34,164 nucleotides of DNA. Source: Nanobdellota archaeon. Its GTDB lineage: Archaea; Nanobdellota; Nanobdellia; SCGC-AAA011-G17; PNOQ01. Below, one piece after another: positions 1 to 34,164 of the stretch. The translations under genes and the position numbers were made by a program. How positions within the stretch are numbered: the stretch's first letter is position 1; each line of letters opens with the position of its first letter. Below the pieces are notes generated by a model. The model ran no database searches. It worked only from the letters and a program-made list of their open reading frames with translations, and was not told the origin of the DNA. The stretch covers positions 1-34,164 of the forward strand of contig JAHJUI010000004.1 in assembly GCA_018829185.1 (NCBI GenBank), given 5' to 3'.

Positions 1-65
1 AGGGCTTTAGCAAGCTCTAAAGCATCATCAACAAACTTTAAATAGTCAGAATATTCATTATTCAT
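1..65 (-). CDS. 5' end of an unidentified gene, truncated by the window edge
   Basis: An ATG at 65 on the minus strand opens a frame that runs off the left edge after 21 codons (begins MNNEYSDYLKFVDDALELAK). A good ribosome-binding site (AGAGGTG, about 74-78) lies 7-9 nt upstream, which makes the start credible. The N-terminus looks helical and soluble, with no signal peptide. It follows the ABM-like gene on the same strand by 55 nt. Too little is visible to name a family. Confidence 0.6.
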   Translation of the reverse strand, partial: MNNEYSDYLKFVDDALELAKA

Positions 66-74
66 TTGGTACAC

Positions 75-104
75 CTCTTTGGTTTCTTTACAGAAACCTT
101 AGAG
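75..104 (-). promoter_or_regulatory. Hairpin overlapping the ribosome-binding site of the truncated gene
   Basis: On the minus strand CTCT-AA-GGTTTC, a 6-nt loop, then GAAACC-AA-AGAG forms a stem of 6 plus 4 pairs with a symmetric AA/AA internal loop. Its 3' arm ends inside the AGAGGTG ribosome-binding site of the gene starting at 65, so folding would partly hide that site. It could instead be a transcript-end hairpin of the ABM-like gene. It is seen in sequence only. Confidence 0.5.
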
Positions 105-120
105 ATTTTTTATTTAAAAA

Positions 121-582
121 TTATAGGGTTGCACCAGAGCTGGTACCAACTTCACAGATTCCAAGATGCATTAAACTTTCACAACAAGCTTCTGTAAGGT
201 CATCTAATCTTTGATAATCTTCTGCAAATTCTTTTTGGAAAGCTCTGAAAGCTTCTTCAGATCTCCAAATATCGAGTGTTAAGTAAGTATTATGACCAAA
301 AATATCATTAAAGACTTCAGTTGCTATATAATCTGGACTATGCCTAAATAATTCTGGCCAAGCTGTCTCATTAAGCCTAGCAAATTCTTCTTCACATTCT
401 TTTCTTACGTCAAATCTGTATATATTGACAATCATTCTTCCTTTGTCTTCTGTTGATTTTTCTTCTTCTCTTGCAAGGAATCTATCTATCCAATTAGTAT
501 CACATTTAGGTCTGTTTGGATCTTTGGCTAATTCTCCAGCTTTTATTCTTGCTCTTCTTTCAATTTCTGCTGCTGAAGTCAT
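121..582 (-). CDS. ABM-like (dimeric alpha/beta barrel) domain protein
   Basis: A 153-residue soluble protein. Residues about 50-145 resemble the antibiotic biosynthesis monooxygenase / dimeric ferredoxin-like barrel fold: an MIVNIYRF first strand, a helix with EEEFARL, a YLTLDIWRSEEAFRAFQKEF strand-helix segment and a Cys-Cys near the end. Family members bind small ligands, haem or quinone-type substrates; no substrate can be assigned here. Residues 1-49 are a charged extension. I keep the ATG at 582 because a TTTATAAA box at about 604-611 lies about 25 nt upstream, as expected for a leaderless archaeal transcript; an alternative start is Met50. The last codons (SSGATL) lie in a 17-bp sequence repeated at 34026-34042. 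Confidence 0.6.
   Translation of the reverse strand: MTSAAEIERRARIKAGELAKDPNRPKCDTNWIDRFLAREEEKSTEDKGRMIVNIYRFDVRKECEEEFARLNETAWPELFRHSPDYIATEVFNDIFGHNTYLTLDIWRSEEAFRAFQKEFAEDYQRLDDLTEACCESLMHLGICEVGTSSGATL
125..141. repeat. 17-bp inverted repeat partner of 34026-34042
   Basis: AGGGTTGCACCAGAGCT overlaps the last codons of the ABM-like gene (SSGATL then stop). It is exact over 17 bp, relatively GC-rich for this genome, and flanked by unrelated bases on both sides. Confidence 0.6.
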
Positions 583-621
583 AAAAGTGAGAGTTAGTTG
601 TAATTTATAAAAGTTTAGGAT

Positions 622-641
622 TTAAAAGGTAAGATTTATAA
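622..641 (+). promoter_or_regulatory. BRE/TATA promoter box, copy 1
   Basis: TTAAAAGGTAAGATTTATAA ends 25 nt before the ATG at 667. It matches the promoter box at 5505-5524 at 19 of 20 positions. A purine-rich BRE followed by TTTATAA is the standard archaeal TFB/TBP site. It supports expression of the small frameshifted gene. Confidence 0.6.
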
Positions 642-666
642 GATTTTTTGTATTCTCTTTTGTAAA

Positions 667-845
667 ATGACTGAAGAACTTAAAATAGAGTTTAGCCTGA
701 GTTACTTAGATGTTTGGTCTTATACTCGTAAAGAATTTGATATTGTAAAGTTTGCTCCATTAGGCAGGGGAGAACTTTAATTTTCAGACCATTGCATCCT
801 GATGAGGAAGTAGAGCTTGTAAGAACGTTGAGAGATCATTTATAG
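667..845 (+). pseudogene. Small gene broken by a probable single-base frameshift
   Basis: An ATG at 667 opens a 37-codon frame ending at 780. A second frame continues from about 766 to a TAG at 843-845. Adding one G to the GGGG run at about 767-770 would join them into one protein of about 59 residues (...KFAPLGR then GRTLIFRPLHPDEEVELV...). The composition is protein-like on both sides and a strong promoter box precedes it. It may be a recent pseudogene, a programmed frameshift, or a homopolymer error in the assembly. I do not recognise the family. Confidence 0.4.
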
Positions 846-877
846 TTGTGGATTACTGGGTGGTTTTGTTTTTTGAA

Positions 878-3800
878 TTAAGAAATCCAAACTGCTTTGC
901 CACTTATTTCATCATTTGGAAAACCTGGGCTTTCTTCATTATCTTTGTTTTCTTCCCCTTCTGGTCCTCTTTCACCATCTTTTGGCCCTCTATCATCGCC
1001 ACCCATTATTCCTTTAAAAAATAATTGGAATATATCTTGAACTTCTCCTTTTGCACTTTCTGGATAGTATTTTGCTGAATTCATTAGGCTTCTCATTTTA
1101 AGGTACATTCTGGCTTCATTAACAACTTCCTTAACTCTTTGAATTGGTTGGATTTTTTGTCTATCCCATGGAGGACTTTCAAGCATTTTTCCCCTCATGT
1201 CTTTTTCCATATCATATATAATTTCATGCATTATTGCAAAATCTAATTCAATTCTAACATCTTCTCCTGGATTTTCAGAAGGAGGCATTGGCTCAGCTTT
1301 CATAATGTCATTTTCATTTACTTGAGCATAAACATTAAACACAACTTCGTCTGCCTCATAATCTTTAAACTGAATAACTAGATCTAAGTTACCACCATAT
1401 TTTTCTTGTAATTTCCTTATGCTTTCCATCATTTTCTTATCTTGTCTTATTTCCTGTTTTTCTTCTTCTGTTAGGCCTTCTTCATTGCCTCTTTCTAATT
1501 TTTCTTCAGGATCTCCAGGGAATTCATGGTTTTCCATAGATTGTTTCATTTCATAAATCATAAATTCTTTAGGTGGGAAAACCCAGATTTTCATATAAGG
1601 ACTAATAATAGTAACTGCCCCGTCCATTCCGGGCATTTCAACTTCTTTTATTTCTTCCCAGTATTCTAATTTACCATAATCTGTTTCATATTCAATATTG
1701 ATTAAATTAACATCCATTACTTCAGTGACATCATTTTTTTCTAAACATTGCATTGTATGGGATAATCTCATCTGACTATCAACATTATTCCAATATAATT
1801 CAAAGATTCCAGAAACTGATTGCTCCCATTCTTCTGTTGAACTTGGAAGATATTTTTCAAAGAACCATACTGCAAATTCTTGATTAAATCCTTTTTCAAA
1901 TTCTTGTCTTTGTTTGATTATGTTTTCCATCTCGTATTCACACCAATCTCCTTGGCCACCTTCGTAATATTTTTGTTTTAATGGTTCAACTTGTTCAAAT
2001 GGATCTCCCCAGCCACCAAACCAAACATATCCTTCTGTTCTTCCTTTTTCAATTCTGCAGCCACCACCTACTTGGAAAACTCCTTTTTCCCATTGTTGCT
2101 CATCTTCAAATTCTTTCCACCAATCTCCGCCTTCCATGCATTTGCCAATACAATCTTCATCAGCACTACAACCACCTTCACAATTTTGGCTTTCTTGATC
2201 AATATTACAATCCATTGATTCTCCACAAGCTTCTCTAATACATTTTTCTACACAAGGTCTTGAACATTCTGCTTTACATCTTTGTTCTTGTTCTTCTTGA
2301 TTTTGTTCTTGCTCTCTTTTATCTTTTTCTTCCCATTCACCACCATCATCTCCATAATCACAGTCTGGGCAATAATCATCTCCTGGTGGCTCTTGTCCTG
2401 GTTCACCACCATTTCCATCTCCTTCAGGATTTCCTTCAGGTTCTGGTGACCCTTGTGGTTCTTCAGGTTCAGATTCTGGTTCATCTCCACCTTCAACATC
2501 ATATCCAGTAATTCTTAAGAAAAATCCTGTAATAAAATTAATAACATTACCAGTTACTTCTGGTTCAGGTGCTTGTTCTTTAGGTTCTGGTGATTCTTGT
2601 GGTTCTGGCTCAGATACTTCTTCAGGTTCGTCTTCAATTGGCTCTTCTACTTCTTGTTCTTCTTCTGGTTCAGGTTCACTTATTTCTTCTACAGGTTCAT
2701 CAACTTCTTTTTTTTCAGGAAGTTTAACACATTCACCATTACTACAAACTTTATCTCCTCCACAATCATTTAGTGTTTCACATTCATTTTTCTTTTCTTC
2801 ACAAATCCAATCACAAGTACAATCAGGATAATTTCCAGAAATTTCTAAATTTCCTGGGCAGGAAGGTGTTTTAACAGACCATTCATCCCAACAAAATTCA
2901 TCACAACTTTCTTGTCCTGGAGAGCATTCAACATTTAATGATACCCATAAACCATCAGCACACATTGAAGTAACTAATTCTTTTCCATCAGCACATTTTT
3001 CTATAATTTTATCACCATCTTCACATAAATTGCAGGTTGCCCATTCTTTAATTTGGCATTCTCCATCAATACATTCACCACATTCACTACATTCTTCATC
3101 TACTTGACAAGGTTGTGAGTCATCAACACAAACAGGTTCTAATGGACATCCATTTTCATTTTCTCCTTTAAAAATAACTTCACCGGCACATTCTATTTCT
3201 TCATATACAGGACATCCAGCACAATCTTCATAACAAGTTTCAGTTGTTTCATTTAATTCAGGTTCACAAACTCCGTCTCCACAAAAACCTTCTTTTTCTT
3301 TTATTTCATATTCTTTTGCTTGGCATTCTCCTGAAATACAATAATAATCAACTTTAATTTTGGTTGTTTCTGTTTCGGTTGTTCCGTTTTCACCTTCAAC
3401 AGTTCCTTCAATAGTTGTTGTGCCTGCTCCACATATTTGTCCTCCACATTGAGAATCTCCACAATCTATTTGGTCATTATCATTATCATCTATATTATTA
3501 TTACAAATTTCTTCTCCGTTTTCTTTAAATTCTTGTACTAGTCTTTTTTCAAAATTTGTCTGACTAAAATAATATTCTCTTTTATCATAACCTGAAAATA
3601 AACCTAAATAAAATGATTTTCTTGAATTATAATTTTGCTCTCTTAAATCATTTGCTTTTTGTCTTTGTAATTGGTCTTGTTTTATCCACCAATAAGGATC
3701 TTCATTTCCTTCTGGTTGTTCATTAGATTTTTCTTTTTCAATCTCTTCCCACACATCATTAGATTTTTCATTCCAAGCTTCTGTTATTGCTCTAAGTTGA

Positions 3801-4804
3801 TTTGAATAAGAAAATAAAGAATCAAAATCTTCTTGCTGACAAGCACTCTGCATTTGATCTATTAAGTCCCTTGTTTCAGACATTAAACTGCTTTCATCTT
3901 TTTCTCTATATCTATCTCTTGTATTTTTATCATCTCTTCTTTCATCTGGATGTTTAAAATTACCTCTTCCTTCAAATCTTAAATCCATATTAATATAGTT
4001 CCACTCACAATCATCACACATTTCTAATCTTAAAATTGCTTCAAACTTTTCACCTTCACAAAAAGTAATTTCATTAAGAAGTACATTTTGACCTTGCCTT
4101 TGGTTTTCACTTCCAAAAATAGATACCATTACATCTTCACACTTTCCGCTACCTTGTTCAAAATAATTTCTAAAAATCATTTCTGCATTAACACTTTCTT
4201 TTGCTAATTCTTCTGCATTTGAACTTGTAGGATTAGAATTAAAAGCTTCAGCAAGTGATTGAATACTGTCTATCTTGCTTTGAATATCTATTTGTTCTTT
4301 TGGTTTTTTAAATTCAGTACTAAAATGTAATCTATAAATTATAGAATCTTCTTCTGGAAGCCCTTCAATATCTTCAAAATGATCATATTTCTTGAAAATA
4401 CTTGGATATGCTTCCATTCTTATTTGTATTTTCTTTCCATCAAAAACTATTTTTTTCCAAACAGGAACATAATCATCAAGTTTTTTGTCTTGTTCTTCTC
4501 CTTCAACCCAAACCCATTTAGTTTCTTCATTTGGTTCTCCAAGAACTTTTCTAATTTGCTCTTCTTTTACAATTCCGCCCATTTCTTTTCCTGTTGCACC
4601 TAAAACTTCATTTAAACCTTCTCTTGCAGAACTAAAATGTAGCATTAATCTAACATAATCGATATTTCCTGTTTCATATTCTTCAGCATAATGAGTAATC
4701 TTTTTTATTTCAGAATCAACAGAGCTAGCTAAAGCAAAAGGTATTATTGTGGCTAGTAGAATCAAAATTAGGAATAAACTTAATACACCCCTTTTCACTT
4801 TCAT
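878..4804 (-). CDS. Giant Cys-rich secreted surface protein
   Basis: A 1308-residue exported protein. Residues 1-26 are a signal peptide (KVKR then a hydrophobic core ending ALA). Residues 27-430 are acidic and helical. Residues about 432-700 are Cys-rich: a C-NNNIDDNDNDQIDC segment at 434-448 resembles the MopE-type Asp/Asn calcium-binding motif, FCGDGVCEPE at 507-516 resembles CGDGxC repeats of archaeal surface proteins, and several short C-x-x-C modules follow. Residues about 700-810 are a Pro/Glu linker interrupted by a hydrophobic segment with TGNVINFITG and ITGY (751-769). A second Cys cluster spans 812-889. The C-terminal domain is acidic and ends ISGKAVWIS. By my count there are over fifty cysteines, so it likely depends on disulfide formation outside the cell. 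A TATA box (TTATAAAT) about 27 nt upstream supports this start. Function unknown; a cell-surface or adhesion role is inferred. Confidence 0.8.
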   Translation of the reverse strand: MKVKRGVLSLFLILILLATIIPFALASSVDSEIKKITHYAEEYETGNIDYVRLMLHFSSAREGLNEVLGATGKEMGGIVKEEQIRKVLGEPNEETKWVWVEGEEQDKKLDDYVPVWKKIVFDGKKIQIRMEAYPSIFKKYDHFEDIEGLPEEDSIIYRLHFSTEFKKPKEQIDIQSKIDSIQSLAEAFNSNPTSSNAEELAKESVNAEMIFRNYFEQGSGKCEDVMVSIFGSENQRQGQNVLLNEITFCEGEKFEAILRLEMCDDCEWNYINMDLRFEGRGNFKHPDERRDDKNTRDRYREKDESSLMSETRDLIDQMQSACQQEDFDSLFSYSNQLRAITEAWNEKSNDVWEEIEKEKSNEQPEGNEDPYWWIKQDQLQRQKANDLREQNYNSRKSFYLGLFSGYDKREYYFSQTNFEKRLVQEFKENGEEICNNNIDDNDNDQIDCGDSQCGGQICGAGTTTIEGTVEGENGTTETETTKIKVDYYCISGECQAKEYEIKEKEGFCGDGVCEPELNETTETCYEDCAGCPVYEEIECAGEVIFKGENENGCPLEPVCVDDSQPCQVDEECSECGECIDGECQIKEWATCNLCEDGDKIIEKCADGKELVTSMCADGLWVSLNVECSPGQESCDEFCWDEWSVKTPSCPGNLEISGNYPDCTCDWICEEKKNECETLNDCGGDKVCSNGECVKLPEKKEVDEPVEEISEPEPEEEQEVEEPIEDEPEEVSEPEPQESPEPKEQAPEPEVTGNVINFITGFFLRITGYDVEGGDEPESEPEEPQGSPEPEGNPEGDGNGGEPGQEPPGDDYCPDCDYGDDGGEWEEKDKREQEQNQEEQEQRCKAECSRPCVEKCIREACGESMDCNIDQESQNCEGGCSADEDCIGKCMEGGDWWKEFEDEQQWEKGVFQVGGGCRIEKGRTEGYVWFGGWGDPFEQVEPLKQKYYEGGQGDWCEYEMENIIKQRQEFEKGFNQEFAVWFFEKYLPSSTEEWEQSVSGIFELYWNNVDSQMRLSHTMQCLEKNDVTEVMDVNLINIEYETDYGKLEYWEEIKEVEMPGMDGAVTIISPYMKIWVFPPKEFMIYEMKQSMENHEFPGDPEEKLERGNEEGLTEEEKQEIRQDKKMMESIRKLQEKYGGNLDLVIQFKDYEADEVVFNVYAQVNENDIMKAEPMPPSENPGEDVRIELDFAIMHEIIYDMEKDMRGKMLESPPWDRQKIQPIQRVKEVVNEARMYLKMRSLMNSAKYYPESAKGEVQDIFQLFFKGIMGGDDRGPKDGERGPEGEENKDNEESPGFPNDEISGKAVWIS

Positions 4805-4966
4805 GTGATTCGTAATTTTTATTATTTATAACTCTTTCTGTTTGTGGTTGATTAAACGATAAGTTTTCTTGCCTCAGGCTGGATTATAAATCTTTTGTTT
4901 TGTTGTTATTTATAAAGCTTTAGAATTAACTAGTTGAATTACTGGTTTTGTTTTAAAACGTGTGTA

Positions 4967-5218
4967 TTATTTTTTGTAAATTTTCCTTCTGTGATCTATT
5001 TTTATCACAAGTATTCTAAGTTGATCATCTTTAATATCCATTATTACCCTATAATCACCAATTCTTAGACTGAAATAAGGATTATTTACTAATTTTTTTA
5101 CATAAACATAAGGTCTAAATCTACAGCGTTCAAGAGAAGTAACTATTCTGCTTTGTAGTTTTTTATCTAATTTTTTAAGTTGTTTCTTAGCTAAATTAGA
5201 TAATTTTACAGAATACAT
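4967..5218 (-). CDS. RelE/ParE-family toxin
   Basis: An 83-residue basic protein. The N-terminal MYSVKLSNLAKKQLKKLD and the core FSLRIGDYRVIMDI followed by IDHRRKIYKK match the RelE fold (family knowledge: the LRxGDYRV strand and a terminal HRRxxY segment; RelE members cleave mRNA in the ribosomal A site). Its ATG overlaps the antitoxin stop codon by one base (TAATG), so the two are translationally coupled. Length is normal for the family. Whether it is active was not tested; some archaeal RelE-like proteins have drifted. Confidence 0.85.
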   Translation of the reverse strand: MYSVKLSNLAKKQLKKLDKKLQSRIVTSLERCRFRPYVYVKKLVNNPYFSLRIGDYRVIMDIKDDQLRILVIKIDHRRKIYKK

Positions 5219-5436
5219 TATAATTTCAGCTCTTTCTTTACTTCTTCAAGAGTATGGAATTTTCCTTCTTTGAATTCTTTTTCAGCTTGTTTTATATCTC
5301 TTTTAGTTTCTTCTGATAATTCCATTGTATCTTCTATTAAACCCCAGATTACTTCTTCATAGGTTTCATTGTCAAACATTTTTCTTTTTCCTAATTCAGA
5401 TTGTAAATCTTTAGTTATTTGGATTGTGGTTACCAT
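5218..5436 (-). CDS. RelB/ribbon-helix-helix-type antitoxin
   Basis: A 72-residue protein whose first half (MVTTIQITKDLQSELGKRK, then ETYEEVIWGLIED) looks like the short beta-strand plus two-helix ribbon-helix-helix DNA-binding domain of archaeal antitoxins. The second half is acidic and helical (EEVKKELKL at the end) and would bind the toxin. It precedes the toxin with a one-base overlap. A TATA-like TTTATATACT lies at about 5455-5465, and a perfect 10-bp palindrome sits at 5441-5450 between it and the start codon, consistent with autorepression. Confidence 0.8.
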   Translation of the reverse strand: MVTTIQITKDLQSELGKRKMFDNETYEEVIWGLIEDTMELSEETKRDIKQAEKEFKEGKFHTLEEVKKELKL

Positions 5437-5440
5437 AGTG

Positions 5441-5450
5441 AACTATAGTT
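5441..5450. promoter_or_regulatory. Palindromic operator candidate of the toxin-antitoxin operon
   Basis: AACTATAGTT is a perfect 10-bp palindrome lying 5 nt upstream of the antitoxin start and directly downstream of its TATA box, where a bound antitoxin would block initiation. A related ACTATA half-site lies next to it at about 5454-5459. Confidence 0.45.
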
Positions 5451-5504
5451 TGGTATAGTATATAAAGGTTTTGTTTTGCAGAGTTTGCATGGCATGATTT
5501 TATG

Positions 5505-5524
5505 TTAAAAGGCAAGATTTATAA
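5505..5524 (+). promoter_or_regulatory. BRE/TATA promoter box, copy 2
   Basis: TTAAAAGGCAAGATTTATAA ends 23 nt before the acyltransferase ATG at 5548. It differs from the box at 622-641 at one base. The spacing predicts a leaderless or nearly leaderless transcript. Confidence 0.65.
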
Positions 5525-5547
5525 TCCTTCCTAAATTCTAAAATTTC

Positions 5548-6174
5548 ATGACAAAACTTTATAGGGTTTCTAAAAAAATATTTGGTTCTATTGATAGAAT
5601 TTGGTATAAATTTGAATTAGATGGGTTAGAAAACATTCCTGAAGAAGGTCGTTTAATTGTTGCTGTTGCTGGGCATGCATGTAATGGGGATGCTATTCAT
5701 CTGGGATTGCAGCACCCAAGGGAATTACATTTTATGGCTAAAGGAGAATTGTTTGATGTTCCTATTTTGAGTAGTCTTGTAAAAGGGTATAATGCTTTTT
5801 CTGTTAAAAGGGGGCGGGGTTGTTCTTTAGAGGCTATTGAAGCTGGTTTAGATAAATTAAGAAAAGATCAAGATGTGGCCATGTTTGTTGAAGAGGTCAG
5901 AACTAAGACTGGAGAATTGGGAAGGGTAAGGACCGGGACAGCTCGTATGGCTTTAATGGCAATAGAAGAAGGTATTCCTGTTAAAATTTCTCCTTGTTTA
6001 TTGCAGGGAACTTATGGTTTATATCCTGCAGGCATTATTCCCCGTAGAAAACAATTGAAGTTGAGTTTTAATGAAACCATTGATACTAGTAAGTATGATT
6101 CTATAGATAGATTAACTGCTGCTATACATGATTCTATTCAAGAATTAAAAGAAAAAAAGAAAAAAAGTTTTTAG
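5548..6174 (+). CDS. PlsC-like (LPLAT family) acyltransferase
   Basis: A 208-residue protein of the glycerophosphate/lysophosphatidate acyltransferase superfamily. The HX4D catalytic motif is present as H43-ACNG-D48. The later motifs are recognisable but altered: SVKRGRG (85-91) in place of the usual F-x-x-R block, and FVEEVRTKTGELG (113-125) in place of FPEGTRS-type substrate binding. In bacteria PlsC acylates lysophosphatidic acid at sn-2. No long membrane segment is evident. Archaeal lipids are isoprenoid ethers, so the natural acyl donor and acceptor are unclear here. It converges on the DsbA-like gene with a 4-nt overlap, and lgt lies in the same stretch. The superfamily is firm; the substrate is not. 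Confidence 0.8.
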   Translation: MTKLYRVSKKIFGSIDRIWYKFELDGLENIPEEGRLIVAVAGHACNGDAIHLGLQHPRELHFMAKGELFDVPILSSLVKGYNAFSVKRGRGCSLEAIEAGLDKLRKDQDVAMFVEEVRTKTGELGRVRTGTARMALMAIEEGIPVKISPCLLQGTYGLYPAGIIPRRKQLKLSFNETIDTSKYDSIDRLTAAIHDSIQELKEKKKKSF

Positions 6175-7109
6175 CAATTTCCTGCTGCAGGAGCTGCAGC
6201 ACTACCTTCTAAAGTTTCTCCACATGTTTCTGGAGCTACATTGAAAGCAGAACAAATAGCTGTTTTAAATGCTTCAGCATTTCTACTTGTGTCAACTTTT
6301 ACTCCGTTAACAACCAAACTTGGTGAACCAGTAACTCCGTATGCTTTAGCACGAGCAGAATGTTCTGCAATTAAATCTGCTCCTCTTTCTTCAACACAAG
6401 ACATGACTGCTGAATCATCAATTCCTAAAGATTGCATTAATGCAAGCGATTCAGTTTTATCACATTCTATATCTCTTGAAGAACTACATGCAGGATAGAT
6501 ATCTTCTACAAAACTTGTTGCATATTGCCAATATTTGTCTTTAGCAACTTCTTGTATACATGCTTGTATTTTGTTTTGTTGAGTTTCATATTCTCCATGG
6601 CCGTCGTGATAAAGGACACTTTCAAAATCTACCGAATCTCCAAGTAAGGAAACTACTTCGGCTAAAGGTCCTTGCGCTTGAACACCATATGGGCAATAAC
6701 TCCATATAAATAACTCAACTTTTGGTTCGTCTGTTTTTGGAACTTCTGTTGGTGTTGTTTGTGTTGGTGTAGTTGGCGGTAATTGGTCAACTGCTTCTAA
6801 AGGTATAGCGTTTGGGAATAAGTATTTTCCATCAGTTGAGACATAAACTGGTATGTCTTGACCTTGGATGTTAACTATTCCAATGTATAATCCGCTTTCT
6901 TTTTCAAAACCTGATGCGTCTGCTCCAGTTACTCCAGAATTAGTTAAATAAGTTTCTACTTTTTCTTCCATAGAACTTGCTGAAGTTCCTAAAAATCCGT
7001 CTCCTCCGAACTGGACAATTAAAGAGATTATTAGTAAAATCCCTAGGACAAAAGTAGCAACTTTATATTTGTCTTTTTTTCTTCTTTTTGTTACTATGTG
7101 TTCTTCCAT
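6171..7109 (-). CDS. Membrane-anchored DsbA-like thioredoxin-fold protein with a single active-site cysteine
   Basis: A 312-residue protein with one N-terminal membrane anchor (about 16-34), a Pro/Thr linker (111-127) and a DsbA-like domain (about 130-290). The active site is SYCPYG with Cys139, where DsbA has CxxC, so the resolving cysteine is missing. The cis-proline loop (GVTGSPSLVVNG, about 258-269) is intact. Further cysteines at 184, 208, 216, 238, 286, 296 and the final residue 312 could take over that role. I chose the ATG at 7109: an AGGGGGT ribosome-binding site precedes it, whereas a longer frame would start at a TTG at 7127 that contains this site. It follows the thioredoxin gene by 11 nt in the same operon. 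Likely role: thiol-disulfide exchange outside the membrane, possibly isomerase- or chaperone-like. Confidence 0.8.
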   Translation of the reverse strand: MEEHIVTKRRKKDKYKVATFVLGILLIISLIVQFGGDGFLGTSASSMEEKVETYLTNSGVTGADASGFEKESGLYIGIVNIQGQDIPVYVSTDGKYLFPNAIPLEAVDQLPPTTPTQTTPTEVPKTDEPKVELFIWSYCPYGVQAQGPLAEVVSLLGDSVDFESVLYHDGHGEYETQQNKIQACIQEVAKDKYWQYATSFVEDIYPACSSSRDIECDKTESLALMQSLGIDDSAVMSCVEERGADLIAEHSARAKAYGVTGSPSLVVNGVKVDTSRNAEAFKTAICSAFNVAPETCGETLEGSAAAPAAGNC

Positions 7110-7120
7110 TTTTTTACCCC

Positions 7121-7474
7121 CTAACAATTAGTTAGTTCTTTAAGTTTTGACAATTGCTGAACTCCTGGATATTTTTCATTATTTATTACCCAGGTTGGAT
7201 AGTCTGTTATGCCAGCATTTGAACATGAAGTTTTGTCTTGGTCGCAGTCTACATAATTTACATATTGGAATGAGTCTCCAAATAATTCTTTTTGGTCTTT
7301 ACAATGGCTACACCATTCTGTTCCGTACATTGTAGCGCCATTTTGTGTTAAGCATCGTGCTAGTTGATCATTGTCCGAGATTGGATCTACTCCTGTAAAA
7401 AGAGTTATTGCAAAGAAAATTAGGGCTATTATTATTACTGTGATTATTATGTAAGAAACTACTCTTTTATTCAT
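7121..7474 (-). CDS. Membrane-anchored thioredoxin-like protein (WCSHC)
   Basis: A 117-residue protein: a single N-terminal membrane helix (about 5-27) and a short thioredoxin-like domain with MYGTEWCSHCKDQKELFG (Cys55 and Cys58) and a DYPTW cis-proline segment (91-95). This arrangement resembles the thioredoxin domain fused to VKOR in many prokaryotes, where it passes oxidising equivalents to secreted proteins; no VKOR is visible in the window. Extra cysteines at 41, 77, 84 and the C-terminal residue may pair. An ATTTATAAAT box at about 7499-7508, immediately after the lgt stop codon, gives it its own promoter. The DsbA-like protein directly downstream is a probable partner. Confidence 0.8.
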   Translation of the reverse strand: MNKRVVSYIIITVIIIALIFFAITLFTGVDPISDNDQLARCLTQNGATMYGTEWCSHCKDQKELFGDSFQYVNYVDCDQDKTSCSNAGITDYPTWVINNEKYPGVQQLSKLKELTNC

Positions 7475-7508
7475 CGTATTATTTGTCAGAAGAAGTGATT
7501 TATAAATG

Positions 7509-8261
7509 TTATGCTTTATTCAGTTCTTTAAAATCTTCTTTTGTTTTTAATTTGTAAAGCATAACTAATGAAATTATGAATAATGGAATGCTAAATAGTT
7601 GTGCCCATGATAAGTTGTAAATTACTGGTGGCCAATCTTTTAAGAAATCTAAGAAGAATCTTATAATTGAATAGATTGCTACAAATGTCCAAAATAAGAA
7701 ACCACTAGGAAGTTTTTTGTTTTTGAATAAGTAAAATAAATAAGAACCTATTGCTAAGTTTGAAATTAGTTCATATATTTGGGATGGATGTCTTTTTATT
7801 CCTTGTATTGTTATTGCCCAAGGTAAGGAAGTTACTTTTCCAAGGATTTCTTCGTTGATTAGATTCCCAATTCTTCCAATTGCTAAACCTAGTGCTAATG
7901 GGATAACTAGAATATCTGCTAAGTCAAAGAATTTTATATTTCTTTTTTTACAATAGAATATCATTACAATAATTACTAAGAAGAAACCAGTGTGGAAAGC
8001 TAAACCTCCTTTCCAAAGTTTTAAGATGTTTATTGGATTAATTGAGTAATATGACCAATTTGCTATTACATGACCGAGTCTTGCTCCGATTATTGCAGCA
8101 GGTATTAAGTAAAGCATGAAATCTAGAATATTGTCTTTGCTTATGTTTTTGAATTTTGCTAAGTAGATTGATAAGTATGCTCCAATGAAGTAAGCTAGAG
8201 CCATAATTATCCCATACCAGTGTACTTTTACTGCTCCTAATTGAAAAGCTATGGGGTCCAT
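7509..8261 (-). CDS. lgt: Prolipoprotein diacylglyceryl transferase (bacterial-type Lgt)
   Basis: A 250-residue polytopic membrane protein with the Lgt signature blocks in order: VHWYG (13-17), GARLGHV (59-65), GGLAFHTG (85-92, the His of the bacterial H-G motif), GRIGN-x-INEE (129-138, the essential Arg), RHPSQIYE (157-164) and IIRFFLDF (199-206, a second conserved Arg), then SWAQLFSIPL. In bacteria Lgt transfers a diacylglyceryl group from phosphatidylglycerol to the lipobox cysteine of preprolipoproteins on the outer face of the membrane. Most archaea lack Lgt even where they make lipoproteins, so an archaeal context is unusual; the donor lipid cannot be told from sequence. A promoter element shared with thyX lies about 28 nt upstream. 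A lipobox protein is encoded about 3 kb away at 11439. Confidence 0.92.
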   Translation of the reverse strand: MDPIAFQLGAVKVHWYGIIMALAYFIGAYLSIYLAKFKNISKDNILDFMLYLIPAAIIGARLGHVIANWSYYSINPINILKLWKGGLAFHTGFFLVIIVMIFYCKKRNIKFFDLADILVIPLALGLAIGRIGNLINEEILGKVTSLPWAITIQGIKRHPSQIYELISNLAIGSYLFYLFKNKKLPSGFLFWTFVAIYSIIRFFLDFLKDWPPVIYNLSWAQLFSIPLFIISLVMLYKLKTKEDFKELNKA

Positions 8262-8285
8262 TATACCTATTTAAGACTAAGAATG

Positions 8286-8297
8286 TTTTTATAAGTT
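8286..8297. promoter_or_regulatory. Shared TATA element of the divergent lgt and thyX genes
   Basis: TTTTTATAAG reads as a TATA box on both strands. It is about 28 nt from the thyX ATG at 8318 and about 30 nt from the lgt ATG at 8261, and the 56-nt gap holds no second comparable box except a weaker TATTTAAG near 8267. Confidence 0.5.
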
Positions 8298-8317
8298 TTT
8301 GTATTGTTGATTCGGAA

Positions 8318-9988
8318 ATGGTTAAATCTAGATTTAATTCTATTGATGAGCTTCCAGACAGCCATAAAGAGACTCTTGAAAAACACTTTACTAATTTAGA
8401 TAAAGATACTTTTGTTATGACTGGATTACCCATTGAACTTTCTGGGGGTGTATTAGCAAGATATTCAAGAGCAAATACTGGATTAAGACTAACCTTAGCT
8501 AATGAATTTTTAGATGAGAATGGTCAACCTTCTGAATTAAAAGGATCTGAATTAATAGAAAGAGTTGTTAATGCTTTTGGAGATGATTCTGTAGGAGAGT
8601 TAGTTTCTGTTCAAGTTGGAATGGAAAATATTTCTATTTTGTTAACAAAAACAATTGAAGATCTTAGGATTGGTATGTCTCCTATTGAGAAATCAACAAG
8701 ATATGTTCCATATGATGAAAAAGCTGAAGATGGAAATTGGAGATATTTAAGGCCAAAAGAAATTATGGATTCTGAGTTTGCTGATGAATATATAGAAGCT
8801 TGCGATGGAATGTTTGAAGTTTATTCAAACTTGGTTCCACCCTTAGTTGATTATTTTAAGGGTATTTTTCCCGAAGATAATTTTTCTATTAATTTTGAAA
8901 GGGATGGAAAAACAGTCGAATTAAAAAAAGATGATTTAAAAACTAATGAAGAAAAAAGACAATTTAGGGTTGGTTACAAATTTACAGTTAGATGTGCTGC
9001 TTTAGATGTTGCAAGAGGATTATTGCCTGCTTCTACTTTAACAAATATGGGTTTTAATATTAATGGAAGGGGGGCTGTTAATTTACTTACAAGGTTAAAA
9101 AGCAGTAATTTAGATGAAGATCAAAGAAAAGCAATTGAGTTAGAAAATGAATTAGAAAAGGTTATTCCTACTTTTATTAGGAAAAATAGAAGAATTGAGG
9201 AATGGACTGAGATTGATAAAAATATGCAAGCACTTGCCGATAAATTATTTGCGGGCTATGTCCCAGAATTTCCAAAACCAGTTACTTTAGTTAGAAATGC
9301 TGATTATTTAACAGAAGTTGTTTCATATTCACTATATCCATATACTAATCTTTCTTTGGAACAAATTATGGATGTTGTTGATGAATTACCTGCTGAGGGA
9401 AAAGAGGGTGTTATTAAAACTTCTGTGGGCAAGAGAGATTCTAGAAGGGATAGGACAGATAGGGGTTTAGAAGCGGGATATCCTATTACCTTTGATACAG
9501 TTATGGCTTATGGAGAATGGAGAGATGTGCATAGACATAGAATGTTATCACAACAAAGACAACCCTTGACTTGTGATTTAGGTTTTGTTATGGCACCAGA
9601 AATTGGAATTGTAGGTATGGAAGAAGAGGTTAAGCAAACTGTTGAGAAGATGCATTCTTTAAATAGGAAATTAAGAGAATCTGGTTTTGGTTTAGCTGCA
9701 CAAAATACAGGATTGCTTGGAGATAGAATAAGGTCTGTATTTGCTTATAATATGAGGGAAGCACAACATAAATTAGAATTAAGAACACAACCAATGGGAC
9801 ATTATGGATATAGGCTAACTTGTATGGGTGAAGCTGATCAAATTATAGAAAGGCATCCTTGGGCAGAGATGTGTTTACAATATGTTAATAGAGATGATCC
9901 TGGCGGGAAGATAGCTAGAGCTAAGGAACAAAGTTGGATTGTTGGTAAAAATTTGCAGAGTGGTGTTGATTCTGGGATAGATTTATAA
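8318..9988 (+). CDS. thyX: Double-domain FAD-dependent thymidylate synthase (ThyX family)
   Basis: A 556-residue protein, more than twice the length of ordinary ThyX (about 220-250). ThyX makes dTMP from dUMP using FAD and methylenetetrahydrofolate. The signature RHRxxSxxxxR-type motif is in the second half as HRHRMLSQQRQP (395-406), followed by LELRTQPMGHYGYRL (486-500). The first half has ThyX-like ISILLTKTIEDLRIGMSPIEKSTRY (105-129) and ARGLLPASTLTNMGFNINGR (232-251) but no RHR motif. It therefore looks like a tandem duplication in which each half kept different conserved elements. This long form is known in some archaea and bacteria. Its start is supported by a TATA box 28 nt upstream. 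The stop codon region GATTTATAA also serves as the TATA box of the next gene. Confidence 0.85.
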   Translation: MVKSRFNSIDELPDSHKETLEKHFTNLDKDTFVMTGLPIELSGGVLARYSRANTGLRLTLANEFLDENGQPSELKGSELIERVVNAFGDDSVGELVSVQVGMENISILLTKTIEDLRIGMSPIEKSTRYVPYDEKAEDGNWRYLRPKEIMDSEFADEYIEACDGMFEVYSNLVPPLVDYFKGIFPEDNFSINFERDGKTVELKKDDLKTNEEKRQFRVGYKFTVRCAALDVARGLLPASTLTNMGFNINGRGAVNLLTRLKSSNLDEDQRKAIELENELEKVIPTFIRKNRRIEEWTEIDKNMQALADKLFAGYVPEFPKPVTLVRNADYLTEVVSYSLYPYTNLSLEQIMDVVDELPAEGKEGVIKTSVGKRDSRRDRTDRGLEAGYPITFDTVMAYGEWRDVHRHRMLSQQRQPLTCDLGFVMAPEIGIVGMEEEVKQTVEKMHSLNRKLRESGFGLAAQNTGLLGDRIRSVFAYNMREAQHKLELRTQPMGHYGYRLTCMGEADQIIERHPWAEMCLQYVNRDDPGGKIARAKEQSWIVGKNLQSGVDSGIDL

Positions 9989-10011
9989 ATCATTTATTTC
10001 TAATAAGCAAC

Positions 10012-10893
10012 ATGTATGATTTAATTATTATTGGGGGCGGAGCAGCTGCATTAAGTGCCGCAGTATACGCAAAGAGATTTAATTTAAACTTCTTAGTTAT
10101 TGCAAAAGAATTAGGTGGAACTGCAACTCAAGCATGGGTTGTTGATAATTATCTAGGAATGCAACATGTAATGGGTGTTGATATAGCAAAGAAATTTGTT
10201 GATCATGTAAAATCATTAAATGTAGAAATTGTAGAAGATGAAGTAAAAAAAATAAAAAAAGGTTTTGTTGTAAAAACTAGCAAAAAAGAATACAAAACTA
10301 AAGCAATTATTCTTGCAACTGGAACAAGAAGAAGAAAGTTAGATGTTAAAGGAGAAGATGAATTTAAAAATAAAGGTGTTGTTTATTGTACAACTTGTGA
10401 TGCTCCAATGTTTAGGGATAAAGATGTTGTAGTTGTTGGATGTGGAGATTCTGGCATGAATTCTGCTTTGATGTTAACACAATATGCAAAGAAAATTTAT
10501 GTTGTTGTAAGATCTAAAGTTTCTGCTGCACATAAATATACAAATGATGCTAAAAAAATGAATAAAATCGAATTTTTAGAAAAAATTAATATTAAAGAAA
10601 TCAAAGGAGATCATTTTGTTAATCAAGTTGTTTTAGATAATGGAAAAACTTTAGATGTTCAAGGGGTTTTTGTTGAAATTGGGTCTCATCCTAATTCTGA
10701 ATTAGCAAAAGAATTTGGAGTTAAGTTAGATAAAGGAGGAAATATTAAAGTTAATGATTGTATGGAAACAAATATTAAAGGAATTTTTGCTGCAGGAGAT
10801 ATTACTAGTAGTGGTTGTAAGTTTAAACAATTAATAACTTCTGCTTCAGAAGGCGCCAAAGCAACAAATGGGGTTTTTGAATTTTTAAATTAA
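10012..10893 (+). CDS. trxB: Thioredoxin reductase-like flavoprotein
   Basis: A 293-residue two-dinucleotide-domain flavoprotein: the FAD-binding IIGGGAAALSAA (6-17), the ATGTRRRKL segment (102-110), the redox-active CTTC (Cys126, Cys129) and the second nucleotide-binding VVGCGDSGMNSA (141-152), ending with AAGDITSSGCKFKQLITSASEGAKA for FAD. It would reduce thioredoxin or glutaredoxin-like proteins in the cytoplasm. The HRRxxxR motif that reads the NADPH phosphate in classical TrxB is absent; the corresponding segment is VVRSKVSAAHKYTN. It may use NADH or another donor. It is transcribed from a TATA box overlapping the thyX stop codon and overlaps the convergent next gene by 4 nt. Confidence 0.85.
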   Translation: MYDLIIIGGGAAALSAAVYAKRFNLNFLVIAKELGGTATQAWVVDNYLGMQHVMGVDIAKKFVDHVKSLNVEIVEDEVKKIKKGFVVKTSKKEYKTKAIILATGTRRRKLDVKGEDEFKNKGVVYCTTCDAPMFRDKDVVVVGCGDSGMNSALMLTQYAKKIYVVVRSKVSAAHKYTNDAKKMNKIEFLEKINIKEIKGDHFVNQVVLDNGKTLDVQGVFVEIGSHPNSELAKEFGVKLDKGGNIKVNDCMETNIKGIFAAGDITSSGCKFKQLITSASEGAKATNGVFEFLN

Positions 10894-11381
10894 GCAATAA
10901 TGGAGGTAAGCGATTTTCTGAATTTGGTTTCTTCATTAGATACCCTGCTCATAAAGTCTTCATATGCCTTCTCTAGGCCACCAATTCCCCTTATGTATTC
11001 TTCTACGCCTTGTCCAGCGTAAAACCCTATTCTTTCTAAACGTTTTTTTGAAGATAGCCACCCACTTGGAAATATTAAGGTGCCTTCCCTTTCAAATTCC
11101 TCTCTTGATATAGATAGGGTAGAGCCTGATTGTCTTTCTGCTTTTGGAAGATCAACTATATTTAATCTTCCAGAGTATCTCATATCTGATGGAATTTTAA
11201 TACTGCCATTAGGATCATTTATGCTGACTTTATCTATGGTTCCACGAATTCTTCCCAATTCAAATGCTCTATAACGTTTTGATGCCCCTACTAAGGGAGA
11301 TTCTTCAATAGTTCTGACTATCATGATTAATTCATCTTGGTTTTCAGCTACAGTTTTTATTAACTTTTGCATCTTCGTCAT
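10890..11381 (-). CDS. Hypothetical protein, 163 residues
   Basis: A soluble, basic protein with no signal peptide or membrane segment. The N-terminal half (residues 1-50) looks helical, the middle is strand-rich with SISREEFEREGTLIFPSGW (about 89-107), and the C-terminal third is helical. I do not recognise a family. It converges on trxB with a 4-nt overlap and diverges from the PLD-like lipoprotein. A TTTTTAAACC box about 30 nt upstream of 11381 supports this start rather than Met4. Confidence 0.6.
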   Translation of the reverse strand: MTKMQKLIKTVAENQDELIMIVRTIEESPLVGASKRYRAFELGRIRGTIDKVSINDPNGSIKIPSDMRYSGRLNIVDLPKAERQSGSTLSISREEFEREGTLIFPSGWLSSKKRLERIGFYAGQGVEEYIRGIGGLEKAYEDFMSRVSNEETKFRKSLTSIIA

Positions 11382-11407
11382 TTTTTGTAAAAATGTGACA
11401 AAAGGAG

Positions 11408-11420
11408 GGTTTAAAAAGCT
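11408..11420. promoter_or_regulatory. Shared TATA region of the divergent hypothetical and PLD-like genes
   Basis: GGTTTAAAAAGC lies about 25-28 nt from the PLD-like ATG (11439) and, read on the other strand as GCTTTTTAAACC, about 30 nt from the ATG at 11381. The 57-nt gap has no other clear box. Confidence 0.4.
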
Positions 11421-11438
11421 TTTGAAAATGCTTATTTT

Positions 11439-12377
11439 ATGAAAAAACTGATTATTTTAGTAATTTTAGTGTTTATTTCTGGATGTAGTTTTAATGGGGA
11501 TTATGTTTTTGAATTAAAAGAAGTTGATTCTGAAGGTTATTATGAAGCTTATTTTTGTCAAGTTGAGGATTGTGAAAGTGTTTTAGTTAATCTAATTGAA
11601 GGTTCTTCTAAGGTTAGATGTGCTATTTTTGATTTAGATCTAGAAAATGTTACTAATGCTTTAAAACAAAAAGATTACAAGTTAGTTGTTGATCAAAAAA
11701 ACACTAAAGATTTAGATGGATTGAAATATGTTATGAATAAAGGAGAGTCACAATTAATGCATAATAAGTTTTGTATTTTTGATGATAAAATTGTTTGGAC
11801 TGGTAGTATGAATCCAACTGGAAGAAGAGCTTATTATAATGACAACCACATAGTTATTTTTTATAGTAAAGAGATTGCTCAAGTTTTTAATGATGAATTT
11901 AATGAGCTTTATGGAAGAACCTTTGGTTGGGGGCGTAGTGTTAATGTCCCTAGTTTTAATTTAAGTGGAACAAAAGTGCAGGTTCATTTCTGTCCTGAAG
12001 ATTTTTGTGAAGAAACTGTTTTAGATTTGATTGAAAATGCTAATGAGATTAGATTTATGACCTTTAGTTTTACTTCTGATAAGATTGGAGATGCTTTATT
12101 ATTAAAAGAAGATGTTAAAGGTGTTTTTGAGAAAAGTCAAGCAAGCCAAGAATGGAGTGAATATCATAAATTAAAAGATAAGTTTGATGTTAGATTAGAT
12201 ACAAATGGATATAATATGCATCATAAAGTGTTTATTTTTGATAAGAAAATAGTTGTTTTTGGAAGTTATAATCCTACAGATAATGGAAATTTGTATAATG
12301 ATGAAAATATGATTGTTGTTTATGACGAAGAGTTAGCTAAACAGTTTCTGGAAGAGTTTGAGCGGATTTATTTCTAA
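11439..12377 (+). CDS. Phospholipase D-like lipoprotein with two HKD motifs
   Basis: A 312-residue protein of the phospholipase D superfamily with two complete HxKx4Dx6GSxN motifs: HNKFCIFD-DKIVWT-GSMN (about 107-124) and HHKVFIFD-KKIVVF-GSYN (about 262-279). The two halves form one active site that cleaves phosphodiesters; members include nucleases and phospholipases and the substrate is not predictable here. The N-terminus KKLIILVILVFISGC is a lipoprotein signal peptide with lipobox I13-S14-G15-C16. Residue 16 would be lipidated by an Lgt such as the one at 7509-8261, placing the enzyme on the outer face of the membrane. Its 3' end overlaps the convergent gene by 41 nt. Confidence 0.88.
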   Translation: MKKLIILVILVFISGCSFNGDYVFELKEVDSEGYYEAYFCQVEDCESVLVNLIEGSSKVRCAIFDLDLENVTNALKQKDYKLVVDQKNTKDLDGLKYVMNKGESQLMHNKFCIFDDKIVWTGSMNPTGRRAYYNDNHIVIFYSKEIAQVFNDEFNELYGRTFGWGRSVNVPSFNLSGTKVQVHFCPEDFCEETVLDLIENANEIRFMTFSFTSDKIGDALLLKEDVKGVFEKSQASQEWSEYHKLKDKFDVRLDTNGYNMHHKVFIFDKKIVVFGSYNPTDNGNLYNDENMIVVYDEELAKQFLEEFERIYF

Positions 12378-12792
12378 AAACAGTTCTTTTTATTCTTTCT
12401 AAATTTTCTGCCCAATGTACAAGACCCGTTACTGCCGTTCCCATAGCTAAAATTGTACCTAACATAAACCATCCGGCAGTATGCCTATAATTACTTAATC
12501 TCTGTTCAAAATCTTGATTTTCAACTATAAATTTTGTATTCTCCGAAAGTTGATCGTACTCTTTTTTGATTAATCTGCCGTCAACAGTTAACCTTGGATT
12601 TGTTAAAATTTCTTCGATTGTGTAAGTTTTTGCTAATTCTGTTTGGAGGGCTTGATGTCTTTCAATTATTTCTGGGATTTCTAATGCTGAAAGTTTAATG
12701 TAGGTTGCTGTTCCTGCCATAAACAAAATACTTGCTAATCCGACGTACCTTGCTGTATTAACGGCGAGTCTATCTAATCTTTCTGTTTCCAT
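12337..12792 (-). CDS. Hypothetical protein with two membrane helices
   Basis: A 151-residue protein: an N-terminal charged segment, a membrane helix at about 14-34 (VGLASILFMAGTATYIKL), a helical loop of about 70 residues (ALQTELAKTYTIEEIL...), a second helix at about 106-127 (AGWFMLGTILAMGTAVTGLVHW) and a basic tail. Both ends are probably cytoplasmic, with the loop outside. I use the ATG at 12792, about 28 nt downstream of an ATTTTATAAG box, rather than a TTG at 12804. Family unknown. Confidence 0.6.
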   Translation of the reverse strand: METERLDRLAVNTARYVGLASILFMAGTATYIKLSALEIPEIIERHQALQTELAKTYTIEEILTNPRLTVDGRLIKKEYDQLSENTKFIVENQDFEQRLSNYRHTAGWFMLGTILAMGTAVTGLVHWAENLERIKRTVFRNKSAQTLPETV

Positions 12793-12853
12793 GTTTTTTA
12801 GCAATATGACAAAACTTATAAAATTAACTAATTTCTTTTAACAAATTCGTATT

Positions 12854-13927
12854 TTATTTAGTGACTTCATAACTTTGAACTTTTTTTAATAATGCTTTTG
12901 CTTTTGCATTTTTTTCAAAATGTTGCCTTACTGGTTCTAAGAATTCATTTATGTATTTTGCAGTTGCTTTTTTCAAGTCTAACGGATGTATTTTTTTAGC
13001 TACAAAATCATCTTCTAAATCAGAATAGGATTTATATTTTACAACTCCACCGAATTTTTCTGGTCTTTCGATTACAAATTCTTTTACTTTTTCAAATACA
13101 ATATATTTACAATATTCTAACACAGGATTATCAATACTTCCTCCTTCTGGACAGTATGCTTTGTTAAACTTTCTTTCAACTTCTGTTTTAGAGTCTGTCA
13201 TGAAAATTGCTGAATCTGGATTTGATTTTGACATTTTTTTTGCTATGCCTGCATCAACTCCAGTTAAACCTGTTTCTTGAGGTTTGTTTAATCCCATTAA
13301 CATGTGATGATGAATTGCAATTGGTTTTTTATAACCTAATTTTGGTGCTATTTCTCTTGCAAGAACATTTACTTTTCTTTGATCCATTCCTAATTGTGCA
13401 ATATCTACTTTTAGATTGAAAATATCTGCTGCTTGCATGCAAGGATAGAATATTTGTGCTGCTGATAGTTTTTCTGATTCAGAACGACCCATAATTTGAG
13501 CACATCTTGTAATTCTTGTTACTGAGTTTAAAGTTCCTATTTTGATAACAGTTAACCAATAATCTTGATTCATATGTTCAGATGCCCATAAGAATTCTAC
13601 ATTTTTTACATCCATTCCACAAGCTTTCCAAACTTCAATGAAATATTTTCCAACTGTTTGTATTTTTTCTAAGTCTCCCCCTAGTTTGTTGTTCATTAAA
13701 GCAAACCAATCTGCTACCCAAAATTTGAATTTAATTCCAGTTTTAGTTAATTTATTAACATTTATTGATCTTAAAAGACCTTGAGCAATGTGAATTTTTC
13801 CAGAAGGTTCAAAACCATCATAAGCTATTGGGTTTTTTTTCTTTTTTAGAAGTTCAACTAATTCTTCTTTAGTGATTATTTCTTCACCTACTTCTTCTAT
13901 TAATTTTAATCTCTCTTTTAAATCCAT
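12854..13927 (-). CDS. tyrS: Tyrosyl-tRNA synthetase
   Basis: A 357-residue class I aminoacyl-tRNA synthetase that charges tRNA-Tyr. The HIGH-type motif is HIAQG (46-50) preceded by the tyrosine pocket YDGFEPSGK (36-44), and the KMSKS loop is intact (231-235). The segment QAADIFNLKVDIAQLGMDQRKVN (165-187) is diagnostic for the archaeal/eukaryotic TyrRS type rather than TrpRS. Length is close to other archaeal enzymes, and there is no bacterial S4-like C-terminal domain. The gene is single, with 61 nt to the convergent gene's start region on one side and a divergent DsbA-like gene on the other. Confidence 0.95.
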   Translation of the reverse strand: MDLKERLKLIEEVGEEIITKEELVELLKKKKNPIAYDGFEPSGKIHIAQGLLRSINVNKLTKTGIKFKFWVADWFALMNNKLGGDLEKIQTVGKYFIEVWKACGMDVKNVEFLWASEHMNQDYWLTVIKIGTLNSVTRITRCAQIMGRSESEKLSAAQIFYPCMQAADIFNLKVDIAQLGMDQRKVNVLAREIAPKLGYKKPIAIHHHMLMGLNKPQETGLTGVDAGIAKKMSKSNPDSAIFMTDSKTEVERKFNKAYCPEGGSIDNPVLEYCKYIVFEKVKEFVIERPEKFGGVVKYKSYSDLEDDFVAKKIHPLDLKKATAKYINEFLEPVRQHFEKNAKAKALLKKVQSYEVTK

Positions 13928-14015
13928 AGAATTCTTTTAGATTAAGTTGTTTTTAATGTTTTCGATTTTGAACTCTTAGTAACCTTTTTAAAGGCTTATT
14001 ATTTCAAGATTTTAC

Positions 14016-14939
14016 ATGATATGCCTAATAGCACTTATTGTTTTCGGAATATTAGCAATTTTCTCAGCTAGTCATAGGCCTTTATTTAAGGAAGCTTTAG
14101 ACTGTGTAGGAAGAAGGTTGACTTTTAGGCCATGTGAAAGTAAATTAGATGAAAGACTTAAAAGTAAAATTACTGGGGTTTTATTAAAAAGAAATAAGTA
14201 TGCTGCTAGATTTGTATATAAAAGGTTTGAAATTATTTCATGGATATTTTTAATTTTAATGATTGGGAGTATTTTTTTCTCTGCACAAGCTGGTTATTAT
14301 TATGCAAGATATGGAAATTGTAATGGGCCAGATGATGATGGTTTTTGTATTTTTGATCCCTTAGGAACTGCACATGAGCCTGGATGTGAAATTGATAATC
14401 CAGACTATAATCCAGAAGATGTAACTTTGCCGGTTGTTTATGATGATGCAGTTTCTTTTGGAGATGAAAATGCGAAGGTTACAGTAATTGAAGCTGGCTG
14501 TTTTGAATGTGATTATACCAGGCAAGCTGTTCCGGTTGTAAAGAAAATTCTAGAAGTTTATGGAGATCAAATTAGATTTGTTTATATGGATTTCCCAATT
14601 AAATCACATGAATCTGCAACTAAATTAGCTGAAGCAGCACATTGTGCCCATGAACAAGATAAGTTCTGGGATTATTATTATGTTTTATTTGAAAACCAAG
14701 AGAAAACTTCAAATGAAGAATTAATACAACATGCAGAAGATTTAAGTTTAAATATTGAACAATTCACATTTTGTTTAGAATCTGAAAAATATAAGTCCGT
14801 TATAGATAGAGATTTTAATAATGGTGTTAAAGCAGGAATTTATGGAACACCTACATTCTTTGTAAATGAACATGTACTTGTTGGTCCAAAAGATTTTAAT
14901 GAGTTTAAAGTATTAATTGAACAAGAATTAAATCAGTAA
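14016..14939 (+). CDS. Membrane-anchored DsbA-like disulfide oxidoreductase (CFEC)
   Basis: A 307-residue protein with two N-terminal membrane helices (about 1-17 and 72-92), a short Cys-containing linker (C102, C111, C124) and a DsbA-type thioredoxin domain from about 140. The active site is GCFECDYTRQ (C162, C165). The cis-proline loop is YGTPTFFVN (276-284), typical of DsbA/BdbD proteins that oxidise secreted proteins. Unlike the DsbA-like protein at 6171-7109 its CxxC is complete, so this is the better candidate for the oxidase. A TTTTTAAA box about 27 nt upstream supports the start. The DUF4870 gene follows on the same strand after 42 nt. Confidence 0.87.
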   Translation: MICLIALIVFGILAIFSASHRPLFKEALDCVGRRLTFRPCESKLDERLKSKITGVLLKRNKYAARFVYKRFEIISWIFLILMIGSIFFSAQAGYYYARYGNCNGPDDDGFCIFDPLGTAHEPGCEIDNPDYNPEDVTLPVVYDDAVSFGDENAKVTVIEAGCFECDYTRQAVPVVKKILEVYGDQIRFVYMDFPIKSHESATKLAEAAHCAHEQDKFWDYYYVLFENQEKTSNEELIQHAEDLSLNIEQFTFCLESEKYKSVIDRDFNNGVKAGIYGTPTFFVNEHVLVGPKDFNEFKVLIEQELNQ

Positions 14940-14981
14940 ATTATTTAAACCCTTATTTCTAAATTATGTTTAGGTGATTTA

Positions 14982-15287
14982 ATGGCAAGAAAAAATGATC
15001 AAGGAAAAACAATAGCCATTTTGAGTTATATCACAATAATTGGTTGGATAATTGCATTAATTATGAATACTACTGAAAAATCTAAACTAGGTAGTTACCA
15101 TATAAGGCAAACATTATTGCTTTATATTTTTGCAGTTATTCTTTCTTGGATCCCAATTGTAGGTTGGATCTTAGGAATTGTTTTATTCATTTTTTGGATA
15201 TTAGGTTTAGTTGGTGCAATAAATGGAGAACAAAAAGAAATGCCAATTGTTGGGGGATTAGCACAACAATGGTTTAAAGGATTATAA
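14982..15287 (+). CDS. DUF4870-like small membrane protein
   Basis: A 101-residue protein with three membrane helices (about 9-28, 42-58 and 61-81). The pattern GKTIAILSYITIIGWIIAL, HIRQTLLL, and a final aromatic helix with GAINGEQKEMP matches the DUF4870/Tic20-like small membrane proteins common in bacteria and archaea. The function of this family is not established. An AGGTGAT ribosome-binding site precedes the ATG. A T-rich terminator follows directly. Confidence 0.75.
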   Translation: MARKNDQGKTIAILSYITIIGWIIALIMNTTEKSKLGSYHIRQTLLLYIFAVILSWIPIVGWILGIVLFIFWILGLVGAINGEQKEMPIVGGLAQQWFKGL

Positions 15288-15288
15288 A

Positions 15289-15310
15289 TTTTCTTTTTTT
15301 CTTTTTATTA
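15289..15310 (+). terminator. T-rich intrinsic terminator
   Basis: TTTTCTTTTTTTCTTTTTATTA starts 2 nt after the stop codon of the DUF4870 gene. Archaeal RNA polymerase terminates on such T-runs without a hairpin. The same C-interrupted T-run followed by ATTA is found after 33316. Confidence 0.6.
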
Positions 15311-15351
15311 AACCACAAACTTTATTAATCTTTATTTTTTAACTTCCTAAT

Positions 15352-16494
15352 ATGAATGTAGAGAAATTAAGAAAGGATTTTCCTGTACTAAATAAGGATT
15401 TGATTTATCTCGACTCGGCATGTATGACCCTTAGACCAAGGCAGGTTATTGATAAAATCATTGAATATTATACTGAATATCCTGCTTGTGGAGAAAGAAG
15501 TTATCACAAATTAAGTAGAAGAACAGCTGAAGAGTTTGAAAATGCTAGAATTCTAATAAAAAAGTTTATTAATTGTAAAAAAGATGGAGAAGTTGTTTTT
15601 ACTAAGAATGCCACTGAAGCAATAAATTTAGTTGCTAATTCTTTTGAGTTTAGCAAGATGGCTATAACAGACAGAGAACATAATTCTAATCTGTTACCTT
15701 GGCACAAATTTAAACATTTTATAGTTAAGAGTAATGAAGATGAAACTTTTGATATGAATGCTTTCCAAGATACAATTAAAAAAGTTGATTTGATTAGTTT
15801 TGTTTTTACCAGTAATTTAGATGGTTATACTTTACCAGTAAAAGAGATTATTAAGGTTGCACATGAAAATGATGTTGTTGTTATGTTAGATGGGGCACAA
15901 GCTGTTCCACATAAGAAAATAGATGTTTCTAAGTTAGATGTTGATTTAATGGCTTTTTCAGGTCACAAAATGCTTGGCCCTTCTGGAACTGGTTGTTTGT
16001 ATGGAAAAAGGCACATTTTAGATAAGATGAAGACTTTTATTATTGGCGGAGATACTGTTAACAATACAACTTATGATAAGTTTGAATTGAAAGAAGCTCC
16101 TTACAAGTTTGAGGCTGGTTTGCAAAATTATGCTGGGGTAATTGGGTTAGGTGCTGCTGTTAAGTATTTAACTCCAATTATTGGTGATATTGAAAGTCAT
16201 GAAGAAAAACTTTGGAAATATATGCGAGATAATTTAGATGTTGAAATGGTGGGTGTTGATCAGGCTTCAGGTATATTTTCTTTTAATATTCCTAAAATGA
16301 CTTCACATGAAATTGCACAGATGTTAGATAGTTCTGCCAATATTGCTATAAGGAGTGGAATGCATTGTGTGCATAGTTGGTTTAATTCTAGAAAGTTGAG
16401 TGGAAGTGCTCGTGCTTCTTTTTATTTGTATAATACAATGGATGAAGCTAAAAGGTTTGTCGAAGAAGTTAAGAAGATCATTGAATTAAGGTAA
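15352..16494 (+). CDS. Cysteine desulfurase (SufS/CsdA-type, class V aminotransferase)
   Basis: A 380-residue PLP enzyme. The PLP lysine is K206 in FSGHKMLGPSGTG, the cofactor Asp is in LDGAQ (179-183), and the catalytic Cys339 lies in RSGMHCVHSW, matching the RxGxxC loop of group II cysteine desulfurases. ARASFYLYNT (353-362) carries the substrate-carboxylate Arg. The enzyme takes sulfur from cysteine for Fe-S clusters or tRNA thiolation. No scaffold or SufBCD gene is nearby, so the acceptor is unknown. Length is slightly below the usual 400-410. A selenocysteine lyase role is possible but less likely. Confidence 0.88.
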   Translation: MNVEKLRKDFPVLNKDLIYLDSACMTLRPRQVIDKIIEYYTEYPACGERSYHKLSRRTAEEFENARILIKKFINCKKDGEVVFTKNATEAINLVANSFEFSKMAITDREHNSNLLPWHKFKHFIVKSNEDETFDMNAFQDTIKKVDLISFVFTSNLDGYTLPVKEIIKVAHENDVVVMLDGAQAVPHKKIDVSKLDVDLMAFSGHKMLGPSGTGCLYGKRHILDKMKTFIIGGDTVNNTTYDKFELKEAPYKFEAGLQNYAGVIGLGAAVKYLTPIIGDIESHEEKLWKYMRDNLDVEMVGVDQASGIFSFNIPKMTSHEIAQMLDSSANIAIRSGMHCVHSWFNSRKLSGSARASFYLYNTMDEAKRFVEEVKKIIELR

Positions 16495-16548
16495 GATTTA
16501 TATATTTTGGCTTATTCTCATTTTAAATTTATATTGGGGGGAATAAAA

Positions 16549-17103
16549 ATGCATACAGATAGATGGGAAAGAAGATTAGGTTATGGTTTTGGAAATTTTA
16601 GGGAACTTAGAGGACAATGGGCACCATATGATAAAGTTGGGCCAAATGATGTTCACATTAATCCAGACTCTAGATATGCCAGAGAATTAGCAGAAGTTGG
16701 AATGATGGTTGATGTAGAAGGTACACTTGAGGGAATGCCTGCTTCAATTGCATTGGTTGTTGATATTGATAAGGGTACCCACAGGCAAGTAATAGGTTAT
16801 ATTGAGAACGCTAACCTTATGTTAGAAGACCATACAAGCGGTGAACGAGGAAAAGGATATGATGAACCAATTGTCACACATTTAGATTGGATTGGGTACA
16901 AAAGGTGGGGGCATTTAATTGATTGGGATGTAGATGGAAATGTATCTTTTGAACTTTACTTTGTTCAACCACCAATCTCAGAAAAGGAATTTTTAAGAAG
17001 AGATTCTGCTTTGGAAATGAATACTGGGATAGAAACTATGTTGGATAAGGGAAGTCCCGAAGGATCTAAGTCTGCTAAAGGAATTTTACTTGAAGGTGCT
17101 TAA
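16549..17103 (+). CDS. Hypothetical protein, 184 residues
   Basis: A soluble acidic protein beginning MHTDRWERRLGYGFG, rich in Gly, Asp and Trp, with a strand-rich central region (MMVDVEGTLEGMPASIALVVDID). No family recognised and no signal peptide. The ATG at 16549 is chosen because a GGGGGG ribosome-binding site precedes it by 8 nt; an upstream TTG at 16507 is unlikely. A GTAAGATTTATATA promoter (about 16491-16504) gives a leader of roughly 20 nt. A T-rich terminator follows immediately, and the 3' end overlaps the convergent Lit-like gene by 18 nt. Confidence 0.65.
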   Translation: MHTDRWERRLGYGFGNFRELRGQWAPYDKVGPNDVHINPDSRYARELAEVGMMVDVEGTLEGMPASIALVVDIDKGTHRQVIGYIENANLMLEDHTSGERGKGYDEPIVTHLDWIGYKRWGHLIDWDVDGNVSFELYFVQPPISEKEFLRRDSALEMNTGIETMLDKGSPEGSKSAKGILLEGA

Positions 17104-17667
17104 CTTTTTTCTTTTTTTTATTAAATAACCTAAACTAGAAATAATTAAACTTTCTACAAAAATATAAACGAATAAGTTTCTAAAACCTTGCACCCAGAAT
17201 TCTAATGGAAATTGTTGCAATAATTTAGATCCGGATTCTAACAACCAATAATCTGTTTTGAATAATAATTTATGAAATGTTGTAAAGAAAAATTGGAAAT
17301 TTATTAAAAAGATTATTAAGAATATTATTAATAAAAGAATTGTTAGATTTCCGCCATAAAATAACCCTTTTGCAAAATCTTTTTTGTTTTTTATATAAAG
17401 AGATAAACTCATCAATGCAAAAAGTAATAAACCAAGTCTTAATGTGGCAGTTAAACTTTGAATTAGTTCTTTTACTTCTTGAAGATGCATGATTTCTCTT
17501 TCTGAATATGTGGATGATAATTCTTCGTTTGATTTAAAGAAATTGTACATTTCTTGGTCATCTTTTAAACCATTGTTAAAAATAAATAACCCATTTGCAA
17601 TAAATAATAAAATTGGTATTAAAATGATAAAAACTACTAAAAAAACCTTTCTTTTTATCTTTTTCAT
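17086..17667 (-). CDS. DUF1461/TIGR01906 membrane protein, Lit-like (lipoprotein intramolecular transacylase family)
   Basis: A 193-residue protein with four membrane helices (about 7-30, 72-92, 103-126 and 162-184) and an external loop with EREIMHLQEVKEL (57-68) and FTTFHKLLFKTDYW (128-141) followed by QFPLEFW (152-158). These match the DUF1461 family, which contains the bacterial Lit enzymes that move an acyl chain from the lipid-modified cysteine's glycerol to its amino group. From memory, Bacillus cereus Lit uses two histidines about 72 residues apart (85 and 157); here His61 and His132 are 71 apart in the same contexts. The first four bases overlap the stop of the microprotein upstream (ATGA). 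Family assignment is good; transacylase activity on archaeal lipoproteins is inferred. Confidence 0.78.
   Translation of the reverse strand: MKKIKRKVFLVVFIILIPILLFIANGLFIFNNGLKDDQEMYNFFKSNEELSSTYSEREIMHLQEVKELIQSLTATLRLGLLLFALMSLSLYIKNKKDFAKGLFYGGNLTILLLIIFLIIFLINFQFFFTTFHKLLFKTDYWLLESGSKLLQQFPLEFWVQGFRNLFVYIFVESLIISSLGYLIKKRKKLSTFK
17104..17123 (+). terminator. T-rich intrinsic terminator
   Basis: CTTTTTTCTTTTTTTTATTA directly follows the stop codon of the gene ending at 17103. It lies opposite the last codons of the convergent Lit-like gene, so on that strand it is part of a Lys-rich tail. Confidence 0.55.
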
Positions 17668-17783
17668 AGTAAATAAAATAGTATTAAAATTAAAATTGCT
17701 ACTGCCACTGCGACTACTGCAAAATCATGTATGCACATATGTTTTTTATGTTTACATTCATCTACAGGACATATCTTAGCCAT
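17664..17783 (-). CDS. 39-residue Cys/His-rich single-helix membrane microprotein
   Basis: ATG at 17783, TGA at 17664-17666, product 39 residues. Residues 5-19 are CPVDECKHKKHMCIH, with Cys5, Cys10, His12, His15, Cys17 and His19, a compact metal-binding-like cluster; residues 21-39 are one hydrophobic helix ending at the C-terminus. Its stop overlaps the Lit-like ATG as ATGA, so translation is coupled. A TTTATATAATACC promoter (about 17802-17814), overlapping the stop codon of the calcium-pump gene, is about 27 nt from the ATG. It is too short for usual gene callers. I do not know the family. In Gram-positive bacteria a second Lit type is linked to copper-resistance loci (family knowledge), so a metal role is worth considering but unproven. 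Confidence 0.7.
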   Translation of the reverse strand: MAKICPVDECKHKKHMCIHDFAVVAVAVAILILILFYLL

Positions 17784-17804
17784 AATGTTAGTTAAGAAAA
17801 GGTA

Positions 17805-20444
17805 TTATATAAATCTTTTTGAAGTATGAATATTAATTTTTTTAACTAATTTTGCTAATATCCAAATGATTATTGCAGCTAATACAATGTAACCCCAATC
17901 AATTAGGGCAAGAGGGGTTGTTTTGAAGATAATGTTTAGTGGGGTGTAAACTATTGCTAACTGCATTAACAATGAAGCTAGTACTGCGTAAATTAGATAT
18001 TTGTTTGAGAATAGTTTTAAATTATAATTTGATCTAATCAATTCTAGTCTTACTAATTCAAAGACAACTAAAGAGGTAACAACTATAGTTTGTGCTTTTA
18101 TTAAATTTCCAATATTTAATTTAAACAACACTAAAACTGCTATTGTAATTAAAATAGCTATAGATATTATGTCAAAGATTAATTTTCCAGAAAGTATCTT
18201 TTCTTTTTTAGGGCGTGGTTTTCTTTTCATTATACCTTCTTCTTTTGGATCTACACCTAAAGCTAGAGCAGGCAATCCGTCTGTTATTAGATTAATCCAA
18301 AGTATTTGTATTGGCAATAAAGGCAGTAAAACTGCACCATCTGGTCCCTTAAATATTAACATTGCAATGAAAATGACTAAAATTTCAGCCATGTTTGTTG
18401 ATAATAAATAATTGATAAATTTCTGTATATTATCATAAATTCCACGACCTTCTTCTACAGCATTCACAATTGAGGCAAAATTATCATCTAATAAAATCAT
18501 ATCTGATGCTTCTTGCGCAACATCTGTTCCAGTGATACCCATTGAAACACCAACATCTGCATTTTTTAGAGCTGGTGCGTCATTAACCCCATCTCCAGTA
18601 ACAGCCACAACATGACCATTGGATCTTAGGGCTTTTACAATCCTTGTTTTATCTTCTGGTATTACTCTAGCAAAGATTGATGTTTTTTCTACGACTTTTT
18701 TTAGTTCTTTATTACTTAAATTTCTTATATCATAGCCGCTAAGTGCATCACCTTTAATGCCCAATTCTTTTGCAATTGCTTTTGCAGTTATAATATGGTC
18801 TCCAGTTATCATTATAGTTCTTATTCCTGCAGTCTTACAAGTTTTAATTGCTTGTTTCGCTTCAGGGCGGGGAGGGTCAATCATTGCTTGTAAACCAACA
18901 AAAATTAGATTGTTTTCCTGATCTTTTTCTGTGAAAGCACGATAAGCAAATCCAAGAACTCTTAAGGCTGAATTAGCGAAAGTTTCATTTGTCTTTAAGA
19001 TATTTTCTCTATCTTTTATTGTTAGTTTTCTTGTTCTTCCATTTTCATCGATATGTGTGCATCTTTCTAGTAAAATATCTGGTGCCCCCTTTGTGAATAT
19101 TGTTTTTTTACTCCCTTCTTTATTTATGGTGGACATTAATTTCCTAGAAGTTTCAAAAGGTATTTCATCTATTCTCTTATATTTTTGGTCTAGTATTTGT
19201 TTTTTTAAACCAAGTTTTTCTGCAGAAATTAATAATGCTGCTTCTGTTGGATCTCCAATAATTGCAAAAGAGTTTTCTTTTATTGCTAAATTGGCGTTGT
19301 TACAAAGACTACCTATTTTTAGCAATAAAGATATTTCTTCGTTTTTTACTTCTTTTTTGTTATGTAAGAATTCGCCATCTTTTTCATAACCTGAGCCAGT
19401 AACATCTATTATTTTATTATTTACAAACAATTTAGTTACAGTCATCTCACTTTTTGTTAGAGTTCCTGTTTTGTCTGAGCATATTACATCTGTAGAGCCG
19501 AGTGCTTCTACAGCAGATAATTTTCTTATTAGTGCCTTTCTTTTTACCATTCTTCGTACGCCAAATGCGAGAGCAATTGTGACTACTGCGGGTAAACCTT
19601 CTGGAACTGCGGCTACAGCTAAACTAATTGCGATCATAAAAGAATTGATTAAACTGTTTCCTGATAAGTAACTTATTAAGAATATTATAATACAAATAGC
19701 AATTGTGATTATGCCTATGTATTTTCCAAGCTCTTTTAATCTTAATTGTAGTGGTGTTTGAACTTCATCTGTTTCTTGGATTAATGCAGCTATTTTTCCG
19801 ATTTGGGTTTTCATTCCAGTGGAAACAACAAGTGCTTTACAATTTCCTTTTGTCACAATTGTTCCTGAGAAAATGGTGTTTGTTCGTTCTGCTAAAGGTG
19901 TTTTTTCATGTAATATCCTTAGATCTTTTTTTACTGGGACTGATTCTCCTGTTAAAGCTGATTCATCTAATTCTAAATGGTGCAAGGTAATTAACCTACA
20001 ATCGGCTGGAACTTTATTCCCGGATTCTAATTTTATTATGTCCCCTGGTACTAATTCTGAGGATTTTACTTCTGTTTCTTGACCATTTCTGTAAACTATT
20101 GTAGAAAAAGTTGTCATTTTTTTAAGAGCTTCAATACTTTTTTCTGCCCTGTATTCTTGTATGAAACCGAAAATTGCGTTGAAAGTTAAAATTATAAAAA
20201 TAATAAGTGCGTCTATTGGGTGGCCAATAAATAAAGAAATTGCTCCTGCAAAAATTAAAACTAAAATTAGTAAACTTTTGAATTGCCGTAGAAATATTGT
20301 AAATGGTTTTACTTTTTTTGCTTCTTTTATGCGATTTTTACCTATTGTTTTTGATCTTTTCTCTGCTTCTAATTGTTTTAAACCAATTGCGGTTGTGTTT
20401 AAATCTTTGTAAATTTGATTTAATTCTATGTTATGATGGGGCAT
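17805..20444 (-). CDS. P-type Ca2+-ATPase (SERCA/PMR1-like, type IIA)
   Basis: An 879-residue P2 ATPase. Visible landmarks: the N-terminal cation ATPase domain, TGES (165-168), PEGLP (281-285) in helix M4, the phosphorylation site DKTGTLT (Asp324), KGAPD in the nucleotide domain, [12 protein letters not shown] in the P domain, NMAEI in M5 and [13 protein letters not shown] in M6. The M4 Glu, the M5 Asn and Glu and the M6 Asn and Asp correspond to the calcium ligands of SERCA sites I and II (family knowledge), so it should export Ca2+ rather than Na+/K+. Ten membrane helices are expected. The ATG lies 2 nt after the stop of the secreted protein gene upstream, indicating an operon with coupled translation. 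Archaeal homologues are not rare. Confidence 0.92.
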
Positions 20445-20446
20445 GA

Positions 20447-21016
20447 TTATCTAATAAACCAGGAAATGGGGGTTGTGATAACCCCAATTGTTTTGTATCC
20501 AAAGCTTCTTTTGTTTACTATTTGTTGTTTGGCCATTTTTTCTATAACATTTAACATTAAAGCACCTTTGAACGAGTTTGGAGTTATTTCTAATCTATTT
20601 AATAGGTCTAGCCCATTTAATTCTTGGCTAGTTTGTGCATTTAAGAGAAGGTCTCTCATTTGTTCAAGATTGAATTCTACTAAAATGTGGTGTTTTCCTT
20701 CATCTAATAAAGTGATATCTCCTGTTTTGCCCATTGCAATGATAAATGTTTCATTAGTGTCCCTTACATTTAGTTTAATATGGAAAGGCAGGAATTTTTT
20801 AATTTGATTTGGAATTTCAGGTGGAGAAGTTTCTAAAGAAATTTCCATAATTTGCCTTATAGAAAGATTTTCTATTTCATTGAAATTAAGTTCACTTGCT
20901 GCAAGTTCTGCTTTTTCTTCATCTATTAAGCCATTCATTTGACTTTGGTCTAAATTAATTGCGAAAGCATTGCTAATTAATAGAAAAATAGTTAAGATTA
21001 GGATTAGTTTTTTCAT
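20447..21016 (-). CDS. Secreted protein of unknown function, possibly SCP2-like
   Basis: A 189-residue protein with a clear cleavable signal peptide (MKKLILILTIFLLISNAFA). The mature part has a helical N-terminal segment, a strand-rich centre (PFHIKLNVRDTNETFIIAMGKTGDITLL) and a C-terminal helix pair (LEITPNSFKGALMLNVIEKMAKQ) that vaguely recalls the sterol carrier protein 2 fold; this is a weak guess. The start at 21016 has a GAGGTGA ribosome-binding site; a GTG at 21025 is less likely. It is the first gene of the calcium-pump operon, with a 2-nt gap, so it may bind lipid or ions beside the pump. Confidence 0.65.
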   Translation of the reverse strand: MKKLILILTIFLLISNAFAINLDQSQMNGLIDEEKAELAASELNFNEIENLSIRQIMEISLETSPPEIPNQIKKFLPFHIKLNVRDTNETFIIAMGKTGDITLLDEGKHHILVEFNLEQMRDLLLNAQTSQELNGLDLLNRLEITPNSFKGALMLNVIEKMAKQQIVNKRSFGYKTIGVITTPISWFIR

Positions 21017-21069
21017 GTGGTTCACCTCAGTTAGTTTTTATAAGAACTATTTTATAAGCTTTTCTTTTT

Positions 21070-21450
21070 CTATGTTTTGATAATAACTTTTCTATTTCTT
21101 GGGCCATCAAACTCAGCAAATTTTATTCCTTGCCAGGTTTCTAGTTTTAATTTTCCATTTTCAATTATTATTGTTTCAGAGCTACCAATTAAAGAGGTTT
21201 TTATATGGGCGTCTGAGTTTCCTTCGGAATGAGCATAACCTTCGTCTTTTGGAATTTCCTTGTTTAATTTCATTAGAATATCTTTATTTACATCTGGATC
21301 GGCGTTTTCATTTATTGTAATGCCTGCTGTTGTATGTGGGCAGAAAACAACACAAAGTCCTTCTTCTATATCTATTAGTTCTTGAACTTTAGAAGTAACA
21401 TCAATTAATTCTTCCCTTTTTGTACTTTGGATATTAATCTCTTTTATCAT
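21070..21450 (-). CDS. YjbQ/UPF0047 family protein
   Basis: A 126-residue protein with all YjbQ family hallmarks: CPHTTAGITINENAD (37-51), HSEGNSDAHIKTSLIGSSE (74-92) and TWQGIKFAEFDGPR (105-118). The family forms trimers with a metal site made by the conserved His, Glu and Asp residues; some members have weak thiamine phosphate synthase activity, but the physiological role is unsettled. Slightly shorter than typical (about 132-138). It is divergent from the DUF357 gene with a 37-nt shared promoter region. Confidence 0.9.
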   Translation of the reverse strand: MIKEINIQSTKREELIDVTSKVQELIDIEEGLCVVFCPHTTAGITINENADPDVNKDILMKLNKEIPKDEGYAHSEGNSDAHIKTSLIGSSETIIIENGKLKLETWQGIKFAEFDGPRNRKVIIKT

Positions 21451-21487
21451 GGAAATCTATATAAATTAAATAGTATTTAAAAGTTTC

Positions 21488-21775
21488 ATGAAAGAAGTAA
21501 CTGAAAAAAAGCTAGATAAGTACTTTGATGTTACTGAAAGAGCAATTAAAAAAGTTAAATTTAAAGAAGTTGATGTTGATTGTAAGAAAATTGCTGATGA
21601 TTTTTTAGATATGGCAAAAAGATATTTTGAAGATGCTAAACATTTTAAAGAAAAGGGGGATTTTGTTACTGCTTTTGCAGCTTTGAACTATGCACATGGT
21701 TTTTTAGATGCTGGTGCAAGACTTGGGGTTTTTGATGTAAAAGATAACAAATTATTTGCTGTAGATGAGACCTAG
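21488..21775 (+). CDS. DUF357 family protein
   Basis: A 95-residue helical protein. The segment DFLDMAKRYFEDAKHFKEKGDFVTAFAALNYAHGFLDAGARLGVF (about 38-82) is characteristic of the archaeal DUF357 family, a TPR-like helical bundle of unknown function. The 3' end overlaps the deaminase gene by 11 nt, so the two are co-translated. Promoter elements (TATTTAAAAG) are about 15 nt upstream of the ATG. Confidence 0.85.
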   Translation: MKEVTEKKLDKYFDVTERAIKKVKFKEVDVDCKKIADDFLDMAKRYFEDAKHFKEKGDFVTAFAALNYAHGFLDAGARLGVFDVKDNKLFAVDET

Positions 21776-22229
21776 TTTTGATGAATTATTTATGAGAATT
21801 GCGTTTTTAGCTAGAGAAAGAAGTACTTGTTTGAGTAGAAAGACTGGTGCTACTTTAGTTAAGGATAATAAGGTTTTGGCTATGGGATATAATGGATCTC
21901 CTGCTGGTACTGAACATTGTTCTGATAAAGGTGTTTGTAGAAGAAAGGAATCTGGTTTGAAAGCTGGTGAATATAAAGATGAATTGTGTAGGGCTGTTCA
22001 TGCAGAAGAAAATGTTTTGTTGCAAGCTGCTAAGTTTGGAGTTTCTACAGACGGAGGTATTATTTATTCTGTTTATTTTCCATGTACAATGTGTGCTAAG
22101 TCTATAATTAATGCTGGTATAAAAGAAGTTGTTTTTGCTGAAGATTACCCTAATGAATTAGCTAAACAATTGTTTAAAGAAGCAGGTATTAAAGTTAGAC
22201 AGTTGAAGATAGGTATTACTACTGAATAG
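21765..22229 (+). CDS. Deoxycytidylate (dCMP) deaminase-family protein
   Basis: A 154-residue zinc deaminase. The zinc and catalytic motif HAEEN (His79, Glu81) and PCTMC (Cys107, Cys110) are intact, and TGATLVKDNKVLAMGYNGSPAG is the nucleotide-pocket segment of dCMP/ComEB-type enzymes. It converts dCMP to dUMP, which would feed the ThyX at 8318-9988. Length matches the family. It overlaps the DUF357 gene, a pairing that suggests shared regulation. A tRNA or other cytidine deaminase is a less likely alternative. Confidence 0.9.
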   Translation: MRPSFDELFMRIAFLARERSTCLSRKTGATLVKDNKVLAMGYNGSPAGTEHCSDKGVCRRKESGLKAGEYKDELCRAVHAEENVLLQAAKFGVSTDGGIIYSVYFPCTMCAKSIINAGIKEVVFAEDYPNELAKQLFKEAGIKVRQLKIGITTE

Positions 22230-22270
22230 TAACATTTATATATAACTATTTCTTTGATTTTATTAGAAAA

Positions 22271-22870
22271 ATGTTGAATATTTCAAGAGCAATAAAAGAA
22301 AGTTTATGTGTTTTAGCTACTGTTCTAGCCTTTTCTAGTGCAGCTCATGCTTCATCTGATGTTCAACCCCCTATAGGTTCTGAAGAATTAAAATATAATA
22401 GTTCTTTTGGTTCTTCTCAACTAGAATTAAAAGCAGATTTAGTTTCTTATCTTGGGGGAGATGGTGTTATTCTAAAAATTGGTGAACCTACACGAAAATT
22501 GATTAATACATATGTTAGAGCAGCTGAATATCTTGAAGAAGAAGAATTTACACCTTATGAGATTGCAAAGATGGTTAGTATGATTGCTTGGGATCGTTAC
22601 AAATATGGAAGTAACAGAGCTAAAACACATAAACTTTCTTTTGTTGCTATTGAATCAGAACCATCTACTGTTTACCATAAAGCTACTCTTTTAGTTGATT
22701 CTAAAGGAGATACTTTTGTTGTAGATCATGGGAATCGTCCAGAGAAATTAAGTTCATATATAGATTCAAATTATTTTTTTGTAACTAAGTCTGATTCTAC
22801 AAAGAATTTTTGTTTTAAGAGAAAGGAGCTTAGATTTACTACACCATTAGAGGAATTAGAGCACTTTTAA
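22271..22870 (+). CDS. Secreted protein, possibly a degenerate transglutaminase-like fold
   Basis: A 199-residue protein with an N-terminal signal peptide ending AHASS (about 1-29). The central part (FTPYEIAKMVSMIAWDRYKYG) is helical, and VYHKATLLVDSKGDTFVVDHGN (about 139-160) has the His and Asp spacing of transglutaminase/papain-like domains, where the substrate helix would carry a Cys; no Cys is present there, so if the fold is right the protein is inactive as a protease. This is a tentative fold guess. It has its own strong promoter (ACATTTATATATAAC, about 22233-22245) and precedes the UMP kinase by 45 nt. Confidence 0.6.
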   Translation: MLNISRAIKESLCVLATVLAFSSAAHASSDVQPPIGSEELKYNSSFGSSQLELKADLVSYLGGDGVILKIGEPTRKLINTYVRAAEYLEEEEFTPYEIAKMVSMIAWDRYKYGSNRAKTHKLSFVAIESEPSTVYHKATLLVDSKGDTFVVDHGNRPEKLSSYIDSNYFFVTKSDSTKNFCFKRKELRFTTPLEELEHF

Positions 22871-22915
22871 TCTTAATCAAAATCTTTATAAACAAAAAAT
22901 TCTAGATTTAATTTA

Positions 22916-23590
22916 ATGAAAAAAGTTGTGATATCTTTAGGTGGAAGTGTTATTGTTCCAAATAAAGTAAATTATTCTTATTTAAAGAAATTTAAGAAAT
23001 TAATTTTAAAATATTCTAAGAAAAATAAAGTTGTTGTTATTTGTGGTGGAGGAAGTACAGCTAGAAAATATATTGATTCTTTGGAGGGGAAGAAAGATAA
23101 AAAAATATATGGTTTGGTGGGAATTGCTGCTACTAGATTAAATGCAAGATTAGTCGATGGTATTTTTGATAGAAAAGAGGATATTCCTGAAACTTTAAAT
23201 GAAGTAAGAAAACAAATTAATAAACATAATTTAGTTATTTGTGGTTCATTGGGTTATAATACTGAAATGACAACAGATGGAAATGCAGCTGAAATTGCTA
23301 GAATGATGAAAGCTGATTTTTTAGTGAATATTACAAATGTTTCTGGCTTGTATGATAAAGATCCTAAAAAATATAAACATGCAATTAGGATACCCCAGAT
23401 AAGTTTTATGGATTTTGATAGAATGGTTAATAAGGTTAAGTTTAAAGCAGGACAACATTTTGTTTTAGATCAAACTGCCGCTAAAATAATTAAAAAAGCC
23501 AAAATTAAAACTTGTATTGTTGATCACGATTTAGATAATTTTAAGAGAGCTTTGTATGGAAAAAGGTTTAAAGGGACACTTATTTCTTAA
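22916..23590 (+). CDS. pyrH: UMP kinase (archaeal PyrH type)
   Basis: A 224-residue amino acid kinase family protein that phosphorylates UMP to UDP. Motifs: KKVVISLGGSVIVP (2-15) for phosphate binding, VVICGGGSTARKYID (41-55), and TTDGNAAEIARMMKADFLVNITNVSGLYDKDPKK (about 121-154), diagnostic for the archaeal UMP kinase. Length matches (225). It heads a same-strand run with the AK6 and phosphoesterase genes, the next gene following after 38 nt with a promoter-like TTAAATAC in between. Confidence 0.92.
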   Translation: MKKVVISLGGSVIVPNKVNYSYLKKFKKLILKYSKKNKVVVICGGGSTARKYIDSLEGKKDKKIYGLVGIAATRLNARLVDGIFDRKEDIPETLNEVRKQINKHNLVICGSLGYNTEMTTDGNAAEIARMMKADFLVNITNVSGLYDKDPKKYKHAIRIPQISFMDFDRMVNKVKFKAGQHFVLDQTAAKIIKKAKIKTCIVDHDLDNFKRALYGKRFKGTLIS

Positions 23591-23628
23591 GAGAAACTAT
23601 TAAATACATTAATTTTTAATTATTTTTT

Positions 23629-24075
23629 ATGAAAATAGTAGTTAGTGGAACTCCCGGAACGGGTAAAAGTAAGTTTTCTAAGAAATTAGCAAAAGAATTG
23701 AAGTTTAAATATTTAGATATAAAAACATTTTCTAGGAAAAATAAGATTTATGACAAAATTGAGAAAAATTGTTTAATTATTGATGAAAAAAAATTAGTAA
23801 AAGAATTAAAGAAATTAAAAGGAAATTATGTTATTGATGGTCATTTAAGTCATTATTTGAAAGCTGATTATTGTGTTGTTTGTAAATGTGATTTGAAAGT
23901 TTTAAAGAAAAGATTAGAAAAAAGAAAATATTCTAAACAGAAAATAAAAGATAATTTAGATGCAGAAATATTTGATGTTTGTTTTATTGATGCTAAAAAA
24001 ATACAGAAGAATGTTTTAGTTTTGGATACTAGTAAAGGTTATAAAATGGAAGGTATTGTTAGGTTAATAAAATGA
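23629..24075 (+). CDS. AK6/Fap7-like adenylate kinase
   Basis: A 148-residue P-loop protein with GTPGTGKSKFSKKLA (7-21) and a lid region ending KIKDNLDAEIFDVC, which matches the AK6 (Fap7/hCINAP) family of broad-specificity nucleoside monophosphate kinases involved in small-subunit ribosome maturation in archaea and eukaryotes. It is shorter than the usual 170-190 residues, mainly in the lid and C-terminus. It overlaps the phosphoesterase gene by 4 nt (ATGA), so the two are coupled. Confidence 0.87.
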   Translation: MKIVVSGTPGTGKSKFSKKLAKELKFKYLDIKTFSRKNKIYDKIEKNCLIIDEKKLVKELKKLKGNYVIDGHLSHYLKADYCVVCKCDLKVLKKRLEKRKYSKQKIKDNLDAEIFDVCFIDAKKIQKNVLVLDTSKGYKMEGIVRLIK

Positions 24076-24953
24076 AATTTTTAATAATTGGAGACTTACA
24101 TGGCCAAATTCCTAAAATTTATTATAAAAGTTTTGATGCAATAATTGCCCCAGGTGATTTTTGTTCTTCAGAGGTAATTAGGAAACAAGCTTTTTTGGAA
24201 GTTAAAGAAAGATTAAAAAATCCCAATTATACTATAAGGTGGTATGATATAATCGGGAAGAAAAAAGCAAAAAAAATAATTAAAAAATCTCTTGTTGATG
24301 GAAGAAAAATATTAGAGTATCTGAACTCTTTTAATGTACCTATTTTTACTGTTCCTGGAAATTGGGGTTGGTCACATTTTAAAAACGAAAAATGGGAATT
24401 TATGAATAAAGAGCAGTTTAATAGTTATTTGATTAAAGATTTAAAAAATATAATTAATTTAGATAGTAAAATTAAAAATTTTAAAGATTATCAATTAGTT
24501 GGGTACGGCAAGTGTAATAGCCCTGAATACCCCCAATATAAATCGGATATAAAGAAAAAAACTTATGGGGATTTAAAAAAAGCTAAAAAGAAATATAAAA
24601 AGTTATTACAAAGATATGATACTTTGTTTAAAAAAGGCAAAAAACCGTTGGTTTTTTTATCACATAATGTTCCATTTAATACCCCTTTAGACCAAATAGT
24701 AAATAAAGATTCTCCCAGAAATGGGGACCATTTTGGTTCTGTTATTGCTAAGAGAATGATTGAAAAATATCAACCTTTGGTTTGTATTGGGGGGCACATG
24801 CACGAACATTTTGGAAAGTGTAAAATTGGAAAAACAACCTGCATAAATTCTGGTTATGGTTCTTATGTTAATACATTTATGGAATTAGAAGAAAATAAAA
24901 TTAAAAAATTAGAATTTAAATATGGAAAGAAAGGAAAATATAGCCCCTATTAA
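24072..24953 (+). CDS. Calcineurin-like metallophosphoesterase
   Basis: A 293-residue protein with the five metallophosphoesterase blocks: GDLHG (7-11), APGDF (26-30), GNWGW (96-100, in place of GNHD), LSHNVP (196-201) and GGHMHEH (240-246). It hydrolyses phosphomonoesters or phosphodiesters with two metals; the substrate is unknown. A Lys-rich insertion (about 145-192) separates blocks III and IV. It is co-translated with the AK6-like kinase and ends one base before the convergent cis-prenyltransferase stop codon. Confidence 0.85.
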   Translation: MKFLIIGDLHGQIPKIYYKSFDAIIAPGDFCSSEVIRKQAFLEVKERLKNPNYTIRWYDIIGKKKAKKIIKKSLVDGRKILEYLNSFNVPIFTVPGNWGWSHFKNEKWEFMNKEQFNSYLIKDLKNIINLDSKIKNFKDYQLVGYGKCNSPEYPQYKSDIKKKTYGDLKKAKKKYKKLLQRYDTLFKKGKKPLVFLSHNVPFNTPLDQIVNKDSPRNGDHFGSVIAKRMIEKYQPLVCIGGHMHEHFGKCKIGKTTCINSGYGSYVNTFMELEENKIKKLEFKYGKKGKYSPY

Positions 24954-25652
24954 TCATTTTCCAAATCTTCTTTCTCTAGCGTCGTATTCTTCAAGACAAG
25001 AAATAAAATCTTCTTTTTCAAATTCTGGCCACAACTTTTCTAAAAAGATCCATTCCGAATAAGCACCCTGCCAGATTAAGAAGTTAGAGGTTCTTTTTTC
25101 TCCACCCGTTCTAATTATTAATTCTGGAGAACTTTTTAAAATTAAATTATCAGTAAAAGTTTCTTCATTAATTTTATTTATATCTAAGCTTCCTGATTTT
25201 ATTGCTTCTGCTATTTTTATTGTTGCATCAATAACTTCTTGTTTTCCACCATAAGCCATTGCAAAGTTAACAGTGTGGCTATCATAATCTTTTGTTTTTT
25301 CTGAAATTTCTTTGATAGTATCTTGAATGTCTAAGGGAAGTAAATTAAGTCTTCCAACAAAGTTTATTTTTACTTTGTTTTCATGTATTTTTGATTCTTC
25401 TTTAAGTAATCCTTCATATTCTTTTCTAAATAGGTTCATTAGATAATCAAATTCTTCTTTTGGTCTATTGAAGTTTTCTAAAGAAAGACAATAAACAGTA
25501 AGTTCTTTTATGTTATATTCTTTACACCAATCAAATAGTTTTTCAACCTTTTTTGCACCATATTCATGGCCTTTCCAAGGTTTTAACATTAAACGTTTTG
25601 CAAATCTCCTGTTTCCATCTAAAATTATTGCTATATGTTTTGGAACTTTCAT
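24954..25652 (-). CDS. uppS: Undecaprenyl/polyprenyl diphosphate synthase (cis-prenyltransferase)
   Basis: A 232-residue cis-prenyltransferase. Motifs: IAIILDGNRRFAK (8-20; the Asp is catalytic), KGHEYGAKK (27-35), LTVYCLSLENFNRP (51-64), ELIIRTGGEKRTSNFLIWQ (about 178-196) and the final EYDARERRFG. It extends allylic diphosphates to the long-chain polyprenyl carrier used in archaeal N-glycosylation. The terminal size cannot be read from the sequence. It lies divergent to the RNase P gene Rpp30, with a TTTTTAAAG box about 25 nt before its ATG. Confidence 0.93.
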   Translation of the reverse strand: MKVPKHIAIILDGNRRFAKRLMLKPWKGHEYGAKKVEKLFDWCKEYNIKELTVYCLSLENFNRPKEEFDYLMNLFRKEYEGLLKEESKIHENKVKINFVGRLNLLPLDIQDTIKEISEKTKDYDSHTVNFAMAYGGKQEVIDATIKIAEAIKSGSLDINKINEETFTDNLILKSSPELIIRTGGEKRTSNFLIWQGAYSEWIFLEKLWPEFEKEDFISCLEEYDARERRFGK

Positions 25653-25743
25653 TGATTTTTATTCCTTTTGTTTACTTTAAAAACTTTATGAAAATCTTTG
25701 TATTACAAAAAGATTTAAAAAAGTTCGTTTTTATTTAAAATAC

Positions 25744-26160
25744 ATGATAATTAAAGAGAAAAACTCTAAAGAACTAAGGAAATTGATAAATTCTTCTAAA
25801 GGGAAAGTAATTGTTGAAGCAGGAAATGAGAAATTGAATAACTTTTTAGTTGCTAATAATAAGATCGATGTTATATTTAATTTTGAGAAATTTACTAATC
25901 GAGATTATTTTAATATGAGGCAGTCTGGGTTGAATCATGTTATGTGTAATGCTTTAAAGAAAAATGGAATAGCTGTTGGTTTTGATTTTGGTGCTGTTTT
26001 GAATAAAGAAGGTTTTGAAAGAAGTAAATTATTAGGTAAAATGGAACAAAATGTTAGATTTTGTAAGAAATATAAGGTTAAGATGGTTTTTGATAATTTT
26101 GGGGGTAGTGTAGATCAAGTTTTATTGGATGCTTTTTCTAGAGTTTTAAGTGAAAATTAA
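25744..26160 (+). CDS. rnp3: RNase P protein component 3 (Rpp30), short form
   Basis: A 138-residue protein of the Rpp30 family. IDVIFNFEK, RQSGLNHVMCNALKKNGIAVGFDFGAVLN and RFCKKYKVKMVFDNFGG match the PHP-like TIM barrel of archaeal Rpp30. Typical archaeal members are about 200-250 residues, so part of the barrel is missing or strongly reduced here; the reading frame is clean and has a proper stop, so I read it as a natural short form. Together with Pop5 (27188-27526) it gives two of the four to five RNase P proteins. Confidence 0.85.
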   Translation: MIIKEKNSKELRKLINSSKGKVIVEAGNEKLNNFLVANNKIDVIFNFEKFTNRDYFNMRQSGLNHVMCNALKKNGIAVGFDFGAVLNKEGFERSKLLGKMEQNVRFCKKYKVKMVFDNFGGSVDQVLLDAFSRVLSEN

Positions 26161-26208
26161 CGAAAGATTTATATATAATGCTTGTAATTTATAGTATTAC
26201 GCGATAAA

Positions 26209-26718
26209 ATGGATGACGAGATTAAAATTAATTTTAACAAACCCATGCTTGTTTTAAAAATTAGGGATACTTACAAGGCCCCGTATCATAAAAACAAGTA
26301 TTTGAATGTTACAAAGAAACATCTTGAAAGTACAGCTGAATTAAAGAAATTTCTTCAAGAGTATACTCTTAATTGGAGCAGTGGGATGTATGATTTGCAA
26401 TTTTTACTTGTTGCTGGGGATTACAATAGAAGTCCAATTTATTCTACTTTTATGAGATTTGATGTTAGAGAAGGGAAAGTTGTTAAAATTTGGAAGATTA
26501 GCCCTTATACTAAGAAAGAATACATGGTTTGGGACTTTTTGAAGGTATCTAGAAAGAAACGGGTTGCTGCTAAAAAGCGAAAAGTTAAGAGAAATGCGGT
26601 TAAGAAAGCTAAAAAACCAAAGAAAAAAGTTGTTAAAAAGAAGAAACTTGTTAAGAAAAAACCTAAAAAGGTTAAACCTAAGAAAGTTGTTAAAAAAGTT
26701 AAGAAAAAGAAAAAATAA
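26209..26718 (+). CDS. Hypothetical protein with a histone-H1-like lysine tail
   Basis: A 169-residue protein in two parts. Residues 1-113 form a globular, strand-rich region (MLVLKIRDTYKAPYH, LQFLLVAGDYNRSPIYSTFMRFD, KVVKIWKISPYTKKEYMVWDFLK) that I do not recognise. Residues 114-169 are almost only Lys, Val, Ala, Arg and Pro (KKPKKKVVKKKK-type repeats), like linker histone or Alba-associated tails, and should bind DNA or RNA. The promoter (AAAGATTTATATATAATG, about 26164-26181) is one of the strongest-looking in the window. A nucleoid or ribosome-associated role is inferred. Confidence 0.7.
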   Translation: MDDEIKINFNKPMLVLKIRDTYKAPYHKNKYLNVTKKHLESTAELKKFLQEYTLNWSSGMYDLQFLLVAGDYNRSPIYSTFMRFDVREGKVVKIWKISPYTKKEYMVWDFLKVSRKKRVAAKKRKVKRNAVKKAKKPKKKVVKKKKLVKKKPKKVKPKKVVKKVKKKKK

Positions 26719-27066
26719 TTACATATGTCTTACTTCTTGTCCAGCATCTGCTACTAATCTTTCTACTTCGTCTCTGCTAGACGCTTCAAGTATTTCTAAA
26801 ATTGGTAGGCTACTTTTCATGTTTTCTAGTCTTTCCCTGCCGCATCTAGTAGGTCTTGGACCAATTCCATGGTGTTCGTCAAAATGTGTTTCGTAGAAAC
26901 CTCCACAAGGTGTTACCCCATATGTGCTTTCTGATACTGTTGACATGTTAACATGGCAGAATGTTTTTACTGCCTTTGGACTACCATTTGCGTCATAAAA
27001 AATAACTGGTCTAAGATCCGGTTCACCTTTTTTGATATTAAGTCTTAAAGCTCCATCTTTTGGCAT
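26719..27066 (-). CDS. Hypothetical Cys/His-rich protein, 115 residues
   Basis: A 115-residue soluble protein beginning MPKDGALRLNIKKGEPD. The centre holds VKTFCHVNMS, TPCGGFYETHFDEHHGIGPRPTRCGRERL, a cluster of three Cys and four His that could bind a metal. No family is recognised. I use the ATG at 27066, which has a CGGAGGAAA ribosome-binding site, rather than an ATG 16 codons upstream. Promoter: the TTTATAA at about 27114-27120, apparently shared with the divergent Pop5 operon. It ends one base after the lysine-tail gene. Confidence 0.6.
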   Translation of the reverse strand: MPKDGALRLNIKKGEPDLRPVIFYDANGSPKAVKTFCHVNMSTVSESTYGVTPCGGFYETHFDEHHGIGPRPTRCGRERLENMKSSLPILEILEASSRDEVERLVADAGQEVRHM

Positions 27067-27111
27067 TTTAGTTTCCTCCGTAAATATTATTAAAAACCGG
27101 AAATACCATAA

Positions 27112-27122
27112 CATTTATAAAG
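27112..27122. promoter_or_regulatory. Shared TATA element of the exosome superoperon and the divergent Cys/His gene
   Basis: CATTTATAAAG is a TATA box in both directions. On the plus strand it predicts a transcript start near 27144 and a leader of about 44 nt. On the minus strand it predicts a start near 27090 with the ribosome-binding site of the gene at 27066 downstream. Confidence 0.5.
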
Positions 27123-27150
27123 CCTATCTTTCTACAAACTTTTGAAAGAA

Positions 27151-27177
27151 GAGAAAAGGCGAGATGTGTTTTTTCTC
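27151..27177 (+). promoter_or_regulatory. Hairpin in the leader of the proteasome-exosome operon
   Basis: GAGAAAA (27151-27157) and TTTTCTC (27171-27177) are perfectly complementary around a 13-nt loop containing GGCGAGATG. It sits in the predicted 44-nt 5' leader of the Pop5 gene, 10 nt before its ATG, in a genome where most leaders are absent. Confidence 0.4.
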
Positions 27178-27187
27178 AGGTTAATAA

Positions 27188-27526
27188 ATGAAACCTGTTA
27201 TTCCGAGTTTAAGGGAAAAGAAACGATATTTGGTGTTTGAGATCAAATCAAATACAAGTTTCAAACAACAAAGCGCTGAAAAAGCAGTAACAGAAGAAAT
27301 ACTTAAGTTTATAGGGACCTTAGGTTATTCAAAAGCAGGCGTTATTTTCCTAAAGGACAATTACAAAAATAATAAAGGAATATTAAGGGTAGGAAATAAA
27401 CACGTTGATGAAATCAAGATGGCATTAGGATTAATAAAACAAATAGAAAAAAAGAATGTACAAGTAAATACAATTTATGTTTCAGGTATTTTAAATAAAG
27501 CTAAAAAATATCTAAAGGAGGACTAA
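27188..27526 (+). CDS. rnp2: RNase P protein component 2 (Pop5)
   Basis: A 112-residue protein of the Pop5/Rpp14 family, an RNA-recognition-like fold that activates RNase P RNA together with Rpp30. KRYLVFEIKSNTSF at the N-terminus, FIGTLGYSKAGVIFLKDNYKNNKGILRVGNKHVDEIKMALGLI in the middle and NTIYVSGILNKAKKYL at the end fit archaeal Pop5. It opens a seven-gene operon and is followed by psmA after 2 nt. Archaeal superoperons known from comparative genomics carry Pop5 with proteasome, SBDS and exosome genes. Confidence 0.88.
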   Translation: MKPVIPSLREKKRYLVFEIKSNTSFKQQSAEKAVTEEILKFIGTLGYSKAGVIFLKDNYKNNKGILRVGNKHVDEIKMALGLIKQIEKKNVQVNTIYVSGILNKAKKYLKED

Positions 27527-27528
27527 AA

Positions 27529-28245
27529 ATGCAACCAAGTATGCAACATCAAGCAATGGGATATGATCGTGTAAGTACGATGTTTAGCCCAGATGGAAGA
27601 TTATTACAAGTAGAGTATGCTAAAAAAACAGTCAGACAAGGAACTTCTACAATAGGAGTTGTTTGCAAAGATGGAGTTTTATTATTAGCAGATAAAAGAA
27701 TTATAGACAAATTAATTGTTGGGAAATCTGTTGAGAAGGTTTTTCAAATAGATGACCATATTGCAGCAAGTGCATCTGGAATATTAAGTGATGGAAGAAT
27801 TTTAATTGAAAAAGCACAAGTTTTAGCACAACAACATAGAGTTACATATGATGAGCCAATTGATGTTCATTCAGTTGTCAAAGACATGTGTAATCTTAAA
27901 CAAGCTTATACTCAATATGGTGGAGCTAGACCTTTTGGAGTTTCATTGTTAGTTGCTGGTGTTGATGGAGAAGCTAAATTATTTGTGACTGATCCAACAG
28001 GTATTTATTTTGAATACAAAGCAACAGCAATCGGAGAAGCTGAAGATGAGATTAAAAGTATTCTTGAGAAACAATATAAAGAAACAATGAGTTTAGATGA
28101 GGGTTTAAGACTTGCTGTTGGTGCTTTGAAAACTGTTTTAGGAAAAGAATTCAATTTAGATAGAATTGATGGATGTTATGTTCCATTGAGTACTAAAAAG
28201 TTTAAAAGATTAACAAAAGATGATATTAAAAAAATAGCAAAATGA
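27529..28245 (+). CDS. psmA: Proteasome subunit alpha
   Basis: A 238-residue alpha subunit of the archaeal 20S proteasome. YDRVSTMFSPDGRLLQVEYAKKTVRQGTSTIGV (13-45) is the N-terminal alpha signature, with the gate-forming H0 helix and no catalytic Thr. LLADKRI and GGARPFGVSLLVAGVDG are also conserved. Seven copies form each outer ring. A strong AAGGAGGA ribosome-binding site precedes it. The 3' end overlaps the SBDS gene by 4 nt (ATGA). The beta subunit is not in the window. Confidence 0.95.
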   Translation: MQPSMQHQAMGYDRVSTMFSPDGRLLQVEYAKKTVRQGTSTIGVVCKDGVLLLADKRIIDKLIVGKSVEKVFQIDDHIAASASGILSDGRILIEKAQVLAQQHRVTYDEPIDVHSVVKDMCNLKQAYTQYGGARPFGVSLLVAGVDGEAKLFVTDPTGIYFEYKATAIGEAEDEIKSILEKQYKETMSLDEGLRLAVGALKTVLGKEFNLDRIDGCYVPLSTKKFKRLTKDDIKKIAK

Positions 28246-28940
28246 GCGATATAAGTGAATCAGTCTTAGCAAGAATTTCCAAAAAAGGAAAACATTTTGA
28301 AATTTTAGTTAATTTGGAAAAAGCTATAGATTTTAAACATGGAAAAGTAGAATTAGACGAAGTTTTAGTTTCTGATAATATTTTTAAAGATTCTAAAAAA
28401 GGATCACATGCTAGCGAAGAAGATATGAAAACTGCTTTTGGCACCGATGATAAAATGGAAGTTATTGCTAAAATTATCAAAGAAGGTGAATTACAATTAA
28501 CAGCAGAATATAAAAACAATTTAAGAGAAGAAAAGAAAAAACAAGTAATTCAATTAATACATAGAAATGCAGTTGATCCTAAAACTGGTTATCCTCATCC
28601 AATCGAAAGATTAGAAATGGCTGTTGATGATATTGGCATTCATTTTGATGAATTTAAATCTGCTGAAGATCAGATGCAAGAAGTATTAAAAAAATTACGA
28701 GAAGTTTTACCAATTAGTTTTGAGATAAGAGAATTATCAATAAGAATTCCTGCTCAGTTTGGAGGACAAAGCTTTCAAATCATAAAAAAATATAGTAAAA
28801 TTATGAAAGAAGATTGGCAGACTGACGGAAGTTTATTAGTTTTAATTGAAATTCCAGCAGGAATGCAAAATGAACTTTTTGATAAACTTAATGATTTAAC
28901 ACATGGACAAGTTGAATCGAAGATAATTTCGAAGAGATAG
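28242..28940 (+). CDS. SBDS (Sdo1) ribosome maturation protein
   Basis: A 232-residue protein with the three SBDS domains: the N-terminal FYSH domain (KKGKHFEILVNLEKAIDFKHGKVELDEVL, with the ASEEDMKTAFGT segment), a central helical domain (QVIQLIHRNAVDPKTGYPHPIERLEMAV) and a C-terminal ferredoxin-like domain (IRIPAQFGGQSFQIIKKYSKI). SBDS releases the anti-association factor aIF6 from the large ribosomal subunit. Its place between psmA and rrp4 is the classic archaeal order. Confidence 0.95.
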   Translation: MSDISESVLARISKKGKHFEILVNLEKAIDFKHGKVELDEVLVSDNIFKDSKKGSHASEEDMKTAFGTDDKMEVIAKIIKEGELQLTAEYKNNLREEKKKQVIQLIHRNAVDPKTGYPHPIERLEMAVDDIGIHFDEFKSAEDQMQEVLKKLREVLPISFEIRELSIRIPAQFGGQSFQIIKKYSKIMKEDWQTDGSLLVLIEIPAGMQNELFDKLNDLTHGQVESKIISKR

Positions 28941-28950
28941 GGGGGAAAAA

Positions 28951-29643
28951 ATGTCGGAAATATTAGTAAAAGATAAAGAAATTGTTGTTCCAGGAGAAAT
29001 TTTGGCAAAAGGAATGGATTTCCTGCCAGCAGGTGGAGCAATTAGGGAAGGAGAAAATATTGTTGCTTGTCGACTAGGATTGATAAGTGTGGATAATAGA
29101 TTGGTAAAGGTTATACCCCTTACAGGGAGATATATTCCTAAGAGTGGAGATATGATTGTTGGTGAAGTAGCTGAAGTAGGATTAAATGGATGGAGAGTTG
29201 AATTTGGATGGGCTTTTCAAGCTAACATTTCATTGAAAGATGGAAGTAACGATTATATTGAGAGGGGAGCAGATTTAACTAGATATTATACCCATGGAGA
29301 TTTAGTGGTGGGAAAAATAGTTAAAATTGCTGGCCCAAAGATTATAGATTTGACAATGAAAGGACCAGGTTTAAGAAAACTAGGCCCTGGAAGAATAATT
29401 GAAATTAACCCACAAAAAGTTCCAAGAGTTATTGGAAAAGCAGGAAGTATGATTTCGATGATTAAAGAACATACTGGCTGTAATATGATTGTTGGTCAAA
29501 ATGGTAGAGTTTGGCTTTCTGGAACAGATCCAAAGAAAGAAGCTTTAGCTGTGGAAGCAATAAGAATGATTGAAGAACAATCACATATTTCAGGGTTAAC
29601 AGATGCTGTAAAGAAGTTCCTAGAGAAGGAGGCAAAAAAATGA
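28951..29643 (+). CDS. rrp4: Exosome RNA-binding protein Rrp4
   Basis: A 230-residue cap subunit of the archaeal exosome. The N-terminal domain contains VVPGEILAKGMDFLPAGGAIREG, the S1 domain lies around 60-130 (GDMIVGEVAEVGLNGWRVEFGWAFQANIS), and a KH domain follows (VPRVIGKAGSMISMIKEHTGCNMIVGQNGRVWLSG). It binds RNA and feeds it to the Rrp41-Rrp42 ring. It has its own ribosome-binding site (AGGGGGGAA) and overlaps rrp41 by 4 nt. Confidence 0.95.
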   Translation: MSEILVKDKEIVVPGEILAKGMDFLPAGGAIREGENIVACRLGLISVDNRLVKVIPLTGRYIPKSGDMIVGEVAEVGLNGWRVEFGWAFQANISLKDGSNDYIERGADLTRYYTHGDLVVGKIVKIAGPKIIDLTMKGPGLRKLGPGRIIEINPQKVPRVIGKAGSMISMIKEHTGCNMIVGQNGRVWLSGTDPKKEALAVEAIRMIEEQSHISGLTDAVKKFLEKEAKK

Positions 29644-30335
29644 GTTATACTAAGAGGCCAGATGGAAGAAAATTTGATGAAACAAGAGAAATAGAAGCAA
29701 AAGTTGGCATCATTAAAAGAGCAGATGGAAGTGCAATGTTTAGAATAGGAAAAACAATCGCATTGGCAGCTGTTTATGGTCCAAAAGAATTATATCCTGC
29801 TTTTATGCAAAAGTCTACTACTGGAATTTTAAGATGTTATTATGACATGATGAGTTTTTCAGTTACAGAAAGAAAAAGACCAGGCCCAACAAGAAGATCA
29901 AATGAAATTTCAATGGTTACAAGAGATGCGTTACTGCCTGTTTTGGATTTAAGTAAATTCCAAAATACTGTTGTTGATATTTTTATTAATGTCATACAAG
30001 CAGATGCTGGCACAAGGTGTGCAGGTATTTGTGCAGCTGCAATGGCTTTAGCTGATGCAGGTATACCCATGAAAGATTTAGTTTCTTCAGTAAGTGTTGG
30101 TAAAGTAGGAGATAAAATTGTAGTAGATTTAGATAAAACAGAAGAAGATTATGAAGAAGGAGCTACTGATTTGCCTCTTGCATTTATGCCAGGAACTGGA
30201 AAAGTTACTTTATTGCAATTAGATGGAAATATGTCAAAAGACGAAATAAAAAAAGCCTTGGAAATGGGTAAAAAAGCTTGTGAAGGTATTTACAAAGTAC
30301 AGAAAGAAGCTTTGAAAGCGAGGTATAAAAAATGA
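29640..30335 (+). CDS. rrp41: Exosome catalytic subunit Rrp41
   Basis: A 231-residue RNase PH-like 3'-5' phosphorolytic exoribonuclease, the catalytic subunit of the exosome ring. The RKRPGPTRRS segment binds RNA, VIQADAGTRCAGI carries the phosphate-site Arg (about 126), and DLDKTEEDYEEGATDLPLAF (163-182) has the catalytic acidic residues ending with Asp177. It overlaps rrp4 and rrp42 by 4 nt each. Length is slightly below the usual 245. Confidence 0.95.
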   Translation: MSYTKRPDGRKFDETREIEAKVGIIKRADGSAMFRIGKTIALAAVYGPKELYPAFMQKSTTGILRCYYDMMSFSVTERKRPGPTRRSNEISMVTRDALLPVLDLSKFQNTVVDIFINVIQADAGTRCAGICAAAMALADAGIPMKDLVSSVSVGKVGDKIVVDLDKTEEDYEEGATDLPLAFMPGTGKVTLLQLDGNMSKDEIKKALEMGKKACEGIYKVQKEALKARYKK

Positions 30336-31096
30336 ATAATTACACAAAGACAGTTTTGGAAAGTGGAGTAAGATTTGATGGAAGAAAATTGGATGAGTTT
30401 AAGAAGCCAATTATCATTGAGTTAGGCATTTCTAAAAATGCGGAAGGTTCTGCTAAAGTTACTTGGGGGGAAACTGAAGTGGCTGTAGGAATCAAGATGA
30501 ATGTTGGAACACCTTATCCAGATAGTCCAGATAAAGGTGTTTTAATTACAGGGGCTGAATTGGCTCCAATGAGCTCACCTGATTTTGAAACTGGTCCACC
30601 CGGACAACAGGCTATTGAATTAGCAAGGGTTGTTGATAGAGGCATTAGAGAGTCTAACATGATTGACACTAAGAAATTATGTATCAAAGAAGGAGAATTA
30701 GTTTGGACAGTATTTTTAGATATCTACATCTTGAATGATAGTGGAAATTTGATTGATGCTGCCGCATTAGCTGCAGTTGCTGCATTAAGTAATACCGTAT
30801 TTCCAAAATTAGAAGGAAATCAAATTAAATTTGGAGAATTTACTAAAAATAAATTGCCAATTAATTTATTACCAATAACTTCAACTGCTGTCAAAATCGG
30901 AAATAAAATATTAGTTGATCCTTCTTTAGATGAAGAAAAAGCGATTGATGCAAGAATTACTGTTGCTGTTTCTGAGAAAGGAGATATACATGCAATGCAG
31001 AAAGGTGGATCTGTTGGATTAACTATAGATGAAGTTGATCAAATGATAGATTTAGCTATTAAAAAATCTAAAGAGCTAAGGAAATTGATAAAATGA
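30332..31096 (+). CDS. rrp42: Exosome subunit Rrp42
   Basis: A 254-residue RNase PH-fold subunit that lacks catalytic residues and forms the ring with Rrp41. Signatures: SGVRFDGRKLDEFK (11-24), GETEVAVGIKMNVGTPYPDSPDKGVL and FETGPPGQQAIELARVVDRGIRES, which contains the conserved Rrp42 arginines. Slightly shorter than most (about 270). Both ends overlap neighbouring genes by 4 nt. Confidence 0.95.
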   Translation: MNNYTKTVLESGVRFDGRKLDEFKKPIIIELGISKNAEGSAKVTWGETEVAVGIKMNVGTPYPDSPDKGVLITGAELAPMSSPDFETGPPGQQAIELARVVDRGIRESNMIDTKKLCIKEGELVWTVFLDIYILNDSGNLIDAAALAAVAALSNTVFPKLEGNQIKFGEFTKNKLPINLLPITSTAVKIGNKILVDPSLDEEKAIDARITVAVSEKGDIHAMQKGGSVGLTIDEVDQMIDLAIKKSKELRKLIK

Positions 31097-31299
31097 AACT
31101 AACTAAATATGAAGTGGCAAGAATTGTTGGCGCTAGGGCTTTGCAATTAGCAATGGGTGCTCCAATTTTATTAAAACTTGGAGAAAAGGAGTTAAGAAAG
31201 ATTAACTTTAGTACTGTTGAGATTGCAAAGAAAGAGTTTAGTGAAGGTGTTTTACCAATAACAATTAGAAGACCAATGCCTGAAAAGGCAAAAGATTAA
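31093..31299 (+). CDS. rpoK: DNA-directed RNA polymerase subunit K (Rpo6/RPB6)
   Basis: A 68-residue protein with the RPB6 core LTKYEVARIVGARALQLAMGAP (3-24) and the terminal EGVLPITIRRPMP (50-62). It anchors the clamp of the archaeal RNA polymerase. It is translationally coupled to rrp42, and enolase follows after 53 nt. In many archaea rpoK sits in an rps9-rpoN-rpoK-eno-rps2 cluster; here only the rpoK-eno junction remains and is attached to the exosome operon. A T-rich terminator follows. Confidence 0.95.
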   Translation: MKLTKYEVARIVGARALQLAMGAPILLKLGEKELRKINFSTVEIAKKEFSEGVLPITIRRPMPEKAKD

Positions 31300-31316
31300 T
31301 TTCTTTTTTCTTTTTT
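31300..31316 (+). terminator. T-rich intrinsic terminator of the exosome superoperon
   Basis: TTTCTTTTTTCTTTTTT immediately follows the rpoK stop codon, and enolase has its own TATA box (TTTTATAAG, about 31323-31331), so the seven-gene transcript probably ends here. Confidence 0.55.
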
Positions 31317-31352
31317 AGTTAATTTTATAAGTAAGTTCTAGTTTATAATTTT

Positions 31353-32540
31353 ATGATCATTAAAAAGATTGTAGCTAAGAAAATATATAATTCTAGAAGA
31401 GAAGATACAATAAAGGTTTATGTTAAAAGTGATAAAGGAACTAGTGAGGCTTCTGTTCCCGCTGGAGCTTCTGTTGGAAAACATGAAGTTGTAGCTTTTC
31501 CAGAAGGGGTTGATTCTGCTGTAGAATTTATTAATAAAAAATTAAGTAATGAATTGAAAGGTTTTGAATTTAATGGATTTGATGATTTAAAGAAAATAGA
31601 GAAACATTGGAATATTGAAAAACAAGGTGGAAATGCTCTTTTAGCTTTAGAATTGGCTTTATTGAAAAATTTGGGCCCATTATGGAAGGTTTTGAATCCA
31701 GTTGCTAAACAAGTTCCAAGACCAGTAGGAGTTTGTATTGGCGGGGGAAAACATTTTAAGAAAGACAATGGTTTGGATATTCAGGAATTTTTATTATTGA
31801 GTTTGACTACTAAAAACTTTAGTGATGCTGTAAGTGCAAATGAACGAGCTTATAGTTTGACAAGAAAACAATTAAGAAAATTAGATACTAAATTTAATTA
31901 TGAAATAGATTATGAGGGGGGTTGGGCCCCAGATATCACAAATTTTCAAGCTTTGGATTTAATGAAAAAAATTACGGGCAAAGTTTCAAATGAATTTGGA
32001 TTTAAATTAAGATTTGGTGTTGATGTTGCCGCAAGTAGTTTTTTTGATGGAAAAGATTATGTTTATAAGAACTCTAAAAAGAAAGTTTCTTCAAAAGAGC
32101 ACTTTGATTTTATTTGTGAGATTATTGAAAAATATAATTTGTTATACATTGAAGACCCTTTCCATGAAGAAGATTTTAAGAGTTTCGCAAAATTAAATAA
32201 AAAATATGGAAAGAAATGCATGATTGTAGGAGATGATTTAACGACAACAAATTTAATTAGAACAAAAAAAGCTATCAAAGAAAAAGCAATAAATGCAATT
32301 ATTTTAAAACCAAATCAAATAGGTTCTTTAATAGAATTTGATAAAGTGGCTAGATTAGCTAAGGAGAAAAAGTTATATTGTATTGTTTCACATAGGGCAG
32401 GAGACACAATGGATACAAGTATAAGTCATTTAGCTGTTGCTTATGGTGCACCTTTATTGAAATGTGGAATTTATGGTAAAGAAAGAGAAGCAAAGTTACA
32501 AGAAGTTAAAAAAATAGAAAAACAAATGAAAAATTCTTAA
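31353..32540 (+). CDS. eno: Enolase (divergent, short)
   Basis: A 395-residue enolase, shorter than the usual 410-430. It interconverts 2-phosphoglycerate and phosphoenolpyruvate. Conserved elements: ASVPAGASVGKHEV, LDIQEFLLLS, YEGGWAPDI, magnesium ligands in DVAASSFFDG, LYIEDPFHEED and MIVGDDL, the catalytic lysine in ILKPNQIGSL, and SHRAGDT in place of SHRSGET. The N-terminal NSRREDTIKV replaces the near-universal DSRGNPTVEV, and CGIYGKERE is a shortened form of the C-terminal CGAPxRSER loop. All catalytic residues I can trace are present, so it is probably active. A TATA box about 26 nt upstream gives a leaderless transcript. Confidence 0.9.
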   Translation: MIIKKIVAKKIYNSRREDTIKVYVKSDKGTSEASVPAGASVGKHEVVAFPEGVDSAVEFINKKLSNELKGFEFNGFDDLKKIEKHWNIEKQGGNALLALELALLKNLGPLWKVLNPVAKQVPRPVGVCIGGGKHFKKDNGLDIQEFLLLSLTTKNFSDAVSANERAYSLTRKQLRKLDTKFNYEIDYEGGWAPDITNFQALDLMKKITGKVSNEFGFKLRFGVDVAASSFFDGKDYVYKNSKKKVSSKEHFDFICEIIEKYNLLYIEDPFHEEDFKSFAKLNKKYGKKCMIVGDDLTTTNLIRTKKAIKEKAINAIILKPNQIGSLIEFDKVARLAKEKKLYCIVSHRAGDTMDTSISHLAVAYGAPLLKCGIYGKEREAKLQEVKKIEKQMKNS

Positions 32541-32627
32541 GTGTTATTATTTTAAAGTAAAAAATGTTTACCGAAACCTATTTAAAGTGAAAAACCAAAA
32601 TTTAATTTAATTATTAATTTTAAATAA

Positions 32628-32637
32628 AAGGAGGTGA
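32628..32637 (+). promoter_or_regulatory. Exceptionally strong ribosome-binding site for a GTG start
   Basis: AAGGAGGTGA is complementary to the conserved 3' end of 16S rRNA over its whole length and stands 7 nt before a GTG codon, deciding the start of the TM-helix-repeat protein. Most single genes in this window instead have no ribosome-binding site. Confidence 0.75.
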
Positions 32638-32644
32638 AATTAAG

Positions 32645-33316
32645 GTGGTATATACTTGGGCACAAACCGGCGATATGATTTTGAACCCTTTGTATGCATT
32701 GTGGATGAATACAATTGAACTACTTCCTAGTTTGATAGCAGCAATTATTGTTATACTTATAGGTTGGTTCATCGCATTATTACTGGGCCATGTCGTAAGA
32801 GTGATTTTAGAGAGATTAAAGCTTGATGATAAAGTAAAAAAATCCAAGATGACTAGAGAGATTGGCCATATACACTTACCAAAAATATTTGGAGAATTAA
32901 CTAAATGGTATGTCTTCATAATATTTTTACAAGTTGGTGTCGAGCTTTTAGCTCTGGGTACATTAACTGGTTTGTTAGATACTTTTGTCAGATGGTTACC
33001 TAATGTGATTGCAGCAGCATTAATAGTGTTGTTTGGTATCTTTGTTGTACATGTTATCGAAAACAAAGTATTGGAACACAGTAAAGTTAAAGGAACACCA
33101 TTAATTATGAAAATAATTAAGGTAGTATTAGTGATTTTAGTAACTATAATCGCATTAAAACAACTTGGATTACAAGTAGCAATATTGGAAAATACCTTCT
33201 TACTAATCGTTGGTGCATTTGCAGTTGGTTTAGCAATATCAATGGGCGTAGCATTAGGATTAGGTATGAAAGATAGTGCTAAGACAATGGTCAAGAGCTT
33301 TAAAAAATATTTTTAA
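32645..33316 (+). CDS. TM-helix-repeat membrane protein (small-conductance channel-like)
   Basis: A 223-residue protein with five or so hydrophobic helices. PSLIAAIIVILIGWFIALLLGHVVRVILERLKLDDKVKK and LPNVIAAALIVLFGIFVVHVIENKVLE are repeats of the conserved TM-helix module (PF05552-like), and the last helix AVGLAISMGVALGLG is glycine-patterned like the MscS pore helix. No soluble MscS beta domain follows. Such proteins are thought to be MscS-related membrane proteins; channel function is unproven. It starts with GTG at 32645 behind a nearly perfect AAAGGAGGTGA ribosome-binding site, the strongest in the window. A T-rich terminator follows. Confidence 0.8.
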   Translation: MVYTWAQTGDMILNPLYALWMNTIELLPSLIAAIIVILIGWFIALLLGHVVRVILERLKLDDKVKKSKMTREIGHIHLPKIFGELTKWYVFIIFLQVGVELLALGTLTGLLDTFVRWLPNVIAAALIVLFGIFVVHVIENKVLEHSKVKGTPLIMKIIKVVLVILVTIIALKQLGLQVAILENTFLLIVGAFAVGLAISMGVALGLGMKDSAKTMVKSFKKYF

Positions 33317-33340
33317 CTTTTTTTCTTTTTATTATTTTTT
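33317..33340 (+). terminator. T-rich intrinsic terminator
   Basis: A C-interrupted T-run, CTTTTTTTCTTTTTATTA followed by six Ts, starts right after the stop codon. Its first 18 bases also occur in the terminator at 15289-15310. Confidence 0.6.
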
Positions 33341-33376
33341 AGAAAAGTTTATAAATTTGTTGTTATTCTTATTTTT

Positions 33377-34021
33377 ATGGGAGCATTGAAAAAATTAGTT
33401 GTTGGCGCTTTAATTTTAGCTACAGCTTATGGAACATTCCGTTCTTCAGAAGGAATTCCTTTTATTTATTCTAGAATAACTGAGAATGGTAGCGGCATTT
33501 GTGCTTCGCTTGTTACCAAAATAGAAGAAGGGGCTACATTTTATGGAGTTGTTGCAGGTGGACTGACGATAAATGAAGGAGTTATCAATGGTGTTAATGT
33601 GAGTTTTGGTTTACGTAATGAGGATGGTGGCATCATTAACGGTGTCAATACTTCTTTTGCTTCAACATATCTGGATTCACTTGGAGGGGGAACTGTGAAT
33701 GGGCTAGAAGTTACCCTTGCAAACCTTCCCTGGGAAGCACTTGATGATAGTAGCTCAAATATAAATGGGTTAAGTGTTTCTTTATTTAGCAATTTTGATG
33801 AGGTGAATGGAATTCAAATTACAGGAACGGGTAGATCGGATAGAATGAATGGAGTTCAAGCTGCTATTGCGGGGTATTCAGACGAATTTTATGGTGTTCA
33901 ACTTGCTGGTTATGGAGTTATAGATAAAGGAAAAAATGTTCAATCAGGTATTGTTTTAAGAAATGAGAACGAAGATAATTCACATTGGGGTTCAATTGTT
34001 ACTTATAATAATTCTAAATAA
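33377..34021 (+). CDS. Exported protein with NG(V/L) surface repeats
   Basis: A 214-residue protein with an N-terminal signal or anchor segment (VVGALILATAYG, about 8-19) and then about eight or nine imperfect 13-20-residue repeats built on a hNG(V/L/I)xh core: INGVNVSF (70), INGVNTSF (87), VNGLEVTL (107), INGLSVSL (129), VNGIQITG (143), MNGVQAAI (157), YGVQLAG (172). The pattern resembles the surface repeats of the Leptospira LA_2272 type and should fold as a beta-solenoid-like stack. There are no catalytic motifs. TTTATAAAT about 25 nt upstream supports the start. A surface role is inferred. Confidence 0.75.
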   Translation: MGALKKLVVGALILATAYGTFRSSEGIPFIYSRITENGSGICASLVTKIEEGATFYGVVAGGLTINEGVINGVNVSFGLRNEDGGIINGVNTSFASTYLDSLGGGTVNGLEVTLANLPWEALDDSSSNINGLSVSLFSNFDEVNGIQITGTGRSDRMNGVQAAIAGYSDEFYGVQLAGYGVIDKGKNVQSGIVLRNENEDNSHWGSIVTYNNSK

Positions 34022-34024
34022 ATC

Positions 34025-34151
34025 GAGCTCTGGTGCAACCCTTAAAAAAGTAATTAAAAATTAATTGCTTTCTATCTAAATTGTAAGCAATTAATTTGCT
34101 TATCAATTCCACTTTTTGGGTTGCAAAAGTTTTGTTTCTCAAAACAGAGCC
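34025..34151 (+). ncRNA. Possible structured noncoding RNA
   Basis: The 127 nt after the last gene can fold into nested helices: GCTCT (34027-34031) with AGAGC (34146-34150); TGCAACCC (34034-34041) with GGGTTGCA (34118-34125); a 13-bp hairpin AAATTAATTGCTT (34058-34070) with AAGCAATTAATTT (34085-34097) inside; and a small GTTTTG/CAAAAC hairpin (about 34129-34145). A TATA-like CTTATAATAA (34002-34011) lies upstream and a T-rich stretch ends the window. I see no tRNA, RNase P RNA or SRP RNA signature. It might instead be a 3' UTR or terminator structure. Confidence 0.35.
34026..34042. repeat. 17-bp inverted repeat partner of 125-141
   Basis: AGCTCTGGTGCAACCCT here is the exact reverse complement of AGGGTTGCACCAGAGCT at 125-141. 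Both copies lie at the 3' end of a gene in the sense orientation: the first encodes the last residues of the ABM-like protein, the second begins 4 nt after the repeat protein's stop codon. Confidence 0.6.
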
Positions 34152-34164
34152 ATATTTTCTTTTA

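Follow-up and report, generated by a model that had tools for sequence, protein, structure and literature searches.

A candidate Lit-type lipoprotein transacylase, together with Lgt and LspA, in a DPANN archaeon

Introduction

The lipoprotein intramolecular transacylase (Lit) family of enzymes is already known. In the Lit reaction, the amino group of the lipoprotein cysteine receives an ester-linked acyl chain that was previously carried by the glycerol (PMC8275575). In the Bacillus cereus enzyme (BcLit), His85 and His153 form the catalytic pair, and Phe157 is the most conserved residue. Mutants of all three residues are inactive, except for the His153Asp and His153Glu variants, which have 27 and 77% activity, respectively (PMC8275575). 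What is surprising in the case described here is not the enzyme, but its owner and setting.

A 2026 paper states that prolipoprotein diacylglyceryl transferase (Lgt) is absent from archaea, based on a survey of the RefSeq genomes of February 2021 (PMC13251419), a collection that is expected to hold few DPANN genomes. In the literature that we surveyed, we found no description of Lgt, LspA or Lit in DPANN; this survey excludes the archaeal lipoprotein study of Hong et al. 2025 (Nat Commun 16:8411), which might mention DPANN Lgt.

Results

A Lit homologue in an archaeal genome

The window, by which we mean the entire analysed stretch of 34,164 nucleotides, comes from a genome of 827 kb in 27 contigs. 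A preliminary description, made from the sequence alone, had pointed to a Lit-like transacylase candidate at 17086-17667, with histidines 61 and 132 placed 71 residues apart, and these details proved exact. The 193-residue open frame is read from the minus strand; in the same interval, the plus strand has stops throughout. H61 is found in the context ERE-IMHLQEVK, and H132 in the context TTFHKLLFKTDYW.

17086..17667, minus strand: Lit homologue, 193 aa, four transmembrane (TM) helices (PF07314, AlphaFold2 model, Foldseek, invariant columns)
17475..17493 (approximate), minus strand: residues 59-64 (IMHLQE) around H61, the equivalent of BcLit His85, at the outer end of TM2 (alignment with 7b0o)
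17245..17277 (approximate), minus strand: residues 131-141 (FHKLLFKTDYW) with H132, F136 and W141, in the part that connects TM3 with TM4, an amphipathic helix and a loop (alignment with 7b0o)

The protein matches the Pfam Lit family PF07314 with 67.6 bits (E=1.8e-18, cut-off 24), far beyond chance. Membership is asserted for this Pfam family, because both NCBIfam models give scores below their cut-offs: the hypothetical equivalog TIGR01906 narrowly (70.5 bits versus 74.8), and the Lit equivalog NF051877 with 46.1 bits versus 400. The protein is a short form, in which the first outer segment, between TM1 and TM2, is reduced. Among the relatives from the same order, six longer ones pass the TIGR01906 cut-off (90.8-101.1 bits), and four short forms fail it (50-57 bits).

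A phmmer comparison with BcLit (PDB 7b0o) gave E=7.7e-12, and the only sequence-based relatives in the PDB were B. cereus Lit structures. A profile built from 45 relatives covers the whole chain of these structures (E=1.5e-32). The AlphaFold2 model calculated from the 45-relative alignment has a mean pLDDT of 95.3 and features the Lit fold, with four TM helices, the outer dome and the amphipathic helix. In a Foldseek search of the PDB, 7b0p_A was matched with a probability of 1.00 and a TM score of 0.82; significant matches were confined to six B. cereus Lit chains (TM 0.75-0.82). A scan of the IMG/VR viral contigs with the protein found no relatives. Judged by threshold, predicted fold and catalytic residues, the protein is almost certainly a true Lit (PF07314) homologue, as the preliminary description had proposed.

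Catalytic residues and predicted topology

In the alignment, H61, V65, H132, F136 and W141 are equivalent to His85, Val89, His153, Phe157 and Trp162 of BcLit. Asp88 and Asn159 of BcLit are replaced by E64 and T138, respectively. The invariant columns of the 45-relative alignment are exactly H61, V65, H132 and F136. As the sequences were picked by a regular expression that contained H132 and F136, the invariance of these two residues is partly built in, whereas H61 and V65 were unselected. On inspection, Lit members outside this selection also retained both histidine motifs.

Basic residues are found at the N-terminus, in the TM2-TM3 turn, and at the C-terminus. By the positive-inside rule, this distribution would place both H61 and H132 on the outer side of the membrane, as in BcLit.

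An archaeal contig and a probable ancient transfer from bacteria

Lit and Lgt have been described as bacterial families, and bacterial lit and lgt genes could have been binned into an archaeal genome by assembly contamination. The surroundings of the genes argue strongly against this. The same 34-kb contig carries genes for the archaeal proteasome alpha subunit, SBDS, and the exosome subunits Rrp4 and Rrp42, all above the NCBIfam cut-offs, and for Rrp41, which scores just below. The contig is thus archaeal, and mis-binned bacterial DNA is unlikely. The named close matches of the Lit homologue are in Candidatus Woesearchaeota and Nanobdellota genomes; the pattern search of genome contigs for such close matches used a six-sequence Lit alignment. 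When 54 archaeal and 41 bacterial Lit sequences were placed in a tree, the archaeal ones formed a single group (SH-aLRT 94, root not fixed), which adjoins sequences from Bacillota, Chloroflexota and Caldisericota. Contamination is already refuted by the presence of Lit across the phylum (157 of 236 genomes) in a single archaeal group, and we rejected it, as its probability is next to nil. The best fit is a single ancient transfer from bacteria, after which the gene was inherited inside the phylum.

Lgt, LspA and lipobox proteins

The preliminary description had also reported Lgt in the same window and a lipobox protein nearby. Both are present:

7509..8261, minus strand: Lgt (prolipoprotein diacylglyceryl transferase) of 250 aa, in which the motifs GGLAFHTG and GRIGNLINEE are present (PF01790, E=1.7e-65)
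11439..12377, plus strand: double-HKD phospholipase D (PLD)-like protein, a likely lipoprotein substrate, with the lipobox FISGC and the start MKKLIILVILVFISGC (PF13091, E=3.1e-33, and lipobox scan)

The Lgt assignment is above the PF01790 cut-off and passes the TIGR00544 model (172.7 bits, cut-off 118.9), and the protein matches the solved bacterial Lgt (PDB 5azb) with E=1.4e-28. LspA, which the preliminary description did not mention, is also encoded in the genome, on a separate contig (G000:C6:2115-2474, E=9.3e-27), with both catalytic Asp motifs (GNLIDR and FNIADS). About 19 proteins of the genome have an N-terminus that resembles a signal, followed by a cysteine in the lipobox position, and after correction for abundance, cysteine is 3.4 times as frequent in this position as the next residue. 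The recognisable ones are a cyclophilin, a PLD-like protein, a glycosyl-hydrolase-like protein, and an alpha/beta hydrolase that also has beta-propeller repeats. At G000:C23:24377-26256, two lipobox proteins of about 300 aa each, with no Pfam match, adjoin each other.

The window contains further genes that are of interest in this context:

7121..7474, minus strand: small thioredoxin-like membrane protein, encoded immediately downstream of lgt (PF00085, E=3e-4, sub-threshold; homologues beside Lit/Lgt in relatives)
14016..14939, plus strand: DsbA/Thioredoxin_4-like membrane protein (PF13462, E=9e-26; homologue recurs beside Lit in relatives)
15352..16494, plus strand: SufS-like cysteine desulfurase (TIGR01979, E=2e-109, below cut-off; homologue immediately before or after Lit in several relatives)
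5548..6174, plus strand: PlsC-like acyltransferase, possibly for re-acylation of lysophospholipids (PF01553, 58.8 bits)

In several relatives, the gene order is thioredoxin-like, Lit, Lgt, and the DsbA-like and SufS-like genes recur as well (loci L005, L009, L021, L162 and L184 are among those). It looks as if protection of the lipobox thiol were tied to lipidation, and the neighbours may serve to maintain the lipobox cysteine in a reduced state for Lgt. In the order, 19 of 99 genomes have the PlsC-like acyltransferase, and on the grounds of this patchy occurrence it was rejected as a core partner. Elsewhere in the window, a secreted, Cys-rich and Glu/Pro-rich protein of 1308 aa without a Pfam match, possibly a surface protein, is encoded at 878-4804 (minus strand), and a ParE/RelE-like toxin gene (PF05016) is located at 4967-5218 (minus strand).

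Distribution and linkage

Among the 99 genomes of the order, 65 have Lit, 92 have Lgt, and 90 have LspA. The three enzymes together are thus the norm across a DPANN order, and Lgt and Lit are found in most of its phylum. Lgt was detected in 186 of the 236 phylum genomes; Lit and Lgt occur together in 149, Lit alone in 8, Lgt alone in 37, and neither in 42. The co-occurrence is strong (odds ratio 21, Fisher p=7e-17, in a test that ignores kinship). Inside the order it says little, because Lgt is near-universal there, with or without Lit. One relative (G161) has six Lgt matches in a single genome.

Physical linkage is evident in the 61 order genomes that have both genes. Lit and Lgt are within 5 kb of each other in 21 of the 61, and within 0.6 kb in 13, where random placement in an 800-kb genome would be expected to yield about 1 and 0.2 pairs, respectively. 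The preliminary description had suggested an archaeal lipoprotein remodelling pathway, and had named co-occurrence with lgt across DPANN genomes as a check. The co-occurrence and linkage, together with the HMM and structural comparisons, support the suggestion, for an enzyme that would have the activity of its family. The gene content indicates that a complete Lgt-LspA-Lit pathway is maintained in these archaea.

It is conceivable that the Lit fold and active site have been kept for a different substrate with acyl chains, such as phospholipids or lysophospholipids obtained by scavenging, and that the protein is an acyl-shift or remodelling enzyme. The shortened outer segment in one Lit subclade, the PlsC-like acyltransferase in the same window, and the eight genomes with Lit but no detected Lgt would fit such a role. 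However, Lgt may have been missed in some of the eight, whose assemblies are fragmented. The catalytic residues of BcLit are strictly conserved, which together with the tight linkage to Lgt points to lipoproteins. We therefore consider another substrate rather improbable.

Genes for membrane lipid synthesis

The lipids expected in archaea are of the ether type, and an ether-linked isoprenoid chain cannot undergo transacylation by Lit. The preliminary description overlooked this aspect of the chemistry: Lit would imply ester lipids in a cell in which ether lipids are expected. GGGPS, which is required for archaeal lipids, was detected in none of the 99 order genomes by a PF01884 search, which could miss divergent GGGPS, but finds the enzyme in control archaea. 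Across the phylum, 5 of 236 genomes have a match above the cut-off.

No member of the UbiA family, to which DGGGPS belongs, was detected in the genome under study or in the searched genomes of its taxonomic family. In the phylum, where GGGPS is nearly absent, 92 of 236 genomes nevertheless have UbiA prenyltransferases, and some of these genomes carry Lit. Some members of the phylum may thus make or modify isoprenoid lipids. Mutual exclusion of Lit and archaeal lipid synthesis, which we also considered, failed for the same reason, and the claim that archaeal lipid synthesis is missing applies to the genome and its family, and to the order for GGGPS only.

PlsY was detected in only one of the 99 order genomes, and not in the genome under study. 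Motif scans of this genome, which carry little weight, revealed no CDP-alcohol phosphotransferase, CdsA or trans-prenyl synthase. With GGGPS undetected in 99 and PlsY in 98 of 99 genomes, the entire order seems unable to make either type of phospholipid backbone.

Discussion

In view of the lack of detectable lipid synthesis genes, it is probable that the cell takes in finished lipids. Lipid uptake has been reported generally for reduced DPANN (PMC6349945, PMC7414124). If Lit works, the acquired lipids should be ester lipids, and hence of bacterial (or eukaryotic) origin. As Lit moves only ester-linked acyl chains, the donor would be a bacterial-type ester phospholipid. A bacterial lipid source would be consistent with the large murein-binding proteins that have been reported from Woesearchaeota (PMC8204110), and with a 2025 proposal, made from other genes, that Woesearchaeia alter lipids acquired from bacterial hosts (PMC11868695).

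Alternatively, the cells may have ether (archaeol) membranes from an archaeal partner, with Lgt moving an archaeol group, and Lit remaining as a non-catalytic or differently acting leftover. Such membranes would leave Lit without a chain to transfer, and the histidine pair is nevertheless retained across many families of the order. Precedents exist, in that Nanoarchaeum equitans gets archaeal lipids from its archaeal host (PMC6349945) and Haloferax lipoproteins bear diphytanylglyceryl groups (PMC13251419), but the archaeal lipoprotein route of Haloferax uses the unrelated AliA/AliB (PMC12186497). Altogether, we regard archaeol membranes with a leftover Lit as quite unlikely.

We favour the view that the gene product is a functional lipoprotein intramolecular transacylase of the Lit type, made by a DPANN archaeon of the Woesearchaeota/Nanobdellota group. 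Sequence and prediction show that the protein has the family membership, the fold and the catalytic residues of Lit, that Lit and Lgt co-occur and are linked, and that lipobox proteins are present and lipid genes missing. That the protein works as Lit in vivo appears likely. In the first step of the pathway, the cell would export a lipobox preprotein. Lgt would then transfer a diacylglyceryl group from a phospholipid to the lipobox cysteine, and LspA would cut the signal peptide. Finally, Lit would take the sn-2 acyl chain off the glycerol and attach it to the amino group of the cysteine, which is free by then, to give a lyso-form lipoprotein. In this reaction, protonated H61 would stabilise the oxyanion, and H132 would serve as general acid-base. 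The ester phospholipid would most likely be supplied by a bacterial partner.

A host-dependent archaeon of the Woesearchaeota/Nanoarchaeota group and most of its relatives thus have the full bacterial gene set for making and remodelling lipoproteins. Since this gene set needs bacterial-style ester lipids, the cells probably use membrane lipids that are taken from bacteria. For the specific case of bacterial-derived ester lipids in these cells, we see about even chances. The broader picture is similarly balanced: a large DPANN lineage may run the bacterial lipoprotein pathway on ester phospholipids from bacterial partners, with membranes that are partly or wholly bacterial and lipoproteins that are remodelled to the lyso form. 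Bacterial-like lipids in Woesearchaeia have already been proposed in 2025 (PMC11868695), and Lit adds independent and mechanistically tighter evidence. As Lit requires an ester-linked acyl chain, a gene that can be read from a genome tests which lipids uncultured cells use. If true, the presence of Lit and Lgt in the genomes of uncultivated archaea would mark bacterial-type lipids as well as bacterial hosts, with a bearing on the lipid divide and on the question whether Woesearchaeota live on bacteria.

Comparison with known systems

The closest described enzyme is BcLit (PDB 7b0o, 7b0p; PF07314/TIGR01906). The two proteins share the fold (TM 0.82), with four TM helices and the amphipathic helix, equivalents of His85, His153, Phe157, Val89 and Trp162, and a genome that also encodes Lgt and LspA. 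In contrast to BcLit, the window protein is archaeal, has only 193 aa with a reduced TM1-TM2 segment, and is about 20% identical in the structural alignment. Moreover, the archaeal relatives link Lit to lgt and to thioredoxin, DsbA and SufS genes.

At the level of the pathway, the Lgt-LspA-Lit route to lyso-lipoproteins in low-GC Firmicutes is most similar. All three enzyme families and classical lipobox proteins are found in both cases. The difference is that the archaea are without detectable membrane lipid synthesis, so that the acyl-lipid donor would have to be external. With Haloferax volcanii and its AliA/AliB, the present system shares the presence of archaeal lipobox proteins that are, or here would be, lipid-anchored. 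However, AliA/AliB are not homologous to the bacterial enzymes and yield diphytanylglyceryl groups, whereas the DPANN archaea described here have homologues of the bacterial enzymes themselves (PMC12186497, PMC13251419).
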